A stretch of 64,000 bases of DNA from positions 1 through 64,000 of the forward strand of contig JADLFV010000011.1 of assembly GCA_020849625.1 (NCBI GenBank). The letters are read 5' to 3'. Of the stretch, positions 1 to 64,000 are shown piece after piece. Under the pieces are notes generated by a model, which had not been told where the DNA came from, made no database searches, and saw only the letters and a program-made list of their open reading frames with translations. This DNA is from Phycisphaeraceae bacterium (GTDB lineage: Bacteria > Planctomycetota > Phycisphaerae > Phycisphaerales > Phycisphaeraceae). The stretch's first letter is position 1, and every line of letters starts with the position of its first letter. Made by a program: the position numbers and the translations under genes.

Positions 1-2
1 CA

Positions 3-866
3 AGTTTGGAGACCCTCGCGCGGATGACCGGACTAACCATCCGAACCGTCTGCAGGGCGTTGGCCGACCTGGAGAAAATGGGAATCATCTACCGTGACCG
101 CTCACCTGGTGGGCGTAACAGACAGGGCAGGGGTTACACCACCAACTATATCATTCCCGAATCCGATGACCTGTTGAACACTGACGCTCCCGCCACTGTT
201 ACACCACCTGAGCAACAGGGACTGGTGGCGCCAGCAACAGTGACGCTCCACGCCACCAACACTGACGCCCCCGACATATCTACACTGACGCACGACGCCA
301 TCTACAGTGACATGGCTGTGTCAGAGAAATGCTGTATGAATGCCTTGGAGAATGCTTCTGCGAATGCAGCAGCAAACGCGACGGCTCCGCCGCCGAATCG
401 TGCTGCTACTGCTGTTTTGGAGGAATTGAAAAAGGCCGGACTGACCGGCAGGACGGTGACCGAGTTGGTGGACGTGGCCAGCGGTCTATCGGCAGCGGAA
501 GCGGTCCGCCTGATCCGCTCCGCCGACGCTGACCGCCGGGATCGCGGCAAGGGCATGGGCGTGCTGGTGACCGAGTTGCGCGAACGCATACCCCGCGCCA
601 TTGTCGAGGCAGAACGAACGGCCAAACGTCGGGTTGAGGCTGAGCATCACGCCGCCAAAGCCGCAACGGCACAGCAGCAAGAGCAGGACGCCGACGCCGC
701 TGCATGGGCGGCGCTAAGTGCGGATGAGAAACGGGCAATCCGTGACCGCCTTATCACCGCGACGAAACCTATAGGGCGAAAGATGATCGAATCGGTTCAA
801 CCTGGTCCGGCGCTGCTGCGACTTGCCCGCGAGCGCGGTCTGTTGGCTGAGGGCGAGGCCGCATGA
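3..866 (+). CDS. Winged-HTH protein of integrated element (5' end outside window)
   Basis: The frame is open to the left edge, so the true start probably lies upstream; the first possible in-window start is TTG at 6. The first 35 or so residues form a helix-turn-helix of the replication-initiator or regulator kind (LARMTGLTIRTVCRALADLE). The remainder is low-complexity, Ala/Thr-rich, then Arg/Glu-rich and helical. It overlaps the next gene by ATGA and lies upstream of an XRE regulator and integrase, so it is probably element-encoded cargo or a plasmid-like Rep accessory protein. Exact function is not recognised. Confidence 0.6.
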   Translation, partial: SLETLARMTGLTIRTVCRALADLEKMGIIYRDRSPGGRNRQGRGYTTNYIIPESDDLLNTDAPATVTPPEQQGLVAPATVTLHATNTDAPDISTLTHDAIYSDMAVSEKCCMNALENASANAAANATAPPPNRAATAVLEELKKAGLTGRTVTELVDVASGLSAAEAVRLIRSADADRRDRGKGMGVLVTELRERIPRAIVEAERTAKRRVEAEHHAAKAATAQQQEQDADAAAWAALSADEKRAIRDRLITATKPIGRKMIESVQPGPALLRLARERGLLAEGEAA

Positions 867-1036
867 ACCAGCGCCCCCGCTACATCTTGACCCTGGAGCC
901 GCTGCCCGACCCGCTCGGACGTGAGCCGGCTCACCGGCTGAAACAGGTGCTCAAGCTGCTGGGCCGGGCCTGCGGTTTTCGTTGCACATGGATTGAGGAA
1001 AAGCTGGAAGCGGTCGAACAGGACAAACCCAAGTGA
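863..1036 (+). CDS. 57-aa conserved-looking protein of the integrated element
   Basis: This ATG-initiated 57-codon frame overlaps the upstream stop codon as ATGA, which indicates translational coupling. The product has a Pro-rich N-terminus (MNQRPRYILTLEPLPDPLG) followed by a helical, basic Lys/Leu/Arg segment and a charged tail. No domain is recognised. Its place between an HTH protein and an XRE-integrase pair suggests a small element-encoded accessory protein. Confidence 0.55.
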   Translation: MNQRPRYILTLEPLPDPLGREPAHRLKQVLKLLGRACGFRCTWIEEKLEAVEQDKPK

Positions 1037-1042
1037 TTGCAG

Positions 1043-1071
1043 TTGACATATATCAACCCGTGAGCTATTCT
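1043..1071 (+). promoter_or_regulatory. Promoter and near-palindromic operator for the XRE gene
   Basis: A consensus -35 TTGACA (1043-1048) is separated by exactly 17 bases from TATTCT (1066-1071). The -35 lies inside TTGACATATATCAA (1043-1056), a 14-base near-palindrome with one mismatched pair, a plausible autorepression site for the adjacent XRE protein. The expected transcription start, about 7 bases after the -10, coincides with the ATG at 1078. Confidence 0.7.
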
Positions 1072-1077
1072 GTTGTC

Positions 1078-1290
1078 ATGCAAGGCATTCTCGATGTATT
1101 GCGGAAGCGGATTGAGCGGGGGGACGTTAGCCGTTACCAGATTGCCCGCGATACAGGCATTGACAAGGCGTCACTGTCACGGTTCATGCACGGACATACC
1201 GGGTTAAACGTCGCCACGGCTGAAAAGCTGGCGGACTATCTAGGCTTAGAAATCATCATCCGGCCCAAGCGCCGGAAGGAAGGCCGTTAA
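1078..1290 (+). CDS. XRE-family helix-turn-helix regulator
   Basis: A 70-residue protein that is almost entirely one lambda-repressor-like HTH (core YQIARDTGIDKASLSRFMHG, then a helix ending ADYLGLEIIIRP). The ATG at 1078 is preferred over 1033 because the promoter occupies 1043-1071. There is no Shine-Dalgarno sequence. It lies 3 bases upstream of the integrase and probably represses itself and the integrase through the palindrome over its -35 box. Such XRE-integrase pairs are typical control modules of integrative elements; this role is inferred. Confidence 0.8.
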   Translation: MQGILDVLRKRIERGDVSRYQIARDTGIDKASLSRFMHGHTGLNVATAEKLADYLGLEIIIRPKRRKEGR

Positions 1291-1293
1291 ATC

Positions 1294-2658
1294 ATGTCCA
1301 CAATTGTGACACGGGACAAACGCCTCAGAGAGATTCAATTCACGCTCAATGGCAAGCGGAGGACCCTGCGGCTGGGCAAGGTAAATAAGCGAGCCGCGGA
1401 GGACGCACAGCGCCATGTCGATAACCTTATCGTATGGCGAGCTACCGGCAGGGCCATCCCCGCGGCAACAGCGGATTGGCTGGCGAACCTTACCGACGAA
1501 ATCCGCCGGCGAGCCGAACGGACAGGTCTGATCGACCCGATTCAGAAGCAGGACGTTCCCACCCTGGCCAAGCTGATCGACCGCTACATCGAACGGCGGT
1601 CCGATGTGACGGCTGAAACCAAGCGCATCTACAAGCTTTCGCGGCAACGTTTGTTGAAGCATATCACCGGGGATCGCCGCATCGACACGATCAGCGCCGG
1701 CGACGCGGAGGATGCTTTTCAGGCCATGATCGGCGACGGGCTGGCCGACGCCACTGCCCGCAAGACGATTGCCCACGCTAAACAGTGGTTCACCTATGCG
1801 AATCGCCACGGCTGGATTGACGCCAATCCGTTTGAAGGACTGGCATCGCACGTTCGGGAGAACCCAAGCCGCTATCGTTTCATCACCCGTGAGAGCATGG
1901 CGAAAGTGCTGGACGCCTGCCCGGACATCGACTGGAAGCTGATCTTTGCCCTGGCTCGTTATGGTGGCGTCAGGACGCCTTCTGAGACGTTCGCATTGAC
2001 TTGGGCGGACATCGACTGGGAGCAGCAGCGAATCCGTGTACGCAGCCCCAAGACGCAGCGACACGATGGTCATGCTGAGAGAATCATTCCGCTGTTTCCT
2101 GAACTCGCCCCACTGCTGCAAGCGGCGTTCGATGAAGCGCCTGAGGGCAGCCAGCACGTTGTCCGCTGGCGCGATACGTCGATGAACCTGCGCACGCAGG
2201 CCCACCGCATCATTCGCCGCGCCGGTTTGAAGACCTGGCCCAAGACGTTCCAGAACTTGCGCAGCAGCAGGCAGACCGAACTTGCTGAGACGTTCCCGAT
2301 CCAATGCGTTTGCGCGTGGATCGGCAACAGCACCGAGATCGCACGCAAGCACTACCTGCAGGTGACTGATGACCACTTCGCTCGCGCGACGGCGCAGGCG
2401 CAGCGAAATGCGCAGCAGCAAGTGTCTGCGAGCGACTGCAATGAGCAGCACGAAAAAGGCGGCAACCCCGATTGCAGTGATTTGCAGGAGGTTGCCGCCG
2501 ACTGCGGTGAAAAAGTAGGCCGCGGTGGGATTCGAACCCACGACTGGCAAAGCCAAACGGATTTGCAATCCGTCCCCTTGGTCCACTCGGGCACGCGGCC
2601 GACACTGCGATACGCCGTCGTATTCTACGCAACACCTATGCCATTGCAACCATTGTGA
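1294..2658 (+). CDS. Tyrosine-type site-specific integrase
   Basis: The product has the order of a phage-type integrase: an N-terminal arm-binding part, a SAM-like core-binding domain around residues 85-175 (KRIYKLSRQRLLKHI), and a catalytic domain around 190-375. Visible catalytic features are the Arg in YGGVRTPSETFALTW, the NLRSSRQTEL box and the nucleophile Tyr in ARKHYLQV. The frame then runs antisense through the tRNA-Cys gene from about residue 408. The last 46 or so residues, including GGIRTHD, are therefore read from host tRNA and flanking DNA. The integrase presumably moves an element extending left of the window. GC and codon use resemble the surroundings. Confidence 0.88.
   Translation: MSTIVTRDKRLREIQFTLNGKRRTLRLGKVNKRAAEDAQRHVDNLIVWRATGRAIPAATADWLANLTDEIRRRAERTGLIDPIQKQDVPTLAKLIDRYIERRSDVTAETKRIYKLSRQRLLKHITGDRRIDTISAGDAEDAFQAMIGDGLADATARKTIAHAKQWFTYANRHGWIDANPFEGLASHVRENPSRYRFITRESMAKVLDACPDIDWKLIFALARYGGVRTPSETFALTWADIDWEQQRIRVRSPKTQRHDGHAERIIPLFPELAPLLQAAFDEAPEGSQHVVRWRDTSMNLRTQAHRIIRRAGLKTWPKTFQNLRSSRQTELAETFPIQCVCAWIGNSTEIARKHYLQVTDDHFARATAQAQRNAQQQVSASDCNEQHEKGGNPDCSDLQEVAADCGEKVGRGGIRTHDWQSQTDLQSVPLVHSGTRPTLRYAVVFYATPMPLQPL
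2517..2600 (-). tRNA. tRNA-Cys (GCA) with long variable arm; integration site
   Basis: The reverse strand folds as a cloverleaf: a 7-bp acceptor (GGCCGCG/CGCGGCC), a CCC/GGG D stem, an anticodon stem ACGGA/TCCGT around loop TTGCAAA (anticodon GCA), and a T arm GTGGG-TTCGAAT-CCCAC. The discriminator is U73, the usual Cys identity base. Unusually, 15 bases lie between the anticodon and T stems and can form a TGGC/GCCA hairpin, so this is a class II-type variable arm; Cys tRNAs normally have short variable regions. CCA is not encoded. The integrase gene runs into its 3' end. Confidence 0.88.
2622..2649 (-). promoter_or_regulatory. Candidate promoter of tRNA-Cys
   Basis: On the minus strand TTGCAA (2649-2644) and TAGAAT (2627-2622) are separated by 16 bases, about 22 bases upstream of the tRNA 5' end. 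The -10 matches consensus at five of six positions and the -35 at four of six. Assignment rests on sequence and position only. Confidence 0.45.
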
Positions 2659-2784
2659 ACCGGCCCTGAAGGGTTGTCCCAGTGGCAATCCGTGGCGTGG
2701 ACTGGCGGATATACTGGCGGTGCCGATGCCGCCATGCGATGCCATCCGTCGCCTGCGGGCAACCTGTCAGCACAAGGTTTCGCC

Positions 2785-4869
2785 ATGTCCATCATCAGAC
2801 ACCGCATGCTGCCGATCTGCTTGGTCCCATTACTGCTTGTGACACCCGCACGGGGCACGGATCTTTTTGTCGCTCCCAATGGCGACGATGCACAGCAGGG
2901 AACCGTCGATCAGCCGTTCGCTACGCCCGCCCGCGCCCTGGTGATGGCACGTGCGGTCAGGGATGAGCCGGTCACGATCCATCTGCGTGGCGGAACCTAT
3001 GAACTGGATGCGCCGCTGACCTTGGCCTTTGACGACACGCGGACCGAGGCAGCGCCGTTGACCTTGCGGGCTTATCAGGATGAGCGGCCGATCCTCAGCG
3101 CCGGCGTGCAACTGCGCGGCTGGCAGGTGGGCGATGACGGGCGCTGGCGGCTGACCTTGCCGCAGGTCAAGGATGGCATGTGGCAGTTCGGACAATTGTT
3201 CGTCGCGGATCAACGTCGCCTGCGCCCGCGCGTTCCCGACAGCGGCTACTTCCATATCGCCAGCAACCTGCCCCCGACCGAGGCCAACGCCAAACGGGGT
3301 TTCGATCGCTTTCAGTTCGATCCGGGTGACATCCACAGCGACTGGTCGAACCTGCACGACGTCGAGGTGTTTGCGATTCACCGCTGGGCCTCGTCGCGCA
3401 TGCGCATCGCAAGCGTGGATACCCAGCAGCAGATCGTCAACTTCACAGGCCCCACGCGCGGACTGGCAGCCTGGTGCGATTTCGAAAAAGGTCATCGCTA
3501 TTTCGCCGACAACGTCAAGGAAGCGCTCAGCAAGCCCGGCCAGTGGCACCTCGACCGCCCCACCGGCGTGCTGACCTACATCCCCCTGCCCGGTGAGACG
3601 CCCGACGTCACACCCGTGGTTGCGCCGCGCATTGAAATGCTCCTGGTGCTGATCGGTAATGTGAAGGAACACCGCTGGATTGAGCACGTTCGCTTCGAGG
3701 GCCTGACCTTCGCACACACCAACTGGTCATGTCCCCAGCAAGGCGACAGCTTCCCCCAGGCGGCCGTCCACGCCGGGGAAACAGTGGCGGCCGTGGCGGC
3801 GCGCCACGTCAGCTTCAAGCGATGCGCCATCGTGCACAGCGGCGGATACGCCATCGGTTTCGGTGCTGGTTGCCGCAATGTGCTGGTGGAAGCGTGCGAG
3901 ATGGTGGACCTGGGCGCAGGCGGCGTGAAGATCGGCATTGACCTGGCTGCACAATCCTGCGGGAATCAGGCGGTCGATCGGGATGATCCCGAGTCGGCGG
4001 TGGAGCACGTGACCGTGCGCGACTGCACCATCGCCCACGCCGGCCGCATCCATCCTGCGGGTGTCGGCATCTGGATCGGCCACGCCTCGTACAACCTGAT
4101 CGAACACAATGATATCCACGACCTGTACTACAGCGGCATCTCCGTGGGTTGGACCTGGGGCTACGACACACCCAGCCAGGCCCATGACAACGAAATCGCC
4201 TGGAACGACGTGCACCAGATCGGCCAGGGCGTGCTCAGCGACATGGGCGGCATCTACACCCTCGGCGTCAGCCCCGGCACACGCATCCATCACAACAGTT
4301 TCCACGACATCAACAGCTTCAGCTACGGCGGATGGGGCCTCTACACCGACGAAGGCTCCAGCGAGATCGCCATGGATCACAACCTGGTTTACAACACCAA
4401 GGATGGCTCGTTCCATCAGCACTACGGCCGCGACAACCAGATCACCCATAACATCCTGATCAACAGCCAGCTCTGGCAGGTCCGCCGCAGCCGCGTCGAG
4501 GATCATCGCTCGTTCAATTTCGCGCACAACATCGTGTGCTGGACGCTGGACACGCCGCTGCTGGGCAGCAAGAAAAGCAACTGGGAAGACGGCCGCTTCG
4601 ACATGGACGACAATCTCTACTGGCACGACGGCCGACCCTTCGATTTCGCAGGCATCACTCTCGATCAGTGGCAGGCCATGGGCAAGGACACGCGTTCGGT
4701 CATCGCTGATCCGATGTTTGTCGATGTCCCGGGGGAAGATTTCCATCTGCGCGAGGATTCGCCCGCTGCGAGCATCGGCTTCGAGCCGTGGGATTACACC
4801 AAAGCCGGCCGCCTCACCGCGCCCACGCTCACCCGCGCTATGCCGCCGGTCCCGGCAACCTTTCATTAG
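2785..4869 (+). CDS. Secreted right-handed parallel beta-helix protein (GH141-like candidate)
   Basis: A start at 2785 gives a clean signal peptide (MLPICLVPLLLVTPARG). The earlier in-frame start at 2674 would add an unlikely N-terminus. The mature N-terminus FVAPNGDDAQQGTVDQPFAT and the following LRGGTY segment are typical of secreted beta-helix polysaccharide-active enzymes. Beta-helix coils rich in Asn, His and Gly run from about residue 330 to 600 (VEACEMVDLGAGGVKIG, NLIEHNDIHDLYYSG, IHHNSFHDINSFSYGG). The order resembles GH141 or related PL/GH beta-helices, but the substrate cannot be read from sequence. It precedes two sialidases in the same direction, which suggests glycan degradation outside the cell. 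Confidence 0.75.
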   Translation: MSIIRHRMLPICLVPLLLVTPARGTDLFVAPNGDDAQQGTVDQPFATPARALVMARAVRDEPVTIHLRGGTYELDAPLTLAFDDTRTEAAPLTLRAYQDERPILSAGVQLRGWQVGDDGRWRLTLPQVKDGMWQFGQLFVADQRRLRPRVPDSGYFHIASNLPPTEANAKRGFDRFQFDPGDIHSDWSNLHDVEVFAIHRWASSRMRIASVDTQQQIVNFTGPTRGLAAWCDFEKGHRYFADNVKEALSKPGQWHLDRPTGVLTYIPLPGETPDVTPVVAPRIEMLLVLIGNVKEHRWIEHVRFEGLTFAHTNWSCPQQGDSFPQAAVHAGETVAAVAARHVSFKRCAIVHSGGYAIGFGAGCRNVLVEACEMVDLGAGGVKIGIDLAAQSCGNQAVDRDDPESAVEHVTVRDCTIAHAGRIHPAGVGIWIGHASYNLIEHNDIHDLYYSGISVGWTWGYDTPSQAHDNEIAWNDVHQIGQGVLSDMGGIYTLGVSPGTRIHHNSFHDINSFSYGGWGLYTDEGSSEIAMDHNLVYNTKDGSFHQHYGRDNQITHNILINSQLWQVRRSRVEDHRSFNFAHNIVCWTLDTPLLGSKKSNWEDGRFDMDDNLYWHDGRPFDFAGITLDQWQAMGKDTRSVIADPMFVDVPGEDFHLREDSPAASIGFEPWDYTKAGRLTAPTLTRAMPPVPATFH

Positions 4870-4956
4870 ATCGTGCCGTTTGTTTTGCCCGCGCGAGCAT
4901 GGCCGCGGCACTCATTCTTGACGAACCGCAACCGGGCTTGAACAATATAACTCACC

Positions 4957-6177
4957 ATGCAGACTTCAGACCGAATCCCACAAGCTTTCCCCATCCTATT
5001 CTCGGTCATCGCTTGCCTCCTGGTGTCGCAGCCTATCCTGGCTGAAAACGCCGGTGAATCCGGCAGCAGCGAATCCTTCTTCGACCAGACGCCGCTGTTC
5101 AACGCCGGTGAAGGCGGGTACCGGACTTATCGCATCCCCGCCATCACGATCACACGTAAAGGCGCCATCATTGTGGCATGCAGCGGGCGCCTTGACGGTC
5201 ACGGTGATTGGGTGGACATCGACACCTTCATCCGCCGCAGCAGCGATGGCGGCAAAACCTGGGAACCAGCCCAACTGATCAACAATGCCGACAAAGTCCC
5301 CGCTGAAAATCCCACCTTCATCACTGATCCGGCCAGCGACACCATTCTGATGCTCTACGAAGTCAACTATGCCCGCGCCTATCTGCGCCACAGCAGCGAT
5401 GAAGGCGCTACGTGGTCCGAGCCGGTGGAGATCACCTACGCCTTTGATGTCTATCGCACACGGGATCATTATGACTGGCACGTGATCGCCATCGGCCCCG
5501 GGCACGGCATCGTGCTCGACAGCGGCCGCTACCTGGCGTCCATCTGGCTTTCGCCCGATCATTCGCATCGCCCCTCCGTCAGTTCCACCATTTACAGCGA
5601 TGATCAGGGGCAAACCTGGCAGGCCGGCCAGATCATCGTCGGCACCACCGATCAGACTCCCAATCCCAGTGAACACCAACTGGTGCAACTGGACGACGGC
5701 CGCGTCATGTCCACCATACGCTCGGAATCGAAAAAATACTGCCGCCTCATCAGCTACAGCGACGACGGCGCTAACGGCTGGTCAACGCCCCGATTTGATG
5801 AAGACCTGGCCGACCCGATCTGCATGGCCAGCATCGTCCGTTACTCCCGTGCCGCCAACGGCGGCAAGAATCGCATCCTCTTCTGCAATCCCGACAACCG
5901 AGACCAGGGCCACCAAATCACCAAGTGGGGTGGACTCGATCGCCGCAATCTCACGGTGCGCCTAAGTCACGATGAGGGCCAGTCCTGGCCGGTGTCCAAA
6001 GTCATCGAGCCAGGCCCCAGCGGTTACAGCGACATGGCCGTGGCCGGGGACGGCACGATCTATCTGTTCTATGAGCGGTCCGCCCTCAACGAACTGGGAG
6101 CGTTCATCCCCGGCACGTTGACCCTGGCGAGGTTCAATCTCGCCTGGCTGACCGACGGCGCGGACAACGGAGACTGA
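4957..6177 (+). CDS. Secreted exo-alpha-sialidase, GH33 type (copy 1)
   Basis: A signal peptide (FPILFSVIACLLVSQPILA) is followed by a six-bladed propeller sialidase. The RIP arginine motif YRIPAITITRKG lies near residue 50, and Asp boxes are visible as SSDGGKTW, SSDEGATW, YSDDQGQTW and SHDEGQSW. A later segment GPSGYSDMAV carries the probable nucleophile Tyr. Length matches single-domain bacterial GH33 enzymes. Family role: release of terminal sialic acids from glycans; linkage preference is unknown. No Shine-Dalgarno precedes the ATG, and TATAAC lies at 4946-4951, so a leaderless start is possible. It is followed 57 bp later by a paralogue. Confidence 0.85.
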   Translation: MQTSDRIPQAFPILFSVIACLLVSQPILAENAGESGSSESFFDQTPLFNAGEGGYRTYRIPAITITRKGAIIVACSGRLDGHGDWVDIDTFIRRSSDGGKTWEPAQLINNADKVPAENPTFITDPASDTILMLYEVNYARAYLRHSSDEGATWSEPVEITYAFDVYRTRDHYDWHVIAIGPGHGIVLDSGRYLASIWLSPDHSHRPSVSSTIYSDDQGQTWQAGQIIVGTTDQTPNPSEHQLVQLDDGRVMSTIRSESKKYCRLISYSDDGANGWSTPRFDEDLADPICMASIVRYSRAANGGKNRILFCNPDNRDQGHQITKWGGLDRRNLTVRLSHDEGQSWPVSKVIEPGPSGYSDMAVAGDGTIYLFYERSALNELGAFIPGTLTLARFNLAWLTDGADNGD

Positions 6178-6234
6178 TCAATCTGTGGTATTTATTCTTG
6201 CACACTCCACTGGACCTGAATCAGGAGTCTCACC

Positions 6235-7473
6235 TTGCATACTTTACACCGAATCAATCGACGTCCAACCATTATTACTGCTTTGCTGATCAGCTTCACC
6301 TGCACTCTTGCTTGGCAGCCGATCCTGGCTGAAGAGCCTGCCGCGCCAGACAACAGCAAACCATTCTTCGAAGTCACGCCGCTCTACAACGCCGGTGATG
6401 CCGGTTACGCGACCTATCGCATCCCCGCCATCGCCATCACGCGCAAGGGCACCATTCTCACCGCCTGCGCCGGGCGACTCAGCGGCTTCGGCGACTGGTC
6501 CGACATCAACACTATGTTCCGCCGCAGCACCGACGGCGGCAAGACCTGGAGCGAGCAGGAAATCATCACCGACGACGGCAAGAACACCGTTGACAACGCC
6601 ACCTTCATCATCGATCCCGAAAGCGACAACATCTACCTGATGTATCAGATCAACTACGGCCGGGCCTACCTGAAGGTCAGCACTGACGAAGGCGAGCGAT
6701 GGTCCGCACCGCGCGAGATCACCGATGTCTTCGAAGTGTTCCGCTCGCGCGACGGCTATCCCTGGACCGTCCTGGCCATGGGACCCGGCCACGGCATCAC
6801 GCTCAAGTCCGGCCGCCTCGTCGTGCCTGTGTGGCTTGCCGCTTCGGACGACCCCCACGCCCATCGCCCCTCCATCAGCGCCACCATCTACAGCGATGAC
6901 AAGGGCGAAACCTGGCAGGCCGGCGACGTCTTCGTGAAGTCCACCGAGCAGACGCCCAATCCCAGCGAAAACGTCCTGATCGAGCTGTCCGACGGCCGCG
7001 TCATGGTCAACTGCCGCACCGAATCGACCAAGTACCGCCGCCTGGTCAGCATCAGCCCCGACGGCGCCACCGGCTGGTCCGAACCTGCCTTTGACGATCA
7101 ACTCAACGAGCCGATCTGCATGGCCAGCATGATTCGCTATCCGTCCAAGCTGGTTGACGGCAAGAGCGCGATCCTGTTCAGCAACCCCAACAATGCCGAT
7201 GTTGAGGGCGGCAAAAAGACCAAATGGGGCGGCCTGGAACGCAAGAACGTCTCGGTCCGCGCCAGTTACGATGACGGTCAGACCTGGCCGGTCGTGCGCA
7301 GCGTCGAACCCGGCGCCAGCGGATACAGCGACATGGCTGTGGCTGATGACGGCACGATTTATCTGCTCTACGAACACGGCAGCGTTGACGAGCATGGTGC
7401 GTTCCACACCGGCACCATCAGCATCGCCCGCTTCAACCTCGCCTGGCTCACCGCCGAGAGCAGCGGGCAGTAA
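6235..7473 (+). CDS. Secreted exo-alpha-sialidase, GH33 type (copy 2)
   Basis: This paralogue of the preceding gene has the same architecture: signal peptide (ALLISFTCTLAWQPILAEE), YRIPAIAITRKG arginine motif, Asp boxes STDGGKTW, STDEGERW, YSDDKGETW and SYDDGQTW, and GASGYSDMAV near the C-terminus. The start is TTG at 6235, supported by AGGAG at 6223-6227. The two copies look clearly homologous over the whole length and probably arose by tandem duplication. The enzyme should act on sialylated glycans outside the cytoplasm. It converges on the sigma-like gene with only 16 bp between stops. Confidence 0.85.
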   Translation: MHTLHRINRRPTIITALLISFTCTLAWQPILAEEPAAPDNSKPFFEVTPLYNAGDAGYATYRIPAIAITRKGTILTACAGRLSGFGDWSDINTMFRRSTDGGKTWSEQEIITDDGKNTVDNATFIIDPESDNIYLMYQINYGRAYLKVSTDEGERWSAPREITDVFEVFRSRDGYPWTVLAMGPGHGITLKSGRLVVPVWLAASDDPHAHRPSISATIYSDDKGETWQAGDVFVKSTEQTPNPSENVLIELSDGRVMVNCRTESTKYRRLVSISPDGATGWSEPAFDDQLNEPICMASMIRYPSKLVDGKSAILFSNPNNADVEGGKKTKWGGLERKNVSVRASYDDGQTWPVVRSVEPGASGYSDMAVADDGTIYLLYEHGSVDEHGAFHTGTISIARFNLAWLTAESSGQ

Positions 7474-7489
7474 TAGAACCCACTTCGAC

Positions 7490-8962
7490 CTACCGCTCTT
7501 CAAACAGACTCTGCACGTCCACGTCGAAGCGACGGGCGTGCTCTTGCAACTGTGCCAGAGCATCGGCATCGTCGTAGCGGCGATGAGCGCGGCCGACATC
7601 TTCATCGGGTTCGCCGGCCAGTCGGCGCAGCAGGCGATTGCGCAGGTAGGCATCGAAGCCGATGCGGCGAGAGGGATTGAAGCTGTCAATCGATTCAAAC
7701 AGCACGCTGTGGCCGATCTTGAGCAGTTCGATCAGCCGGGCTGCCGTGCGAGAGCGATCAAGCAGGTGGCGTCTGATCACCGAAAGCACGGTGGGCAGGT
7801 GAGCCTGCACCAGGGCCTGGCGCAACTGGCGGGCTTGCGCCATCCATTGCTGGAAGCGCTCGAGTTCGGCCACCCGTGGGCGATAGGGACTCAGGCTGCT
7901 GCGCAGGCGATCCGCTTTGAATTTTAGATAGTTGTAGCGCACGAAGATCGAGCGCAATGTCCGCGGACTGTAACCGGCACGACGATAAAGCGGTTGAACC
8001 GTGGCCGGCAGATCGGATGCATCCACGCGCAGGGTCGGGCCGTCGGGCTCCAGCGACAGCGGCGGTGACAGCAGCACTTCCTCGGCATCGGGCCGCTCGA
8101 ACGTGGGCAATCTGATGTACGTGATCCGCTGCTGGCGGAGGTGGTATGCACGCTGGGTCTGCACGATGCGATGAATGCTGGCCCGACTGCGACCGAAATG
8201 GGCGGCGATGGTCGAAGGTGCGACGCCAAGTTGTGCGGCACGGGCGATGACGCGCTTCTGGCGGCCACTGAGTGGGCCGTGACGCTCCGGAAAGATCGGG
8301 TCGATCGCTTCGTGCTTCTCCAGCATTCGGCGAATGGCCTCCACTGAGCGCCCGCTGGACTCCGCCAGTCGCACCGCCGCCTGCCGCAGGGACAGTTGCG
8401 GGTGCTGCTGCTTGATTTCCCGTGCCAGTTCGAGCAACTGCCGTCGCTGATTCTGATCGAGATGGCTGAACGCCGCGGCCCGGCTCAGACGCTGGCTGTG
8501 ATCGACGCGGTAACTTTCGATGGCCTGCCGCTCCAGTCCCACCAGGCGCTCATCACCGCCTTGCGGCATAAACCAGCGCCAGCGCAGTCCATCGCGCCGC
8601 CAGCGTTCCAGAGTCTTGCGGCTGACCTGTAATTGTGCTGCCCACTCATCCAGCGTGTGCACCTGCTCATCAGGCGTCGCGGCCATGTCGAAGGAACGGC
8701 TCAGTTCATCGACCATCAAACGCAAATCGCTGCGCACGGCCCGACCCACCAGCAGCGTGTCGTCATCGTGCTCCGGGCGATAGCGCGTGATGCGATAGAA
8801 CAGGTACGCCAGGGGATATGCCGCCTCATCCTGAATCTGATCGTGCAGTTGCTCCATGCGTCGGACCTGCTCGGCTCGGCGTGCCGTCGGCGCGTAGAGC
8901 AGTTCCTTGGCCAGCATATGCAGCGGAGGGCAGTTGTAGGTTTGCTTGAATCGCCGACTCAT
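7490..8962 (-). CDS. Sigma-70-region-2-like regulator with HTH domains
   Basis: A start at 8962 (MSRRFKQTYNCPPLH) is chosen because the longer frame is encoded by a simple repeat. Residues around 140-180 form a MerR/excisionase-like HTH (LDEWAAQLQVSRKTLERWRR). Around 215-320 there are further HTH-like helices, including SGRQKRVIARAAQLGV and PSTIAAHFGRSRASIHRI. The C-terminal 100 residues resemble sigma region 2 (LVQAHLPTVLSVIRRHL, then LLKIGHSVLFESIDSFNP). No region 4 is evident. It is probably an unconventional sigma-like transcription regulator; its target genes are unknown. Confidence 0.65.
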   Translation of the reverse strand: MSRRFKQTYNCPPLHMLAKELLYAPTARRAEQVRRMEQLHDQIQDEAAYPLAYLFYRITRYRPEHDDDTLLVGRAVRSDLRLMVDELSRSFDMAATPDEQVHTLDEWAAQLQVSRKTLERWRRDGLRWRWFMPQGGDERLVGLERQAIESYRVDHSQRLSRAAAFSHLDQNQRRQLLELAREIKQQHPQLSLRQAAVRLAESSGRSVEAIRRMLEKHEAIDPIFPERHGPLSGRQKRVIARAAQLGVAPSTIAAHFGRSRASIHRIVQTQRAYHLRQQRITYIRLPTFERPDAEEVLLSPPLSLEPDGPTLRVDASDLPATVQPLYRRAGYSPRTLRSIFVRYNYLKFKADRLRSSLSPYRPRVAELERFQQWMAQARQLRQALVQAHLPTVLSVIRRHLLDRSRTAARLIELLKIGHSVLFESIDSFNPSRRIGFDAYLRNRLLRRLAGEPDEDVGRAHRRYDDADALAQLQEHARRFDVDVQSLFEER

Positions 8963-8997
8963 GTTGACGTTTCTGACACGGACGGCGCGATTAAGCA

Positions 8998-9092
8998 GAC
9001 AAGGGGACAAGGAGACAAGGAGACAAGGAGACAAGGGGATTGTTGTCGTGTGCGTTCATTGCAATATCTCCTTGTCCCCGTGTCCCCTGGTC
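8998..9092. repeat. GACAAGGAG tandem repeat with inverted counterpart
   Basis: Four to five units of GACAAGGAG/GACAAGGGG (8998-9038) are followed about 30 bases later by a complementary run, CTCCTTGTCCCCGTGTCCCC (9068-9087). Transcribed from either strand, this would form a long imperfect hairpin. It lies between mqnA and the sigma-like gene, both on the minus strand, so it could separate their transcripts. It also creates spurious N-terminal codons (LLVSLSPCLL) for the downstream gene. Confidence 0.75.
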
Positions 9093-9098
9093 AGTTTG

Positions 9099-9953
9099 TC
9101 ACATTGGATACAACCTCAGCGGGCGCTGATGCGGCAGCAGGTCCATCTTCGCAGCCTCGCTGCTGAATCGCTCCAGCGCATCGAGCTGGCGTTGGCCGAC
9201 GTCGTAACACATGATCCGCCCCAGGTACGTCTTGGCTAAATCCACCGGCCAGCCATGCACGGGGGCATAGCGCTCGGCCACGGCATCGATCCGGTTGCGG
9301 TTCAGTGCCAGCGTGTCAGCCAGCCGCTTGGGCAGCGCCCCGAGGTCCGCATCCTGTCGCGCGCTCCAGGCGGCGAAGACGAACGGCAAACCCGTCCACT
9401 CGTGCCAGGCTTGCCCCAGGTCCAACTGATACGGATAGTGAACCGCCAGCGGCGAATCCGTCACCACCTTGTCGCCGATCAACAGCATGGCCTGCGGCTG
9501 CTCCACCAGCTTGCCCTCGGCCACGTGCTCGCGGGCATGGTAATCCAGCAGCGACGGACAATGCCCCAGCCGGTGCCGCATCAGCACGCGCAGCAGCATC
9601 ACGCTGGTGTGGCTCTCGCTGTCGGCATGAATGGCGGTGATCTGCTCCAGCGGCACGCGGCTGTAGAGGCGCACGGTGAAGGTCGGGCCGTCACTGCCGA
9701 TGCCGCCAACCGGCACGACGCACAGGCCCGCCTCCGGCCGATGCAGGTCCGCCACCGGGCATAGCGCGATATCGACCGCACCATCGACCAGGTCCTCGAA
9801 CAACCTGGCTGGGACATCCAGGCGCAGGTGCATGTCCGGCTGATCCTCCAGCCCGTCGATCAAGGGCTTGGCGTTCAGATAGCTGACGCAGCCGATGCGG
9901 TACGTCGCCCTACTCAATTCCGAAGGCTGCCTGCCCGCTTGGTGCTCGCTCAT
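9099..9953 (-). CDS. mqnA: Chorismate dehydratase, futalosine menaquinone pathway
   Basis: MqnA dehydrates chorismate to 3-enolpyruvyl-benzoate, the first step of menaquinone synthesis by the futalosine route. Recognition rests on the N-terminal YRIGCVSYLNAKPLIDGL, the segment VDIALCPVADLH, and the typical length and order of this periplasmic-binding-like family. ATG at 9953 is preferred; GTG at 9983 would overlap the divergent NtrC gene. No other mqn genes lie in the window. The gene shares a very short divergent intergenic region with the NtrC-type regulator. Confidence 0.85.
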   Translation of the reverse strand: MSEHQAGRQPSELSRATYRIGCVSYLNAKPLIDGLEDQPDMHLRLDVPARLFEDLVDGAVDIALCPVADLHRPEAGLCVVPVGGIGSDGPTFTVRLYSRVPLEQITAIHADSESHTSVMLLRVLMRHRLGHCPSLLDYHAREHVAEGKLVEQPQAMLLIGDKVVTDSPLAVHYPYQLDLGQAWHEWTGLPFVFAAWSARQDADLGALPKRLADTLALNRNRIDAVAERYAPVHGWPVDLAKTYLGRIMCYDVGQRQLDALERFSSEAAKMDLLPHQRPLRLYPM

Positions 9954-9967
9954 AAGGAGATTATAGT
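9939..9967 (+). promoter_or_regulatory. Promoter of the NtrC-type gene
   Basis: TTGGTG (9939-9944) and TATAGT (9962-9967) are separated by 17 bases on the plus strand. The predicted transcription start near 9974 leaves only two or three bases before ATG 9977. The promoter overlaps the start of divergent mqnA. AAGGAG at 9954-9959 lies upstream of the predicted start and cannot act as a ribosome site for this gene. Confidence 0.55.
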
Positions 9968-9976
9968 TAACATCCG

Positions 9977-11371
9977 ATGGCACAAGGTCCAGAAACCCAA
10001 GAGATTCCCGCCGCCGCGGTGCTGATCGTCGATGACGAGGCTGACCACGCCGAGGTCATGGGCGAGGCCCTGCGCCGCCTCGGCCACGTCTGCACCCTCG
10101 TTCACGACCTGGAATCCGCCGAGCAGGAGCTGCGCCACGGCCAGTTTGACCTGATTATCACCGACCTGGTCATGGACAATCCCGACGACGGTCAGAAAGT
10201 CCTGGCCCTGGCCCGCCAGCATCAGGCCCAGGCGGAAACCATCATGGTCACCGCTCACGGCGACGTGCCCACCGCCAAGGCCGCCATCCGCGGCGGTGCC
10301 TACGACTTCATCGAGAAGCCGCTGGACCTGGACGTCTTCCGCACCCTCTGCCAGCACGCGATCCAGACCGTCATGCTGCGGGCTGCCAACACCGAACTGC
10401 GCCAGCAGATCGACGACCGATTCAGCATCGAAGGCATCATCGGCCACAGCCCCGCCATGCGCCAGGTGCTGGCCACCATCCGCCAAGTCGCGCCTTCCAA
10501 GATCCCCGTGCTGGTCACCGGCGAAAGCGGCACCGGCAAGGACCTGGTGGCCCACGCCATTCACACCAACTCACCCCGCGCCCGCAAGCCGTTCAAGCCG
10601 GTCAACTGCGCGGGCCTGAGCGCTTCGATCCTGGAGAGCGAACTGTTCGGCCACGTGCGCGGCGCCTTCACCGGGGCTGAGCGCGATCGCCAGGGCGTGT
10701 TCGAGTATGCCGATGGTGGCACGCTGTTTCTCGACGAGATCGGCGACATGCCGATGGACATGCAGGCCAAGCTGCTGCGGGTGATCGAGAGCGGCGAGTA
10801 CGTGCGGGTCGGCGCCAACGAACCGCAGCGGGCGGACGTGCGCCTGATCTCAGCCACCAACCGCGACATCGAAGCGATGCAGCGCGAAGGCAAGTTCCGC
10901 GAAGACCTGTTCTATCGCATTCAGGGTGCGCAGGTTCACATCCCCCCGCTGCGCGAGCGGCGCGAGGACATCGCCCCCATTGTCAATCACTATCTCGAAC
11001 AGTTCGCAGGCCAGTTCGAGAAGCAGGGCATGACCATCGCTGACGACGCGATGGGGCTGCTGATGACCTACGACTGGCCGGGCAATGTGCGGCAGTTGAT
11101 CAACGTGTTGCAGAAAATGGTGCTGGCCTGCGATGAGCCGGTGCTGTCCGCACGCCACGTGCCCTACGAGGTGCGCCAGACTGAGCAAGGCCAGGAGGAC
11201 GGCTCAAGCACCGTCGGCTCGCTGACCGGTCTGAGCCTGGACCAGATCGAAAAACAGGCCATTCGCAACGCCCTGCGCGTCAGTGCCGGTAATCGCGAGC
11301 AGGCGGCCGCCATGCTCGGCATCGGAGAACGAACGCTGTATCGGAAGTTGAAAGAGTACGGACTGAAATGA
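9977..11371 (+). CDS. Sigma-54-dependent response regulator, NtrC family
   Basis: Three domains are visible. An N-terminal receiver holds [10 protein letters not shown] and the phospho-acceptor Asp in LIITDLVMD. The AAA+ domain has GESGTGKD (Walker A), the sigma-54 contact loop GAFTGA, and [12 protein letters not shown] (Walker B). A C-terminal Fis-type HTH ends in [19 protein letters not shown]. The protein should activate sigma-54 promoters after phosphorylation by a histidine kinase. No kinase gene is adjacent, so the partner is an orphan elsewhere. The next gene starts within its stop codon (ATGA). Confidence 0.92.
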
Positions 11372-11799
11372 AAGAGTTCACCGCAGAGAGCGCAGAGAAC
11401 GCAGAGGTAAGCCAAAGCGATGAGGAATTGACTCGTCGGATCATCGGGGCGGCGATTTCGGTTCATCAAGCATTGGGGTCGGGATTGCTGGAATCAGCGT
11501 ATGAGGCATGTCTGGCGGCGGAATTCCACCATCTGGGAATCCATTATGAGCGACAGTTGCCGCTCCCGGTACACTATCGCGGAGTCGCGGTTGATTGCGC
11601 TTACCGGCTGGACTTTCTTGTGGAGCAGCGAGTGATTGTTGAACTTAAGTCGGTGGACCGTATCGAGCCGATTTTTCAAGCCCAACTGCTCTCCTACCTT
11701 CGCCTTGCGGACAAACCCATTGGTCTGTTAATCAATTTCAACGTGACGCGCCTGGTTAATGGCGTCAAGCGACTCGTCCATGACTACCAATCCTCATAA
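11368..11799 (+). CDS. GxxExxY family protein
   Basis: The hallmark GSGLLESAYE (GxxExxY) lies near residue 38. It is followed by a PD-(D/E)XK-like order: E in YEACLAAEF, D in YRLDFLV, and ELKSVDRI, with QAQLLSYLRLADKPIGLLIN after that. The family function is not established; a nuclease-like fold is a reasonable suggestion. Residues 4-15 are encoded by a CGCAGAG repeat, and a matching inverted copy follows the gene. It begins within the ntrC stop codon, so it may be co-transcribed by accident of insertion. Confidence 0.82.
   Translation: MKEFTAESAENAEVSQSDEELTRRIIGAAISVHQALGSGLLESAYEACLAAEFHHLGIHYERQLPLPVHYRGVAVDCAYRLDFLVEQRVIVELKSVDRIEPIFQAQLLSYLRLADKPIGLLINFNVTRLVNGVKRLVHDYQSS
11377..11407 (+). 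repeat. Left inverted repeat flanking GxxExxY (CGCAGAG type)
   Basis: The sequence TTCACCGCAGAG followed by degenerate CGCAGAG units lies inside the GxxExxY reading frame. Its reverse-complement counterpart is at 11801-11835. Together they bracket the gene as terminal inverted repeats would. Confidence 0.7.
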
Positions 11800-12313
11800 T
11801 CCTCTCTCTGCGCCCTCTGTGCCCTCTGCGGTGATTTTCCGCATCGGCCACGGCTTCGACCTGCACCGCCTGGAGCCGGGCCTGCCGCTGATTGTCTGCG
11901 GGTGCAAGCTCGATCACGATCGTGGCTGCGCCGCGCACTCCGATGGCGACGTGGTTTATCACGCAGTCACCGACGCCATCCTCGGGGCGCTGGCCCAGCA
12001 GGACATCGGGCAACTGTTTCCCGACAACGATCCGAAGTGGAAGGCGGCCGACTCGCGTATTTTTGTGGAGGAAGCTGTGCGGCGCATGGCGGCAGCCGGG
12101 TACGCAATCGGCAACCTCGATGTGACGGTGATCCTGCAGAAACCCAAGCTCAGCCCGCACAAGGACGCCATGCGCGACAACCTCGTGCGCCTGCTGGAAT
12201 GTGCGGCCGAGCAGGTGAATCTCAAGGGAAAAACCCACGAAAAAGTCGATGCCCTGGGCGAAAACCGCGCTATCGCCTGCCATGTGGTGGTACTGCTGAT
12301 ACCAGTTCAATGA
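11780..12313 (+). CDS. ispF: 2-C-methyl-D-erythritol 2,4-cyclodiphosphate synthase
   Basis: IspF converts CDP-methylerythritol 2-phosphate to MEcPP in the non-mevalonate isoprenoid pathway. The metal ligands Asp and His are in GHGFDLHRL and a further His is in AHSDGDVVYHA. The C-terminus THEKVDALGENRAIACH is diagnostic. ATG 11780 gives about 20 extra N-terminal residues, of which ten are encoded by the GxxExxY-flanking repeat. The native start may have been displaced by that insertion. The gene overlaps the end of GxxExxY by 20 bases. Confidence 0.92.
   Translation: MTTNPHNPLSAPSVPSAVIFRIGHGFDLHRLEPGLPLIVCGCKLDHDRGCAAHSDGDVVYHAVTDAILGALAQQDIGQLFPDNDPKWKAADSRIFVEEAVRRMAAAGYAIGNLDVTVILQKPKLSPHKDAMRDNLVRLLECAAEQVNLKGKTHEKVDALGENRAIACHVVVLLIPVQ
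11801..11835 (-). repeat. Right inverted repeat flanking GxxExxY (CGCAGAG type)
   Basis: Read on the minus strand, this begins ATCACCGCAGAGGGCACAG, matching the left repeat in order and spacing. It lies inside the first codons of the ispF frame, so part of the ispF N-terminal extension (PLSAPSVPSA) is repeat-encoded. Confidence 0.7.
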
Positions 12314-12323
12314 AAGGTCCGTG

Positions 12324-13355
12324 ATGACCGGTTGCCAACGAATCATGGCGGCGATGGAGGGCCGGTGGCCCGACCGTGTGCCGGTGATGCTGCACGATTT
12401 TATGATGGCGGCCCGGCAGTCCGGTGTCACCATGGCCCAGTTCCGCAGCGATCCGGCGGTGATGTCTCGCTGCTTCATCGAAGCCGTCGAGCGGCACGGA
12501 CACGACGGCATGCTGGTGGACATGGACACCGCAACCGTTGCCGGCGCCATGGGCGCGCCGGTCACGTTTCCCGATGATTCGCCGGCCGTGGTGCATGGTG
12601 CGATGCTGACCGAGTTGGCACAAGTCAACGATCTGCAGCCGCCGGACATCAGCAGCTATCCCGGCGTGCAGGCGTGGACCGAGGCGGTGCGATTGATCAA
12701 GCAACACTTCGGCGATGCCGTGGCGGTGCGCGGCAACTGCGATCAACTACCCTTCTCGCTGGCCAGCATGTTGCGCGGCACGGAGAACTGGATGCTTGAC
12801 CTGGCGGATCCCGACAGCGAAGAACTGGTCCATCGCCTGCTGGCGCATTGCACGCAAGGCGCCAATGAGTTCGTGCGCCTCATGGCGCAGACCGGTTGCG
12901 ACATGCTCTCGCACGGCGACAGTCCGTGTGGGCCGGAGATGATTTCGTCGGCCATGTATCGCCGTTTTTCGATGCCCTACGAGAAACGGGTGATCGATCT
13001 GGTGCACGAGCTGGGCTTCATGCACGTGCTGCACATCTGCGGCCGCACGGATTCGATCATCGCTGACATGCTCGACACCGGCACCGACGCCCTGGAACTG
13101 GACTACAAGACGGATGCTCAACGGGCCCACGACCTGATGGCCGATCGCGCCACCTTCATCGGCAACCTCGACCCCTCCGGCGTCCTGGCTCGCGGCACGC
13201 CGGAACTGGTGACACAAAAGGCTGAAGCGTTGTTGGACATTTTCGCCGACACGCCGCGCTTCATCATGAACGCCGGCTGCGCCATACCCCCCACCACGCC
13301 CAGCGAAAATCTGAGGGCGATGGTTGACGCTGCCCACGCCCGGGTGCATCAGTAA
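12324..13355 (+). CDS. UroD/MtaA-family methyltransferase-like protein
   Basis: The product is a TIM-barrel protein of the uroporphyrinogen decarboxylase superfamily. LHICGRTDS and NAGCAIPPTTP provide the His-x-Cys...Cys zinc-site pattern of corrinoid-dependent methyltransferases (MtaA, CmuA) rather than of true UroD. LRGTENWMLDLAD and SHGDSPCGPEM are further family signatures. It may transfer methyl groups between a corrinoid protein and a thiol; no corrinoid protein gene is adjacent. ATG 12324 follows AAAGG; GTG 12321 is an alternative. It starts 10 bases after ispF. Confidence 0.75.
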   Translation: MTGCQRIMAAMEGRWPDRVPVMLHDFMMAARQSGVTMAQFRSDPAVMSRCFIEAVERHGHDGMLVDMDTATVAGAMGAPVTFPDDSPAVVHGAMLTELAQVNDLQPPDISSYPGVQAWTEAVRLIKQHFGDAVAVRGNCDQLPFSLASMLRGTENWMLDLADPDSEELVHRLLAHCTQGANEFVRLMAQTGCDMLSHGDSPCGPEMISSAMYRRFSMPYEKRVIDLVHELGFMHVLHICGRTDSIIADMLDTGTDALELDYKTDAQRAHDLMADRATFIGNLDPSGVLARGTPELVTQKAEALLDIFADTPRFIMNAGCAIPPTTPSENLRAMVDAAHARVHQ

Positions 13356-13672
13356 ATCACCACCCGGTATCGTCGCCGGTGGCGCAGGCGACTACCCGAG
13401 TGGCGATAGATGCAATATGAGGTGTTGGTTTTTTTGAATTGAAACCAGGCAGCGATCAACCAGATTGTCAGCAAAACGCTGCTCACAACCACCAGTTTCA
13501 ACGGCCAGTGCTCCGGTTGATTCTGCTCCAGCAAGAAGCCGCAGGCCTGACAGAACAGCAGCAGCAAGCCCAATGACCAGAACAGCACCAGCACGCTGAA
13601 GCAGACCGCCCGCAGCACATCGGCCGCGTCCACTGGCCGCCGGGTCTGCAGATAGAGGATCAAGCCAATCAT
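13349..13672 (-). CDS. Small two-helix membrane protein
   Basis: The 107-residue product has two hydrophobic segments ([18 protein letters not shown] and [19 protein letters not shown]) and a basic C-terminal tail ([11 protein letters not shown]). No family is recognised. Its stop overlaps the UroD-like stop by 7 bases in convergent orientation, and its start faces threonine synthase. The membrane pattern argues that it is a real gene rather than a shadow. Confidence 0.55.
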
Positions 13673-13700
13673 CGCCCTGCCCTGCTACAATGGCCACCCC

Positions 13701-15209
<1,509 letters not shown>

Positions 15210-15351
15210 CCGTTTCACAGGCGGCCAGGCCATGGCTAAGCCCTGATCAGCAAAAAGTTTAGCGGCCGACTTGAGCCCCACTTGCTTCGAGCCGACAATC
15301 CGTTAAGCTTTTGTGCTCGGCTGACCGACATGGTTGATCGAGCGACAATTT

Positions 15352-15424
15352 TCCCCGATAGCTCAATCGGTAGAGCGGCTGACTGTTAATCAGTAGGTTC
15401 CTGGTTCAAGTCCAGGTCGGGGAG
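15352..15424 (+). tRNA. tRNA-Asn (GTT)
   Basis: A canonical 73-nt cloverleaf: acceptor TCCCCGA/TCGGGGA, D arm GCTC/GAGC, anticodon stem GCTGA/TCAGT with loop CTGTTAA (anticodon GTT), T arm CCTGG/CCAGG, discriminator G. CCA is not encoded. The DNA directly 3' of the tRNA is duplicated about 3.5 kb downstream, together with a degenerate tRNA 3' half, marking this as an integration site. Confidence 0.95.
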
Positions 15425-15676
15425 TCAAACGGGTTTTCTCGAAAGAGAGAGCCCAATTCCGTTAACGGCCACGCTGCGGGCGGGTGTGCCGCGTGGTTGC
15501 GGTAAGGCGTTGCCCGCAAACGGTTACGGCGATTCCGCCGGAGCGGGCGGCGCTCTCGGTTCGTAGCCGTGACGTTCGGGGTCCGACCGTAACCCCACAG
15601 GTTGCGCTCGAACCCCGAATGAAGGCGTCTCGAACTCTCGCGCTCTCTCGTTAATATCGCCCATTAGTTAACGGGC
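15422..15676 (+). repeat. Left tRNA-Asn flanking repeat (noncoding)
   Basis: 15422-15449 (GAGTCAAACGGGTTTTCTCG onward) matches 18912-18940 with a single one-base indel. It can fold as a 10-bp stem with a GAAA loop but lacks a T-run. 15509-15676 aligns without gaps to 19001-19168 (same length of 168; 122 identical by hand count, about 73%). Conserved blocks include GCAAACGGTTACG, TCGGTTCGTAGCCG and an AACC/GGTT stem closed by CGA/TCG. No open reading frame is convincing between 15425 and 15732. Confidence 0.8.
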
Positions 15677-15732
15677 AAAAAACGATCGAGACCCCGAACG
15701 CAACCCTTCCTGTTGCCGAACGGGAGGCCGGC

Positions 15733-16056
15733 ATGACGTTGGACGAATCAGTCATACAGAAGATCGTCGAGCGCGTTCTGTCGGTCACGCAGCCCGACAA
15801 GATTATCCTCTTCGGCTCGGCGGCTACGGACCGGATGACGCGAGACAGCGACATCGACCTGCTGATCGTCGAGCCTGACACCAGCGATCAGCGGCAGGAA
15901 TATGTCCGCATCGTTAAAGCGCTGTGGGATGTTGATTGCCCATTTGATATTCTGTTCATCAACACGCAATGGTTCGAGCAGAGCAAAGATGTGATCGGCG
16001 GTATCGCCCATCCCGCCCACAAGTATGGGAAGGTGATCTATGACGCCGCCGCCTGA
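15733..16056 (+). CDS. MNT-type nucleotidyltransferase (antitoxin of HEPN-MNT pair)
   Basis: A minimal nucleotidyltransferase of 107 residues with the signature GSAATDRMTRDSDIDLLIVE (GSx9DxD) and a later Asp in CPFDILFIN. GGAGG at 15722-15726 supports the ATG. In HEPN-MNT systems this enzyme AMPylates or otherwise blocks a HEPN RNase; that role is inferred from family and pairing. It overlaps the HEPN gene by 17 bases. Confidence 0.85.
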   Translation: MTLDESVIQKIVERVLSVTQPDKIILFGSAATDRMTRDSDIDLLIVEPDTSDQRQEYVRIVKALWDVDCPFDILFINTQWFEQSKDVIGGIAHPAHKYGKVIYDAAA

Positions 16057-16471
16057 GGATGCTAAGCTGCGCATTATTCACGAGTGGCGGCGCAAGGCCG
16101 ACGACGATCTGGCTGTCGCGGAACGCTTGTTGGCTGACGACGCCGATTCGTTCAGCAATGCCATCACGTTCCACTGCCAACAGGCGGCGGAGAAATACCT
16201 CAAATCGCTGTTGACCTGTTGGGACATCGAGTTTCCCAAAACGCACATGCTGGCCAGGTTGATCGCACTCGTCGAGCAACGCGATGCCGCGTTAGCTTCG
16301 TCATTGATGGATGCCGTCGGCCTGACCCCCTACGGCGTGGAACTGCGCTACCCCGGTGACCGCCCCGATGCTTCAGCGGACGATGCACGCGAGGCAATAC
16401 GACTCACACAACAGATCTGCAATGCAATCGTGCCCCTGCTGTCCAGGGCATCAGGTGACGACAAGTCATAA
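16040..16471 (+). CDS. HEPN domain protein (toxin candidate)
   Basis: The helical 143-residue protein has the HEPN signature AITFHCQQAAEKYLKSLL and a later ELRYPGDRPDAS, typical of HEPN partners of MNT proteins. The canonical RX4-6H RNase motif is not obvious, so activity may differ from the RNase toxins. The 17-base overlap with the MNT gene shows coupled translation. Such pairs often populate defence islands, which fits the position downstream of a tRNA. Confidence 0.83.
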   Translation: MTPPPEDAKLRIIHEWRRKADDDLAVAERLLADDADSFSNAITFHCQQAAEKYLKSLLTCWDIEFPKTHMLARLIALVEQRDAALASSLMDAVGLTPYGVELRYPGDRPDASADDAREAIRLTQQICNAIVPLLSRASGDDKS

Positions 16472-16537
16472 GCACGTTGGAACGGCAGCGTGGACGCGCC
16501 AGCCATTGAACCTCTTGGATAACGGAACGGACAAGTC

Positions 16538-17059
16538 ATGGATGACCAATTGCACGAAATGATGGCTGAGGTGCCCGGTGCTTTCGCTAACCGTTTCAAT
16601 GAACTTGTGGAGCTGACCGATGTGTTCTGCGCGGCTCACCTCAATGACGAGTACAAGGAACTCTGCCGGGACATGGCCATCGCCATCTGCCAGAAGGGTT
16701 CGCCGGTTCGCCAAGGCAAACCACAAGGCTGGGCGGCGGGGATCGTGTACGCGCTCGGCCGCGTCAATTTCCTGACCGATCCCAGCCAAAACCCACACAT
16801 GAAATCCAAGGAGATCGCCGAGAACTTCGGCGTGTCGATGGCCACAATGCAGGCAAAATACAAGGTCATCTGGGATGGCCTGGACCTCATGCAGATGCAC
16901 CCCGACTGGTCATTGCCGAGCCGGCTTGACAACAATCCCCTGGTCTGGATGTTGAAAGTGAACGGATTCATCATGGACATCCGTGACGTTCCGCGCGAAG
17001 CACAAGTTGTGGCATATGAGCAGGGCCTGATTCCCTACATTCCTGCGGACCAATCATGA
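16538..17059 (+). CDS. DUF6398-like protein
   Basis: A 173-residue protein with WAAGIVYALGRVNFLTDPSQ followed by an HTH-like segment (MKSKEIAENFGVSMATMQAK), the pattern I associate with DUF6398. The N-terminal 60 residues are helical (ANRFNELVELTDVFCAAHL). Molecular function is unknown. It overlaps the next gene by ATGA and shares the island with HEPN/MNT and a recombinase, so it is probably half of a two-gene accessory module. Confidence 0.65.
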   Translation: MDDQLHEMMAEVPGAFANRFNELVELTDVFCAAHLNDEYKELCRDMAIAICQKGSPVRQGKPQGWAAGIVYALGRVNFLTDPSQNPHMKSKEIAENFGVSMATMQAKYKVIWDGLDLMQMHPDWSLPSRLDNNPLVWMLKVNGFIMDIRDVPREAQVVAYEQGLIPYIPADQS

Positions 17060-17559
17060 TCTTCCGCCTGTCACAGCGCTTGAACACCAAGATCAAAGCC
17101 GGAACCTTGCCAGCCGCACCGCTTGATGACAATCCGTATGCCGACTGGTCGGCTCGGCTGTTCACAGCCGATCGAACTCAGTACATCCTGCTCAGTCAGA
17201 CCTCGTCGCTCTATTCGGTCGTGATGTTTGGTCGAGGGATCACACATGACTGGCTGTTCATCGAGCGCGCCTTGGAGAACCTCCGTGAGTTCATGAATGA
17301 CGACGGCCTGAGCCTGATCTATATGAACTTCATTGCGCCCGCCTCGGCGTCGGTGCGGTTCTGCAAGGCTCTCGATCGCTCCGTCACCGGCTCAATAAAT
17401 GAACTGGAGGCCACAGCCAAGCTCTACCTGGGGACCGGTGAGTGGTCGCCCTTCGATGTAGGATTCAAACTCAACGAGACGTTGCTCTCTGCGATTGCTG
17501 CCAAAGAGGTCGATAACTACGCCACACCGCGCGAGGCGTTCAAATGTCTGGGGGGCTAG
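17056..17559 (+). CDS. DUF6933-like protein
   Basis: A 167-residue protein with a DUF6933-like pattern: NPYADWSARLFTADRTQYIL, then a central helical part, then ALDRSVTGSINELEATAKLY. Function is unknown. It starts inside the upstream stop (ATGA) and ends 16 bases into the recombinase gene, so three genes are tightly packed. Its coupling to a DUF6398-like protein suggests an interacting pair, possibly toxin-antitoxin or defence; this is inference. Confidence 0.65.
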   Translation: MIFRLSQRLNTKIKAGTLPAAPLDDNPYADWSARLFTADRTQYILLSQTSSLYSVVMFGRGITHDWLFIERALENLREFMNDDGLSLIYMNFIAPASASVRFCKALDRSVTGSINELEATAKLYLGTGEWSPFDVGFKLNETLLSAIAAKEVDNYATPREAFKCLGG

Positions 17560-18866
17560 TCGTTGTGTCGGCGCGTCAGTCGGTAATTCGCTATGCGATC
17601 TACACGCGCCAGTCGGTGGACAGGCTTATGGATTTCTCGTCCTGGCAGGCACAGTTCATGACGTGCCGAGACTTCGCCCACGCGACCGGCGAGCCGGATT
17701 TGCGCTGGTGCGGACGGCATTTTGAGGACGAGGGCCAATCCGGCGACACGCTCCAGCGACCTGCCATGTGTGAACTGCGCGAATTGATTCGCCGTGGCGG
17801 CATTGATCGGCTCTACGCAGTGGAGTTGGACCGGCTCAGCCGACGTATGCGTGATGCCGTTGTGCTGCTCGACGAATTGGACTACGCCGGTGTCGAGCTG
17901 CGGCTTGTCCATCAGGCAGATTTAACCACTGGCCCACAATGCCGATTCCTGCGGCACGTGCTCGCCGCCTTCGCTGAGTTCGAGCACGAGATGATCGCCA
18001 CGCGTCTGGCCGAGACCCGCGCCTACCTCAAGAGACACGGCCGACGCCTCGCGGGCAAGGTGCCCTACGGCTATGAGGCCAACCCAGATACCCGGCAACT
18101 CGTTCCCAACGCTATCGAGGCACGATGCGTTCGCACAATCTTCGAGCTCGCCGCCAATGGTGAACTGCCCAGCCGCATCGCCCAAACCATCAACGACCAA
18201 GGCTGGCGCACCAAGGTCTACCATTCCAAGCGCTCAGGAAAAACCACTGGCGGCGGTCCCTAGACCGCACGCCAAATCATCGACACCCTTCGCTACCCCG
18301 TGTACCTCGGTCGTATTGCCGACGGCCGCAACGTGCGCGTTGGCTGTCACGACGCCATCGTCAACCAAGCGACGTTCGATGCCACACAGCGGCAACTCAA
18401 TTCCCGCCGCACGAATAGCCGACGCCGACGCGTGAATCATGACAATTTTACGTTCCGGCAAAAAATCGTTTGTCCCCGTTGCGGGCGATTTCTCAACACC
18501 TACCAGATCACCAAACGACACAGCCTCGGTGCAGAAATTGCCTACTGCTACTACCGCTGCCGCTCCACCGCTGGCGGCCTCCCGCCCTGCCAAGGCGTCC
18601 AGTATGGTGCCTGGGACATCGAAGAAGGCATCCGCTTTTTGCTCAACGAGCACGAAACCTGGCGGACCTTGCTCGGTCCACAGGCCTCCGACCAGTCGAT
18701 TCGACAAGCCATGGATACCTGGCGCGTCCTCCTGTGGCAGTGGCAGCATACATGGCTGCGAAATTCCGTGGAACGAATCGAGATCAACGAGGACCGCAGC
18801 ACGATCGCCGTCACCTTCTCCTCAGACGCCGGAGCCGCATTTTTGCCCGAAAACGGCTGTTTCTAA
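17544..18866 (+). pseudogene. Serine recombinase with in-frame amber codon
   Basis: The first 239 codons encode a resolvase/invertase catalytic domain (IRYAIYTRQSVDRLMDFSS with the nucleophile Ser; AVELDRLSRRMRDAVVLLDE) and the start of the Recombinase domain. TAG at 18261-18263 interrupts the frame. The same frame then continues 201 codons through TARQIIDTLRYPVYLGRI, a zinc-ribbon (CPRCGRF...CYYRC...PPCQG) and a helical C-terminus. Family members usually have Trp at the stop position (PWT), so TGG to TAG is the likely lesion. Both halves are otherwise intact. It is the probable mobility gene of the tRNA-Asn element. Confidence 0.85.
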
Positions 18867-18920
18867 CGCAGACTGTTAACCAATGGGTTGTCGGTGAGTC
18901 AGGGCGATTTAGAGTCAAAA

Positions 18921-18951
18921 CGGGTTTTCTCGAAAGAGAGGGCCCGTTTTT
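18921..18951 (+). terminator. Intrinsic terminator with GAAA tetraloop
   Basis: CGGGTTTTCTC and GAGAGGGCCCG form an 11-bp stem around GAAA, followed by TTTTT. It follows the recombinase gene. By homology to the left copy it was probably the original terminator of tRNA-Asn. Confidence 0.75.
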
Positions 18952-19150
18952 GTCTACACCACCACCTCATCACTCCTCCCCATCGCCGTAGCCCTAATCC
19001 GTTGCCTGCAAACGGTTACGACGTTCTGTCCATCATGTGCGGCGCTATCGGTTCGTAGCCGTTGCGTTCGGGATTCGACTGCAACCTACCGGGTTGCACT
19101 CGGCGGCCTTCGCGGAGCGCCTTAAACTATCGCGCTATCTCTTTAACATC

Positions 19151-19168
19151 GCCCGTTATTTAACGGGC
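19151..19168. repeat. 18-bp perfect palindrome at the repeat end
   Basis: GCCCGTTATTTAACGGGC consists of two 8-base arms around TT. The left copy (15659-15676) retains it with one arm mismatch. It marks the end of the homologous block and may be a recombinase or regulator binding site. Confidence 0.6.
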
Positions 19169-19349
19169 GCGTTGCGTTCGGACCCCGTATGGAGGTTTCA
19201 GACCCATCTGCTCCTTTAGATAGGCTTCCGTCGCGTCAATAGACAAACAGGGCAATGCGGGGGGTTTCTTGTGGACTTGAGAGATTCGGGCCTGACAATG
19301 TCGAAGCCATGCCGCTTAGATTGTCTGGAGTAATTGTGGTATTGCAGTA

Positions 19350-22313
19350 TTAGAGCCTAGCGGAATGCTGATCTGTTGTCTGTCCGAACTCCTGAAACAT
19401 TTTACGCAGTCGATCAAAGTCCCAGAGTTCTATCCGATGCTCGCGTGCAACACGTTCTGCGTCGTCCGAGAACGTGGACGTGGTGGCTATAATCGTTCGG
19501 GTTGCGGCATGTCTGGCGGCCGCTCCTGCCAGTTCATCCACTACTGCCCGTCCCACCGGTTGCGTTTCCCACTTTTTGCACTGTATCAACACCTTCTCGT
19601 TTTCACGTCGCGCAAACACGTCAATCCCATCGTCGTTGGTCGCTTGGGTGGCATGCGCTTCGTATCCCATCAGGCACAGCAGTCGAGCGATTTCGAACTC
19701 GAACTGCCGGGCGTCAGTTTGAGTTACTCGATGTCGTATCTCCTTCTCTCGTATGTCGCGTGCGTGTCCCAGGTCCTTAAGCTGCCGAAGCAAGTATTCA
19801 GGCGCACACATATCCGCCGCGTGCAGACGCGGTATGATTCGTTCTGCTAGTCTTGTGGCCGCCTCTAGATCATTGGCCGCAAGAAACTCCGCGAGTTTCG
19901 GAACCTGAGTCTCCACCCAATGGGCGGTCTTGACGGCTTCAGCATTGAGAGCTTTCGAGGTCGCTTCAGCTGTAGCCGCCGCAGCCACGAGAGCCTGGTA
20001 GTCGATGGAGGGAGGTAGACTGAAGTCAAGGTTGGCGAAAACCGAATGGTGTATTGTCGTCAGTATGCGATCGTCTTGCATCTGCAGTTGCAGAAGCCGG
20101 CCCTCATCCGCCTTGCGCCCAGTGAGCCACCAAACTATTTTCTCACCCAAGCTCAATGTTGGCCATGCAGCGCGAGCCGAGCAATACCCCTCGTGAACTC
20201 TGGCCTGCTCCTTCATCTGGGTATCTTTCGCCGTCCTCTCTGCCTCCCCGTATGCCGATTTGGCCAACTCAAACTCCGACAGATGCTCATGTACCGAACC
20301 GAGGAGAAACTTTGCTTCACCCAGTTCCTCGTCCGTGACCCACCTGTGCAGGACCTTGTCCAGTTCCAACCTTGCGTCGCTGAATCGGCGTTCGGCAACG
20401 AGTGCCCGGGCAAGGAGAATAGAAGACCTGGCAGCCTGAGACGAAAATGGGTATTTACTGATTGCCTCCCTAAGCAGACTTATTGCATTTGTGAAGTTTC
20501 TTTGTCGTATAAATTCTTCCCCTTTAGATGCCAACAACTTCGCGTCGCTTTCGTAGGAACTCTTCAACTGCTGCAATTCTTTGGCCGCCAGCGGTCGATG
20601 CAATCCCCAAAGCCATCGTTCCTGAATGATTGACCAGGACGATGTCGGGGTCTTTACAACGAATTGCCCAGTATTGAGGGTGGGAAGATAACGTCTGGCG
20701 GATTCAAACTCATACTCCGCCTCTGCCGCTCCTTGTTCGATCTTGGAGCGGTCTCGTTTGGTACGAAGTTGCCCCACCATCCATGTCCCACAGTTGCTGA
20801 GTCCCTTATAGTCAATATCACCTGGATTCTGCGTGGCAAATACACAGCAGACACCCTTGGCTCGTCCCTGGCGCAACAGGAGATTCAAGGCGGGTTTTGA
20901 AGAAGAAATGGCGACGCTTGGGAAAAAGGCGCTCTTGCCACCGCCGCCGCCAATCTCGTCAATAAAAAACAGCAGGCGAGGGTCGTATGTACCCTCCAAT
21001 CGTCGCATCCAGAACCAGATCAGATAGGCGACGTATCCAACAACATAGGCTTGATCTTTGAATTCCAGGTGAGACAGATTGATCACGGATATGGGCGTCC
21101 GGTCACCGGCGTATGACGGTGCAAGTAGAGTGTCGATGCTGATGGGCCAGCCCTCGTACATGCTCCGGCCCGCACCCGTGAGTAAACCATTAACTGCATT
21201 GGCTATATGCTCTCGATCCTTCTCTTTAATGTATTCGTCTCTAGGCATGCCACCAATCTGGGTGATGTCGAGTTCGGGGGCTCTGATTTCGTCTAGAACA
21301 AGCTGGACGCCGTCGTATCCATGCATCGACATACCACGAGCAAAACATGTCTTGATTATTTCAAAGACGTATCCTTTGGCTTTTTCGCCGAGGTTTCTGT
21401 TGACGGAAAGGCGTGCAACGAACTGTCCTGCAAGGAAGTCGATCAGTGACATATAGGCGTCAGGATCGCTAACCTTCATTTCCTCCAGGTTGTCAGGTGG
21501 TTCGGGAAAGGCGGACAGGGCTAGGCGAAAACCGTCATTAGAGCGAGGAGTGAATATATTCACGCCAATACGTTTCTTGGCTTGTTCTATGTCCCGTGTC
21601 GTGAATCCCCACTTGCTCAGGTTGCGCTTGTGTTCTTCGGCGCGGTCAGCCGCGACTTCTTCGATGGACCGTCCTCGGAGCGGCGCCACCCAGGGGATGA
21701 AATCTTCCGGGTCTTCACCGGACATCATCAGAGCCAAAGCCGAAATATCACCCTTTAAGTCGATTGCTATGGCAGGGATTTGTTTCAGTGCGGCCTCCTC
21801 CACCAGGGCTTTCGCAAGCACGGTCTTGCCTGAACCTGTAACGCCACAGATGAACACATGGGTGAGGAGATCCGTTTCTTCCATCACAAATGGTTGATCC
21901 GTGGCTACAAGTTCATTGAAATGATCTTCGAGACGTCTGCCCAGGTACAGTCCTTGATCGGGCCGAGACAAAGGAGCGCCAGTATCTTCCATTGATGGTG
22001 GTTCCGTGGACGGCTCTATCTGCAGGAGCAACGGTAGACGAGCACTCACTTTGATGCAAAAAGACCTATGATCCTCATGACTGATTGTCCTGAGCCATGG
22101 GCCAAGACCATCAAGCGTTCGTGCGGTTACGTCCAGGACAACGGGAAACTCCCGGTTGTCATGTGTTCGCGCGCGCCCTTGCACGGTGGTCTCTCCCTGG
22201 AATTCAGTCACGAGCGATCGAGAGACCCTCAGAAGCCCACTGGGGCCACACACGGGTGATATATGGTACTTTTTATTCTGTTCGCTCACAGACCTATTTC
22301 CGTCGTATTCCAA
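19350..22313 (-). CDS. HerA-like ATPase fused to TPR and Mrr-type nuclease domains
   Basis: Domains in order: an N-terminal beta-rich region (1-125); a HerA/FtsK-type motor with Walker A GVTGSGKT (157-164), DLKGD, Walker B RLLFFIDEIGG and a sensor-like CVFATQNPG; TPR-like helices around 590-720 (NFTNAISLLREAISKYPFSS); and an Mrr-type PD-(D/E)XK nuclease around 864-965 with the E in QFEFEIARLL, the D of DDGIDVFA and the QxK of VLIQCKKW. All catalytic residues look intact. TTG 22313 overlaps the upstream gene by 20 bases; GTG 22289 is an alternative. Probable role: ATP-driven DNA translocation coupled to cleavage in defence. I do not know a named system with this fusion. Confidence 0.85.
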   Translation of the reverse strand: MEYDGNRSVSEQNKKYHISPVCGPSGLLRVSRSLVTEFQGETTVQGRARTHDNREFPVVLDVTARTLDGLGPWLRTISHEDHRSFCIKVSARLPLLLQIEPSTEPPSMEDTGAPLSRPDQGLYLGRRLEDHFNELVATDQPFVMEETDLLTHVFICGVTGSGKTVLAKALVEEAALKQIPAIAIDLKGDISALALMMSGEDPEDFIPWVAPLRGRSIEEVAADRAEEHKRNLSKWGFTTRDIEQAKKRIGVNIFTPRSNDGFRLALSAFPEPPDNLEEMKVSDPDAYMSLIDFLAGQFVARLSVNRNLGEKAKGYVFEIIKTCFARGMSMHGYDGVQLVLDEIRAPELDITQIGGMPRDEYIKEKDREHIANAVNGLLTGAGRSMYEGWPISIDTLLAPSYAGDRTPISVINLSHLEFKDQAYVVGYVAYLIWFWMRRLEGTYDPRLLFFIDEIGGGGGKSAFFPSVAISSSKPALNLLLRQGRAKGVCCVFATQNPGDIDYKGLSNCGTWMVGQLRTKRDRSKIEQGAAEAEYEFESARRYLPTLNTGQFVVKTPTSSWSIIQERWLWGLHRPLAAKELQQLKSSYESDAKLLASKGEEFIRQRNFTNAISLLREAISKYPFSSQAARSSILLARALVAERRFSDARLELDKVLHRWVTDEELGEAKFLLGSVHEHLSEFELAKSAYGEAERTAKDTQMKEQARVHEGYCSARAAWPTLSLGEKIVWWLTGRKADEGRLLQLQMQDDRILTTIHHSVFANLDFSLPPSIDYQALVAAAATAEATSKALNAEAVKTAHWVETQVPKLAEFLAANDLEAATRLAERIIPRLHAADMCAPEYLLRQLKDLGHARDIREKEIRHRVTQTDARQFEFEIARLLCLMGYEAHATQATNDDGIDVFARRENEKVLIQCKKWETQPVGRAVVDELAGAAARHAATRTIIATTSTFSDDAERVAREHRIELWDFDRLRKMFQEFGQTTDQHSARL

Positions 22314-24183
22314 ATACTACCCACATCAACAAACGCCTGCAGTAACGCCAGAATCGTTCAACTCGGCCGCGTCTCACCTTTCGCTTCTTATGGGATGGCG
22401 ATATGTCAGGCTTACCAGCAGGTGCATTTGAGTCATTGTTCACCGCTGTGGTCGCCAGAAGTTGAGGCGATTCGAGTAACACGAGATCAGTCGATTGCAT
22501 TGGTTCTTTGTCGGCATCCTTAGCGCCGGCTTCGTCAGCATCCGGCGCGTGAGTTAGTGGTTGGGCCGTGACAGGAGGGACGAACCACTCCTCCAATGCG
22601 AAGTTTCCATTGGACAACCTCCTAAGGCGAGGGTCATGCACGTCCAGAAATCCAGTGCGACTTAGGGCATGCCAGTCAACGCCCGACCACTCAGCTATAT
22701 TCATACAGATTTGATCAAAACTCATGTCCCTACGCGTTCTTTGCAGTAGCTTATAGACGATGTCATTCTTCTCAATTTCCTCCACGATGCCCCAAATTCT
22801 TTGCCAATCGACGGGTCTATCGTCGGCGAGTGGCCTTGGAAGGCCCTCAATGCGAGGTACACGTAAGCGTCTCTGATCCACCGGCAGCAGGATCCATTGG
22901 CCCCGATTAACGTGTTGGAACAGCACCTCCCGATACTTTGAAAGCACGCCGATCACGGAACCGACCTGCAAGTCCCGGTGTTTGGATATCTGTGCGTAGA
23001 GTTCGCGATAGTGCATGGGGCGGTCGCCCTCGTGAAGCACCCGTAGAAGGCAATCGCGAATCGACAAGTCCCTCCACCTGAAGTCCTCCGGCGGACACCT
23101 AAACACGTAGTTCTCGTGTTTCTCCCACTCCGTCCATATCTCGATCATGGTCGTGGCATCGTCAGCAAGTCGAATCTTCATTTGATCGCCCGGCTCGATC
23201 GCGTTGATGCGATACCATTCGGCCATTCCGGCTAAATATCCCGTTTCTCCATCGAATTGCAGGATTTCCTGCCAGTCACGTCTAAATTGAACTGTAACTC
23301 GCCGGGAATACGCTAGGAAGCAGCGAAGTCTTGAAGGCAATCTTAACCTACCTGCATTGATTTGTGGTAAATCAGCGGTACGTAAGAAGAGAGTGCCAAC
23401 GGGGATTTCGGGTTCAGGACTTGGCCGGGCGGGGATGGTCGGCTCTGGCGAGAGGGACGGGCATGGCGGAACAACAATATCTAACTGCGCAATGGGTGAT
23501 GGCAGAGCGATTGCCGATGGTCGTGGCTCCCGTGGTAATTGAACGCCCGGTCTTGGGGGGCGCGGTTGTCTTGCTTGGACAATTATTTCTGCCTGTTCCT
23601 TGAGGAATCGGCTCCTGTCCGCAGGCAAATCCTGAAGACTTGCTTTGGAATGTTTATCCCAGATATGCGCCAAGAGAGTTTCGCAGTTTGCAAAAGTCTT
23701 CTGACAACCGGCAGAGCACTGCCAGATTTCGATCTCCGCTTCGTTGCGGTGATACGCGGCTATCAATTGCTGATCTGATGAAACGAAAAATGTGATAGGT
23801 CGCGGTACAACTCGCGGATGTTCAGGAAGGTCTTTTTCAAGATGTAGTGTGATGTCAGTGTAAGCCGACGTGTAGCCTCCCGTGCTGACCGCATAATGGT
23901 CGTGGGGGCAAATGTAAATCTGCTGGGCACCCTCTTCAACATGATGCAAGGTGACTGCCTTTTTCCCAATTGCCGCTAACTTCTCAGCATGGACCTGCCT
24001 GACATGCTCATACCAAACGTGTTTTCCTTCGAACACTTCATGACAATATGGACAAGATCGCAACCGCTGCAAGGTGACGGACACCAAAGCATCGACACTG
24101 GAGACACCGGGTTGTGTCTGCATGATCAGGAGTATTTCATCATTGGATAGCAATGCAGCCTTCCCAAGTCGACACAGCCACAC
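22294..24183 (-). CDS. C2H2 zinc-finger and HARE-HTH-like DNA-binding protein
   Basis: Two C2H2-type fingers are visible: C44-C47-H60-H65 (CPYCHEVFEGKHVWYEHVRQ) and C156-C160-H173-H178 (CSAGCQKTFANCETLLAHIW). A Pro-rich linker lies around 205-275. Around 400-460 there is a HARE-HTH-like winged helix (LLRVLHEGDRPMHYRELYAQ, ending RGQWILLP), and the C-terminus is Lys/Arg-rich. GTG 24183 or ATG 24123 may be the start. It precedes and overlaps the HerA-Mrr gene, so the pair forms a coupled operon. The likely role is target recognition or regulation for the nuclease; this is inferred. Confidence 0.75.
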   Translation of the reverse strand: MWLCRLGKAALLSNDEILLIMQTQPGVSSVDALVSVTLQRLRSCPYCHEVFEGKHVWYEHVRQVHAEKLAAIGKKAVTLHHVEEGAQQIYICPHDHYAVSTGGYTSAYTDITLHLEKDLPEHPRVVPRPITFFVSSDQQLIAAYHRNEAEIEIWQCSAGCQKTFANCETLLAHIWDKHSKASLQDLPADRSRFLKEQAEIIVQARQPRPPRPGVQLPREPRPSAIALPSPIAQLDIVVPPCPSLSPEPTIPARPSPEPEIPVGTLFLRTADLPQINAGRLRLPSRLRCFLAYSRRVTVQFRRDWQEILQFDGETGYLAGMAEWYRINAIEPGDQMKIRLADDATTMIEIWTEWEKHENYVFRCPPEDFRWRDLSIRDCLLRVLHEGDRPMHYRELYAQISKHRDLQVGSVIGVLSKYREVLFQHVNRGQWILLPVDQRRLRVPRIEGLPRPLADDRPVDWQRIWGIVEEIEKNDIVYKLLQRTRRDMSFDQICMNIAEWSGVDWHALSRTGFLDVHDPRLRRLSNGNFALEEWFVPPVTAQPLTHAPDADEAGAKDADKEPMQSTDLVLLESPQLLATTAVNNDSNAPAGKPDISPSHKKRKVRRGRVERFWRYCRRLLMWVVFGIRRK

Positions 24184-24467
24184 GACCCCCGCCTGAAGAG
24201 GCCTCCGGTTTCATACACCAATATACCTCTATCAAAGAATCCAAGCGGGTCTCGACTGACAGATGCTGGAATTGGCAACGTCGGCCTGGGATTCGCGCAG
24301 TACACTCAAAGTGATGGACACCTTGTGACACGGACATTTCCACTCCGACGCCGGTAGGTAGTGAATGAGGACGCTGTTAACGCGCGGCCTCTAACCTGCC
24401 AGACAACTCGCCGGCCGCAAAGCGGAGGTCGTTGTGGGCACCCAGGAACCCAGATCGAGGTGCATCC

Positions 24468-24680
24468 ATGAACCACAACGACCCCCGTAATCCTGCCGAC
24501 ATGTCCATTGACCAGCGCCTGGATGTGCTCGCGAGCCTGTTGGCCGCCGGGTATCTGCGCCTCAAACGCCGGACCGGTTGCCTGCCACCGCCCACATCCG
24601 AGAGCGCAGATAGTTCGAAAATCTCGGCAGATTTGCCTTGCAATTCTTCGGAATCCTTGGCCTTGTGTCACTCACGTTAA
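24468..24680 (+). CDS. Small helical protein of DUF2924-type module
   Basis: ATG 24468 is preceded by GAGGTG. The 70-residue product contains an amphipathic helix (SIDQRLDVLASLLAAGYLRL) and a polar tail. I associate such small proteins in planctomycetes with modules of DUF2924 protein plus serine recombinase, and a DUF2924-like N-terminus does follow at 24711. The function is unknown. The 284 bases upstream (24184-24467) show no gene. Confidence 0.5.
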   Translation: MNHNDPRNPADMSIDQRLDVLASLLAAGYLRLKRRTGCLPPPTSESADSSKISADLPCNSSESLALCHSR

Positions 24681-24710
24681 CGGCCAGAGACACCGCAACG
24701 TGGAGATGAC

Positions 24711-25226
24711 ATGGCAGACCAACTGAACATCGCACGCGAAGTCGCCACCCTGAAACGGATGACCGTCAAGGACCTGCGCGGCCGGTACACCGGCACACCG
24801 ATGCGGATTGCAGGTTGGCGCTACCCGGTGGTCGTCGATCTGGCGGGCATGAGTATTCCCTCGCAGAAACGTCCCATCCGCTTCAGCCACGACCCCGGAA
24901 GTGGGGTCGGTCACACCGACAGTATCCGCATCGACAGCGGAACGCTGGTGGCGACAGGCTTGATCTCGCGCGATACCCCCATCGCCCGCGAGGTGGTCGT
25001 CTCCTCGAAGAACGGCTTTCCGTGGCAGGCGTCGATCGGCAGCAGCGTGGATGAGTACGAGTTCATCAAGGAAGGCCAGACGGTCTCAGTCAATGGCCAA
25101 ACCTTCAAAGGCCCGTTGAACGTGGTGCGTAAGGCCACGTTGGGCGAAATCAGTTTTGTGGACCTCGGGGCCGACGGCCAGACCAGTGTTCGCGTGGCCG
25201 CCGCACATCCCCCCGGAAGATCATGA
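24711..25226 (+). CDS. Chimeric protein: DUF2924-like N-terminus joined to HK97-type prohead protease
   Basis: GGAG precedes the ATG. The first 27 residues (NIAREVATLKRMTVKDLRGR) look like the start of a DUF2924 protein. From about residue 30 the sequence changes to a phage prohead-protease-like domain (IRFSHDP, SIGSSVDEYEF, and ATLGEISFVDLGADGQTS, the S78-type catalytic end). The protease lacks its own N-terminus. The frame is open through the junction, so the fusion is translatable, but it most likely records a deletion between two mobile elements rather than a designed fusion. Confidence 0.6.
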   Translation: MADQLNIAREVATLKRMTVKDLRGRYTGTPMRIAGWRYPVVVDLAGMSIPSQKRPIRFSHDPGSGVGHTDSIRIDSGTLVATGLISRDTPIAREVVVSSKNGFPWQASIGSSVDEYEFIKEGQTVSVNGQTFKGPLNVVRKATLGEISFVDLGADGQTSVRVAAAHPPGRS

Positions 25227-25812
25227 GGACGAATTCAAGCGGCAAGTGGCCTTGTCGTGTGTCACACCCACCGCTGCCGATCACCAAGCACGCTTTGTCG
25301 TCCTTCTCGAACCTCTCCCTTCCGGGGGCATCGGCCGGGCTGTGGTCGATGGTGTGACCATCGCCAAGGTCAATGTCAGCACCGGTCAGGAGCAGTGGGC
25401 TGACGTGGCCGATGGTCAGACAGATTATTTACAGGCCGGTGGCGCCGGTTCAGCCCGCATCCTGTGGCTCAATGACAACAGCGGTGTGTCCTGGGCCATC
25501 GTGCAACTGGGCGCTGGCGCCGGGGGCGCTTTCCCCGTCGTGCTGCAGCAGGATGGCGGCGGGCCCGGCGACGGATCGCATGCCTGTGACTACACCTACA
25601 CCATCACGGATTTAGCCAGCGGAACCGAGTTGGCTACCGACATCGATCCCACCATCGCTCCCCACCGCTACAAGCGGCCACCGATCGGTGCCCGCATCGC
25701 CGCCACGGCGGGCCTCGCCTACTGGGTGCTCAACGCCGGTCAGGTCGTCGCGGCCATCTACTGGTGCAACGAGGCGCTGGACCTTGATCCCTGCGACCCG
25801 GAGGCTGAGTAA
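25222..25812 (+). pseudogene. Phage-cluster hypothetical protein, 5' end missing
   Basis: The frame has no convincing start. It opens inside the end of the preceding protease gene and continues with FVVLLEPLPSGGIGRAVVDG, a Gly-rich middle and LAYWVLNAGQVVAAIYWC. The pattern looks like phage-associated planctomycete hypotheticals I have seen beside capsid-type genes; this is recognition by type only. The missing 5' end and abrupt upstream junction suggest a deletion remnant. Confidence 0.45.
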
Positions 25813-25813
25813 C

Positions 25814-25894
25814 GTGCTCCAAGTCAACCTCAAAACCGGGCGCGCGATCTGTGGCGGCCCCGCAGCTTGTCACAGCATGTTGTTCGGGATCTGA
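25814..25894 (+). pseudogene. 26-codon 5' stub of another phage-cluster gene
   Basis: GTG follows the previous stop by one base, and the frame reads LQVNLKTGRAICGGPAACHS before a stop at 25894. The short tightly spaced frame looks like the 5' end of a further phage-type gene cut off next to the transposase element at 25998. Confidence 0.3.
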
Positions 25895-25997
25895 GCGGTA
25901 ATTTGCATGTGCTGATGGCGTGCGATTCAAGACGATGGCGCAGGAACACCGTCTTGCTCTTTGGCAATCGGAGACTTTTATCAAGTTGTCTGTGGAT

Positions 25998-27245
25998 TCA
26001 TGCAGCTTGTCGCAGCTGCACGTGGATGTCGATGATAGGCAGGCAAGGATCACCTCGGCATGCGTATCGGGCAATGTCGAAATCAGCGTGATGCCGGTCG
26101 CGCTGACGAATTGGAATGGGCGTTTCAACGGGACCGTGATGAGCTGCTTCGTTTGGCGTCATCGCACTGAGGGCGGCGTGAACACGGTGGGCATTGTACC
26201 ACCCTCGGAAGTTGTCAAGCTTTCTTTGTATGCCATCAGCGGTGAGGCGTGGCAGGATGAATCGCCACCACAAACGTAGCGATCGAAACAGCCGCTCAAT
26301 CTTGCCGTTCAGAAATGGCTGTCCTACGCGACCTCGGACATGATGGATGTCGAGATCCTTCATTGCTGTGCCGAAGCGCTTGCGAAATTGCTGGCCGTGA
26401 TCGGTGATCAAGAAGCGTGGCTTGCCGTCGGATTGCATGGTTCGCTTGACGAGTTCAATCATCTGATCCGCCCGCGGCACTCGATGGAACACATGCAGCA
26501 CCAGCAACCGTCTTGTGCAGCCATCGAGAACCGCCGCAATCGTGAAACGCAGCCACAGCACACGAAAAGTCGTCAGGTCCAAATGCCACACCCTGTTCGG
26601 AGCAGCAGGTTTCAGCAGATGATGCGGTTCGATCCCTGCGGCAATCATGGGCGGACGGCGTCGGGGTTTCCTCGACTTGGGCTCGCGCAAGATACGCTGC
26701 ACGCTCGTGCGGCTGATCTGAACACCAGCACGAACAAGGTGTCTGGCGATCGTGCGCGTGCCGAACTCGGGCTCGGGGCAAAGCCTTCGCAGCTCATGTA
26801 CGGCCCAGCGTACCACGTCGTCAATTCTGTTCCATACAATCGCAGGCGTGAGCAACCTGTCGTTGCCGCGCCCTTCAACCGCTTTGATCCAGGCGCGGAC
26901 GGTATTGGGATGGAGCACGAACCGTTTGGCGACGATAGCCACGCTCCAATCCCGCAACCTCATTAACTGGAGGATCGCCAGCCGGTGCTCAGGCGTGTAG
27001 TCCGGCCGACGGTGGGGCGGCATCGCCTCGCGTTGACCGCGCCCAATTTCAAGCTCCCGACGCAGAAATTGATTTTCCATTATGGCCTGATCCCGCTCGG
27101 CCATCATCCGCAACACGGGCGAGTTCGCTGAGGCGAGGCGAATCCTTGCCAATTGCAGGGCTTGACTCAGAATGACGGCAACCGAGTCGACAATCTTCAG
27201 TGCCGTGAGGTTTGACAGCAGCGGCATAGGCATCTTCCCCTCCAC
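25998..27245 (-). mobile_element. DDE transposase/integrase-core (rve) gene
   Basis: A 415-residue protein with an N-terminal HTH (SVAIVAKRFVLHPNTVRAWI) and an rve catalytic core: D in WHLDLTTFRV, D in FLITDHGQQF and E in NGKIERLFRSLRLWW. The C-terminus PNEAAHHGPVETP is typical of stand-alone integrase-core transposases. The frame is intact with all three acidic residues. Terminal inverted repeats could not be defined by eye. It sits immediately after a truncated phage gene, so its arrival may have caused that truncation. Confidence 0.8.
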
Positions 27246-27388
27246 CAGGAAATGCCCATTTTATCGTCGTTCTTTTGCGGAATCGCGTCATCTGTGATTT
27301 CGATAATAGTGGCTTTTGCCACCGCCAAAGTACATCGCAAGCTGCTGGCCCACCTGGGGCAGCTTAGGCTCCCGGGCCATTATAGGCC

Positions 27389-27416
27389 TTGACGAATATA
27401 GCCGATGGGTTATAAT
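27389..27416 (+). promoter_or_regulatory. Strong promoter of the HigBA-like operon
   Basis: TTGACG (27389-27394) and a perfect TATAAT (27411-27416) are separated by 16 bases. The predicted transcription start at about 27423 coincides with the GTG start codon of the toxin gene. Confidence 0.75.
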
Positions 27417-27422
27417 ACTTCG

Positions 27423-27779
27423 GTGTGGGAAATCGAGTTTACGGACGAATTCGAGGCCTGGTGGGACACACTCACCGAGTCGCAGCAGGAAGCTTTGGAC
27501 GCCGGTGTCAGGCTTTTGGAGCGGCTGGGACCGCAACTGCCTCGTCCGTACACCGACACCGTGAAAGGTTCGCGGCACCGCCACATGAAGGAGCTACGCA
27601 CGCAGTGCCAGGGACGACCGCTGCGAACGCTTTTCGCATTCGACCCTCGCCGCACGGCGATCCTGTTGATCGGCGGCGACAAGACGGGCGACGATCGGTT
27701 TTATGAGCGGATGGTACCGCTGGCCGACAGGCTCTATGACGCCCATTTGCGGCAACTGACCGAGGAAGGATTGATCTGA
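27423..27779 (+). CDS. RelE/HigB-type toxin
   Basis: A 118-residue product beginning WEIEFTDEFEAWWDTL and containing KGSRHRHMKELRTQ, PLRTLFAFDPRRTAILLIGG and DKTGDDRFYERM, typical of phage Gp49/HigB-like mRNA interferases. GTG 27423 is chosen over ATG 27405 because the latter lies upstream of the -10 box. The mRNA is therefore predicted to be leaderless. The gene is toxin-first, as in HigBA, and overlaps the antitoxin start by one base. Confidence 0.85.
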   Translation: MWEIEFTDEFEAWWDTLTESQQEALDAGVRLLERLGPQLPRPYTDTVKGSRHRHMKELRTQCQGRPLRTLFAFDPRRTAILLIGGDKTGDDRFYERMVPLADRLYDAHLRQLTEEGLI

Positions 27780-28102
27780 TGGCCCGGAAGTTCAAAACGC
27801 TGCGTAATCGCATGTCACCGGAACGTCAGGCCCGGTCCGAGGCGATGGCACGCAAGATGATGGCGGACATGCTGCTGGCGGAGATTCGCAAACAGACCGG
27901 GCTTACCCAGGTCGATCTCGCCCAGCGACTGGGCATCACCCAGCCGAGCCTCTCCAAGCTCGAAGCGCAGGACGACATGCAGATCAGCACGCTGCGGCGG
28001 ATCGTCGAAGCGCTCGACGGCGAGCTCGAGCTGACCGCGAAGCTGCCAGGTGGCAAGCGGGTCAGCATTAGTCAGTTCGCTGAGCAAAAGCGGTCGGCCT
28101 GA
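27779..28102 (+). CDS. XRE-family antitoxin (HigA-like)
   Basis: A 107-residue protein with a central helix-turn-helix (GLTQVDLAQRLGITQPSLSK, then LRRIVEALDGELELTAKLPG). It starts inside the toxin stop (TGATG) and should neutralise the toxin and repress the operon through DNA near the -35/-10. The C-terminal extension VSISQFAEQK is short. Pairing and gene order identify it as the antitoxin. Confidence 0.85.
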   Translation: MARKFKTLRNRMSPERQARSEAMARKMMADMLLAEIRKQTGLTQVDLAQRLGITQPSLSKLEAQDDMQISTLRRIVEALDGELELTAKLPGGKRVSISQFAEQKRSA

Positions 28103-28173
28103 GGCATCGTCTATCTCCGCACCGGGACCACTGATCGCGCCACAACGAATCCAGTAATGCCCCACACCCACCC

Positions 28174-29211
28174 TCACGCTGCTTTGCGATAGTAGTGCCG
28201 CAACAGCCCGCCCAGCCGTTCTCGGCACACCACCTCGCCTTCGCCAGGTAGTCCCAAGCCCATCGGTGGTGCATTGCCGAGGGTTTGGTGCGGCCGTTCC
28301 TTGTGATAATGGGCAACGTACTCACTGACGAGGTAGTTCAGGTGCTTCTCACCCAATACGATGAAGTGATCCAAACACTCGACCTGTAGCGACTGACACC
28401 AGCGTTCCGCGTAGGCATTCAAGTTGGGCTTGGCAGGGCCCAACCGGTGTATGCGCACATCGTTTGATTCGAGGATCGCATCAAAATGCTCGGTGAACCT
28501 CGTGTCTCAGTCGTGGATCACGTCGCTGATTTGCCGGCCTGAATCTTCCACTTCCATGATGAAGTTGCGGGCCTGTTGGGCCACCCATTCGCCCTTAGGA
28601 TGAACCGTAGCCCGGCTGACGATCACCTGCCGTGTCTCCAGATGGATGAAGAACAGCAGGTAGTAATCCACCAGTCCAGCCACCGTCCACACCTTCTTGC
28701 TCAGAAAATCACACGCCCATAACGTCTGGGTGTGACTCCTCAGGAACTGGTCCCACGGGGCGTCGCCTCGATGGGGACCCTTTGGGTCCAAGCCTGCTTC
28801 CTCGAGGATATTCCGCACCGTCGTCTTGCCGATGCTGCGGACACCCAGCTTCTTCAACTCTTCGAGGACGCGGCTGTAACCGCAATTCATCTCGCAGGCA
28901 ATACGCAGCACCAAGTCTCGGATCTCCTCTGGCGTCCGGGGCCGGCCGGGCTTGCGTTTACACTGTCTCGGACCTTGGGGCTTCTTCAGGTTGGCCACCC
29001 AGCGTTGGACCGTGCGGTAGCTGACGATCGAGATCAGGTGCTTGAGTGCTGGCCCCACCATTTGGCCTAGTTTGACCAGTTGCTGCCGCTCCCGCTCAAT
29101 CAGGCTAACCCGCTTGGGCAGTTTGGAACGGAGGATGTCGATCTCGGCCTGGAGGTACTGAATCTGGGCCACCAGATCCCGGTCGGTGGCGCTGTACCTT
29201 ACGAGGCGCAT
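28174..29211 (-). pseudogene. IS3-like transposase interrupted by an opal codon
   Basis: The N-terminal part (234 codons) has an HTH region (GRPRTPEEIRDLVLRIACEM), an IS3-type region (GKTTVRNILEEAGLDPKGP) and the first catalytic Asp in WACDFLSKKVW. TGA at 28507-28509 interrupts; the same frame continues DTRFTEHFDAILES through NAYAERWCQSLQVECLDHFI, which holds the catalytic Glu, to the C-terminus. The interrupted motif is normally DRD, so CGA to TGA is the probable lesion. The N-terminal end abuts and overlaps the MFS gene. A related truncated copy lies at 36228-36360. Confidence 0.85.
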
Positions 29212-30583
29212 GCCGCGACATGGCGTAGAAGCCGAAGAGGCAACTGACGTTCAGCAGCGCCGAGATGATGAATACCCCCCGCCCCACGAATGTTGCGTAC
29301 AGCCACACGCCCACGAACGGCGCGATGAATCCGCGCAGCCCGTTCAGCATCACGTGCACCCCCATGTACGTTGCTGCTCGCTCCGGCGGGGCGAAATCGT
29401 TGTGCCCCAGGTTCATCGCCAGGTTTCCTGCCGAGTTGGTGACGCCGATGAGCAACTGCCCGATTCCGATTGTCCACAGCGCCGCCTGCGGATGCGCATC
29501 GCTGATCAGTGCCCCTGACGCCAACATGCTCAACGCCGCCACCGAGACAAAGCTCTGCACCACGCGGAACATGGTGACGTGCAAGCGGTCGAACAAAGGC
29601 GCCCACAGCTGTGCGCAAAGGATCGACGTCAGCATGGGGATAATCTGCAGCACGAATGTGGCCAGCGCATAGTCGCGCTTGGGGTCGGTCAGCTTCTGAC
29701 TGATTAGCAGCAGCAGGGGTGGGGTCATCATCATGAATCCCGCGCCGCTGATGAACTGCCAGCGCTGATACCGGCGAAAGAACGAGTCCTCACGCAACAC
29801 CTGAAGTGAGTCGGCGAAGAACCCGCGCAGGCTCTGGTGGATGCGACGGGGTATGTAGTTGAGAACATTGGTTTCGTCCGTCTGCGCCAACGATTCGGGT
29901 CGAGGCGTGTAGAGCTGTTGCTCGCGGAGAATGCGCTCTTCATGCCGGACTCGGATGTAGGAGAACTGCCAGATGCCTATCGCGCCGATCAGGGCCGCTC
30001 CGGGGTAGAGATAGATGTAGGCGCCGGGATCGCGGTCCAGCCAGCGGGCGCCGAAGTAGGTGGCGCCGGCCAAAACCATGGTGGCGATGACTGTGATGCG
30101 TGCGATGATCTGCCCGCGCAGGTGGCGAGGGTAATTGTATCGCCAGATGACCGAGCGAATGGTGACGATCCCAGCCACTAGGACGCGGGCGAGGATGATC
30201 AGACCGGCGAAAACCCACCCCCCGCTGCTGGGTGGCATCAGCCGGGTCAGGGCGACGGCGGCGATGCAGGAAATCACCCCCAACTGAAGCCAATTGACGA
30301 ATGGAACCTTCCGCCGCGTCTTGGCCATTTCCGCCCACAACAGGGCCATGATGTTTCCGAACATGGGGGCGGCCGTGATCACGGCGATCAACGTCGGCGA
30401 AGCGTCGAAATACTTGGCCGCCACGATCCCGGTGAACGCCCCTTCCGCCAGGGCCGCTGCCAGCGGATACGTCATGGCTGACCGCAACTCGTGCGTATAG
30501 CTGTGCCGGACCATGTAGGGCTGGTGCCCGGCATGGAACGAGAAGTAGCATTGCAAGGTGTTCTTGGAAAGAAGCGGTTTCAT
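29105..30583 (-). CDS. Major facilitator superfamily transporter, 3' end replaced by IS sequence
   Basis: ATG 30583 begins MKPLLSKNTLQCYFSFHAGH. The product has about twelve hydrophobic segments, such as TLIAVITAAPMFGNIMALLW and VFAGLIILARVLVAGIVTI, with a charged central loop. After MSRHAPRK the reading frame enters the IS3-like remnant, so about the last 35 residues (PGSGGPDSVPPG) are IS-derived. The start overlaps the stop of an IS5-type remnant. Substrate is unknown. The neighbouring glycosidase-like gene and GntR/LacI-type regulator suggest a sugar. Confidence 0.72.
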   Translation of the reverse strand: MKPLLSKNTLQCYFSFHAGHQPYMVRHSYTHELRSAMTYPLAAALAEGAFTGIVAAKYFDASPTLIAVITAAPMFGNIMALLWAEMAKTRRKVPFVNWLQLGVISCIAAVALTRLMPPSSGGWVFAGLIILARVLVAGIVTIRSVIWRYNYPRHLRGQIIARITVIATMVLAGATYFGARWLDRDPGAYIYLYPGAALIGAIGIWQFSYIRVRHEERILREQQLYTPRPESLAQTDETNVLNYIPRRIHQSLRGFFADSLQVLREDSFFRRYQRWQFISGAGFMMMTPPLLLLISQKLTDPKRDYALATFVLQIIPMLTSILCAQLWAPLFDRLHVTMFRVVQSFVSVAALSMLASGALISDAHPQAALWTIGIGQLLIGVTNSAGNLAMNLGHNDFAPPERAATYMGVHVMLNGLRGFIAPFVGVWLYATFVGRGVFIISALLNVSCLFGFYAMSRHAPRKVQRHRPGSGGPDSVPPGRDRHPPFQTAQAG

Positions 30584-30799
30584 AACTGTCTCATCGTGAT
30601 GACCAGGCAAACGACTAGGAAGAACGCACGGTAGACGTTGATATGCCTCTCCCAACGCACCACCCGCCGACGGAAGTTGCCCAGCCACGTGAACGTGCGT
30701 TCGACTTGGGCCCGCCGCGTGGCGAGGCGAGGGGCTCGGGCAGGAGCGGCGCGATCAGATCCATTGCTCGTCCGTGAGTTGCGGTCGTGGCTTGGCCAT
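30580..30799 (-). pseudogene. Internally deleted IS5-type transposase
   Basis: The minus strand from 30799 starts like an IS5 transposase (MAKPRPQLTDEQW), then changes frame. After a Pro/Arg-rich junction, the final part reads VERTFTWLGNFRRRVVRWER and HINVYRAFFLVVCLVITM, the usual C-terminus. Most of the catalytic domain is missing. Its stop overlaps the MFS start as ATGA. It could be a small non-autonomous derivative. The adjacent 228 bases up to 31027 hold no gene. Confidence 0.65.
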
Positions 30800-31027
30800 G
30801 AAAGGTCGCCTTTCCACGGCCGATTGGATCATAAGTGCGCCGATAGCGCAAACTTATCGTTTGTGTAGTTGTGAAACTGCTTCTAAGCAAATGACGCCGC
30901 CCACGGCAATTGCGGGGAAAGTAACAAACTCCCGAGCCACTATACTGTGTACTTAAACTGGATTGTTGTATTGGAACGCATGGTCTGAAGCGGTCGCCTT
31001 CGATGGCCGCGATTGGCACGTGACGCA

Positions 31028-33283
31028 TCAGGCTGTCCAGAACGAATAGAGGGAGGCATTGTTGAGGTAGAACCGAATCTTTATGGGAGTATCCGGCGTG
31101 GGCAGTAGTTTTCGGGCGCGGAAGCGGACCTTCTGGGACACCGAATCCTTGGTCAACGGCACAGCGTCCTTGGCAGTGTAGCCGGCAATGGGCTTGCCGT
31201 GAAGGTCGGCTAATTCGACGCGGACTTCGCCATGTGATGCGTCGGCGTTCACCCGCAACGACGGCTGGGTCAGCGTCAGGGCTTTGGTCTCAAGCACGCC
31301 TCCCGACGGGCCGGCGTCCGCGGAGACAAAACCGTCAAGACGCAGTCTGGCGATCCCGATCGCGCCCCAGGGCTGCCCGACCGGCGGCATGTATCGGCCC
31401 AGGTAGTCGCACTGGAGGTGGTCGCGCGTTCGACCGCTGTAGTAGAACCACAGCTCGTTGCCGACGCGCACTGGGGGAGGGCAAACGATGGACTGATTGG
31501 CCCAATCCCACTCGTTCGACGCACGATCGCCGCAGGCCAGGATCGGCTGACGATAGCGGCGGTCCCAGTGACGCGGATCACGGGCCGAGACGAGTTGCAG
31601 GTCCAGCCGGTGCTCGGGCTCGTGATGGTACAGCCTCAACAGCCCCAGGTGCAGCGTTTCGTAATGCCACGTGCTCAGCTGGTACATCTGGTCGGCGGGA
31701 TGGTCACGCTCGTCGATGTCCAGTTGGTACGCCGTGTCCGACCAATGGACGCCGTCCGGGCTTTCGATGTAACCCCGGGCGCGCCTGCCATGAGCCTTAA
31801 TCTTGGCCGAGCCATAATAAACGCGTCGAACCGGATCGTATGAGATGCTGGTCGCATCGTATGCCTGGTCGAATATTCTGCCACGGTCTGTCCAGTGGAT
31901 CCCATCGGGCGAGGTAAAGATGGAGAATCCACGCATCCGCACCAGGGTCACGTACCTTCGTTGTGGATCGGGTTCAGAGGGTACATACACCAGCACGTTC
32001 ATTGCACGGATGATGCCTGCTGTCCGTGGCGGCTCGAACATCTCCTGCACGGCTACGCTGTGGTCGCTGGCCGCCAGAACGATGTTGTTCGCCTTGTTGC
32101 CCTGGTACTGAACGACTCCTAGCTTCGGCTTATCCCACTTGATCCCATCGTCGCTGACCGCGTAGCAGGCGAAGCTTCGTCGCATCTTCGTCGGATACTT
32201 CGGCGGCGGGCCGTAAATCGGATGGTGCGCTTTGTACCACAGGCGGAACTGACCGGTCTTTTCGTCGCGCAGGGTCCCACCGCCGCCGAGGACCGCCGCG
32301 CCCTCCCACGGCTTGTCCGCCACAATGACCGGATTCGCCGGGTGCTTCTGCATCGGGTGGAACGTGCGCTTGATCGATCGGGTCGAGCTGATCACCCAGT
32401 CGTCGATGAACAGTTGCCGGGCGCTGGTCACGGCGATCGGCAAGACGGGTTTGCGAGCCTTGAAACCCAAGACCGGTGACGGCTCGGGCGGCCGCAGCTG
32501 GCTCTTGTGCCGGAGCACGCCGCCGATGCGGATGTCGTCCCAATAGCCGCTGCCCACGATGGCCGTCGACGAGTCGTCGCCCAGGATCACGTAGTTGACC
32601 GGCCGCTGCGGATAGCGGTCCTGAAATGTACCGTTGAATTGCTCGGAGTCGGGGGCCCCGGCCCATAGCTGGACGACGCCGGCCGAAGGATCCCGCAACA
32701 GCACGAATCGCGTCCAGCGGTTCTGCTTCAAGCCCCGCAGCACGCCCCGTCGGGTCCGTTGGGTGCGACCGTGCCCTTCGATCAGATCGATCGAATAGGT
32801 CCCCCTTGCGGCTGATCCGCTGGCTTGCAGTTCCACGCTGGCCGGGTCTTCTTCCCGGGGCGACAGCGGGCCGGGCGAGACGGTCGAGAGCATGCGCCAG
32901 ACGATCCAATTGGACAGGCGAACCGGCTTGCTGCGGACCGGGCGAAACACGAACTCGGCGACGATCACGCCCTCGCCGGCCGGAGCGTCGTGACGCTTGG
33001 CGAGCTTGATTTGGGACCGCTGCGCGGCTCTCGTGGTTTGCGCGTGCAAGGCGCGCCGACCCTGGAACGCAAATCCCGCAGTCACCTGCGTGAGACCGAA
33101 ATCGCCTTGGACGTGCGGTTCGCCGAGCCAGCGAACCCCGGCGTTGAGCGGGCCGATCAGATGATCCATGTAGTTTTCGAGATCAGCGTGGAGAATCGAC
33201 CCATCCGAACGCGGCACAGTGTGTCGGGATTGCCGGACTGGGGCGTTCGCAGGGCTTACCTTGCCTTCTCTTCTTTTTGACAT
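31028..33283 (-). CDS. Five-bladed propeller glycoside hydrolase-like protein with N-terminal jelly roll
   Basis: The N-terminal 260 residues look like a concanavalin-type jelly roll (YWDDIRIGGVLR). A propeller of the GH32/GH43/GH130 kind follows, with QLFIDDWVISS, FRLWYKAHHPIYG, YAVSDDGIKWDKP, FTSPDGIHWTDRG, ESPDGVHWSD and NELWFYYSGR. The C-terminal 110 residues form another beta domain. No signal peptide is seen although neighbours of this kind are usually secreted, and an IS5 fragment ends 65 bases upstream; the N-terminus may therefore be shortened. Substrate unknown. Confidence 0.68.
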   Translation of the reverse strand: MSKRREGKVSPANAPVRQSRHTVPRSDGSILHADLENYMDHLIGPLNAGVRWLGEPHVQGDFGLTQVTAGFAFQGRRALHAQTTRAAQRSQIKLAKRHDAPAGEGVIVAEFVFRPVRSKPVRLSNWIVWRMLSTVSPGPLSPREEDPASVELQASGSAARGTYSIDLIEGHGRTQRTRRGVLRGLKQNRWTRFVLLRDPSAGVVQLWAGAPDSEQFNGTFQDRYPQRPVNYVILGDDSSTAIVGSGYWDDIRIGGVLRHKSQLRPPEPSPVLGFKARKPVLPIAVTSARQLFIDDWVISSTRSIKRTFHPMQKHPANPVIVADKPWEGAAVLGGGGTLRDEKTGQFRLWYKAHHPIYGPPPKYPTKMRRSFACYAVSDDGIKWDKPKLGVVQYQGNKANNIVLAASDHSVAVQEMFEPPRTAGIIRAMNVLVYVPSEPDPQRRYVTLVRMRGFSIFTSPDGIHWTDRGRIFDQAYDATSISYDPVRRVYYGSAKIKAHGRRARGYIESPDGVHWSDTAYQLDIDERDHPADQMYQLSTWHYETLHLGLLRLYHHEPEHRLDLQLVSARDPRHWDRRYRQPILACGDRASNEWDWANQSIVCPPPVRVGNELWFYYSGRTRDHLQCDYLGRYMPPVGQPWGAIGIARLRLDGFVSADAGPSGGVLETKALTLTQPSLRVNADASHGEVRVELADLHGKPIAGYTAKDAVPLTKDSVSQKVRFRARKLLPTPDTPIKIRFYLNNASLYSFWTA

Positions 33284-33347
33284 CAGGTTTTGTTGTCCTC
33301 TCCAGTAGTAAATCGTTGCTTCACACCACGCTCAAGCATGGTGGTAG

Positions 33348-33569
33348 TCACATAGGGCATACGCCTTGTTCTTCCCACTCGATCAGCCGACGTCGGCATG
33401 TGCTGTATGATGGAAAACCGTCGGGCATGTCCTTCCATCGCGCACCGCTGCGCAGCACCCAGAGGAGGCCCTCGAGCACCGGCCGATTCGAGATCGGCTT
33501 GGGACCGCCGCCCAAGCAGAACAACTCGTTCCTCGCGGCTCGCGGCTCATGGCTGGTGGCTTTCCACAC
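33348..33569 (-). pseudogene. IS5-type transposase N-terminal fragment
   Basis: The minus-strand frame contains GGGPKPISNRPVLEGLLWVL and RSGARWKDMPDGFPSYSTCR, the N-terminal domain of IS5-family transposases (DUF4096 type), and stops after EWEEQGVCPM. The catalytic domain is absent. The rest of 33284-33683 shows only short imperfect hairpins and no gene. Confidence 0.75.
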
Positions 33570-33683
33570 ACTTTCTTAAAATTGACACCCCAAAATGACT
33601 TATGGTGTGCCGAACCAAATACGACGGAGCAAACGCGAAGGTCGCGGTCAGGCGACCCCCGCGGAGCAAAGGAGGTAGAACGA

Positions 33684-34703
33684 TCAACGAACCGCACGAC
33701 GCCGCAGCATCAGCAGCCCCGCTCCTGAAAGCAGCAGCATCGCTGAGGCCGGCTCGGGGACAGCCAGGCCCACGAGCGACAGAGCTTCATCGAAAGCGAC
33801 GTCGGGCCCCAGGAGGGTCCAGTTGCCGTAGCCCCAGTAGTCGCCGATGATCTGGAGGTCGGACAGGTTGACGTTGCCTTCGCCGGTGAAGTCACCCTCG
33901 GCCCAGGTTTTGCCGCTGCCCCCCCAGTTGTCGCCCAGGATTTGTAGGTCGGAGAGGTTGACCAGGCCGTCGTCGTTGGCATCTCCGGCGTGCGCGGTGT
34001 GGGGGCCGATCTCGAGCTGTGCCAGAGCGAAGTCGCGCTTGCCGGTGCTGGTTGTACCGGTGCCGAGGCAGCCCCATTGAACCCACTGGAGGGAAAGTGT
34101 GCCGGTGTTAAACGTATTCTGGAGCACACCATTGACAGAGTACGCGACGGTGCCGGCGTTCGGATCATAGGTGAATGACGAGGTGTAGTAGGTGTCCCCA
34201 CCTATGTCCGCTATGATGGCACCATCAATCCGATTTCTTAGCGAACGGGTATCGGATGTGCTGCCTATGTCCAGCGACGTTCTTACCCCATACTCCAATT
34301 CACTGGTGTAGCCGACAATATCACAGAGCCCGTTGTCAAAGCCCGGGAAGTTGTTCAGGCTCGATTCCAATCGACTTACACCAGTTATTGTCCAGCCGTT
34401 GGCATTCGCAGCAGCCTGTTCGGCGCCCGTCAGGAAGTACCTGTAAAAAGCTTCGCTTTGGATCAGTTCAGTCTGCCAAGAAGTGATCGTCGGGAAATCG
34501 GGGTCCGGACTCAGCGCGTTGGTGATGGTCGAGAAGCCGGGCCAATTGGGGGGAACGGGTGGGTCATCGGCGGTATGCTGAAATGTCCAGCCTTCAGTCT
34601 CCGGGTCATTGGCGCCGAAGTGCTCGACCACGTAAGTTCCGTAGGCCGTCGACACCCAAAAGACCACACACAAACTTGTAGCCACAGTCATCCAAGTTTT
34701 CAT
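33684..34703 (-). CDS. PEP-CTERM secreted protein with dockerin-like repeats
   Basis: ATG 34703 is preceded by AAGGAG and gives a signal peptide (TVATSLCVVFWVSTAYG). The main body is beta-rich (DGAIIADIGGDTYYTSSFTY). It is followed by two calcium-binding dockerin-like repeats (GDANDDGLVNLSDLQILGDN and GDFTGEGNVNLSDLQIIGDY). The C-terminus is a PEP-CTERM sorting signal: VPEPASAMLLLS, a hydrophobic stretch and RRR. The protein should be processed by an exosortase and held at the cell surface. Its body domain is unrecognised. Confidence 0.85.
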   Translation of the reverse strand: MKTWMTVATSLCVVFWVSTAYGTYVVEHFGANDPETEGWTFQHTADDPPVPPNWPGFSTITNALSPDPDFPTITSWQTELIQSEAFYRYFLTGAEQAAANANGWTITGVSRLESSLNNFPGFDNGLCDIVGYTSELEYGVRTSLDIGSTSDTRSLRNRIDGAIIADIGGDTYYTSSFTYDPNAGTVAYSVNGVLQNTFNTGTLSLQWVQWGCLGTGTTSTGKRDFALAQLEIGPHTAHAGDANDDGLVNLSDLQILGDNWGGSGKTWAEGDFTGEGNVNLSDLQIIGDYWGYGNWTLLGPDVAFDEALSLVGLAVPEPASAMLLLSGAGLLMLRRRAVR

Positions 34704-34894
34704 GCTCGATTCTCCTTTTGTCGTCATCAATCGCCCATTTGGCACAATGATCTCCCCGTCAACACTTTGAAGAACACGATTCTTCAACAATGGCAAAACC
34801 TCGTTGCGGGGTTATGGAGCCTGATAAATACCTCGCCCCAGACGACCTAATGTTTACTTTTCATCAGAAATCTCCTCTCTAAATCTGGACACGC

Positions 34895-35998
34895 TCAGGC
34901 ATGTTGATCCGTACTAAAAACGCGCGCGGTCTTACTCCAAGAAGGTTCGAGAATTTGGGCAGGGTACGTCTCGGACTTGGACACCGGTTCACCTGCGATT
35001 AGACGGCGCAGTAAACTCGTGATTGCTTCAACTCTTGACTGCCCAACCGGAACAATGGGCGTGATCCACGTTTCGTCACGGTACCTCGCGCTGACAACAA
35101 TCAGCTTTCGAGGCCCGTTCACAAGCTCATGCAATCGAGAGAATGCTTGGGGGCCGAGGTGGTTGCGAAGAAAAATCGCATCAATCTGAGGTTCACTGGA
35201 CATCATATCTTCCACCGCTAAATTAACGTCCTTTTCAGACGGTGGCACAGATTCGATGGTGACAAGCCGGCCTCCTAATCCGGCCATCAGACTCTTGACC
35301 AACACGTTGTCGTCGGGCCACCATTCACTGAACATCAAAACGGCTACATGCTGACAACCACGTTGCGTCAAATACTCCGCGACACATTTGCCCAACTGGT
35401 GCTTGTCAAATCCGATGTGCGGCAGGTCTATGCCGCGAGCGGGAGTGCCCAGTATGCAGGTCGGCCAGCCATTGCGTTGGGCAACCCGTTGCACCGCCGC
35501 AGGCATCCAACGAAAAACAAACGCTCGCGCTCCGGTGTTGACTCGTTGTCCCAACCATTCCTCGATTTGCTCCTCTGTTTTGACATGATTGGGCAAAAGA
35601 TTGATACGCAGTATCAATTCATACGAATCTTTTGATCCGGAGGTTCCAGCCAAAAGTTCATCTGCCAGAAACTCCGGTCCGCCTCGGCTGACAATGTCCT
35701 CCGGCATCACATAATCGATACACCCGACGTCTGCGACACGTGTCGTTCGCAATGGCGAATTCTTGATGTAGGTGCCTGACCTGTGGCGGCGCACGATGAG
35801 ACCTTCCGCCTCCAGTTGGTTCAGACAACGACTCGCCGTGGAGGTCGAAACGTGATGCTTGTCGCAAATCTCCTTGACTGTGTAGAACTGCTGGCCCGAT
35901 GAGAATGCGTTGTCCTCTATCTGCTGGCGTAACGCGCAGAACACACCGTGACGTTTTCGTCCAACTGGAACCATCACACTGGTCGTATCCAAACCCAT
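34895..35998 (-). CDS. GntR/LacI-type hybrid transcription regulator
   Basis: The N-terminal 75 residues are a GntR winged helix (FYTVKEICDKHHVSTSTASR, then LEAEGLIVRRHRSGTYI). The rest is a periplasmic-binding-like sensor of the LacI/GalR fold (HIGFDKHQLGKCVAEYLTQR). The combination resembles AraR-type sugar-responsive repressors. ATG 35998 is preferred over TTG 36004. It faces the same way as the PEP-CTERM and propeller-glycosidase genes and probably controls that locus in response to a carbohydrate; effector unknown. Confidence 0.8.
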   Translation of the reverse strand: MGLDTTSVMVPVGRKRHGVFCALRQQIEDNAFSSGQQFYTVKEICDKHHVSTSTASRCLNQLEAEGLIVRRHRSGTYIKNSPLRTTRVADVGCIDYVMPEDIVSRGGPEFLADELLAGTSGSKDSYELILRINLLPNHVKTEEQIEEWLGQRVNTGARAFVFRWMPAAVQRVAQRNGWPTCILGTPARGIDLPHIGFDKHQLGKCVAEYLTQRGCQHVAVLMFSEWWPDDNVLVKSLMAGLGGRLVTIESVPPSEKDVNLAVEDMMSSEPQIDAIFLRNHLGPQAFSRLHELVNGPRKLIVVSARYRDETWITPIVPVGQSRVEAITSLLRRLIAGEPVSKSETYPAQILEPSWSKTARVFSTDQHA

Positions 35999-36227
35999 AA
36001 GCAATCTTCAGCTTGTCTTCAGCTTGTTCTGAAAAACAGTTGGATTAAATGTCCATCTTTATCAAATTCAACCAAACTAAGACCATTGTAGTGGAAGTTG
36101 GACCAATATCAAGGATATTCTGGTGAAGGGACATGAGGAACTATAATACATAACTATAGATATAACAATATTTTATTCGTGTAGTGCTCTTTAAATCTTA
36201 AAAATATATTGACTTGCAATCTGTTTT

Positions 36228-36360
36228 TCATTCCCAGTTGTGACGCTCCCGCTCGGTCAGGGTAACCCGCTTGGGCAGTTTGGAACGGAGGAAGTCGATC
36301 CCAGACTGGAGGTACTGAATCTCGGCCACCAACTCCCGGTGGGTGGCGCTGGCCAGCATC
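36228..36360 (-). pseudogene. 5' fragment of an IS3-like transposase
   Basis: The frame ATHRELVAEIQYLQSGIDFL followed by RSKLPKRVTLTERERH closely matches the N-terminus of the transposase at 29105-29196. It ends abruptly at 36228. This is a second, independent remnant of the same IS family, bracketing the carbohydrate locus with the first. Confidence 0.75.
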
Positions 36361-36671
36361 ATAATCAGGGGGTGGAAGAAGCGCGGCATCCGGTATAATC
36401 CCCTCGTTGCGGCGGCGCCAGGGCTGTGACAGGGTTTTTGCACCCCGCCGGAAACCGCAGGATACCTGATCATGGTGGCTGAGGCCTACGGCTCGACTCG
36501 GACGTGTGATCTGGTGCCCACCTGCGCAGTGCCGCCCCACTTCCCCCATCTCCGTTAGACAATCGACCTTTGGTTAGGAAACGGTGTCATTCGTTCGACT
36601 GGGACCGAACGAGACTCGATATCCGTTACCGCTGTGCATTCCTTGACTTACCTCACCCAAAGTGATAGCGC
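36361..36671. other. Interval without recognisable gene
   Basis: No convincing coding frame or RNA was found here. The left part is probably IS-derived (GC-rich and next to the transposase fragment). The right part ends where the PII-like frame loses homology, so a rearrangement breakpoint probably lies between about 36600 and 36700. Confidence 0.4.
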
Positions 36672-36911
36672 TTATGAAGAGGGTTGTGAACGGGGAGGCA
36701 CACGCTCGACGGTGTCCGAACAGAACACCTCGATTCTCACGATGGGATTCAGATCACTGACATCATGAGCGGAAAACCCATCGGCCGCATGCCCCCGGCC
36801 GAAACCGGCGGCCTGGGTCGCCGTCGCACCGGTCAGTCCTTCTACGTGGTGAAGGGCGAGCATCACCTGCGACAGGCGAATGGACTTGATGAAGGCTTCG
36901 ACTTTCTTCAT
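36672..36911 (-). pseudogene. PII-family (GlnB-like) protein, C-terminally truncated
   Basis: ATG 36911, preceded by AAGGA, starts MKKVEAFIKSIRLSQVMLAL and contains a PII-type beta strand (NPIVRIEVFCSDTVERV). It then ends in PPRSQPSS, about 30 residues short of the family length. Small PII-like proteins are often encoded after CzcA/CusA pumps, as here. The missing C-terminal part normally contributes to ligand binding, so function is doubtful. It is the last gene of the metal-efflux operon. Confidence 0.65.
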
Positions 36912-36925
36912 GGGGGTCGATCCTT

Positions 36926-39900
36926 TTATCTTAGAGAACTGGCCGGTAAAGCTGTTTCCACGCGAATGGCGAACCACTCGTATAGCGCCGGCAGCACCAG
37001 CAGGGTTAGAATTGTTGATGTGACCAGGCCGCCGATGACGACGATGGCCAGGGGGCGCTGCACCTCGCTACCTGTGCCGGTGGCCAGCAGCAGCGGGAAC
37101 AGCCCCAGGGCGGTGGTAAGCGCGGTCATGAGCACCGGGCGAACTCGCAGTGATGCGCCCTCAATACTCGCCTCGTCCATCGGCTTGCCTTCCTGCACGA
37201 GCTGGTTGAGATAGGTCACAAGCACCATGCCGTTCTCCAACGCGATGCCGAACAGCGCGATGAATCCCACCGAAGCCGGCACTGAAAGGTTTTCGCCGAA
37301 CAGCCACAGTCCGAGGATGCCGCCGACCAGCGCCAGCGGAATGTTTAGCAGAATCAATGCCGTGTTCTTCATCGAATTGAAACTGGAATAGAGCAGCAGG
37401 CAGATGATCAACAGCGTAATCGGAACCACCACCGCCAAACGCTTGTTTGCCTCCTGCTGTAGGCGGAACGAGCCGCCCCAGGTGGTGAAGTAGCCCGTCG
37501 GTAGTTGCACCTGCTGATCGATGGCGGCCTGGGCGTCTTCGACGAAAGAACCGATATCTCGATCCACCACGTTGTTCTGAATCGTGATAAATCGCTGCGT
37601 GTCCTCGCGGGTGATCTGCCGGGGACCGGTGATGCGTTTGATCTCTGCCAGTTCACTCAGAGGCACGCGCTGCCCGCTGGGCGACTCGATCAAGATGTCG
37701 CCGATCGCCTCGCGGGTCTGTCGCGCCTCGGGCGAGTAGCGGACGAGGATGTCGAATCGCCGAATGCCCTCGAATACCTGCCCGGCTTCCTGCCCACCGA
37801 CGGCGGCGCGGATTGTGTGTTGCACATCAGCAAGGTTCATTCCGTAGCGGGCAATTGCCTCGAAATCAGGACGGATCAGCAACTGCGGCGTGCCCGACAC
37901 CTGGTCCACCTGCACATCCGCCGCGCCAGGGACATTGCGAAGCACCGCGGCGATCTCGTTTGCTTTTTCCTTCAATTGAATCAGGTCTTCGCCGAACAGC
38001 TTGACCGCAAGCTCGGCCTTGACGCCTTCGAGCAGTTCATCCACCGTCATCTCGATCGGCTGAGTCAGATTCGCCATGATGCCCGGCATGCCGCTGACGG
38101 CATTGCGGATGGCCGATTCGATGAACTCCTGGTCGTAGGGTTGACGCCATTGGTCCTTGGGCTTGAGGATGACGTACATCTCAACCGAGTTGACCGGATC
38201 GGCGTGGGCGCCGACTTCGCCCCGGCCAACGCGGCTGGTCACCTCGATGACTTCGGAGATCTGAAGCAGCCGTCGTTCGACCCGCAGAGCGTTCTCCTTG
38301 CTTTCTTCCAGCGAGATCGACGGGGCCTGTGTCAGGCGAACTACGATCGTGCCTTCATTGAGCCGAGGCGTGAACTCCGACCCGAGCCGCGGGAACACCA
38401 CAACACCTACGGCAAGCAGAACCACCGCCAACAGCACGGCGGCCCACCGTTGACGGACGAAGAATCGCACCGTCGGCCGATAGGGAATCAGCAATAGACG
38501 GACGATCAGCGCTTCTTTGGACTGCGTTGCCTGGTTGGCAAATCGTGGGGCGCTCTGTCGCTTGCGCAGCTTAGACAGCAACCGGCAACGCGCGCGGGCT
38601 GCCCAGCTTTCCCCAGTCGCTGGACGCCGCATAATCAGGTGGCTGAGCATCGGCGCTAGAGCAACCGCATAGACCAGGGAACCCAGCATCGCCAGCGACA
38701 CCGTGTAGGCCAGGGGCCGGAACGTCTTACCCTCCACACCCTGCAGCGTGAAAAGCGGCAGGAAGACGATGATGATGATGGCAATGGCGAAAAGGATCGG
38801 TCGCCCCACCTCGTGGCAGGCGCGAGCGATCACGTGGATTCTCGATTCATCCGGATCGGACTCTCGCAGCAGCCGATCGACGTTTTCGACCATCACAATC
38901 GTACCGTCCACCATCATGCCGATGGCGATGGCCAAGCCGCCCAACGACATCAGGTTCGCCGACAGATCGAACCAGTACATCGCAATGACGGCAAACAGAA
39001 CGGAAAATGGGATCGCCACAGCGACCACGAGGCTGGGTCGGAACCCGCCCATGAGCACCAGCAGCACGATCGTTACGAGTACAATACCGGAAACCAGGGC
39101 GTTGGTGACCGTTGCCACCGACGCTTCGACGATGTCCTTCTGCTGGTAGTACGGGACCAGGCGCAAACCTTCGGGCAGAATGCCGTTGATCTCGTCAATC
39201 TTGTTTTCCACGCGTTCGATCACAGTGGATGCGTTGGTGCCATACAACTTGACAACCATACCGGCGACAATTTCGCCCTCTCCGTTGCGGGTCTGCGCGC
39301 CGCGGCGGACGGCTCCGCCGATCTTCAGTTCCGTTACGTCGTCTAGGTAGATCGGCCGACCGTCTTCGGTCTTGACGATGATGCGCCGCAGGTCGTCCAG
39401 GTTCTGCGCCAGGCCCACCGAGCGCACAACCAGTTCCTCGCTGCCTTCCTCGATGAATTGCGCCCCGACGTTCAGATTGTTGGCCTCAATGCGCTCGATG
39501 ATGTCATTGATGGTCAGGTCGTAGCGCAACAGGGCCTGGGGATCAACCACGACGTGGTACTGCTTCTCGAAACCTCCAATGCCCAGCACCTCCGTCACGC
39601 CCGGTACACGCGCCAAGTTGCGGGCGACAATCCAGTCGTGCGTGGTGCGCAACTCTTCGAGCGTGTATTGGCTGGTGATGTCCTCCAGATAATAGAACAG
39701 CACCAGGCCCATGCCCGTTGAGATCGGCCCGAGTTCTGGCTCGCCGAATCCCTCGGGAATCTGTTCGCGCGCTTCCTGCAGTCGCTCGTTGACCAGGCGG
39801 CGAGAGAAATAGATGTCTGTCCCTTCCTCGAAGTAGACGTTGACGACCGACAGGCCGAAGTTGGACACCGAGCGGATCTTCTCCACACCGGGCAAGCCGA

Positions 39901-40120
39901 GCATGGCCGTCTCTACGGGGTAAGTGATGAACGCTTCGACTTCTTCGGGGGCGAGGCCCTCGGTCACGGTGAACACCTGCACCAGGTTCGGCGACACATC
40001 TGGAAAAGCGTCAACCGGCAATCGTCCATAACTCCACCAGCCGCCGGCGATTACCAGCAACAACAGCACGGCGATCAGCAGCCGATTGTGCAGGGAATAA
40101 TCAATCAATCGATTGATCAT
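36926..40120 (-). CDS. Heavy-metal RND efflux pump (CzcA/CusA family)
   Basis: A 1064-residue inner-membrane proton antiporter with the RND order: TM1 at the N-terminus (LLIAVLLLLVIAGGWWSYG), a large periplasmic loop, TM2-6, TM7, a second loop, and TM8-12. Family signatures include FPDVSPNLVQVFTVTEGLAP and IGMMVDGTIVMVEN. The first Asp of the DFGIIVDG motif of zinc/cobalt/cadmium pumps is replaced (AIGMMVDG), resembling CusA or related groups, so the metal is uncertain. It works with the adaptor and outer-membrane genes upstream to expel metal across both membranes. Confidence 0.92.
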   Translation of the reverse strand: MINRLIDYSLHNRLLIAVLLLLVIAGGWWSYGRLPVDAFPDVSPNLVQVFTVTEGLAPEEVEAFITYPVETAMLGLPGVEKIRSVSNFGLSVVNVYFEEGTDIYFSRRLVNERLQEAREQIPEGFGEPELGPISTGMGLVLFYYLEDITSQYTLEELRTTHDWIVARNLARVPGVTEVLGIGGFEKQYHVVVDPQALLRYDLTINDIIERIEANNLNVGAQFIEEGSEELVVRSVGLAQNLDDLRRIIVKTEDGRPIYLDDVTELKIGGAVRRGAQTRNGEGEIVAGMVVKLYGTNASTVIERVENKIDEINGILPEGLRLVPYYQQKDIVEASVATVTNALVSGIVLVTIVLLVLMGGFRPSLVVAVAIPFSVLFAVIAMYWFDLSANLMSLGGLAIAIGMMVDGTIVMVENVDRLLRESDPDESRIHVIARACHEVGRPILFAIAIIIIVFLPLFTLQGVEGKTFRPLAYTVSLAMLGSLVYAVALAPMLSHLIMRRPATGESWAARARCRLLSKLRKRQSAPRFANQATQSKEALIVRLLLIPYRPTVRFFVRQRWAAVLLAVVLLAVGVVVFPRLGSEFTPRLNEGTIVVRLTQAPSISLEESKENALRVERRLLQISEVIEVTSRVGRGEVGAHADPVNSVEMYVILKPKDQWRQPYDQEFIESAIRNAVSGMPGIMANLTQPIEMTVDELLEGVKAELAVKLFGEDLIQLKEKANEIAAVLRNVPGAADVQVDQVSGTPQLLIRPDFEAIARYGMNLADVQHTIRAAVGGQEAGQVFEGIRRFDILVRYSPEARQTREAIGDILIESPSGQRVPLSELAEIKRITGPRQITREDTQRFITIQNNVVDRDIGSFVEDAQAAIDQQVQLPTGYFTTWGGSFRLQQEANKRLAVVVPITLLIICLLLYSSFNSMKNTALILLNIPLALVGGILGLWLFGENLSVPASVGFIALFGIALENGMVLVTYLNQLVQEGKPMDEASIEGASLRVRPVLMTALTTALGLFPLLLATGTGSEVQRPLAIVVIGGLVTSTILTLLVLPALYEWFAIRVETALPASSLR

Positions 40121-40149
40121 GATGTATTACCTCAATCCGTTGGAGTGCG

Positions 40150-41490
40150 TCAGTGACCGTGCCCGTCCTCTAGCATGGCCCGGTTCATCTCGGCCGTCAG
40201 AGCCAATACGTTGCGGCCCACAAATCGCTCACCCTCGGTGAGTCCTCGGAGAATCTCCGCATTTTGGGTCGTGCTCCGACCAATGCTCACCGGGCGAGGT
40301 TCGAATCCTTCATCAGTTTGAACAAATACAACCTGCTTGCCCTTGAACTCGGCAATCGCTGATCGCGGTACGACCATGGACGCCTGATCGTGGCCGGTTT
40401 CGATCACACCTGTGACAAACAGGCCCGGCCGCCAATACCCATTGGGATTCTCCAACACGATGCGCGCGGTAGCGGTTCGGGTTGTTTCGTCCAGCGCCGG
40501 GCTGACAAAGGCGATAATGCCTTTGGCTTCCGGGATGCCGTGTCCGAACTGGATTTCCACAGGTTGCCCTGGTTCCACGTGAGCCAGATCGCGTTGATAG
40601 ACAGTCAGGTTCACCCAGACGGTCGAGAGATCCGCTACGACGAACGGCAGGTCTTCACTCGCCGGCTCGATCACCTCGCCGATCGTCAAATGTCGCTCCG
40701 TCACTACACCGTTGAGGGGTGCGGTCAGTTCGTAAGCATTGAAGTCGGTATCGGCAAGCGATTCGACTTGGGCGACCTGCTCGTGCGAATAGCCCAAGGC
40801 GTGCAAAGTGTTCTCCGCCTGATTCCGTGCGATCTGGGCTTCCTGGTAGGCCTGGCGGGATTCCAGGACCGCCCGTTCCGTGCCGACCTTCTGCTCGAAC
40901 AGACGCTGGTCGCGCTCCATATTCGCTTCGGTTAGGACGAGCCTTGCTTTGGACGCCAGGTATTCGCTGCGCGCCGCGGCCAGTTCCTGGCTATTGAACA
41001 CCGCCATGACTTGGCCCGCTTCCACGCGGTCGCCGACTGAGAAATTGACCTTGTTGACGATCCCAGCCACCGTGGGTGTCACGTGGGCAATGCGATCCGC
41101 GTTGTACACGACTTCGCCGGGCAGACGGACTGTCTGTTCGATGATGCCGCCAGATGCCTGTTGAACCTCGATGTCAAACTCGCGCATCACCTGCGGTGCG
41201 ATCTTCACCCTGTCTTCTTCATCTCCATGATCGGCGTGATCATCATCTTCTTTCTGGCAGGTCTCTCCCTGGCCATTCACGTCACGATCTGAATGGCCCG
41301 GCTGTTCAGCACGCTGTAGTTCTGGCGACGTACGGGCATGGTCACTCTCAGATTCGTGATCGTGTTCGTCCGCAAGCGTTTGGGCCTGGGCCTGACTTGA
41401 ATAATCAAGACCAATCAAGTGCGATGACCAAGCCAACCCAACGGCGATCATCAGCATGAATGTCAGTACAGATCGGGGTGAATACTTCAT
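40150..41490 (-). CDS. RND efflux periplasmic adaptor (CzcB/CusB type)
   Basis: An N-terminal signal/anchor (LTFMLMIAVGLAWSSHLIG) is followed by a His/Asp/Glu-rich segment (EHDHESESDH ... DDDHADHGDEEDR, about 42-95), likely to bind metal. The adaptor core has a biotinyl-lipoyl half (VAGIVNKVNFSVGDRVEAGQ), a helical hairpin and beta barrel (YELTAPLNGVVTERHLTIGE), and the C-terminus DGHGH. It links the pump with the outer-membrane channel. It is separated by 2 bp from the channel gene and 29 bp from the pump gene. Confidence 0.9.
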   Translation of the reverse strand: MKYSPRSVLTFMLMIAVGLAWSSHLIGLDYSSQAQAQTLADEHDHESESDHARTSPELQRAEQPGHSDRDVNGQGETCQKEDDDHADHGDEEDRVKIAPQVMREFDIEVQQASGGIIEQTVRLPGEVVYNADRIAHVTPTVAGIVNKVNFSVGDRVEAGQVMAVFNSQELAAARSEYLASKARLVLTEANMERDQRLFEQKVGTERAVLESRQAYQEAQIARNQAENTLHALGYSHEQVAQVESLADTDFNAYELTAPLNGVVTERHLTIGEVIEPASEDLPFVVADLSTVWVNLTVYQRDLAHVEPGQPVEIQFGHGIPEAKGIIAFVSPALDETTRTATARIVLENPNGYWRPGLFVTGVIETGHDQASMVVPRSAIAEFKGKQVVFVQTDEGFEPRPVSIGRSTTQNAEILRGLTEGERFVGRNVLALTAEMNRAMLEDGHGH

Positions 41491-41492
41491 GT

Positions 41493-42902
41493 TTACTCGT
41501 CTCCGTGTTGTTCAGTTCGGCTTCCGGTGCTCGGCGTGTTGAGGGACTCTAGGGATTGGCCAATGAGTGCTTCGATCTCTGCAACCGCGGTGTGGTAGCC
41601 GGCCAGTGCATCAAGATGTTGGGTTCGCAGTTCGATGAGGGTTCGCTCAGCATCGAGCACATCAATGAACGTCACGTCGCCCTTCTCGAATGCAATACGT
41701 GTCACATCGAATGCCTTAGTAGCCGGCGGCAATGCTTCTTCTCGGATTGCTGTTGCTTCTTCGAACGCACTTGCCAGGCGGGCATAGGCGTCAGAAAGCG
41801 CGGTTTCCAGGCGTAATTCCGCGTCGCGTTGCCGTTGCCTGTCCGATAGGGCCCCCAGGCGAGCTGACAGAATATCCCCTTGACGTCGATCAAAAACTGG
41901 TAGGGGTAGTGATATGCCCGCCACCAGGGCGTGACCATCCGATTCGTTGAACCGTCGATAGCCGAGCCGGGCGGTAATGTCCGGCACCAATTCGGCCTTG
42001 GCCAGTCGAACTTCTGCCTGGCGGGCACTGATCTCCGTGGCCCAACGAGCCACATCCGGATTCTGATTGATCAAGGCCACCAATTGTTCGGGGGTGGGCA
42101 GTGTCGCAAGCTGTTCCAGTGAACCGCTGACCGCACCAAAGGTCGGTTCACCCGCCGCCCACATCAGCGACAACTGCTTCCGCGCCGCTTCGTGTTGCCG
42201 CTCGGCTCGCACAAGTGCAACGCGAGCGGTGGCGACTGGCACACTCGCCCTTGCCGCTTCGATCGGCGGCGCAGCTCCGGCATCGATGCGCTTGCGCGTC
42301 GTTGCCTGGACCTGGTCGGCAAGTATCAAAGCTTCCTCAGCAACGTTGACCCGGCGTTGAGCCGCCAGCAGTGCCACATATCGTTGTGTTACCTCGGTCA
42401 GCAGTTCCAGGCGAGCAGCCTCGTAATCCCAACCGACGAGCCGTGCCTCGTAAGCGGCCAATTCACGCCGTCGCTGGATGTCCCCGCCCAAAGGGAATGT
42501 CTGGGCGAGACTGATTGTGGCCTGCAACGATTGCGTGCCGGACAAGTCCTTGTTGCCACCGAAGTCCTCGAACTCGGCTTCAACTTCCGGATTCGGCCAC
42601 AGCTCCGCTTGCAGCATTTGGGCCTCGGCCCGGCGAACATCCCAGCCATACGCGCGCAGCTTCGGACTCCGAGCGATCGCCAGCGCCATCGCCTGACGCA
42701 ACGTCAAATCACCTGTGGGTTCCGCGATATCGAGCTGATCGTGGGCATCAGGGGGCATCGGCCGAGTTGGCGGATGATACGTTTCAAGCCGCTCACCCAG
42801 TGGTCGCGCCTCGGGCCACGACGAATCGGCCAGCGGGTGCATCTGGCACCCGCCCAAGCCAAGCGCCGTGAATGCCACGGCGCAGCAGCACCATCGGTAC
42901 AT
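41493..42902 (-). CDS. Outer-membrane efflux lipoprotein (TolC/CzcC family)
   Basis: A lipoprotein signal ends in LGLGGC. Two TolC-type OEP repeats follow, with long amphipathic helices (LRQAMALAIARSPKLRAYGW; EVTQRYVALLAAQRRVNVAE; ETALSDAYARLASAFEEATA). Length fits the family. It forms the outer-membrane exit duct of the metal efflux complex. It is the second gene of the operon, after a small exported protein and ahead of the adaptor. Confidence 0.9.
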   Translation of the reverse strand: MYRWCCCAVAFTALGLGGCQMHPLADSSWPEARPLGERLETYHPPTRPMPPDAHDQLDIAEPTGDLTLRQAMALAIARSPKLRAYGWDVRRAEAQMLQAELWPNPEVEAEFEDFGGNKDLSGTQSLQATISLAQTFPLGGDIQRRRELAAYEARLVGWDYEAARLELLTEVTQRYVALLAAQRRVNVAEEALILADQVQATTRKRIDAGAAPPIEAARASVPVATARVALVRAERQHEAARKQLSLMWAAGEPTFGAVSGSLEQLATLPTPEQLVALINQNPDVARWATEISARQAEVRLAKAELVPDITARLGYRRFNESDGHALVAGISLPLPVFDRRQGDILSARLGALSDRQRQRDAELRLETALSDAYARLASAFEEATAIREEALPPATKAFDVTRIAFEKGDVTFIDVLDAERTLIELRTQHLDALAGYHTAVAEIEALIGQSLESLNTPSTGSRTEQHGDE

Positions 42903-42991
42903 GCAGAAACTCCTATGATTTTGGTGTCGAGGTACTTACAGACTACCGGCGAGTGCGGCCGGATTAGGCAGAAGAAGGGAATTGGAACAAA

Positions 42992-43420
42992 CTAGATCAG
43001 CAGCACAGTGCTGTAAAGAGAGCGTTTGGATTGCTCTGCATGCATGCGCTTGTCAAATACAGAATGCTCGTGGGTGGCAGATGATGATGAGAGGTCAGCC
43101 CATGAAATCACGCATATCCATGGTAATGACAGGCTCACTACCGCGAAATACTTGCGTCCTGGACCGGTTTTGCAGCTGACCACTGGTGGCAAAGGAACAT
43201 CAAAACAATCCGCGCCTGAAAGCTCCAACGACGCCGGTCCCCAATCTACCGTCGGCAAAGAGGCAAACTCCACGCACACGGAAAGATGCGGCAACTCAAC
43301 AGCGGCATGTCCACCATTGGCACCGTAGCATTGCACCAGCCCTCCCCCCGATAGCAAGAGCGCGGTGGCCGCGAGGACAACCACCAACTTTCGCCTGAGT
43401 ATGCCGTTCGATCGCCGCAT
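42992..43420 (-). CDS. Small exported protein heading the metal-efflux operon
   Basis: ATG 43420 gives a 142-residue protein with a signal peptide (LVVVLAATALLLSGGGLVQC) and a second hydrophobic stretch near the middle (KYFAVVSLSLPWICVISWAD). The C-terminus contains His/Cys/Met residues. No family is recognised. Position as first gene 90 bp before the outer-membrane gene suggests a metal-related periplasmic role, as for small proteins preceding czc/cus operons; this is inference. Confidence 0.6.
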   Translation of the reverse strand: MRRSNGILRRKLVVVLAATALLLSGGGLVQCYGANGGHAAVELPHLSVCVEFASLPTVDWGPASLELSGADCFDVPLPPVVSCKTGPGRKYFAVVSLSLPWICVISWADLSSSSATHEHSVFDKRMHAEQSKRSLYSTVLLI

Positions 43421-43479
43421 GAAGTTTATCCTATTCGCAATACGCCGGTGGTGGCAAGTCGGTTCGAGAAAATATCCCC

Positions 43480-43740
43480 CTAGGAGCGTGGCCCGAGCAT
43501 AATGACCGCTGCCCCGCCCAGACAGATCGCTCCGCCGAGTACATCCCACGCGTCGGGGTGGCGGCCTTCGATGATCCACAACCACGTCAAGACTGCGGTG
43601 ATCTAGACCTCGCCGTAGGCCGCATACGCTCGGCCCGCGATGGCCGATTCCACGCGCGTCAACGCCAGAGCGAACACGGACAGACTGACCAACCCCGGCA
43701 ACACCCACCACCACGGCCGGTCCATCCGCAACAACGCCCT
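43480..43740 (-). pseudogene. ynfA: ynfA (UPF0060) C-terminal part, with amber codon
   Basis: The minus strand reads [20 protein letters not shown] and [10 protein letters not shown], then TAG, then [20 protein letters not shown] and [15 protein letters not shown], matching residues 30 to the end of YnfA-type small membrane proteins. The family has Tyr at the stop position (GGVY). The N-terminal 21 residues are not upstream on this strand; they lie on the opposite strand at 43756. Confidence 0.8.
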
Positions 43741-43755
43741 CGAAGGGAATCATTA

Positions 43756-43818
43756 TTGAAGTCGTTGGTATGGTTCGTCATCGCCGCTGTGGTTGAGATC
43801 GCCGGTTGCTTCGCATAC
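43756..43818 (+). pseudogene. ynfA: ynfA N-terminal part, inverted
   Basis: The plus strand reads LKSLVWFVIAAVVEIAGCFA, the conserved first transmembrane helix of YnfA, then diverges. With the C-terminal part on the opposite strand 15 bases away, the simplest explanation is a local inversion of roughly 80 bp within ynfA. Starting codon would be TTG 43756 or an upstream TTA context; no product is expected. Confidence 0.7.
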
Positions 43819-43907
43819 TGCACTCAAGTTGGTCTTGACATCAGACGTCAGTGCAGACGATATACTTGCGAGTGTGACGATGACGAACACGCGCGTCGTG
43901 ATGATAG

Positions 43908-44267
43908 TCACCCGCCGAATCGCCGCATCCCCCAGACAAGTAGCATCGCGAGGCAGGCAAACCACAACATGCCGATGATGATCGCGCCCGTCCACATCCA
44001 TGCCGTGCTGATCGTCACGCCGGGCGAAGCGCGTTTTCGACATTCCACCAGAATCTCTGCGGGAATCATCCACCGCACCAACAGTACCCCCAGCGGAACG
44101 ATAACCCGATCATCGATGGACGACTGATCCACCGCCGGATGGCTGCCGACCACCTCGCCGTCCACCGGCAACCGTGTGCCCGGCTTGACCAGTACAATCT
44201 CCCCGATGCTCAGTTCCTCGGGTTTGACCTGCTGCGTGCCACCGGCGCGGCGGACCGTGCTTCGCAC
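43908..44267 (-). pseudogene. P-type metal ATPase actuator fragment fused to a membrane segment
   Basis: The first 52 residues (VKPEELSIGEIVLVKPGTRL, PVDGEVVGSHPAVDQSSI) match the actuator domain of heavy-metal P-type ATPases and stop where TGES is expected. The frame then changes to an unrelated part with one hydrophobic helix (AIIIGMLWFACLAMLLVWGM). This looks like a deletion junction between two metal-resistance genes. No ATP-binding or phosphorylation domain is present. Confidence 0.7.
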
Positions 44268-44327
44268 GGCAGAAGGTCCAGCAAATGCTTGATCGCCTTG
44301 GTGGGGACCGCTTTCGTGAAAGTGATG

Positions 44328-44390
44328 TTACTCGTGATTGTAACCGTAGGGATGCGCATGATCGTGAGGGTGAGCGTGGTGCGTGCTCAT
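44328..44390 (-). CDS. 20-residue His-rich peptide or gene stub
   Basis: ATG 44390, with AAAGGA upstream, begins MSTHHAHPHDHAHPYGYNHE and is followed by TAA. Eight of twenty residues that could bind metal are His or acidic. It may be the N-terminus of a lost metal transporter such as a CDF or P-type protein, or a small metal-binding peptide. The gene follows the CsoR-type fragment. Confidence 0.35.
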   Translation of the reverse strand: MSTHHAHPHDHAHPYGYNHE

Positions 44391-44413
44391 GACGGATTTG
44401 TCCTTTCGGCTGC

Positions 44414-44518
44414 CTATCGCAGATAGCTCTTGATGATGTCGATGAGTTCCTCAGCCGCATCGGACTGAGCGGGGGTAGGATTCTCGTCCGGATCCAACAC
44501 GTGCATCCGAACATGACC
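44414..44518 (-). pseudogene. C-terminal fragment of a CsoR/FrmR/RcnR-family regulator
   Basis: The frame from 44518 reads GHVRMHVLDP, then DAAEELIDIIKSYLR and stop, the last helix of this metal- or formaldehyde-sensing regulator family. The N-terminal 50-60 residues, including metal ligands, are missing. The fragment directly abuts a family-type operator, so the deletion removed everything between promoter and C-terminal helix. Confidence 0.65.
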
Positions 44519-44542
44519 TATAGCATACCCCCCTATAGTATA
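44519..44542. promoter_or_regulatory. CsoR/FrmR-type operator
   Basis: TATAGCATA-CCCCCC-TATAGTATA: a six-base C-tract between two near-identical nine-base arms, the arrangement of CsoR/RcnR/FrmR operators (G/C tract flanked by A/T arms). It overlaps a plausible minus-strand -10. The regulator it should serve is truncated, so regulation by an unlinked paralogue is possible. Confidence 0.65.
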
Positions 44543-44600
44543 TGGCGCGAAGGAACGTGAATCAGTGCGTTAATAAGAATATTGGGGGCCACAGTAATCC

Positions 44601-44795
44601 CCGCTGAGCCTGATCGCCTCGGGCAACGTGATCGACGGCTGGACTCAAAGCGTTCATGCTGCCTCTGAATCGAAATCGCCGGGCTCGCTGCTGTTGATCA
44701 ATAATCTCGTCAACGGCGACATCGACGTCACCGGCAACTGGAAGCAGCGCCGGCAAGGCAACGTCAACCTCGACACCACGCTGCCGCTTACTGGC
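44601..44795 (+). pseudogene. Remnant of a secreted beta-rich protein
   Basis: The plus-strand frame reads LIASGNVIDGWTQSVHAASE, then LLLINNLVNGDIDVTGNWKQ and LDTTLPLTGSLEG, with the Asn/Gly/Leu rhythm of parallel beta-helix or autotransporter-like proteins. There is no start and no convincing continuation, since the frame runs into the FG-GAP gene antisense. Confidence 0.35.
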
Positions 44796-46821
44796 TCGCT
44801 CGAGGGTTCTTCAGGTAGTAGAAGCGCCCATCCTCAGCTCCCAGGAGCAGGTCGGGAATGCCGTTGTTATCCCAGTCCACCGTGGTCGGGCTGGTGGTGT
44901 GACCGGCGAGCACCATGTCGGACAGCGGGCCCATCTCCTTGAAGATGTATTCGCCGTTCTCGCCGGGGCGGCCCTTCATCCAGTTGACGCTGATGCTGTT
45001 GACCAGCAGGTCGAGATGGCCGTCGCCGTCCCAGTCAGCCAGGTGCAGCTTTCTGCGACCGGCGCGGCCGGAGACGCCGTTGTTCAGTTGCAGCAGGCCC
45101 GGCTCATCGGATTGTGCTGCGTGCTTGGTGTCGAAAACGGACGGCCCATCGGCTTTGAAAATGCGCTGCGGCGGTTGCAGACGCAATACGCCGTTCTCCA
45201 TCGTGCGATGGTAGTAGGCCAGGTAACCTTCGGGATCGAGCATCACCAGGTCCTGCAACCCGTCGCCGTCCCAGTCGATCACTACCGGCGTGGTACGCCA
45301 TTGCGTGGCCAACTCGCGGCCCTGTGGCGTCCACCAATAGGTCGGCTCCTTGGGCGGCACACCCGGCCATTCCACATCGATCGGCCGCGTCGCCGTCAGC
45401 AGCGGCCACGTGCGCTGGCCGACGTTCTCATACCACACCACCTTGCCCCAGACCGAGTTGACCACCAGGTCCGGCAACTGGTCGTTATCCCAATCCGCCA
45501 CCGAGAGCGTGGTGTAGCCCCACTTGACCTCCGACGGGCCCTGGCAGTCGCCGTTGTAACCCGCCATGATGCGGATCGGCAGCAGGTCGGCCTTGAGGCG
45601 CACCGGGCGGGCCCACTTGGGAAGATTGCCGCCGTCGAGGTTTTCGATGAAAGCGATGTAGCCCGCCGAGTTGCCGGCAATGATGTCCTGATCGCCATCA
45701 CCGTCCCAGTCCACGCACACCGGCGTCGTCAGCGCTCCGAAGTAAACGTCATCCGCCTCCTGCTGGAAGTAGTATGGCAGGTTAAAAACAGGTGTGCCGT
45801 TCTCATCGAACTTACCCGTGTTTTCCACCAGCGCCACGCGGCCGTCCTCATCGCCCACGATCAGGTCGTAGTCGCCGTCCTTGTCCCAGTCGTAGGCCAC
45901 CGGCACGATCATCTCCAGGTCCAGCGCCAACTGCTCGCCTTCGTGCATCAGGCGGCGACCGGCTTCGTACTTCGGCTCCGTGCGCGTGCCGACGTTCTTG
46001 AAATAGGTGAACCCGTCGAGGAACTCGCCGCACAGCAGGTCCAGGTCGCCGTCGCCGTCGAAATCCACGAAGTTGGGCGAAGGGCGGCCATAGACATCGA
46101 CCACGCCGTCACCAGCTTCGACCTTCACCGGGTCGTCGAACGTCGGCTCATCCTTCGTGCCTGTGTTGCGAATCAGATAGACGTAACCGTGCAGCGGCCC
46201 GAGTGTCCAGACGCCATTGTCGCCATAGGCACGGGCCCAGCCGGCGCCGGACCATTGCATGCCGTAGTCTTCCCAGTCCGCGACGCCGGCGATGAGGTCC
46301 AGATCACCGTCGCCGTCGTAATCCACGTAGCTCCACTGGTTTTCGCGCACGGTGTACTTCTCGCGCGGGATATGAATCTCGGCCGTGGGATAGATGGTCT
46401 TGGTTTGCTCGAAGCCGCCCTGCTTGAGGTCGAGGATTTCCTTGTTGCGACTGAGCAGGCGCAGGCCGTCCGGCGTGTACGACGGCGTGATGTCCGCCAT
46501 GGAAGGGCCGACCTTCACCGGAGCCTTGAATACCGGCTTGAGCACGTCGCCTTCGGTGTTCTCGAAATACATCACTGCTTTGGTCGGCTTGTCGGGACAG
46601 GCCACCAGCAGGTCGTTGTCACCATCGCCGTCGAAATCGCACGGCACGGGATAGGACCACAGTCCGACGTGCAGGTCCACCACCAGGCCCGGGTTGTTGT
46701 ACTTCAGCGGCGTCAGATCATCTGCCGCGGCGGACATGACCATCGTCACTTGAAGACACACTAGGGTCGCAGCCGTCAGTGCAAGGCGGCTGCTCATCCG
46801 ACCAAAGCGATTGTGATTCAT
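44788..46821 (-). CDS. Secreted FG-GAP/VCBS repeat protein
   Basis: ATG 46821 gives a signal peptide (LALTAATLVCLQVTMVMSAA). At least nine calcium-binding FG-GAP motifs are spread along the chain: DFDGDGDNDLL, DYDGDGDLDLI, DFDGDGDLDLL, DWDKDGDYDLI, DWDGDGDQDII, DWDNDQLPDL, DWDGDGLQDLV, DWDGDGHLDLL and DWDNNGIPDLL. These should form a seven- or eight-bladed beta propeller. Function is probably binding or polysaccharide-related. No anchor is seen. It is divergent from the kinase/enolase pair. Confidence 0.85.
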   Translation of the reverse strand: MNHNRFGRMSSRLALTAATLVCLQVTMVMSAAADDLTPLKYNNPGLVVDLHVGLWSYPVPCDFDGDGDNDLLVACPDKPTKAVMYFENTEGDVLKPVFKAPVKVGPSMADITPSYTPDGLRLLSRNKEILDLKQGGFEQTKTIYPTAEIHIPREKYTVRENQWSYVDYDGDGDLDLIAGVADWEDYGMQWSGAGWARAYGDNGVWTLGPLHGYVYLIRNTGTKDEPTFDDPVKVEAGDGVVDVYGRPSPNFVDFDGDGDLDLLCGEFLDGFTYFKNVGTRTEPKYEAGRRLMHEGEQLALDLEMIVPVAYDWDKDGDYDLIVGDEDGRVALVENTGKFDENGTPVFNLPYYFQQEADDVYFGALTTPVCVDWDGDGDQDIIAGNSAGYIAFIENLDGGNLPKWARPVRLKADLLPIRIMAGYNGDCQGPSEVKWGYTTLSVADWDNDQLPDLVVNSVWGKVVWYENVGQRTWPLLTATRPIDVEWPGVPPKEPTYWWTPQGRELATQWRTTPVVIDWDGDGLQDLVMLDPEGYLAYYHRTMENGVLRLQPPQRIFKADGPSVFDTKHAAQSDEPGLLQLNNGVSGRAGRRKLHLADWDGDGHLDLLVNSISVNWMKGRPGENGEYIFKEMGPLSDMVLAGHTTSPTTVDWDNNGIPDLLLGAEDGRFYYLKNPRASQ

Positions 46822-46901
46822 GAAGCGTCTCACTTGAAAAGGAGTTGGACCGATACGGACAGCGTATGCTGAAATCGCCATCGATTCAATCGCGCTCTTA
46901 T

Positions 46902-46930
46902 TTCGCACAGCGCGGCAGATGCTTTATCCT
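46902..46930 (+). promoter_or_regulatory. Candidate promoter of the kinase/enolase pair
   Basis: TTCGCA (46902-46907) and TATCCT (46925-46930) are separated by 17 bases. The predicted transcription start near 46937 leaves about three bases before ATG 46940 and places the alternative ATG 46919 inside the promoter. Match to consensus is moderate. Confidence 0.4.
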
Positions 46931-46939
46931 TATCACGCC

Positions 46940-47935
46940 ATGGACCTGCCGCCGATCATCCAGGAGCTGGCCGCTGCCGGACTGCTCGATGCTCAACGCG
47001 TCACCGGCCGGCCGTTGACCGGCGGCGTGTCCAGCGATATCTGGTTGCTGGAAGATGGCCAGAGCAAGCTGGTGGTCAAGCAGGCCCTGGCCCAGTTGCG
47101 CGTGGCGGCGGACTGGCGGGCTGATGTGGGACGCAATATGGTCGAGCATCGCTACCTCAAGCTGGTGGACAAGCTCGTGCCCGGCGCAGTCCCGGCCGTG
47201 CGCTACGTTTCGCAGGCCAATCACTTTTTCGCCATGGAATACCTCGGCGGCGACTTCGCCCCGTGGAAGCAACACCTGCTGGCAGGCGAGGCCGACCCCC
47301 GGAAGGCTCAGCAGGCGGGCGAATTGCTTGGTGCGATTCATGCCGCGACGTGGCGCGATGACAACATCCGTGCCGCGTTCGACACCACAGACTGGTTCGA
47401 CCAACTCCGCCTCGATCCCTATCTGCGAGCCACCGCGACTGCGCATCCGGCCTTGCACGATCAGTTCATGGCCGAAGCCGACCGCATCGCAAACACGCGC
47501 CTTAGTCTGGTTCACGGCGATTTCAGTCCCAAAAACCTGATGGTGGCCCCCGGCCGACTGGTGGTGATCGACTGCGAAGTGGCCTGGTTCGGCGATCCGA
47601 CCTTCGACGTGGCGTTTCTGCTGAATCACATGATGCTCAAGGCCCTGCACCGGCGCGAACATCACGCGGCGATGATCGACTTGGCCCGAACTGCTTGGGA
47701 CGCTTACCAGCGAAAACTCAGCACCGAGCAGACAGAGATCGTGCGTTCGAACCTGCCCCGCCTGCTGCTGATGCTCATGCTGGCCCGCATCGACGGCAAA
47801 TCGCCCGTGGAATACCTGACTGAAGAAGGCCCCAGACAACGGGTTCGCCGATTCGTCACGAAACAGCTATCCTCCACCGCCCTGCCGCTGCAACCATTGC
47901 TCTCAGCCTGGGATGATGAGTTGAAGAACCCATGA
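46940..47935 (+). CDS. APH-like small-molecule kinase
   Basis: A protein-kinase-like fold phosphotransferase with glycine loop LTGGVSSDIWLLED, Lys in KLVVKQAL, catalytic loop VHGDFSPKNLMV and metal-binding Asp in VVIDCEVAWFGDPTFD. The ATP site is complete. The family phosphorylates hydroxyls of small molecules (sugars, choline, homoserine, aminoglycosides). Overlap by ATGA with an enolase-like gene suggests metabolic work rather than drug resistance: it could supply a phosphorylated hydroxy acid. Confidence 0.82.
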   Translation: MDLPPIIQELAAAGLLDAQRVTGRPLTGGVSSDIWLLEDGQSKLVVKQALAQLRVAADWRADVGRNMVEHRYLKLVDKLVPGAVPAVRYVSQANHFFAMEYLGGDFAPWKQHLLAGEADPRKAQQAGELLGAIHAATWRDDNIRAAFDTTDWFDQLRLDPYLRATATAHPALHDQFMAEADRIANTRLSLVHGDFSPKNLMVAPGRLVVIDCEVAWFGDPTFDVAFLLNHMMLKALHRREHHAAMIDLARTAWDAYQRKLSTEQTEIVRSNLPRLLLMLMLARIDGKSPVEYLTEEGPRQRVRRFVTKQLSSTALPLQPLLSAWDDELKNP

Positions 47936-49230
47936 ACCACACGCAAATCCAGAGCATTGACGCCTGGCAGATTTACGACTCGCGTGGCAACCCCACCGTC
48001 GAAGTCCGCGTGGTGCTGGCCGGCGGCGCGGCCGGTCACGGCCTGGTGCCATCGGGTGCATCCACCGGCCAGTTCGAGGCCCTGGAGCTGCGCGACCGCG
48101 ATCCCCAATGTTTTGGCGGCAAGAGTGTGTACAAGGCCATCGCCAACGTGCGTCAGGTGCTGGGCCCGCAACTGGTGGGCATGGATGCTCTGGATCAGGC
48201 TGCCATCGATCGCCGCATGATCGAGCTCGACGGCACGGACAACAAATCCAACCTCGGCGCCAACGCGATCCTCGGCATCTCCATGGCGGTGGCCGCCGCG
48301 GCCGCCGATGCACGCGGCGTTCCGCTGTTCGCGTCGCTGGGCGAAGGCACGCTGCTGCCGCTGCCGGAGATCCAGATCATCGGAGGCGGCGCTCACGCCA
48401 ACCATCGCATCGACGTGCAGGACTTCCTGGTGATTGCTGTGGGCGCGCAGGATTACGAGCAGGTGATGCGCATGACGCATGACGTGTATCACGCTGCCGG
48501 CAAAATCATGCGCCGGCTTGACGGCAACGTGGGCCTGGCGGATGAGGGCGGCTACTGGCCCAGCTTCGATCGCAACGATCAGGCCTTCGACGTGGTGATG
48601 CAAGCCATCGAAGCGGCCGGCTACCACCCGGGCAAGGACCTGGCCATCTCGCTGGACATTGCGGCCAGCAATCTCTATGACCAACAGACCGGAACCTATC
48701 ACTTCAAGCTGGAAAACAAGGTCTTCGATTCGCAGCAGTTCACCGATCTGATCTGCGACTGGTGCAGGCGATACCCGGTGATCAGCGTGGAGGACCCCGT
48801 CTCCGACACTGACATCGCCGGCTGGCAGCGCGTGCACCGTGAGCTGGCCGGGCGCGTGCAGATCGTGGGCGACGACCTGTTCACCACCAGCGTGCCGCGG
48901 ATTCGTCACGGCATCGAGAACAACCTGGCCAACTCCGTGCTCATCAAGCTCAACCAGATCGGCACCGTCAGCGAAACCATCGACGCCATTCGCCTCACGC
49001 AACAGGCAGGCTGGCTGCCGCTGATCTCCGCCCGCTCCGGCGAAACGGAGGACGCCTTCATCACCCACCTGGCTGTGGCCACCAATGCCGGCCAGCTCAA
49101 GGTCGGCTCATTCGCCCGCAGCGAGCGCATGGTCAAGTGGAACGAAGTACTGCGCATCCAGCACGCTCTGGGCAATCGCGCCCACTTCATCGGCCGCCGG
49201 ATTTACGACGGCATCCTGAAGCAGACGTGA
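47932..49230 (+). CDS. Enolase-family protein (divergent enolase paralogue)
   Basis: All major enolase signatures are present: VPSGASTGQFEALELRD, GGAHANHRIDVQDF, DEGGYWPSF, metal ligands in ISLDIAA, SVEDPVSD and GDDLFTT, catalytic Lys in LIKLNQIGTVSET, and Lys in AGQLKVGSFARSER. A key difference is Ala at residue 367 where LISHRSGETED has the conserved His. The middle is also shorter than in housekeeping enolases. Enolase activity on 2-phosphoglycerate is possible, but coupling to a kinase suggests another 2-phospho-acid. It converges on the seven-gene operon with one base between stops. Confidence 0.82.
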   Translation: MNHTQIQSIDAWQIYDSRGNPTVEVRVVLAGGAAGHGLVPSGASTGQFEALELRDRDPQCFGGKSVYKAIANVRQVLGPQLVGMDALDQAAIDRRMIELDGTDNKSNLGANAILGISMAVAAAAADARGVPLFASLGEGTLLPLPEIQIIGGGAHANHRIDVQDFLVIAVGAQDYEQVMRMTHDVYHAAGKIMRRLDGNVGLADEGGYWPSFDRNDQAFDVVMQAIEAAGYHPGKDLAISLDIAASNLYDQQTGTYHFKLENKVFDSQQFTDLICDWCRRYPVISVEDPVSDTDIAGWQRVHRELAGRVQIVGDDLFTTSVPRIRHGIENNLANSVLIKLNQIGTVSETIDAIRLTQQAGWLPLISARSGETEDAFITHLAVATNAGQLKVGSFARSERMVKWNEVLRIQHALGNRAHFIGRRIYDGILKQT

Positions 49231-49231
49231 A

Positions 49232-50071
49232 TCACTTTGATAATTCAAGTCGTTCGCCGCAGGTCAGCACGCGGTGCGCCTGGCCCAACTGCCGACAAGT
49301 CTGCACGAACAGATCAGGCGGCTCGGTGTTGAAGGTGAACATGTCGTAATGGCACGGCAGCACCAGCCGGGCCCCGGTGTCATGCGCCAGTTTGGCCGCC
49401 TCATCGCCGAACAGGTTGCCCGCCACCCGACGCTGCGGCCGCTTGCCGTTGATCGGCAACAGGGCCAGATCGATATTAAATCGCTTGAGCCTTTCAATCA
49501 GGCCGTCGAACATCAATGTGTCGCCGCTGTGATAGATCGTGCCGCCGCGGGTCTGCACGACATAACCCAGGTAGCGATGTCGTCCGTGCTCGTCGGTGTC
49601 CAGTTCATCATGGGCAGCGGGCACCGCGTGAATCGTCATGCCCGCTGCGTTCAGCGATTGCCCATCATTGAGCCCAAGTGGTTTGGCTGCGTCGCAACCC
49701 AGCCGTTCAGCTACGAATGCGCGGTTGGCTTCCGGAATGATGAAAGCGGCGTCAGGGTTGGCGGCCAGCAGTGGAAGCAGAGTCTCAGCATCGAGATGAT
49801 CGGTATGGTTGTGACTGGAGGTGATCACATCTACGCCGCGCAGCGAGCCGGGATCAAGGCACAATTCCGTCATGCGCACGTGCGGCTTGTCGGTGTCGGC
49901 ATACTTGTGCGTCAGCGAATCAGACAGATACGGGTCCATCACCAGCAGCCCATCCGGCGACTTGATGACATAGCCGCTCTGCCCCAGCCACCACACGCAC
50001 AGCCCGTCCTTGACGTCAACCGCGGCGATATCGTCCAGCAGAGCCTGATGTTTGAGCGTCGCAGCGATCAT
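49232..50071 (-). CDS. UlaG-like metallo-beta-lactamase-fold hydrolase
   Basis: ATG 50071 overlaps the upstream stop (ATGA). The motif SHNHTDHLD supplies the first metal site. Later ligands are in PAAHDELDTDEHG, YHSGDTL and LVLPCHYDMF. The organisation matches UlaG-type L-ascorbate-6-phosphate lactonases (also GKRPQRRVAGNLFGDEA near the end). The probable reaction is hydrolysis of a lactone or phospho-lactone. It is the last gene of the operon. Confidence 0.8.
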   Translation of the reverse strand: MIAATLKHQALLDDIAAVDVKDGLCVWWLGQSGYVIKSPDGLLVMDPYLSDSLTHKYADTDKPHVRMTELCLDPGSLRGVDVITSSHNHTDHLDAETLLPLLAANPDAAFIIPEANRAFVAERLGCDAAKPLGLNDGQSLNAAGMTIHAVPAAHDELDTDEHGRHRYLGYVVQTRGGTIYHSGDTLMFDGLIERLKRFNIDLALLPINGKRPQRRVAGNLFGDEAAKLAHDTGARLVLPCHYDMFTFNTEPPDLFVQTCRQLGQAHRVLTCGERLELSK

Positions 50072-51129
50072 GAGCTGATTCCCAGGCGTTTTCGCACGAT
50101 TGTCGCACCTTCCACCATGGCCGCCAGCTTCCGCCGCGCTGCCCAGCGAGCCGTTTGTGACAAACCGCAATCCGGCGCCAGCACCAAGCGATCCGGTGAC
50201 ACGTACTTCAAACAAGCCACGATGCGCTCGGCGATGTCCTGCGGCGATTCGATGTAGTAACTCTTGACGTCGATCAACCCCACCGCCGCGTCAATGCCCG
50301 CCTTGGCCACCTGCTCGATCAAGTGCAGCGGGACGAAATTCAGCGTCGTCATCTCCAGGTGCATCTCATCGACCTTCATATGCAGAAAAGCTGGGAACAT
50401 CACCTGCGGCCGCTTGCACCCGACGCTGCGTCCCTTGTAGTTGCCGAAGCACAGGTGCATGCACAATCGCGTGCGCCCCACGGCCGGGGCCACCGTGCGA
50501 TTGAAAATGTCCACGAACCGCTGCGGGTCTTCCTTGTGCGCATAACAGCTCATCGAAGGTTCATCCACGCAGATTTCCTTGCAGCCGGCCGCCACCAGTT
50601 GCTCGATCTCACTGCGCACGATCGGCAATAGTGCCTCGGTAATCGCATAACGATCCGGGTACTGCTGGTTGGGCAACAATCGTCCCGACAAGGTGTACGG
50701 CCCAGGCACGGAAGCCTTCAGCGTCACGCCACCCGTGGCCGGCTTCAACGCAGCAGCCACCCGCAACAATCGTTGATATTCACCCACCACACCCAGGCCG
50801 CGTGGCGCGGTCAGTTGCCCGGTGATAGCGTGCTTGCCGCGTTGATCATGGGCCGGCGGACCCCAACGCCGCGGCGGCTCCGATTCCAGTTCGATGCCCT
50901 GCAGATGGCCGTAAAAGGACAGGTTGAAATCCAGCCGCGTCTGTTCGCCGTCGGTGATCACGTCCAGCCCCGCTTCGAGTTGATCGTGCACCGCGGCGAT
51001 CACCGCATCGTGCCGCATCTCTTCGATGTCGTCGGGCCCGAATTGGTCCAGGTTCGCAGCCGCAAACTCCAGCCAGCCCGGCAGGGGATAACTTCCGATG
51101 ACGCTGGTGCGCAGGGGACAGTCTTTCAT
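50068..51129 (-). CDS. MetE C-terminal-domain family protein (core-MetE-like)
   Basis: A 353-residue protein matching only the catalytic half of cobalamin-independent methionine synthase. The zinc-ligand pattern is visible as CMHLCFG (His, Cys), MHLEMT (Glu) and APDCGLSQTARWA (Cys). The N-terminal half of full-length MetE is absent, as in core-MetE proteins, which use a methyl-corrinoid donor, and in several related thiol or demethylation enzymes. Overlaps both neighbours by four bases. Methyl acceptor and donor are unknown here. Confidence 0.8.
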   Translation of the reverse strand: MKDCPLRTSVIGSYPLPGWLEFAAANLDQFGPDDIEEMRHDAVIAAVHDQLEAGLDVITDGEQTRLDFNLSFYGHLQGIELESEPPRRWGPPAHDQRGKHAITGQLTAPRGLGVVGEYQRLLRVAAALKPATGGVTLKASVPGPYTLSGRLLPNQQYPDRYAITEALLPIVRSEIEQLVAAGCKEICVDEPSMSCYAHKEDPQRFVDIFNRTVAPAVGRTRLCMHLCFGNYKGRSVGCKRPQVMFPAFLHMKVDEMHLEMTTLNFVPLHLIEQVAKAGIDAAVGLIDVKSYYIESPQDIAERIVACLKYVSPDRLVLAPDCGLSQTARWAARRKLAAMVEGATIVRKRLGISS

Positions 51130-52082
51130 TGTGTTTCCTTGCTGTCAGTATCGAAAAACGAGAACGCAGACGCGGGGTTATCCACGTAAATGCGCTTGAT
51201 CGCCTGATCATCGAGGCCCGCCGCTCGCAGTATCTGCGGTAACTGCCGCATCAGCCACGCCATGCCCGGGCCGCCGCCGTAGCTCTGCCAGTAGCGCCGC
51301 CTTGCCGCGTCCATGCCCACCATCAACTGCATGGGATAGCGCGGCAGCAGCTTGCACAGCAGGTCCACCGTGGGATTGCCCTCGGCCGGTTTCCAGCGAA
51401 ACGCCCCGTCGTATTCCATGCACACGCCGGTGTCGAGAATCGCGGCATGGTATTCGGGATCGGTGTTGCGATCGACGTGGGAGAGCGTGACGCGATCGAG
51501 CCGAGCGCCGTAAGTGCGCAGCAGTTCGATCTGGTCCATAGCCGCAGCCCCGCGCTCGGTGTGAGTGATAATGGGACAACCGGTGCGCTGCTGAGCGATG
51601 GCCGCGGCGGTAAAGGCCCGGCGTTGCAGTTCGCTGAGCTTTTCACCTCCCGCCACCTTGATGATCCCGGCCGAAACAGGCTGTTTGTCCGGTGATTCCA
51701 GGGTCTTTTGTTCGATCTCGCTGGCGAACCAGTCCGCCAACTGCTCCACGGTGTAACTGAGCACTGGGGCGTCGGTCGGATAGTATCTCGCCAGGTGCAG
51801 GCCGGTGGAGCAGACCAGGTGGACCTTGCTGCGGCGCGAGACCTGGGCCAACGCCTGAACATCGCGCCCGCAGACGCCGGGCATGGTGTCGATCATGGCC
51901 CGTCCGCCGGCCGCGTGAAACAGGCGCAGCTCGCGCTCCGCCGGTTCCGTCTCATCGAGGCGCAGCTCTGGGTCGAGGGCCGCCACGTGATCGCTGCGGA
52001 TGATCACGTGCTCGTGCGCCCCGCAAGCGCCAAGCTCGGATGCGGGGATATCACCCAACACGGTCCGCACGTGACTGGTCAT
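51126..52082 (-). CDS. Phosphotriesterase-family amidohydrolase (probable lactonase)
   Basis: A TIM barrel with HxH in CGAHEHVIIRSD, the carbamylated Lys in AGIIKVAGGEK, His in IITHTERGAA, His in VTLSHVDRNTD and Asp in MVGMDAARRRY, a complete binuclear metal site. Family members include phosphotriesterases, lactonases and phospho-lactonases. Given the neighbouring dehydrogenases, opening of a lactone is the likeliest role. It overlaps both neighbours by ATGA. Confidence 0.82.
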   Translation of the reverse strand: MTSHVRTVLGDIPASELGACGAHEHVIIRSDHVAALDPELRLDETEPAERELRLFHAAGGRAMIDTMPGVCGRDVQALAQVSRRSKVHLVCSTGLHLARYYPTDAPVLSYTVEQLADWFASEIEQKTLESPDKQPVSAGIIKVAGGEKLSELQRRAFTAAAIAQQRTGCPIITHTERGAAAMDQIELLRTYGARLDRVTLSHVDRNTDPEYHAAILDTGVCMEYDGAFRWKPAEGNPTVDLLCKLLPRYPMQLMVGMDAARRRYWQSYGGGPGMAWLMRQLPQILRAAGLDDQAIKRIYVDNPASAFSFFDTDSKETQ

Positions 52083-53443
52083 CGCAGCTTCCCCCAGCCG
52101 TCGCGCGAGGTGTCGGCCGCCTCCTTCGGGGTCTCAAGCACCGCGCCCAGTTGCCGCAGTTGATCCTGCAACTTCGTCACATCAACATCCCGCGCCCCAC
52201 AGTCGCTTTCCAATGACATCGCGGCTGCCAGACCCACCGCCTGGCCCATCGACATGGTCTGACCCATCGAACGACAGGAAGCGTGAGCATCGTGCGTGGC
52301 GCTGAAGCAGCGACCGGCCACCCATAATTCATCGCGGCCCTTGGGCACCAACGTGCGATAAGGCACGTCATATGCCTCGCCACCCGGCACGTAGGCCCAT
52401 GCGGTTTCCTCCTGGCCGCCGGATGATGCACGGTGATCTTCGATGGGCGCGCCGCACAGCAGCACGCGGTCGTCGAAGCGGGCCACGCTCATGCAGTCCT
52501 CGCGGGTCAGCCGGTATTCGCCATGGACGCGCCGCGTCTCGCGCACGCCGATCTGCGTGGACAGGCCGATGATGCCGGCCTGCTCGTAGCCGGGGATTTC
52601 ACTGCGGAAAAAGTCACCGTAGATGAACGCCTGCTCGCGGCCGATCTGCTCGGCTTTGGTCAACTGCCGCGAATCGGTGCCGTCCAGGTCCGCCACGCGC
52701 ACCGCCACGGTGGCCACGCAGCCGAACTGCACCATGGCGTGAGCGCTGCCGGCTTTGCGCGGCAGGTTGTAACGACCACTGGCGATCGCTTCATCCATCC
52801 TGGCGGCCAGCATCTTCTTGCCGCCTGCTTTTTCATAGCGATCCAGATCGACGCCGCACATGCGGAAGGTGGTGGTCATCGTCTGGGCGGGATCGATGTC
52901 GCCCGCTTTTTCGTAGGGTACGTCAGCCAAGTGACACAATTCCGCGTCGCCGGAGCAGTCGATGAATCGCTTCGCTTTGATCTGGTGCAAGCCATCACGA
53001 CAAAGCACGGTCAACCCGGTGATGGCGCCGCCGCCATCGGTCTGCACGTCCATCAGCACCGTGTGCAGCAGTAGTTCAACGCCAGCCTGATTCAGCAACT
53101 GGTCCCACACCAGCTTGAGCCGTTCCGGATCGTAGGTGACGCCGGTGCCCGCGCCGTAGGTGTTGGGGCGCAGGAACATCGCCCCGTGTGAATGCAGGGC
53201 ATCGACCACGCGCTCGGGGACGCCGCCGACGACTTTGCGCGGCGTGTTGCCGGGCGTGTAGAAGCCGTAGAACGTATCGAGCACAGCCGTGGAAGTGCCG
53301 CCGGCAAAACCGAGCCGATCGATCAGCAGCACCGAGTGCCTGCCGCTTTGCCTAGCCGCGATCGCTGCACAGCAACCAGCCGATCCCGCGCCGATGACGA
53401 CTACGTCCACATCAGCGATCAGCGTGACCTCGCGCTTAGCCAT
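52079..53443 (-). CDS. FAD-dependent oxidoreductase
   Basis: ATG 53443 starts MAKREVTLIADVDVVVIGAG, with the GAGSAGCCAAI dinucleotide-binding loop, then LLIDRLGFAGGTST, FIDCSGDAELCHLA, RETRRVHGEYRLT and a C-terminal FAD site (WVAGRCFSATHDAHASCRSM). This is the FAD_oxidored group (PF12831-type). The earlier frame up to 53605 belongs to the upstream ROK gene antisense. The substrate is probably a sugar acid or polyol. It starts 8 bases inside the ROK gene. Confidence 0.85.
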   Translation of the reverse strand: MAKREVTLIADVDVVVIGAGSAGCCAAIAARQSGRHSVLLIDRLGFAGGTSTAVLDTFYGFYTPGNTPRKVVGGVPERVVDALHSHGAMFLRPNTYGAGTGVTYDPERLKLVWDQLLNQAGVELLLHTVLMDVQTDGGGAITGLTVLCRDGLHQIKAKRFIDCSGDAELCHLADVPYEKAGDIDPAQTMTTTFRMCGVDLDRYEKAGGKKMLAARMDEAIASGRYNLPRKAGSAHAMVQFGCVATVAVRVADLDGTDSRQLTKAEQIGREQAFIYGDFFRSEIPGYEQAGIIGLSTQIGVRETRRVHGEYRLTREDCMSVARFDDRVLLCGAPIEDHRASSGGQEETAWAYVPGGEAYDVPYRTLVPKGRDELWVAGRCFSATHDAHASCRSMGQTMSMGQAVGLAAAMSLESDCGARDVDVTKLQDQLRQLGAVLETPKEAADTSRDGWGKLR

Positions 53444-54344
53444 GCCGGGCCGCCTCCCGGTTCCACTGCACCGCAAAGCGGGCCGCACCGATGGCGCCCG
53501 CGAAGCGACCAAGGGCCGCGGGCACGATGGGCACTCCATCGCCGCCGGTCGGCCGCCATTCGAACTGCGACAGCAATTGCCGCACCGGCCCAAACAGTGC
53601 ATCACCCGAAGCCGCCACGCCGCCGCCGATCACCACCACCTGCGGGTCCGCCACGTTGATCAACGAAGCGATGCCGACCGCCAGAGAGCGTATCATGTGC
53701 TGCCAGTGTTGTTGCGCTTCGCTGTCGCCTGCCTGTGCCGCTTCCAGTAGGTCGCGGTTGGAGGTGAAGCGGTCATGGGTGCGGCGTTTGACGGTGGATT
53801 CGCCCAGTTGATCTTCCAGAGGGCCGGGAATGTTGAGAATGCCCAGCGGGCCGTGGATGTCCTGGCTGATGTGGCCGAGGTGGCCGGCGCGTCCCAGGTG
53901 TCCGCGCAGCAATCGCCCGTCCACGATCATCGCTCCGCCGACGCCCGTGCCCAGCGTCAGTAGCACCACGTTGTCGCAACCAGCCGCCGCGCCGCACCAG
54001 GCTTCCGCCACCAGCGCCGCCTGGGCATCGTTGAGCACCGGCACCGGTGTGGGCCAAGCGAGAAACGTCGTCCAGTCCAGCCCTTCCACATCGGTGTCGC
54101 GCCCGGGCAAAGAAACGATGCGGCGTGCGTCAGGCGACGGCAGACCCGGGGCAGCGATGCCCAACGTGGTCGGGCGATGGTCCAGTTTATCCAACAACTG
54201 CGTCAGCGCCGCCTTGACCGAGGCCGAGTGCGAGCCATCGTTGTGCGAAGGAATCTGCACGTCAGCGAGAATCGCGCCGCGCGCATCGACCGCGACCACT
54301 TTGACATTGGTGCAGCCGGCATCGATGCCGATGGCGGTATCCAT
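53436..54344 (-). CDS. ROK-family sugar kinase-like protein lacking the zinc motif
   Basis: N-terminal AIGIDAGCTNVKVVAVD supplies the phosphate loop. VPVLNDAQAALVAEAWCGAA and TLGTGVGGAMIVDG match the ROK sugar site, and a second phosphate region is VVVIGGGVAASG. The usual zinc-binding CxCGxxGC is absent. In its place, after GRAGHLGHISQD, comes IHGPLGILNIPGPLED. It may be a divergent kinase (amino-sugar or related) or a sensor. It overlaps the FAD gene by 8 bases. Confidence 0.78.
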   Translation of the reverse strand: MDTAIGIDAGCTNVKVVAVDARGAILADVQIPSHNDGSHSASVKAALTQLLDKLDHRPTTLGIAAPGLPSPDARRIVSLPGRDTDVEGLDWTTFLAWPTPVPVLNDAQAALVAEAWCGAAAGCDNVVLLTLGTGVGGAMIVDGRLLRGHLGRAGHLGHISQDIHGPLGILNIPGPLEDQLGESTVKRRTHDRFTSNRDLLEAAQAGDSEAQQHWQHMIRSLAVGIASLINVADPQVVVIGGGVAASGDALFGPVRQLLSQFEWRPTGGDGVPIVPAALGRFAGAIGAARFAVQWNREAARHG

Positions 54345-54356
54345 GGCAGGACCACC

Positions 54357-55127
54357 TCACTGATAAAGGTGCGCGAGACTGCGGCGATACGCTTCGTAAA
54401 AACGCTCGAGCTGTTCCTCAGCGCTGGTGTTGCCGACGAACTGGTGGCTGGGCAGAAGCTCGGGCTTGATGCCGCGTTTAAGCAGTTCCGCGGCGGTCTG
54501 GCAGCGCAGCATGTTGACGAGCATGGCACCGGTGCTGGTGGAGGTCGGGCCGGTCATCCAATCCAGCCCTTCCAGCGGGAGGATGCAGTCGCCGGGGGGG
54601 CAATGGTTGTCGAGGATGATGTCAGCGATGTCGATCAGCTTCTTGCCGGAGCTGTGGCCGGGCTTGCAGTTGGAGCAGTGGGCGACGGAGACCAGGCCGA
54701 TGACGGGCATGTTGCGGGCCTTGGCGCCCATGGCCAACTCGACGATCAAGGGGCGAATGCCGCTGGTGGAGACGACGATGAGCACGTCATTGGGCCCGAA
54801 CTTGAAGCTGGAGAGCAGTTGCTCGGCGTAACCCTCGAATTTCTCCAACTGCAGCGCGGTGCGCAGGCCGTTGTTGCCGATGATGGCCGAGTGATTGCTG
54901 GTGGCCAGTTCGACCATGGCCACGAAACCGGGGAAGCAGCCCTGGCGCGGGGTCATTTCTTCGCACATCATGCGCGAATGGCCCGAGCCGAACATGAACA
55001 CCAGCCCGCCGGCCGCGATCTTCTCGGCGCACAGGGCGGCTGCCTTTTCCACCGCGGGCAATTCATCTTTGCGCACGGCCTCCAGTAACTTCATGGTCTT
55101 GTCGTAATACTCTGTAGCAGCACTCAT
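54357..55127 (-). CDS. SIS domain protein (UPF0309 type)
   Basis: A 256-residue sugar-isomerase-fold protein with FMFGSGHSRMMCEEMTPRQG, the phosphate-binding VSTSGIRPLIVELAMGAKAR, and IGLVSVAHCSN. The C-terminus QFVGNTSAEEQLERFYEAYR is typical of UPF0309 proteins. The family binds phosphorylated sugars and may be an isomerase or etherase. Twelve bases separate it from the ROK gene, consistent with a kinase-then-isomerase sequence. Confidence 0.82.
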   Translation of the reverse strand: MSAATEYYDKTMKLLEAVRKDELPAVEKAAALCAEKIAAGGLVFMFGSGHSRMMCEEMTPRQGCFPGFVAMVELATSNHSAIIGNNGLRTALQLEKFEGYAEQLLSSFKFGPNDVLIVVSTSGIRPLIVELAMGAKARNMPVIGLVSVAHCSNCKPGHSSGKKLIDIADIILDNHCPPGDCILPLEGLDWMTGPTSTSTGAMLVNMLRCQTAAELLKRGIKPELLPSHQFVGNTSAEEQLERFYEAYRRSLAHLYQ

Positions 55128-55144
55128 ACGTTGGAATCTCCGGG

Positions 55145-55960
55145 TTAGTGATGTTCGTATTGGCCGTCGGCCACTGACCAGCCGCCGTCCACCGCCAGGA
55201 CCTGGCCGGTGACAAACGTCGACTGGTCGCTGAGCAAATACACAGCCGCCGCCGCTAGATCGTCCGGCCGCCCGATGCGTCCGCCATCCAGCGGTTGCTT
55301 GCTGTGCACGTAATGCATGATCGTGTCGTTGCCCTGGGCGCGCTTCGACATCGGCGTCGCCACCAGGCCCGGGGCCAGCACGTTGAAGCGAATGTCAGCC
55401 GTCGCATAACGAGCGGCACAGGATCGCGTCAAACCAATGATGGCCGCCTTGGCTGCCGCGTAGCCGACAGTGGCGAAGTATTGCGGCGAAGGATCGTAGC
55501 CCAGCACACTGGCGAGGTTGAGCACGCTGCCGCCGCGCTTGTGTTGCAGGAACCAGCGCACAGCCGCGCGGTTGGAATACATGATGGAAGTGAGGTTGAG
55601 CTTGAGGGCGTATTCCCAACCGGCATCGGTCAACTCATCCAGCGGGCCGTCGCCCCTGGATCGTGCGCTGCCGCCGGCCACGTGGTACAGGCCATCAATG
55701 GCGCCGAAGTGCTCGACCGCCAGGTCGATCGCCCGCGGCGCGGTGGCCGGGTCAGTGGCGTCGGCGGTCAGGGTGATCGCCTGGTCACCCAATTGCCCGG
55801 CCGCGTCGTCGCTGTCCTGTTGGCCCAAACCGACGACCAGGACATTGGCCCCGGCTTCGACCATGGCTTGCGCCGCGGCCAGGCCGATCCCGCTGGTGCC
55901 GCCGACGACCAGAAGCGACTTTCCCGCCAACGCCCCGTTGTTTCGACCCGTGGTGGACAT
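55145..55960 (-). CDS. Short-chain dehydrogenase/reductase
   Basis: A classical SDR: cofactor motif VVGGTSGIGLAAAQAM, Ser in VLNLASVLGY, and catalytic Tyr/Lys in YFATVGYAAAKAAI. The C-terminus FVTGQVLAVDGGWSV is diagnostic. It is the first gene of the operon. TTTATA at 55969-55974 (TATAAA on the minus strand) lies so that the predicted start falls about two bases before the ATG. Substrate unknown, probably a sugar or sugar acid. Confidence 0.85.
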   Translation of the reverse strand: MSTTGRNNGALAGKSLLVVGGTSGIGLAAAQAMVEAGANVLVVGLGQQDSDDAAGQLGDQAITLTADATDPATAPRAIDLAVEHFGAIDGLYHVAGGSARSRGDGPLDELTDAGWEYALKLNLTSIMYSNRAAVRWFLQHKRGGSVLNLASVLGYDPSPQYFATVGYAAAKAAIIGLTRSCAARYATADIRFNVLAPGLVATPMSKRAQGNDTIMHYVHSKQPLDGGRIGRPDDLAAAAVYLLSDQSTFVTGQVLAVDGGWSVADGQYEHH

Positions 55961-56029
55961 GCCAACAGTTTATAGATACCGCGGCCGCCATTGCGGGACA
56001 GTCTTTCCAAAATCTGATATGATTATTAC
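55961..56029. promoter_or_regulatory. Divergent control region between operon and regulator
   Basis: 69 bp hold two outward -10 boxes: TATAAA on the minus strand (55974-55969) and TATGAT on the plus strand (56018-56023), each placing the start next to its ATG. The middle contains CCGCGGCCGCCATTGCGG, a G+C-rich dyad that is a reasonable operator for the GntR/LacI-type protein. Both -35 boxes are weak. Confidence 0.5.
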
Positions 56030-57070
56030 ATGGCCCGTCCCACCGCCGCCCTGACCCTGCAGGTCCGCGAAAGGCTGCTGGACCGCCTGCACAGCGGTTT
56101 TCATCGGCCGGGCGATCGCTTTCTCTCAGCCCGGGCGGTGTCGCGGCAGTTCGGCATCAGCTACCAGACCGCCCATCGCCTGCTGCGGAGCCTGGCCGAC
56201 GAAGGGCACCTGGTAATTCGTGAAAAGTCAGGCGCCTTCGTGCCCGGCGGCCCCCCCACGCTCACCGGCGTCGATCTGATCTTCCATCCCCGGGCCAAGC
56301 GCCGCGACAGCTTCGGCTGGCGACTGCTGCAGATGCTGGCTGCCGCTCTCAACAGTGAAAACATCCATCACGAAACGCGCTGGGACGGCCAGCGCTGCAG
56401 CCTGCGCCCGGATCGTCTGCCCGTGATGTGGGAGCCGACGCACGCTCTGGCCCGCTGCATTCAACAGCATCGCCCGGGTCTGCTGATGAACAACCGCGCT
56501 CCGTTCGGGATGAGTTCGCTGCACATCGACAGCGTGTCACTGGACGATTTCTCCGGCGGAGTCTGTGCCGCGGAATTGCTTCAGGGCCGACGCAGCACCA
56601 AGCGTCGCACGCCACGCCGACATTTCGCCATACTGGCCGGGCCGCAGCCGGACTCGCGCAACCGCCTGCGTGTCGAGGGCTTTCGGTCGCTGCTCAAGGC
56701 CCAGGTGATCTATGCCGACGGCTGGTACTTCGAGGACGGCTACCGTGCGGCCGGCGCTGCGGTCAAGGCTGCCCAACACGGCCTGTTCTGCTGCAACGAT
56801 CGACTGGCCCAAGCTGTGCTGACATGGTGCGATGATCATCAACTCACGCCGCCGCCGCTGGTGGGCTTTGACAATGCGCCGATCGCCGAGCATCTGGGCA
56901 TCGCCACCATCGCCATTCCCTGGCAGGCCTTGGTCAGTCATGCCATGTCCCTGATTCGCCGCCGCCTCAAGGGCGACACCGGCTCGTCCAATCAGCAGAT
57001 CATCTGCCCGCGCCCGATCATCCGCCGCTCGCTGAGCGCGGGCAAAAGCGCACACGCAATCAGCATGTGA
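56030..57070 (+). CDS. GntR/LacI-type hybrid regulator of the divergent operon
   Basis: An N-terminal GntR winged helix (RAVSRQFGISYQTAHRLLRS, then LADEGHLVIREKSGAFVPGG) is joined to a shortened LacI-type sensor (HFAILAGPQPDSRNRLRVEG; GLFCCNDRLAQAVLTWCDDH; PPLVGFDNAPIAEHLGIATI). The reading frame is complete at 346 residues. Divergent position 69 bp from the seven-gene operon indicates that it controls that operon, presumably in response to a pathway sugar. Confidence 0.82.
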   Translation: MARPTAALTLQVRERLLDRLHSGFHRPGDRFLSARAVSRQFGISYQTAHRLLRSLADEGHLVIREKSGAFVPGGPPTLTGVDLIFHPRAKRRDSFGWRLLQMLAAALNSENIHHETRWDGQRCSLRPDRLPVMWEPTHALARCIQQHRPGLLMNNRAPFGMSSLHIDSVSLDDFSGGVCAAELLQGRRSTKRRTPRRHFAILAGPQPDSRNRLRVEGFRSLLKAQVIYADGWYFEDGYRAAGAAVKAAQHGLFCCNDRLAQAVLTWCDDHQLTPPPLVGFDNAPIAEHLGIATIAIPWQALVSHAMSLIRRRLKGDTGSSNQQIICPRPIIRRSLSAGKSAHAISM

Positions 57071-57095
57071 CGGGTGTGGACTGAAAGTCGGGATT

Positions 57096-57449
57096 TCACT
57101 CGCGCGGCAGTTGCTGCATGATGCGCAGGGCCTCGCGGTTGCGCGGCTGGCGGCGAAGAATGCGCTGGGCCGCCAGCAGGGCCTCGTCCCAGCGCCCCAC
57201 CTCCAGCAGCGCCCGGGCCAGCAGTGCGGCTGGGGCTGTGTCGTCGGACAATCCTGTGGCGGCGGCCAGCGGCAGGATGGCGCGCTGCGGCAGGTTCAGC
57301 GCCAGATAACACTCGCCCAGCATTTGCAGCACCGCGGCGTCGGCGTGATCGGCTGCCAATGTCTCCAGCGGCTGGCGCACCTGTTCGACCTGGCCTTCCT
57401 GCAGGCGCTGGCGAAGCTCGGCCAATTGCTGGTGGATTGTCCGGCTCAT
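57096..57449 (-). CDS. Small TPR-type protein
   Basis: ATG 57449 overlaps the macro-domain stop as ATGA, so the longer frame is rejected. The 117-residue product is all-helical with TPR-like repeats (VLQMLGECYLALNLPQRAIL; LLARALLEVGRWDEALLAAQ; RILRRQPRNREALRIMQQL). It is the last gene of a four-gene overlapping cluster. A scaffold role is likely; partners unknown. Confidence 0.7.
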   Translation of the reverse strand: MSRTIHQQLAELRQRLQEGQVEQVRQPLETLAADHADAAVLQMLGECYLALNLPQRAILPLAAATGLSDDTAPAALLARALLEVGRWDEALLAAQRILRRQPRNREALRIMQQLPRE

Positions 57450-58054
57450 CCAAGGCGCTTTCGATTGAGCATCCACTGATCGCGCGTCTCGATCACTTCA
57501 CAATAGATTCCCGCGTCCGCCTCATCGAAGCAGCAGAACACGACGCGCTGCGGCCGATCGTGCGTGGCCAGGAAACCCAGCACGTGACTGACGGCAATTT
57601 GGGCTGCCCGCTGTTTGGGGAATCCGTACACCCCGGTGGAAATAGCGGGAAACGCCACGCATTGGCAGTCATGCTCAGCCGCCAGCTCCAGGCTGCGCGT
57701 GTAGCAGGAGGCCAGCAGCACATCCTCGCGCACATCGCCAAGTTTGGCGTCTATCTCGTCATCATCCGCATGCCAGATCGGCCCCACGGTGTGAATGATG
57801 TGGTGGATGCCGCGGGCTTCCAGGTCGAAAGCGGGCGTGATCTTGGCCAGGCCGGTGCGGCAGCCACCGAGCTTGGCATTGTGCGCCAGCAGGCGCGGGC
57901 CGGCCGCGCGATGGATGGCGCCGTCCACGCCGCCTCCGCCCCGCAGCGATTCGTTGGCGGCATTGACGATGGCATCCACGGCCCATTGCTGATCCTTCCG
58001 GGGGCGCGTGATATCGCCGGTGACGATCGTGATGCGGTCCAGGGCCTCGTTCAT
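57446..58054 (-). CDS. Macro domain protein
   Basis: A 202-residue macro domain with ITIVTGDITRP, VDAIVNAANESLRGGGGVDG and CVAFPAISTGVYGFPKQRAA, the adenosine, distal-ribose and phosphate-binding loops of ADP-ribose-binding proteins. Members bind or hydrolyse ADP-ribose or its O-acetyl ester. It overlaps both neighbours by ATGA, so it is translated with a membrane-anchored Q/R-rich protein and a TPR protein, an unusual setting. Confidence 0.9.
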   Translation of the reverse strand: MNEALDRITIVTGDITRPRKDQQWAVDAIVNAANESLRGGGGVDGAIHRAAGPRLLAHNAKLGGCRTGLAKITPAFDLEARGIHHIIHTVGPIWHADDDEIDAKLGDVREDVLLASCYTRSLELAAEHDCQCVAFPAISTGVYGFPKQRAAQIAVSHVLGFLATHDRPQRVVFCCFDEADAGIYCEVIETRDQWMLNRKRLG

Positions 58055-58797
58055 GGTTCGAGGTCGCGCAGAGCGATGGGTTTGTCCAGGATCTCTTTCC
58101 AGATGATCGCCTGCCGCAGCGAGTGATGATCGAGCATCGCCCGCCGCGCATCGACCGGTAGAACTTGGCCGTCGCGCACCAGGCGATGCACATCCGCATG
58201 CTCTTTCTCATAGTGAGCAGCCACGAGTTCAGCGCGGCGCGGTTCGGGCTGCGGACGAGGTTGCGGCTGACGCTGCGGCGGCCTGCTTGCAGCGGGACGA
58301 ACAGGCGGGCGCTGCGGTTGCGGCGCGGGTTGAGGATGGTGCGGCGCGGAGGCCTGATGACGGGCCCGCTGCTGCTGCATCTGCCGCTGGGCTTCGAGTT
58401 GCTGTTGGCGCTGCTGAGCGCGGGCGGTGGCCTGATCCATCGCCTGCTGTCGTGCCTGGCGCAGACGATCCGCCATGGTCGGTGGACGCTGCGTCGTCTG
58501 CGATGTCTGGATCTGTTGCGTCGGTTGCTGCAGCGGGGGCGTGGGCCGGCCCTGCTGCTGGCGCTGCAGGCGGCGACGCTGGGCTTCAGCCATCAATTCG
58601 GCGCGGCGCCTGGCGGCCAGTTCATCCAGGTCCGCTCGCTGTGCCGGCTTCGTGGCGCGGCCGGCGGCGTTGGATTCGTCCTTCTTTTTCAGCGCTTTGC
58701 CCAGGGCCGAACCGACCATGATGATCACGCCGATGCTCACCGCGATCACTTCCCCCCAGATGTCGTCCAACGCCAGCAGGCTGATCAGGTTCATCAT
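58051..58797 (-). CDS. Membrane-anchored Gln/Arg/Pro-rich protein
   Basis: One N-terminal transmembrane helix (VIAVSIGVIIMVGSALGKAL) is followed by about 170 residues of Gln/Arg/Pro-rich, partly coiled-coil sequence (LMAEAQRRRLQRQQQG, TMADRLRQARQQAMDQATAR). It ends in a folded-looking segment of about 50 residues containing LPVDARRAMLDHHSLRQAII. No family is recognised. Low complexity resembles planctomycete anchored proteins. It overlaps the ABC ATPase upstream and the macro-domain gene downstream by four bases each. Confidence 0.65.
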   Translation of the reverse strand: MMNLISLLALDDIWGEVIAVSIGVIIMVGSALGKALKKKDESNAAGRATKPAQRADLDELAARRRAELMAEAQRRRLQRQQQGRPTPPLQQPTQQIQTSQTTQRPPTMADRLRQARQQAMDQATARAQQRQQQLEAQRQMQQQRARHQASAPHHPQPAPQPQRPPVRPAASRPPQRQPQPRPQPEPRRAELVAAHYEKEHADVHRLVRDGQVLPVDARRAMLDHHSLRQAIIWKEILDKPIALRDLEP

Positions 58798-59588
58798 GGC
58801 GCGGCTCCTGAAGCTGTGGTCATTGTAACCTCCTGCTCCATCGCCAGCACCGGCCGGCCCTCGCGGCTGTGGCCGACCACCTTCAGGCCCACCCCGTACA
58901 CCGGCTCCAGCAGCCGCGGTTCAAGCACCGCCGACCACGGCCCGGCGCTAACCAGCCGACCCTCATGCATCAGCCACACATCATCCGCATAACGTGCCGC
59001 CAGGTTCAGATCGTGCAGCACCACCAGCACCGCCACGCCTTCGCCCGCCATCTCGCGCAGCAGCTTCATCATCCGCAACTGGTGACGCAGATCCATGCCG
59101 CTGGTCGGCTCGTCAGCCAGCAAACCCCGGGCACTGGGGCCATCAGCAGTTCCCCGCAACTGGGCCATGGCCCGGGCTGCCAGCACGCGCTGCTGCTGAC
59201 CACCGGAAAGCTGCGCGAATGGCTGATCGGCCACGTCAATCAGATCGCAGCGCTCGATGGCCTCGACCACGCCACGCTGATCGCCGAAGACGAACCGCCC
59301 CATCGCAACCACCTGCCGCACGGTGAACGCGAACTGCACGCCGCCACGTTGCGGGATGTAGGCAATGCGACGGGCCCGGGCCGGCTCGCTCATGGCCGCA
59401 ACATCATGCCCGTTCAGCAGCACCTGCCCCGACTGCGGCCGCAGCTCGCCCAGCAGCAGCTTCACCAGCGTGGTCTTGCCGGCCGCGTTGGGTCCGATCA
59501 CGGCTGTGACCCGCCCGGGCGTCAGTTCGGCGCTCATCTCGCGCACCACCTGCCGGCCTCCGTGATAACCAAAGCTGACCGCCTGCAA
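58794..59588 (-). CDS. ABC transporter ATP-binding protein (FecE/BtuD-like)
   Basis: Walker A GPNAAGKTTL, Q-loop IPQRGGVQFAF, signature LSGGQQQRVLAARAMAQL, Walker B GLLADEPTSGMDL and switch His VLHDLNLAARY are all present. The sequence resembles the iron-siderophore/cobalamin/haem importer ATPases. No permease or binding protein lies nearby. TTG 59588 is the best available start; homologous sequence appears to continue a few residues upstream (ALWRLQ), so a non-AUG start slightly upstream is possible. Confidence 0.82.
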   Translation of the reverse strand: MQAVSFGYHGGRQVVREMSAELTPGRVTAVIGPNAAGKTTLVKLLLGELRPQSGQVLLNGHDVAAMSEPARARRIAYIPQRGGVQFAFTVRQVVAMGRFVFGDQRGVVEAIERCDLIDVADQPFAQLSGGQQQRVLAARAMAQLRGTADGPSARGLLADEPTSGMDLRHQLRMMKLLREMAGEGVAVLVVLHDLNLAARYADDVWLMHEGRLVSAGPWSAVLEPRLLEPVYGVGLKVVGHSREGRPVLAMEQEVTMTTASGAAP

Positions 59589-59731
59589 TCGCCACAGGGC
59601 ATTATCGGCCGAGGCGTTCGGGTTGTTCGGTTTGTGACTGATGGGACTGATTTTACAGTCCTGCGGTTAAATGGGGCGGCCAACAGGTCGATAAGGCGGA
59701 GGAAGCTGCATCGTATTTTGAGGCTGCCGCG

Positions 59732-62314
59732 ATGAGTATGGGAAAAAAGACCCCTCCTGCCCCGCCCAAGGCGCCGGACAGCAACCAGGTTCTAAGCCTG
59801 GTCAGCGAGCTGGAGCAGCGCCTCGAGCAACTGAAGACCTATCAGCAGGAATCGGATCAGCACGTCGAGCAGATGCGCCTTCAGGGCGAACAGTTATCCA
59901 CGCGCGAAAGCGAGCTGGAGGCCCTTTCCGAGCAGCTTCAGCAGCGCAACGCGGAGCTGGAGGAACACCGCCGCAATCTTGATCAAACCCGCCGGCAACT
60001 CGACGAGCAGAAGCAGCAACTGGAAGCTGACAACGCTGCGTTGAAAGAGCAGCGGCAGGCACTGAGTGCGCAGAAGTCGCAGTTCGAGCAGCAGCACAAG
60101 GAACTGGACGCCAGGCTCGCGGCCGTGGCCAAAGAGCAGGACACGATCGCCCAGACGCGCAAGCAGTTGACCGGAGAATCGCAGCGCCTCGATGCCCGCT
60201 GGGCTGAGCATCGCAACAAGGAAGCTGAGCTTGAGCATCGCCTCAAGAAGGCTCAGGAGCAGGCGGACCAGCTTGCGCAGCAGCGTCTGGCGATTGAAAA
60301 GCAGCAGCAGGATTTGAGCGAACGCCGCCAGGCGCTGGAAGCCTCCGAAGCCGAACTGGCTCAGCAGCGGCTGCGCGTTGAATCTGAGTTGAAGGAAGCT
60401 GAGGGCAAACGGGTCACGGCGGAGGAGAACTTCAACCAGTCCAAAGCCGCCCGGCTGGAAGCTGAGCGGCTGCAGGCTGAGTTGTCCGCCCAGCGCGAAT
60501 CGCTGGACACAGACAAGGCCGACCTGCGCCTGCGTGAAGAGGCCTACAAGAGCCAGCAGGAGCACCTGGATCGCGTTCGCCGCCAGTTGGCTCACGATGC
60601 GGCCCGCAGCGGTGAGCTGGACAAAGCACTGGCAGCCGCCCAGCAGGAAAATCAGCAGCTGGCCGAGCATCAGGACAAGTTGCGCAACCAGGTCAAGCAA
60701 CTGGAAACCCAGCGTCAGGAACTGGAGCAGCTTCGCGGTCAACTTAACGAGCAGAAGCATCAGAGCGAGCAGCGGTTCGGCGAACTGGACAAATCGCGTC
60801 AGGAGATCGAGCATCGCCGCAAAGCCCTGGACGAACAGGAAGCCACGTTCAAGCATCGCGCGCAGCAGTTGGATCAGCGGCAGAGCCAGCTTGATCAGCG
60901 GACCGCAGAACTCGAGCAGTTACAGCAGGGCCTCGAAACCCGGCAGCGCGAACTATCCGGGCAGGAGGCCGCCTTCAAAGACCGTGGCGAGAAACTGGAT
61001 CAGCGCGAGCTTTCGGTGCTTGAGGAAGGCGAAGCGATCAAGCAGCGCGAGCAGGCCTTGCAGGAGCGCTCCGCGCAGCTCGACCAGCGGCTCAAGCAGA
61101 TCGAAGCCCACAGCGCCCAGCTTGAAAAACGGGAAGCTGAAGCTCTGCAGTTGATCGACAGCCTTGAGAAGCAACCCGCCAATTCATCGCCCGAAGCGCC
61201 GGCCGAACAGGGCGAGCATCATGCCCCGTCGGCCGAGCTGTTGCAGAAGACGCAGGAATTGGAGCGCAAGCAGCAGGCTTACCGTGATGCCCTCAAGCAG
61301 AGCAAGCAGCAACTGACCAAAGAGCGCGACGAGATCAAGCAGCAGAAGGCTGAGCTTGAGCAGCAGAAAGCGCAGCTCGATCAGCGTCAGCGCATGGTCA
61401 AGCAGGCGGCCGAGATCAACCGCCGGCGACGGGCCAAGCTGCGCGAATACGTCCAGCGTCTGCGCCAGCACGCCCGGCAGAATCCGCAGCTTAAACAGTC
61501 CGTGTCCCAGGCATCGACCGACTCGGTCCAGTCCCGGGCGGCCGACGCCCGCGAGCAGGGCCTGGAGAAAGAGCGCAAAATGCTGGTCGAGGTCAAGAAA
61601 TTCCTCGAAGCCAGCGAATCACAGATGATCGAGCGCTGGGCCACGACCAAGGCCGCCAACACCGTGATCGCCGCCATGTTCGCCCTGCTGCTGCTGGCTG
61701 GTTTCAGCTACATGGTCGCCCAGAAGGCGGTGCAGCCGACCTGGCAGGCCACCATGGCCCTGGCCATCACGCCGCCGGAAGGTGAATCGGCCGCGACCTT
61801 CCTGGACAGCGTGGACAAGTCGGTCACCGCCGACCCGGTGCTCAACGAAACGCTCAGCAAGCTCGAGCAGCGCGGCCAGCGCCTGTTCAGCGACGCCCGC
61901 GCCCTGCGGGCTGACCTGACCGCCAGCCTCACCGCCAGGCGCCAGAGCCAGCAGATCATGCTCAGCTACGAAAGCCCCAACAAGGAGGTGGCCCTGACCG
62001 TGCTCGAATCGCTGGGCCAGTCGCTGCTGGGATACCGCCTGGCATTGGATCGTCAGGCCGGCCGCCCCGACACCGTTCGCATCAGCCAGGGGGCCGCACG
62101 CGACAGCACCGACGTGGTCGGTCACCGCTTCACCGTCGCGGGCACGACCTTCGCCATCACCTGCATCTTGGCCCTGATCGCGTCGTTGATCCTGCGTGCC
62201 TGGCTGCGCAAGGTGCAGAGTTCGCTCGATCCCTCGCAAGCCCCGCAGTTAACCGTGCTGGACAAGCCGAAGACCTGGTCGCCGTTGCCTCCCATGAACG
62301 AGGAGACTGCCTAA
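59732..62314 (+). CDS. Giant coiled-coil protein with Wzz-like membrane C-terminus
   Basis: Residues about 15-620 are a nearly continuous Gln/Glu/Arg/Leu coiled coil with heptad periodicity (QQRNAELEEHRRNLDQTRRQ, DQRQSQLDQRTAELEQLQQG). Two transmembrane helices lie near 645-665 (VIAAMFALLLLAGFSYMVAQ) and 805-826 (TTFAITCILALIASLILRAW). Between them a periplasmic-type segment (WQATMALAITPPEG) resembles chain-length/co-polymerase (Wzz, GumC) proteins. The topology predicts a long cytoplasmic rod anchored by a Wzz-like hairpin. No polysaccharide genes are adjacent, so a scaffold role is also possible. Confidence 0.7.
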   Translation: MSMGKKTPPAPPKAPDSNQVLSLVSELEQRLEQLKTYQQESDQHVEQMRLQGEQLSTRESELEALSEQLQQRNAELEEHRRNLDQTRRQLDEQKQQLEADNAALKEQRQALSAQKSQFEQQHKELDARLAAVAKEQDTIAQTRKQLTGESQRLDARWAEHRNKEAELEHRLKKAQEQADQLAQQRLAIEKQQQDLSERRQALEASEAELAQQRLRVESELKEAEGKRVTAEENFNQSKAARLEAERLQAELSAQRESLDTDKADLRLREEAYKSQQEHLDRVRRQLAHDAARSGELDKALAAAQQENQQLAEHQDKLRNQVKQLETQRQELEQLRGQLNEQKHQSEQRFGELDKSRQEIEHRRKALDEQEATFKHRAQQLDQRQSQLDQRTAELEQLQQGLETRQRELSGQEAAFKDRGEKLDQRELSVLEEGEAIKQREQALQERSAQLDQRLKQIEAHSAQLEKREAEALQLIDSLEKQPANSSPEAPAEQGEHHAPSAELLQKTQELERKQQAYRDALKQSKQQLTKERDEIKQQKAELEQQKAQLDQRQRMVKQAAEINRRRRAKLREYVQRLRQHARQNPQLKQSVSQASTDSVQSRAADAREQGLEKERKMLVEVKKFLEASESQMIERWATTKAANTVIAAMFALLLLAGFSYMVAQKAVQPTWQATMALAITPPEGESAATFLDSVDKSVTADPVLNETLSKLEQRGQRLFSDARALRADLTASLTARRQSQQIMLSYESPNKEVALTVLESLGQSLLGYRLALDRQAGRPDTVRISQGAARDSTDVVGHRFTVAGTTFAITCILALIASLILRAWLRKVQSSLDPSQAPQLTVLDKPKTWSPLPPMNEETA

Positions 62315-62865
62315 CGCTGCAACGCCGCGCGATGGCGGACCGTATAGATCGGCCCGTCGCTGGTCAACACGCTCTCAATCAGGCAAAGCTCACGCGCGGG
62401 AAACAGCCCGAAGTCGGTCTGCCTGTGCTCGCTGAGCAATTGGGTCAGCTTCTGGCGCTGCACGCGATGCGGCCTTCGCTTGGGCCGATGCCGCGCCAGG
62501 GTCAGGTGGGCCACGAACGGCCGATCGCCCGGCTCGGCCAATGCTGCCGCGATCCGCTCGATCGGTGAAGGCGTCACAGCGGCCACAAAAATCACGCGCG
62601 GCCACTTCGCCAGTCCCACCGAAGCTGGAAACGTGCCCAGCCCGCGCATCTGGAGATTGAACCAGCGATGCCCAGCCGCCACCTGGTCCAACTGGTCCGC
62701 CAACACATCGACCCGCTCTGTGTCCACCTCCCCGTGAAAACGCAGCGTCAGGTGCAGCGGGTCCGGCTTGACCGTCTTGAACAGGCCGCCGTGGGCGCTG
62801 AACCGCTCGATCAGGTTGCGGATGATCGGTGTGGGATGAAGTTCGACGGCGCAGAACAATCGCAT
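62311..62865 (-). CDS. thpR: RNA 2',3'-cyclic phosphodiesterase
   Basis: A 2H-phosphoesterase of 184 residues with the two HxTx motifs PLHLTLRFHG and VAHLTLARHR and the typical start MRLFCAVEL. It opens 2',3'-cyclic phosphates on RNA ends; the in vivo role is uncertain for the family. It converges on the coiled-coil gene with a four-base overlap and lies 4 bp from the formyl-THF ligase gene, in the same direction. Confidence 0.88.
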   Translation of the reverse strand: MRLFCAVELHPTPIIRNLIERFSAHGGLFKTVKPDPLHLTLRFHGEVDTERVDVLADQLDQVAAGHRWFNLQMRGLGTFPASVGLAKWPRVIFVAAVTPSPIERIAAALAEPGDRPFVAHLTLARHRPKRRPHRVQRQKLTQLLSEHRQTDFGLFPARELCLIESVLTSDGPIYTVRHRAALQR

Positions 62866-62869
62866 GGCG

Positions 62870-63457
62870 TCACCGTTGGCCGCAGTCGATCACCCGCCGC
62901 TCGCTGACCAGATGGCGCATTGGCACGTCACGCGGGTCCATCGGCACCTGCTCGACGATCTGAAAATCGAAGCACAGCCCGACGGTCAGCATGTTCGGAT
63001 GCTGCGACAGATAGCGATCGTAATAAGCCGCGCCGCGCCCCAGCCTGCCCCCGGAAGCAGAAAATGCCAGCCCGGGACACACGGCCAGCTCGCAAACTGC
63101 ATCAATCTGATCACACTTCCGAAGGGGGGCCGGGATGCCGAAGCGGCCGGGGACCATATCTTCCAGGCGCTCAATGAAAAAGGCCCGCATGAAATCCCCT
63201 GGAGCCCCGCGCGGCAGATTCACATCACCCAGCCACGGCACCGCCACGCGCTTGCCTGCCGACAACAATTCGCGGACAAAATCGTGCGTTTCGATTTCCG
63301 CACCATGCGACACGAAGCAGAACACGCTGGCCGCAGCATTGAGCGCAGGCAGTTGCCGCAACCGCTCGATCGCCTGCCGCGAGCGATCCCGACGCTGCTC
63401 GATCGACATCGCTTCCAACTGGCGGCGCATCTGTTGACGCAGGATTTTCTTATCCAT
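62870..63457 (-). CDS. fthC: 5-formyltetrahydrofolate cyclo-ligase
   Basis: This enzyme converts 5-formyl-THF to 5,10-methenyl-THF with ATP. Family signatures are DKKILRQQMRRQLEAMS at the N-terminus, the nucleotide/folate segment PGLAFSASGGRLGRGAAYYD, and the C-terminal DPRDVPMRHLVSERRVI. Length is usual. It lies between yhhQ (14 bp upstream) and thpR, probably in one operon. Confidence 0.9.
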   Translation of the reverse strand: MDKKILRQQMRRQLEAMSIEQRRDRSRQAIERLRQLPALNAAASVFCFVSHGAEIETHDFVRELLSAGKRVAVPWLGDVNLPRGAPGDFMRAFFIERLEDMVPGRFGIPAPLRKCDQIDAVCELAVCPGLAFSASGGRLGRGAAYYDRYLSQHPNMLTVGLCFDFQIVEQVPMDPRDVPMRHLVSERRVIDCGQR

Positions 63458-63471
63458 GACGGCTCACAGGC

Positions 63472-64000
63472 TCATTGCGGGCGATAGTCCATGACCGCTT
63501 CTTCCTGGTCGGCGCTGTGCTCCACAGTGGGATCGATCTGCAGGTAATCCTTCAGCAGATAAACCGCCCCGTAAAAGAACGGCGTGTCCAGCAGGGCGGC
63601 GGTGAACTTGAAAGCGTAACTGGTGCCGATGAACAGCCAAAGTTGCGGCCAGATCGGATGATCGAGGTTGAGCGGCAAGGCATGGGCGTAAAAGTGCGTG
63701 ATGGTGATGACCGCGAAGGTATCGACCATCTGGCTGACCATGGTCGAGCCGTTGTTGCGCAGCCACAGGTGCTTGCCGCGGGTGACGCGCTTCCAGAAGT
63801 GGAAGACATAGACATCGCAGAACTGGGCAGCCAGGTAAGCGATCATGGATGCGGTGACCGCACCGAAGGCGAGGTTGCGCACCTGGAAAAAGGTCCAGCC
63901 CGTCTCGCGGAACGCTTGCACGCCCGGATCCCACTGCGGCTGAGGCGGCATGTGCGTCACCGGGTCCAGAGCGTCAAAGCCCGGCAGAGCTCCACCGGCC
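63472..64000 (-). CDS. yhhQ: Queuosine-precursor transporter family protein, 5' end outside window
   Basis: The frame is open to the right edge (AGGALPGFDALDPVTHMPPQ precedes the first internal Met), so the gene is incomplete here. Recognisable parts are ASMIAYLAAQFCDVYVFHFW, WLRNNGSTMVSQMVDTFAVI and the last helices (YAFKFTAALLDTPFFYGAVY) of the YhhQ/VUT family. These proteins take up queuine or PreQ0/PreQ1 precursors. The C-terminal 20 residues are acidic and polar. Confidence 0.85.
   Translation of the reverse strand, partial: AGGALPGFDALDPVTHMPPQPQWDPGVQAFRETGWTFFQVRNLAFGAVTASMIAYLAAQFCDVYVFHFWKRVTRGKHLWLRNNGSTMVSQMVDTFAVITITHFYAHALPLNLDHPIWPQLWLFIGTSYAFKFTAALLDTPFFYGAVYLLKDYLQIDPTVEHSADQEEAVMDYRPQ

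Follow-up and report, generated by a model that had tools for sequence, protein, structure and literature searches.

A two-gene cassette on the reverse strand of a stretch of Phycisphaeraceae DNA (the window, 64,000 nucleotides analysed as a whole) probably encodes, at a probability of about 0.6, a two-component, ATP-dependent restriction system directed against invaders, and is best read as a new variation on the "HerA/FtsK capture" theme already in the literature. It associates a HerA-type ATPase fused to an Mrr-type nuclease (P0001) with a predicted DNA-recognition protein (P0002). A preliminary description, made from the sequence alone, had proposed a candidate new defence system. The conservation of the unit, its defence neighbours, its foreign origin and the lack of any named system matching the whole all agree with a defence candidate, but "new system" is too strong a term, since HerA/FtsK capture systems have already been described (PMC10853773).

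Both reading frames of the overlapping pair were recovered in place on the (-) strand, with an overlap of 20 bp and with TTG (P0001) and GTG (P0002) as start codons in the ORF calls. With a GC content of 0.53 versus 0.61, and GC3 values of 0.54-0.56 versus about 0.75-0.84 in host-like genes nearby, the cassette is by its composition foreign and was probably acquired from another organism. The preliminary description placed it beside a tRNA-Asn island with HEPN/MNT genes and a recombinase. The tRNA-Asn (15351-15426 of the window) and the HEPN and nucleotidyltransferase genes (Pfam) are indeed present, but the recombinase is broken into two reading frames (17544-18263 and 18300-18866) and, because the 3' end of the tRNA (14-24 nt) has no repeat copy anywhere in the window, an island bounded by attachment sites is unsupported. 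The HEPN/MNT pair and a Gp49-HTH pair are the only defence-like neighbours in the window. No ORF in the 15-29 kb island was recognisable as a methyltransferase, and Pfam scans of the island proteins detected neither HsdM/HsdS, as a type I R-M system would have, nor PglZ, DUF6079/BrxC or DUF4007, as BREX-Related Capture (BRC)/PglZ systems would.

The larger gene and its regions are as follows.
19350..22313, (-) strand: P0001, motor-effector protein of 987 aa (ORF; Pfam; AF2 model and PDB comparison)
22011..22289, (-) strand: B3-like N-terminal domain, residues 9-101 (A3 alignment; profile match; model)
20559..21950, (-) strand: HerA-type ATPase core, predicted hexameric DNA pump, residues 122-585 (Pfam HerA_C, DUF87; VIA)
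21822..21845, (-) strand: Walker A, GVTGSGKT, residues 157-164 (sequence motif)
20952..20975, (-) strand: Walker B, FFIDE region, residues 447-454 (sequence motif; LLFFIDEIG at 447-455)
20202..20540, (-) strand: TPR-like repeats, residues 592-704 (YfiO)
19398..19721, (-) strand: Mrr-type PD-(D/E)XK nuclease domain, residues 865-972 (Mrr_cat)

In line with its first assignment, P0001 is a HerA-type ATPase judged by motifs and modelled fold: Pfam HerA_C and DUF87 both exceed their cut-offs, Walker A and Walker B are in place, and the AF2 model matches HerA structures at VIA Z 25-29 (SsoHerA 29.0, TkoHerA-NurA 28.0, DndH C-domain 25.2), the top Z of 29 spanning 328 residues; hexamer formation and ATP-driven DNA translocation are predicted. 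In the structural comparison the motor came closest to HerA-NurA, to the antiphage complexes SIR2-HerA and DUF4297-HerA, and to the DndH C-domain. The TPRs reported earlier correspond to a YfiO match of 29.2 bits (Pfam cut-off 25), with TPR_16 and TPR_19 under cut-off. The Mrr nuclease likewise proved intact, with an Mrr_cat E of 9e-27 (93.9 bits versus a Pfam cut-off of 21) and the complete catalytic set E874, D898, Q911 and K913. As this part of the model is unreliable, membership in the Mrr-type PD-(D/E)XK family rests on sequence, and nuclease activity is predicted. Beyond the first reading, B3-like domains were found in both proteins, together with a second winged helix in P0002. The N-terminus of P0001 matched the B3 region of P0002 with a profile score of 35.9, against at most 14.3 in 30 shuffles, and residues 11-100 were modelled at pLDDT values mostly of 64-89.

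The partner gene comprises the following regions.
22294..24183, (-) strand: P0002, predicted DNA-recognition partner of 629 aa (ORF; homology to L081, L079 and L086 partners)
23989..24054, (-) strand: C2H2 finger 1, residues 44-65, CPYCHEVFEGKHVWYEHVRQVH
23650..23718, (-) strand: C2H2 finger 2, residues 156-178, CSAGCQKTFANCETLLAHIWDKH
23119..23406, (-) strand: B3-like DNA-binding domain, residues 260-355 (VIA)
22879..23070, (-) strand: winged helix 1, residues 372-435 (model secondary structure; weak HARE-HTH at 374-401; VIA wHTH chains)
22579..22806, (-) strand: winged helix 2, HARE-HTH/RNAP-delta type, residues 460-535 (VIA; profile searches)
22303..22374, (-) strand: C-terminal basic/hydrophobic helix, residues 604-627 (model; site of the relatives' transmembrane segments)

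The two C2H2 fingers noticed at first stood up to closer analysis. Both match C-X2/3-C-X3-F-X5-[LW]-X2-H-X4-H, and among 20,000 shuffled versions of P0002 none had two such motifs and a single one had one; their Pfam scores (19.4 and 19.5 bits) are under cut-off. By motif and hydrophobic core positions they are C2H2 fingers, with zinc binding predicted. The B3-like domain is closest to VAL1 B3 (VIA Z 10.6, rmsd 2.3, 91 residues) and also matches the restriction enzymes LlaJI.R1 (8.6), BfiI (7.7), NgoAVII (6.8) and EcoRII-N (6.7). For the HARE-HTH-like domain, also claimed at the outset, the match is under the Pfam cut-off in P0002 itself (E 0.0085) and exceeds it in the homologous L086 partner (E 5e-9). 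Winged helix 2 has the RNAP delta fold (VIA Z 7.8, plus RNAP delta profile matches) and aligns profile-profile with the L079 and L086 partners. At the C-terminal helix, no hydropathy window of P0002 reached the cut-off, which was reached in the L081, L079 and L086 partners. The P0002 model (mean pLDDT 47) is poor apart from residues 260-355 and 460-530.

The nearest relatives of P0001 (L079, L081, L083, L084, L086 and L080) form a small, rare clade dispersed across bacterial and archaeal phyla. A P0002 homologue lies directly upstream of the HerA gene in all three relatives with an upstream gene on the contig (L079, L081 and L086), the contigs of L080, L083 and L084 stopping just upstream; the co-occurrence suggested as a check was thus found. 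The L081 partner resembles P0002 at a BLASTP E of 1e-14, and the L079 and L086 partners at an hhalign probability of 98% (E 1.7e-13, 200 columns). Two of the three partner-HerA junctions overlap, by 4 and 23 bp, and the third has a 24-bp gap. These loci define a two-gene family, here named group B, in which a HerA protein with a B3-like N-terminus is directly preceded by a B3 plus HARE-type partner, as observed at all four loci (the window among them) whose upstream gene is resolved. The B3-like N-terminus is common to the HerA proteins of L079, L083 and L086 and, more distantly, L081 (A3 alignment). In a 29-row tree, P0001 groups with these relatives with moderate support (bootstrap 82, SH-aLRT 86), the window copy occupying a long branch.

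Other regions are more variable. Only the window copy has the zinc fingers and the TPR-Mrr tail, and neither is a family-defining trait. The HerA C-terminus carries Mrr in P0001, a DUF4145/HsdR-N-like (HEPN-like) region in L079 and no such domain in L081 and L086. None of the relatives has a nuclease fused to HerA, so the evidence that pump and nuclease are coupled comes from a single protein. Behind the L083 HerA gene, a 246-aa protein appears by eye to combine a wHTH with a PD-(D/E)XK motif (GTPDVIG...AEVK), with no match in Pfam, PADLOC, NCBIfam or PDB. The relatives are found beside HsdM/HsdS (L086), AbiEi/AbiEii, PDC-S11 and a PD-(D/E)XK gene (L081), or an HKD-Snf2/DrmD-like helicase (L084). 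Because distant relatives of the pair occur among virus-defence genes in several bacterial phyla, it probably represents a rare ATP-driven restriction system that has no name yet and belongs to a type whose prediction is recent.

Database searches illustrate this rarity. No relative of P0002 turned up when 84,980 species genomes and IMG/VR were searched with 8-mer patterns, when 392 same-phylum genomes were searched by tblastn, or in plasmids or phages, and homologous partners surfaced only as neighbours of HerA relatives. P0001 and its alignments had no match in viral contigs; the pair was unmatched in 72,556 plasmids and 50,697 phages, which gave short ATPase or Mrr segments only. Within 138 + 138 genomes of two phyla the partner family was confined to the seed genomes; it was missing from G397 and G398, both with a group-A HerA (see below), and none of 120 further genomes in the order had the cassette. 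Such rarity, and a spread that is patchy across bacterial and archaeal phyla, fit horizontal transfer. The preliminary description had named solitary homologues in housekeeping contexts as counting against a defence role: this applies only to a distant ATPase group common in the same phylum, where 74 of the 392 genomes gave a match, mostly of this type, and the tree separates P0001 from that group. On the basis of the tree, P0001 as a Planctomycetota-wide HerA-like ATPase of ~820 aa was dropped. The FHA-carrying HerA proteins of the phylum (L034, L050) were also dropped as closest relatives, at 27-28% in the A2 alignment.

No PADLOC, NCBIfam or Pfam model covers the pair, and neither protein matched a named system as a whole; the HerA_antiphage model scored 21 bits against a cut-off of 800. 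HerA/FtsK capture systems couple HerA/FtsK ATPases to wHTH proteins and nucleases, some with a motor-exonuclease fusion (Rakesh, Aravind, Krishnan 2024, PMC10853773). Thus, the fusion of motor and nuclease, set against separate HerA partners in the preliminary description, is real in P0001 but as such has precedent. With these systems, including DndFGH, the cassette shares a pump, multi-wHTH DNA-binding proteins, a PD-(D/E)XK nuclease and a sparse, mobile distribution, and by its domains it joins in one locus a HerA/FtsK protein, a wHTH/DNA-binding protein and an endonuclease predicted to be active. It differs in having two genes only, no DndF and a B3 plus HARE-type partner, and in the B3-like N-terminus and TPR-Mrr tail of its motor. 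The two-gene cassette lacks the Orc/Cdc6 AAA+ or D5 SF3 helicase component of the two published classes; neither family was matched by P0001 or P0002 (Pfam) or seen beside the relatives' pairs among the genes scanned. Of DndFGH (DndF, triple-wHTH DndG, full-length DndH), only a partial 10-bit DndH match was found in P0001, and none in P0002.

Several other systems invite comparison. DUF4297-HerA, SIR2-HerA (Nezha) and NurA-HerA also consist of two genes, a HerA ATPase with the same ring fold and a partner. In these, however, the partner protein itself supplies the nuclease or NADase, whereas here HerA bears the nuclease as a fused domain and pairs with a predicted DNA-recognition protein, P0002 having no DUF4297, SIR2 or NurA domain (Pfam, PADLOC, NCBIfam). 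The second-closest motor clade, group A (L071-L074, L076-L078, L082, L096; 38-40% identity to the P0001 core), is the last gene of a PglZ / N6-MTase / HsdS / ATPase R-M-like defence operon, adjoining Lamassu/ABC-3C genes in L074. Unlike the cassette, this operon is sequence-modifying with its own methyltransferase, and its HerA lacks a P0002-like partner and the N-terminal B3-like and TPR-Mrr regions. CglI/NgoAVII similarly divide a B3-like recognition domain, a nuclease and an ATP motor between two proteins, but use a PLD nuclease and an SF2 helicase-like ATPase in place of Mrr and HerA (PMC5737866). Type IV Mrr and wH-Mrr-NTPase enzymes share the Mrr PD-QXK, winged helix and NTPase, the latter McrB-like in the single case specified, whereas in the cassette it is HerA and the winged helix lies on a separate protein (PMC11037411). 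Membership in MADS (mad1-8 set) was dropped: only mad8 partly resembles P0001 (E 1e-11), and no mad model matched P0002 or the other island proteins scanned.

As we infer it for the cassette, defence would involve complex formation, target choice, translocation and cleavage. P0002 would be the recognition subunit, binding DNA by sequence and/or base modification through its zinc fingers, B3-like domain and tandem winged helices; the B3-like domain of P0001 may dock onto DNA or P0002; the HerA core would act as a ring pumping double-stranded DNA; and the TPR arm would place the Mrr PD-(D/E)XK domain so that captured DNA is cut. As the island has no recognisable methyltransferase, self and non-self are probably distinguished by modified or distinctive invader DNA (type IV-like) or by DNA state (entering, replicating), and not by a cognate methyl mark. 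The HARE-type winged helix and the lack of a local methyltransferase are also indirect hints toward a modification-dependent (type IV) mode.

The same complex might instead defend through abortive infection: its assembly would be triggered by a phage signal or a DNA end, and Mrr would degrade DNA indiscriminately, with no restriction at specific sites. Abortive-infection complexes are the structural neighbours of the P0001 motor, and such a mode was proposed for DUF4297-HerA, which cleaves dsDNA (PMC11291478). However, domains of B3/winged-helix sequence-reading type occur across both subunits, which favours selective recognition and makes this alternative unlikely. No such domains are known in the SIR2 and DUF4297 partners. 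Less likely still is a TraD-/CedB-like pump that a mobile element uses to transfer, replicate or segregate itself. Close by lie a serine recombinase, an IS-type integrase and part of a prohead protease, the HerA core resembles coupling proteins, and some HerA/FtsK modules have ties to mobile elements (PMC10853773); yet no relaxase or mating-pair gene was recognised near the cassette, the recombinase is broken, the cassette lies on the opposite strand, the relatives have R-M and abortive-infection genes, not transfer genes, as neighbours, and the plasmid and phage collections lacked the pair. HerA-NurA is among the closest fold matches, but a DNA-repair or end-processing machine of that kind is very improbable for a cassette so rare within its order, foreign in composition and devoid of NurA, with recognition domains and defence neighbours atypical of a housekeeping pathway. 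Least credible, given two long intact overlapping frames (2.96 and 1.89 kb) retaining every catalytic motif, is that the cassette was acquired but is now silent or decaying and serves no function, as the split recombinase and non-ATG starts might suggest.

Within the restriction reading, a bolder and tentative proposal is that the cassette represents a restriction machine of a new ATP-dependent class. A HerA ring pump would here replace the SF2 helicase motor of known ATP-dependent restriction enzymes, with B3-like readers on both subunits and a swappable C-terminal effector (Mrr in the cassette, a HEPN-like one in L079); the recognition subunit of most relatives would be anchored in the membrane, where it could intercept incoming DNA. 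In the cassette a HerA motor is combined with a B3-like fold for DNA recognition, in a modular family outside all family libraries scanned, with zinc fingers, membrane segments and Mrr or HEPN-like tails swapped among copies. If it works as proposed, it would provide a minimal two-gene test object for "HerA/FtsK capture", with reader, pump and nuclease together, and the proposed feeding of invader DNA into a nuclease by a pump would become testable with two point mutants.

The cassette is composed of two genes that overlap by 20 bp, and their products display the following organization:

24183 to 22294, minus strand: P0002, the predicted DNA-recognition partner, 629 aa, GTG start
P0002 residues 44-65: C2H2 segment 1, complete C2H2 pattern, below the Pfam threshold
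P0002 residues 156-178: C2H2 segment 2, complete C2H2 pattern, below the Pfam threshold
P0002 residues 260-355: B3-like DNA-binding domain (VIA structure match)
P0002 residues 460-535: winged helix of the HARE-HTH type (RNA polymerase delta match, VIA Z 7.8, and profile hits)
22313 to 19350, minus strand: P0001, the HerA-type motor with an Mrr nuclease, 987 aa, TTG start
P0001 residues about 9-101: small beta-rich domain
P0001 residues 122-585: HerA ATPase core (HerA_C and DUF87 exceed Pfam cut-offs)
P0001 from residue 157: Walker A, GVTGSGKT
P0001 from residue 447: Walker B, LLFFIDEIG
P0001 residues 592-704: TPR-like repeats (YfiO exceeds its cut-off, plain TPR models fall under theirs)
P0001 residues 865-972: Mrr nuclease domain (Mrr_cat, 9e-27)

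Based on its GC content (0.53 versus 0.61) and GC3 values (0.54-0.56, versus about 0.75-0.84 in host-like neighbour genes), the cassette is foreign. The active sites of P0001 are intact in sequence, including both Walker motifs and the Mrr residues E874, D898, Q911 and K913, which the preliminary description had correctly named. The AF2 model of P0001 (pLDDT 70.6, about 90 in the core) matched Sulfolobus HerA (Z 29.0), HerA-NurA (Z 28.0), the SIR2-HerA and DUF4297-HerA defence complexes (Z about 25-28) and the DndH C-domain (Z 25.2); its nuclease part is unreliable because the Mrr region is present in no other aligned sequence.

For P0002, AF2 gave a generally weak model (mean pLDDT 47) with good stretches at about 260-355 and 460-530. 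The first of these regions aligned with the B3 domain of Arabidopsis VAL1 (VIA Z 10.6, rmsd 2.3, 91 residues) and with the recognition domains of LlaJI.R1 (Z 8.6), BfiI (7.7), NgoAVII (6.8) and EcoRII (6.7), while residues 372-435 look like a second winged helix. The two C2H2 motifs occurred together in none of 20,000 shuffles of P0002. Profile comparison of the P0001-type N-terminal domain with the P0002 B3 region (hhalign 35.9, where 30 column-shuffled controls reached at most 14.3) indicates homology of the two at the sequence level, in P0001 as in its relatives, which would therefore place B3-like domains on both subunits. The B3-like domains and the second winged helix had been overlooked in the preliminary description.

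HerA-like relatives of the P0001 core were found in 74 of the 392 genomes of the same phylum, nearly all 30-38% identical and most about 800-870 aa long without Mrr. A closer homologue (L033, 41%) lies directly behind an N6-methyltransferase gene, on a Planctomycetota contig shared with L076. Two other HerA-like ATPases of this phylum (L034 and L050) end in a C-terminal FHA domain. Scanning a 77-residue core segment against 84,980 species genomes yielded 80 loci, among which the two groups closest to P0001 were group A (L071-L074, L076-L078, L082 and L096) and group B (L079, L081, L083, L084 and L086, with L080 added by tree position). In a 29-row tree, P0001 grouped with group B on a long branch (bootstrap 82, SH-aLRT 86), its nearest row being L084 (45% identity). 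This tree support is moderate, and independent evidence that P0001 belongs with group B comes from the shared N-terminal domain, present in all group-B proteins except L080, where the start is cut off, and from the partner gene. HerA matches at the group-B level are rare: in three of the seed phyla (198, 287 and 115 genomes) they were limited to the seed genome, in a fourth (198 genomes) to the seed besides one group-A protein, and in the window's own order (121 genomes) to the window.

A P0002 homologue is encoded just before HerA in all three group-B loci having upstream DNA, the other three beginning at a contig end. These partners comprise 433 aa in L081 (4-bp overlap with the HerA gene), 769 aa in L079 (23-bp overlap) and 770 aa in L086 (24-bp gap). 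BLASTP analyses related P0002 to the L081 partner (E 1e-14), and the profile of these two matched that of the L079 and L086 partners with 98% probability (E 1.7e-13); the 200 aligned columns extend from the last part of the B3 domain through both winged helices. This family was limited to seed genomes among 138 and 138 genomes of two phyla, and no member was detected in the tested group-A genomes. The partners in L079, L081 and L086 possess strong transmembrane segments, located at the C-terminus in L081 and inside a coiled coil in the other two, which suggests that the recognition subunit of these relatives is membrane-anchored. P0002, with only a short hydrophobic and basic helix at its C-terminus, has lost or weakened this feature. 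C2H2 motifs were found in no partner other than P0002, and an Mrr or TPR tail on no other group-B motor: the L079 HerA carries a DUF4145/HsdR-N-like domain in place of Mrr, and no effector is fused to the motors of L081 or L086.

Defence genes adjoin the group-B relatives, including HsdM and HsdS in L086, AbiEi/AbiEii, a PDC-S11 candidate gene and a PD-(D/E)XK gene in L081, and an HKD-Snf2/DrmD-like helicase in L084. Behind the L083 HerA, a 246-aa gene (L083:1924-2664) encodes a protein that opens with a wHTH-like region and contains the motif GTPDVIG...AEVK; without a match in the libraries scanned, its product looks like a putative, unrecognised PD-(D/E)XK nuclease. In the window, the cassette adjoins a large serine recombinase gene split by a frameshift into two reading frames (17544-18866). 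A HEPN/MNT toxin-antitoxin-like pair, then DUF6398 and DUF6933 genes, occupy 15733-16471 and 16538-17559, and the DUF6933 protein weakly matches the PADLOC candidate PDC-S63. The far side (24711-28102) comprises a Peptidase_S78 prohead-protease fragment, an IS-type integrase (rve) gene and a Gp49-like/HTH toxin-antitoxin pair.

In group A, a HerA of about 660 aa is the last gene of an operon that also encodes a ~1080-aa protein with no match in Pfam or PADLOC, HsdS-like and PglZ-like proteins and an N6-methyltransferase. This ~660-aa HerA does not belong to the PglZ systems described in PMC12839542. The operon occurs in many phyla, mostly with 89-97% DNA identity across genomes of different families (L072, L074 and L096). 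Directly behind it in L074 (11008-18124) are LmuA/LmuB-like genes (Lamassu, ABC-3C CTD7), the last of which encodes 1787 aa and matches LmuB only N-terminally.

We propose that P0002 would read DNA and that the HerA ring would be loaded and then pump DNA using ATP, the TPR arm holding the Mrr domain, which would cut the pumped DNA. The main rival would be an abortive-infection mode like that of DUF4297-HerA (PMC11291478). Classical restriction-modification is argued against by the island (about 15-29 kb of the window), which has no recognisable methyltransferase and fits a trigger that is modification-dependent (type IV-like) or state-dependent. HARE-HTH has been proposed as a reader of modified DNA, with adenine versus cytosine marks disputed (PMC10853773, PMC11037411).

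The preliminary description had regarded the pair as a candidate new defence system. No model for it was found in PADLOC 2.0 (2023), NCBIfam (June 2026) or Pfam, and no description in the open-access journal papers searched. CglI offers a precedent for B3, nuclease and ATP motor distributed over two proteins, although its motor and nuclease differ from those of the cassette (PMC5737866). The "HerA/FtsK capture systems" of Rakesh and colleagues combine a HerA/FtsK pump with wHTH proteins and nucleases and include a HerA-exonuclease fusion (PMC10853773); a later publication added a BREX-related form (PMC12839542). The cassette is in line with this theme; it differs from the published classes in having additional B3 domains and neither their Orc/Cdc6 nor their D5-helicase component. 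Itself undescribed in the literature searched, it is best read as a variant of the already known HerA/FtsK capture theme.
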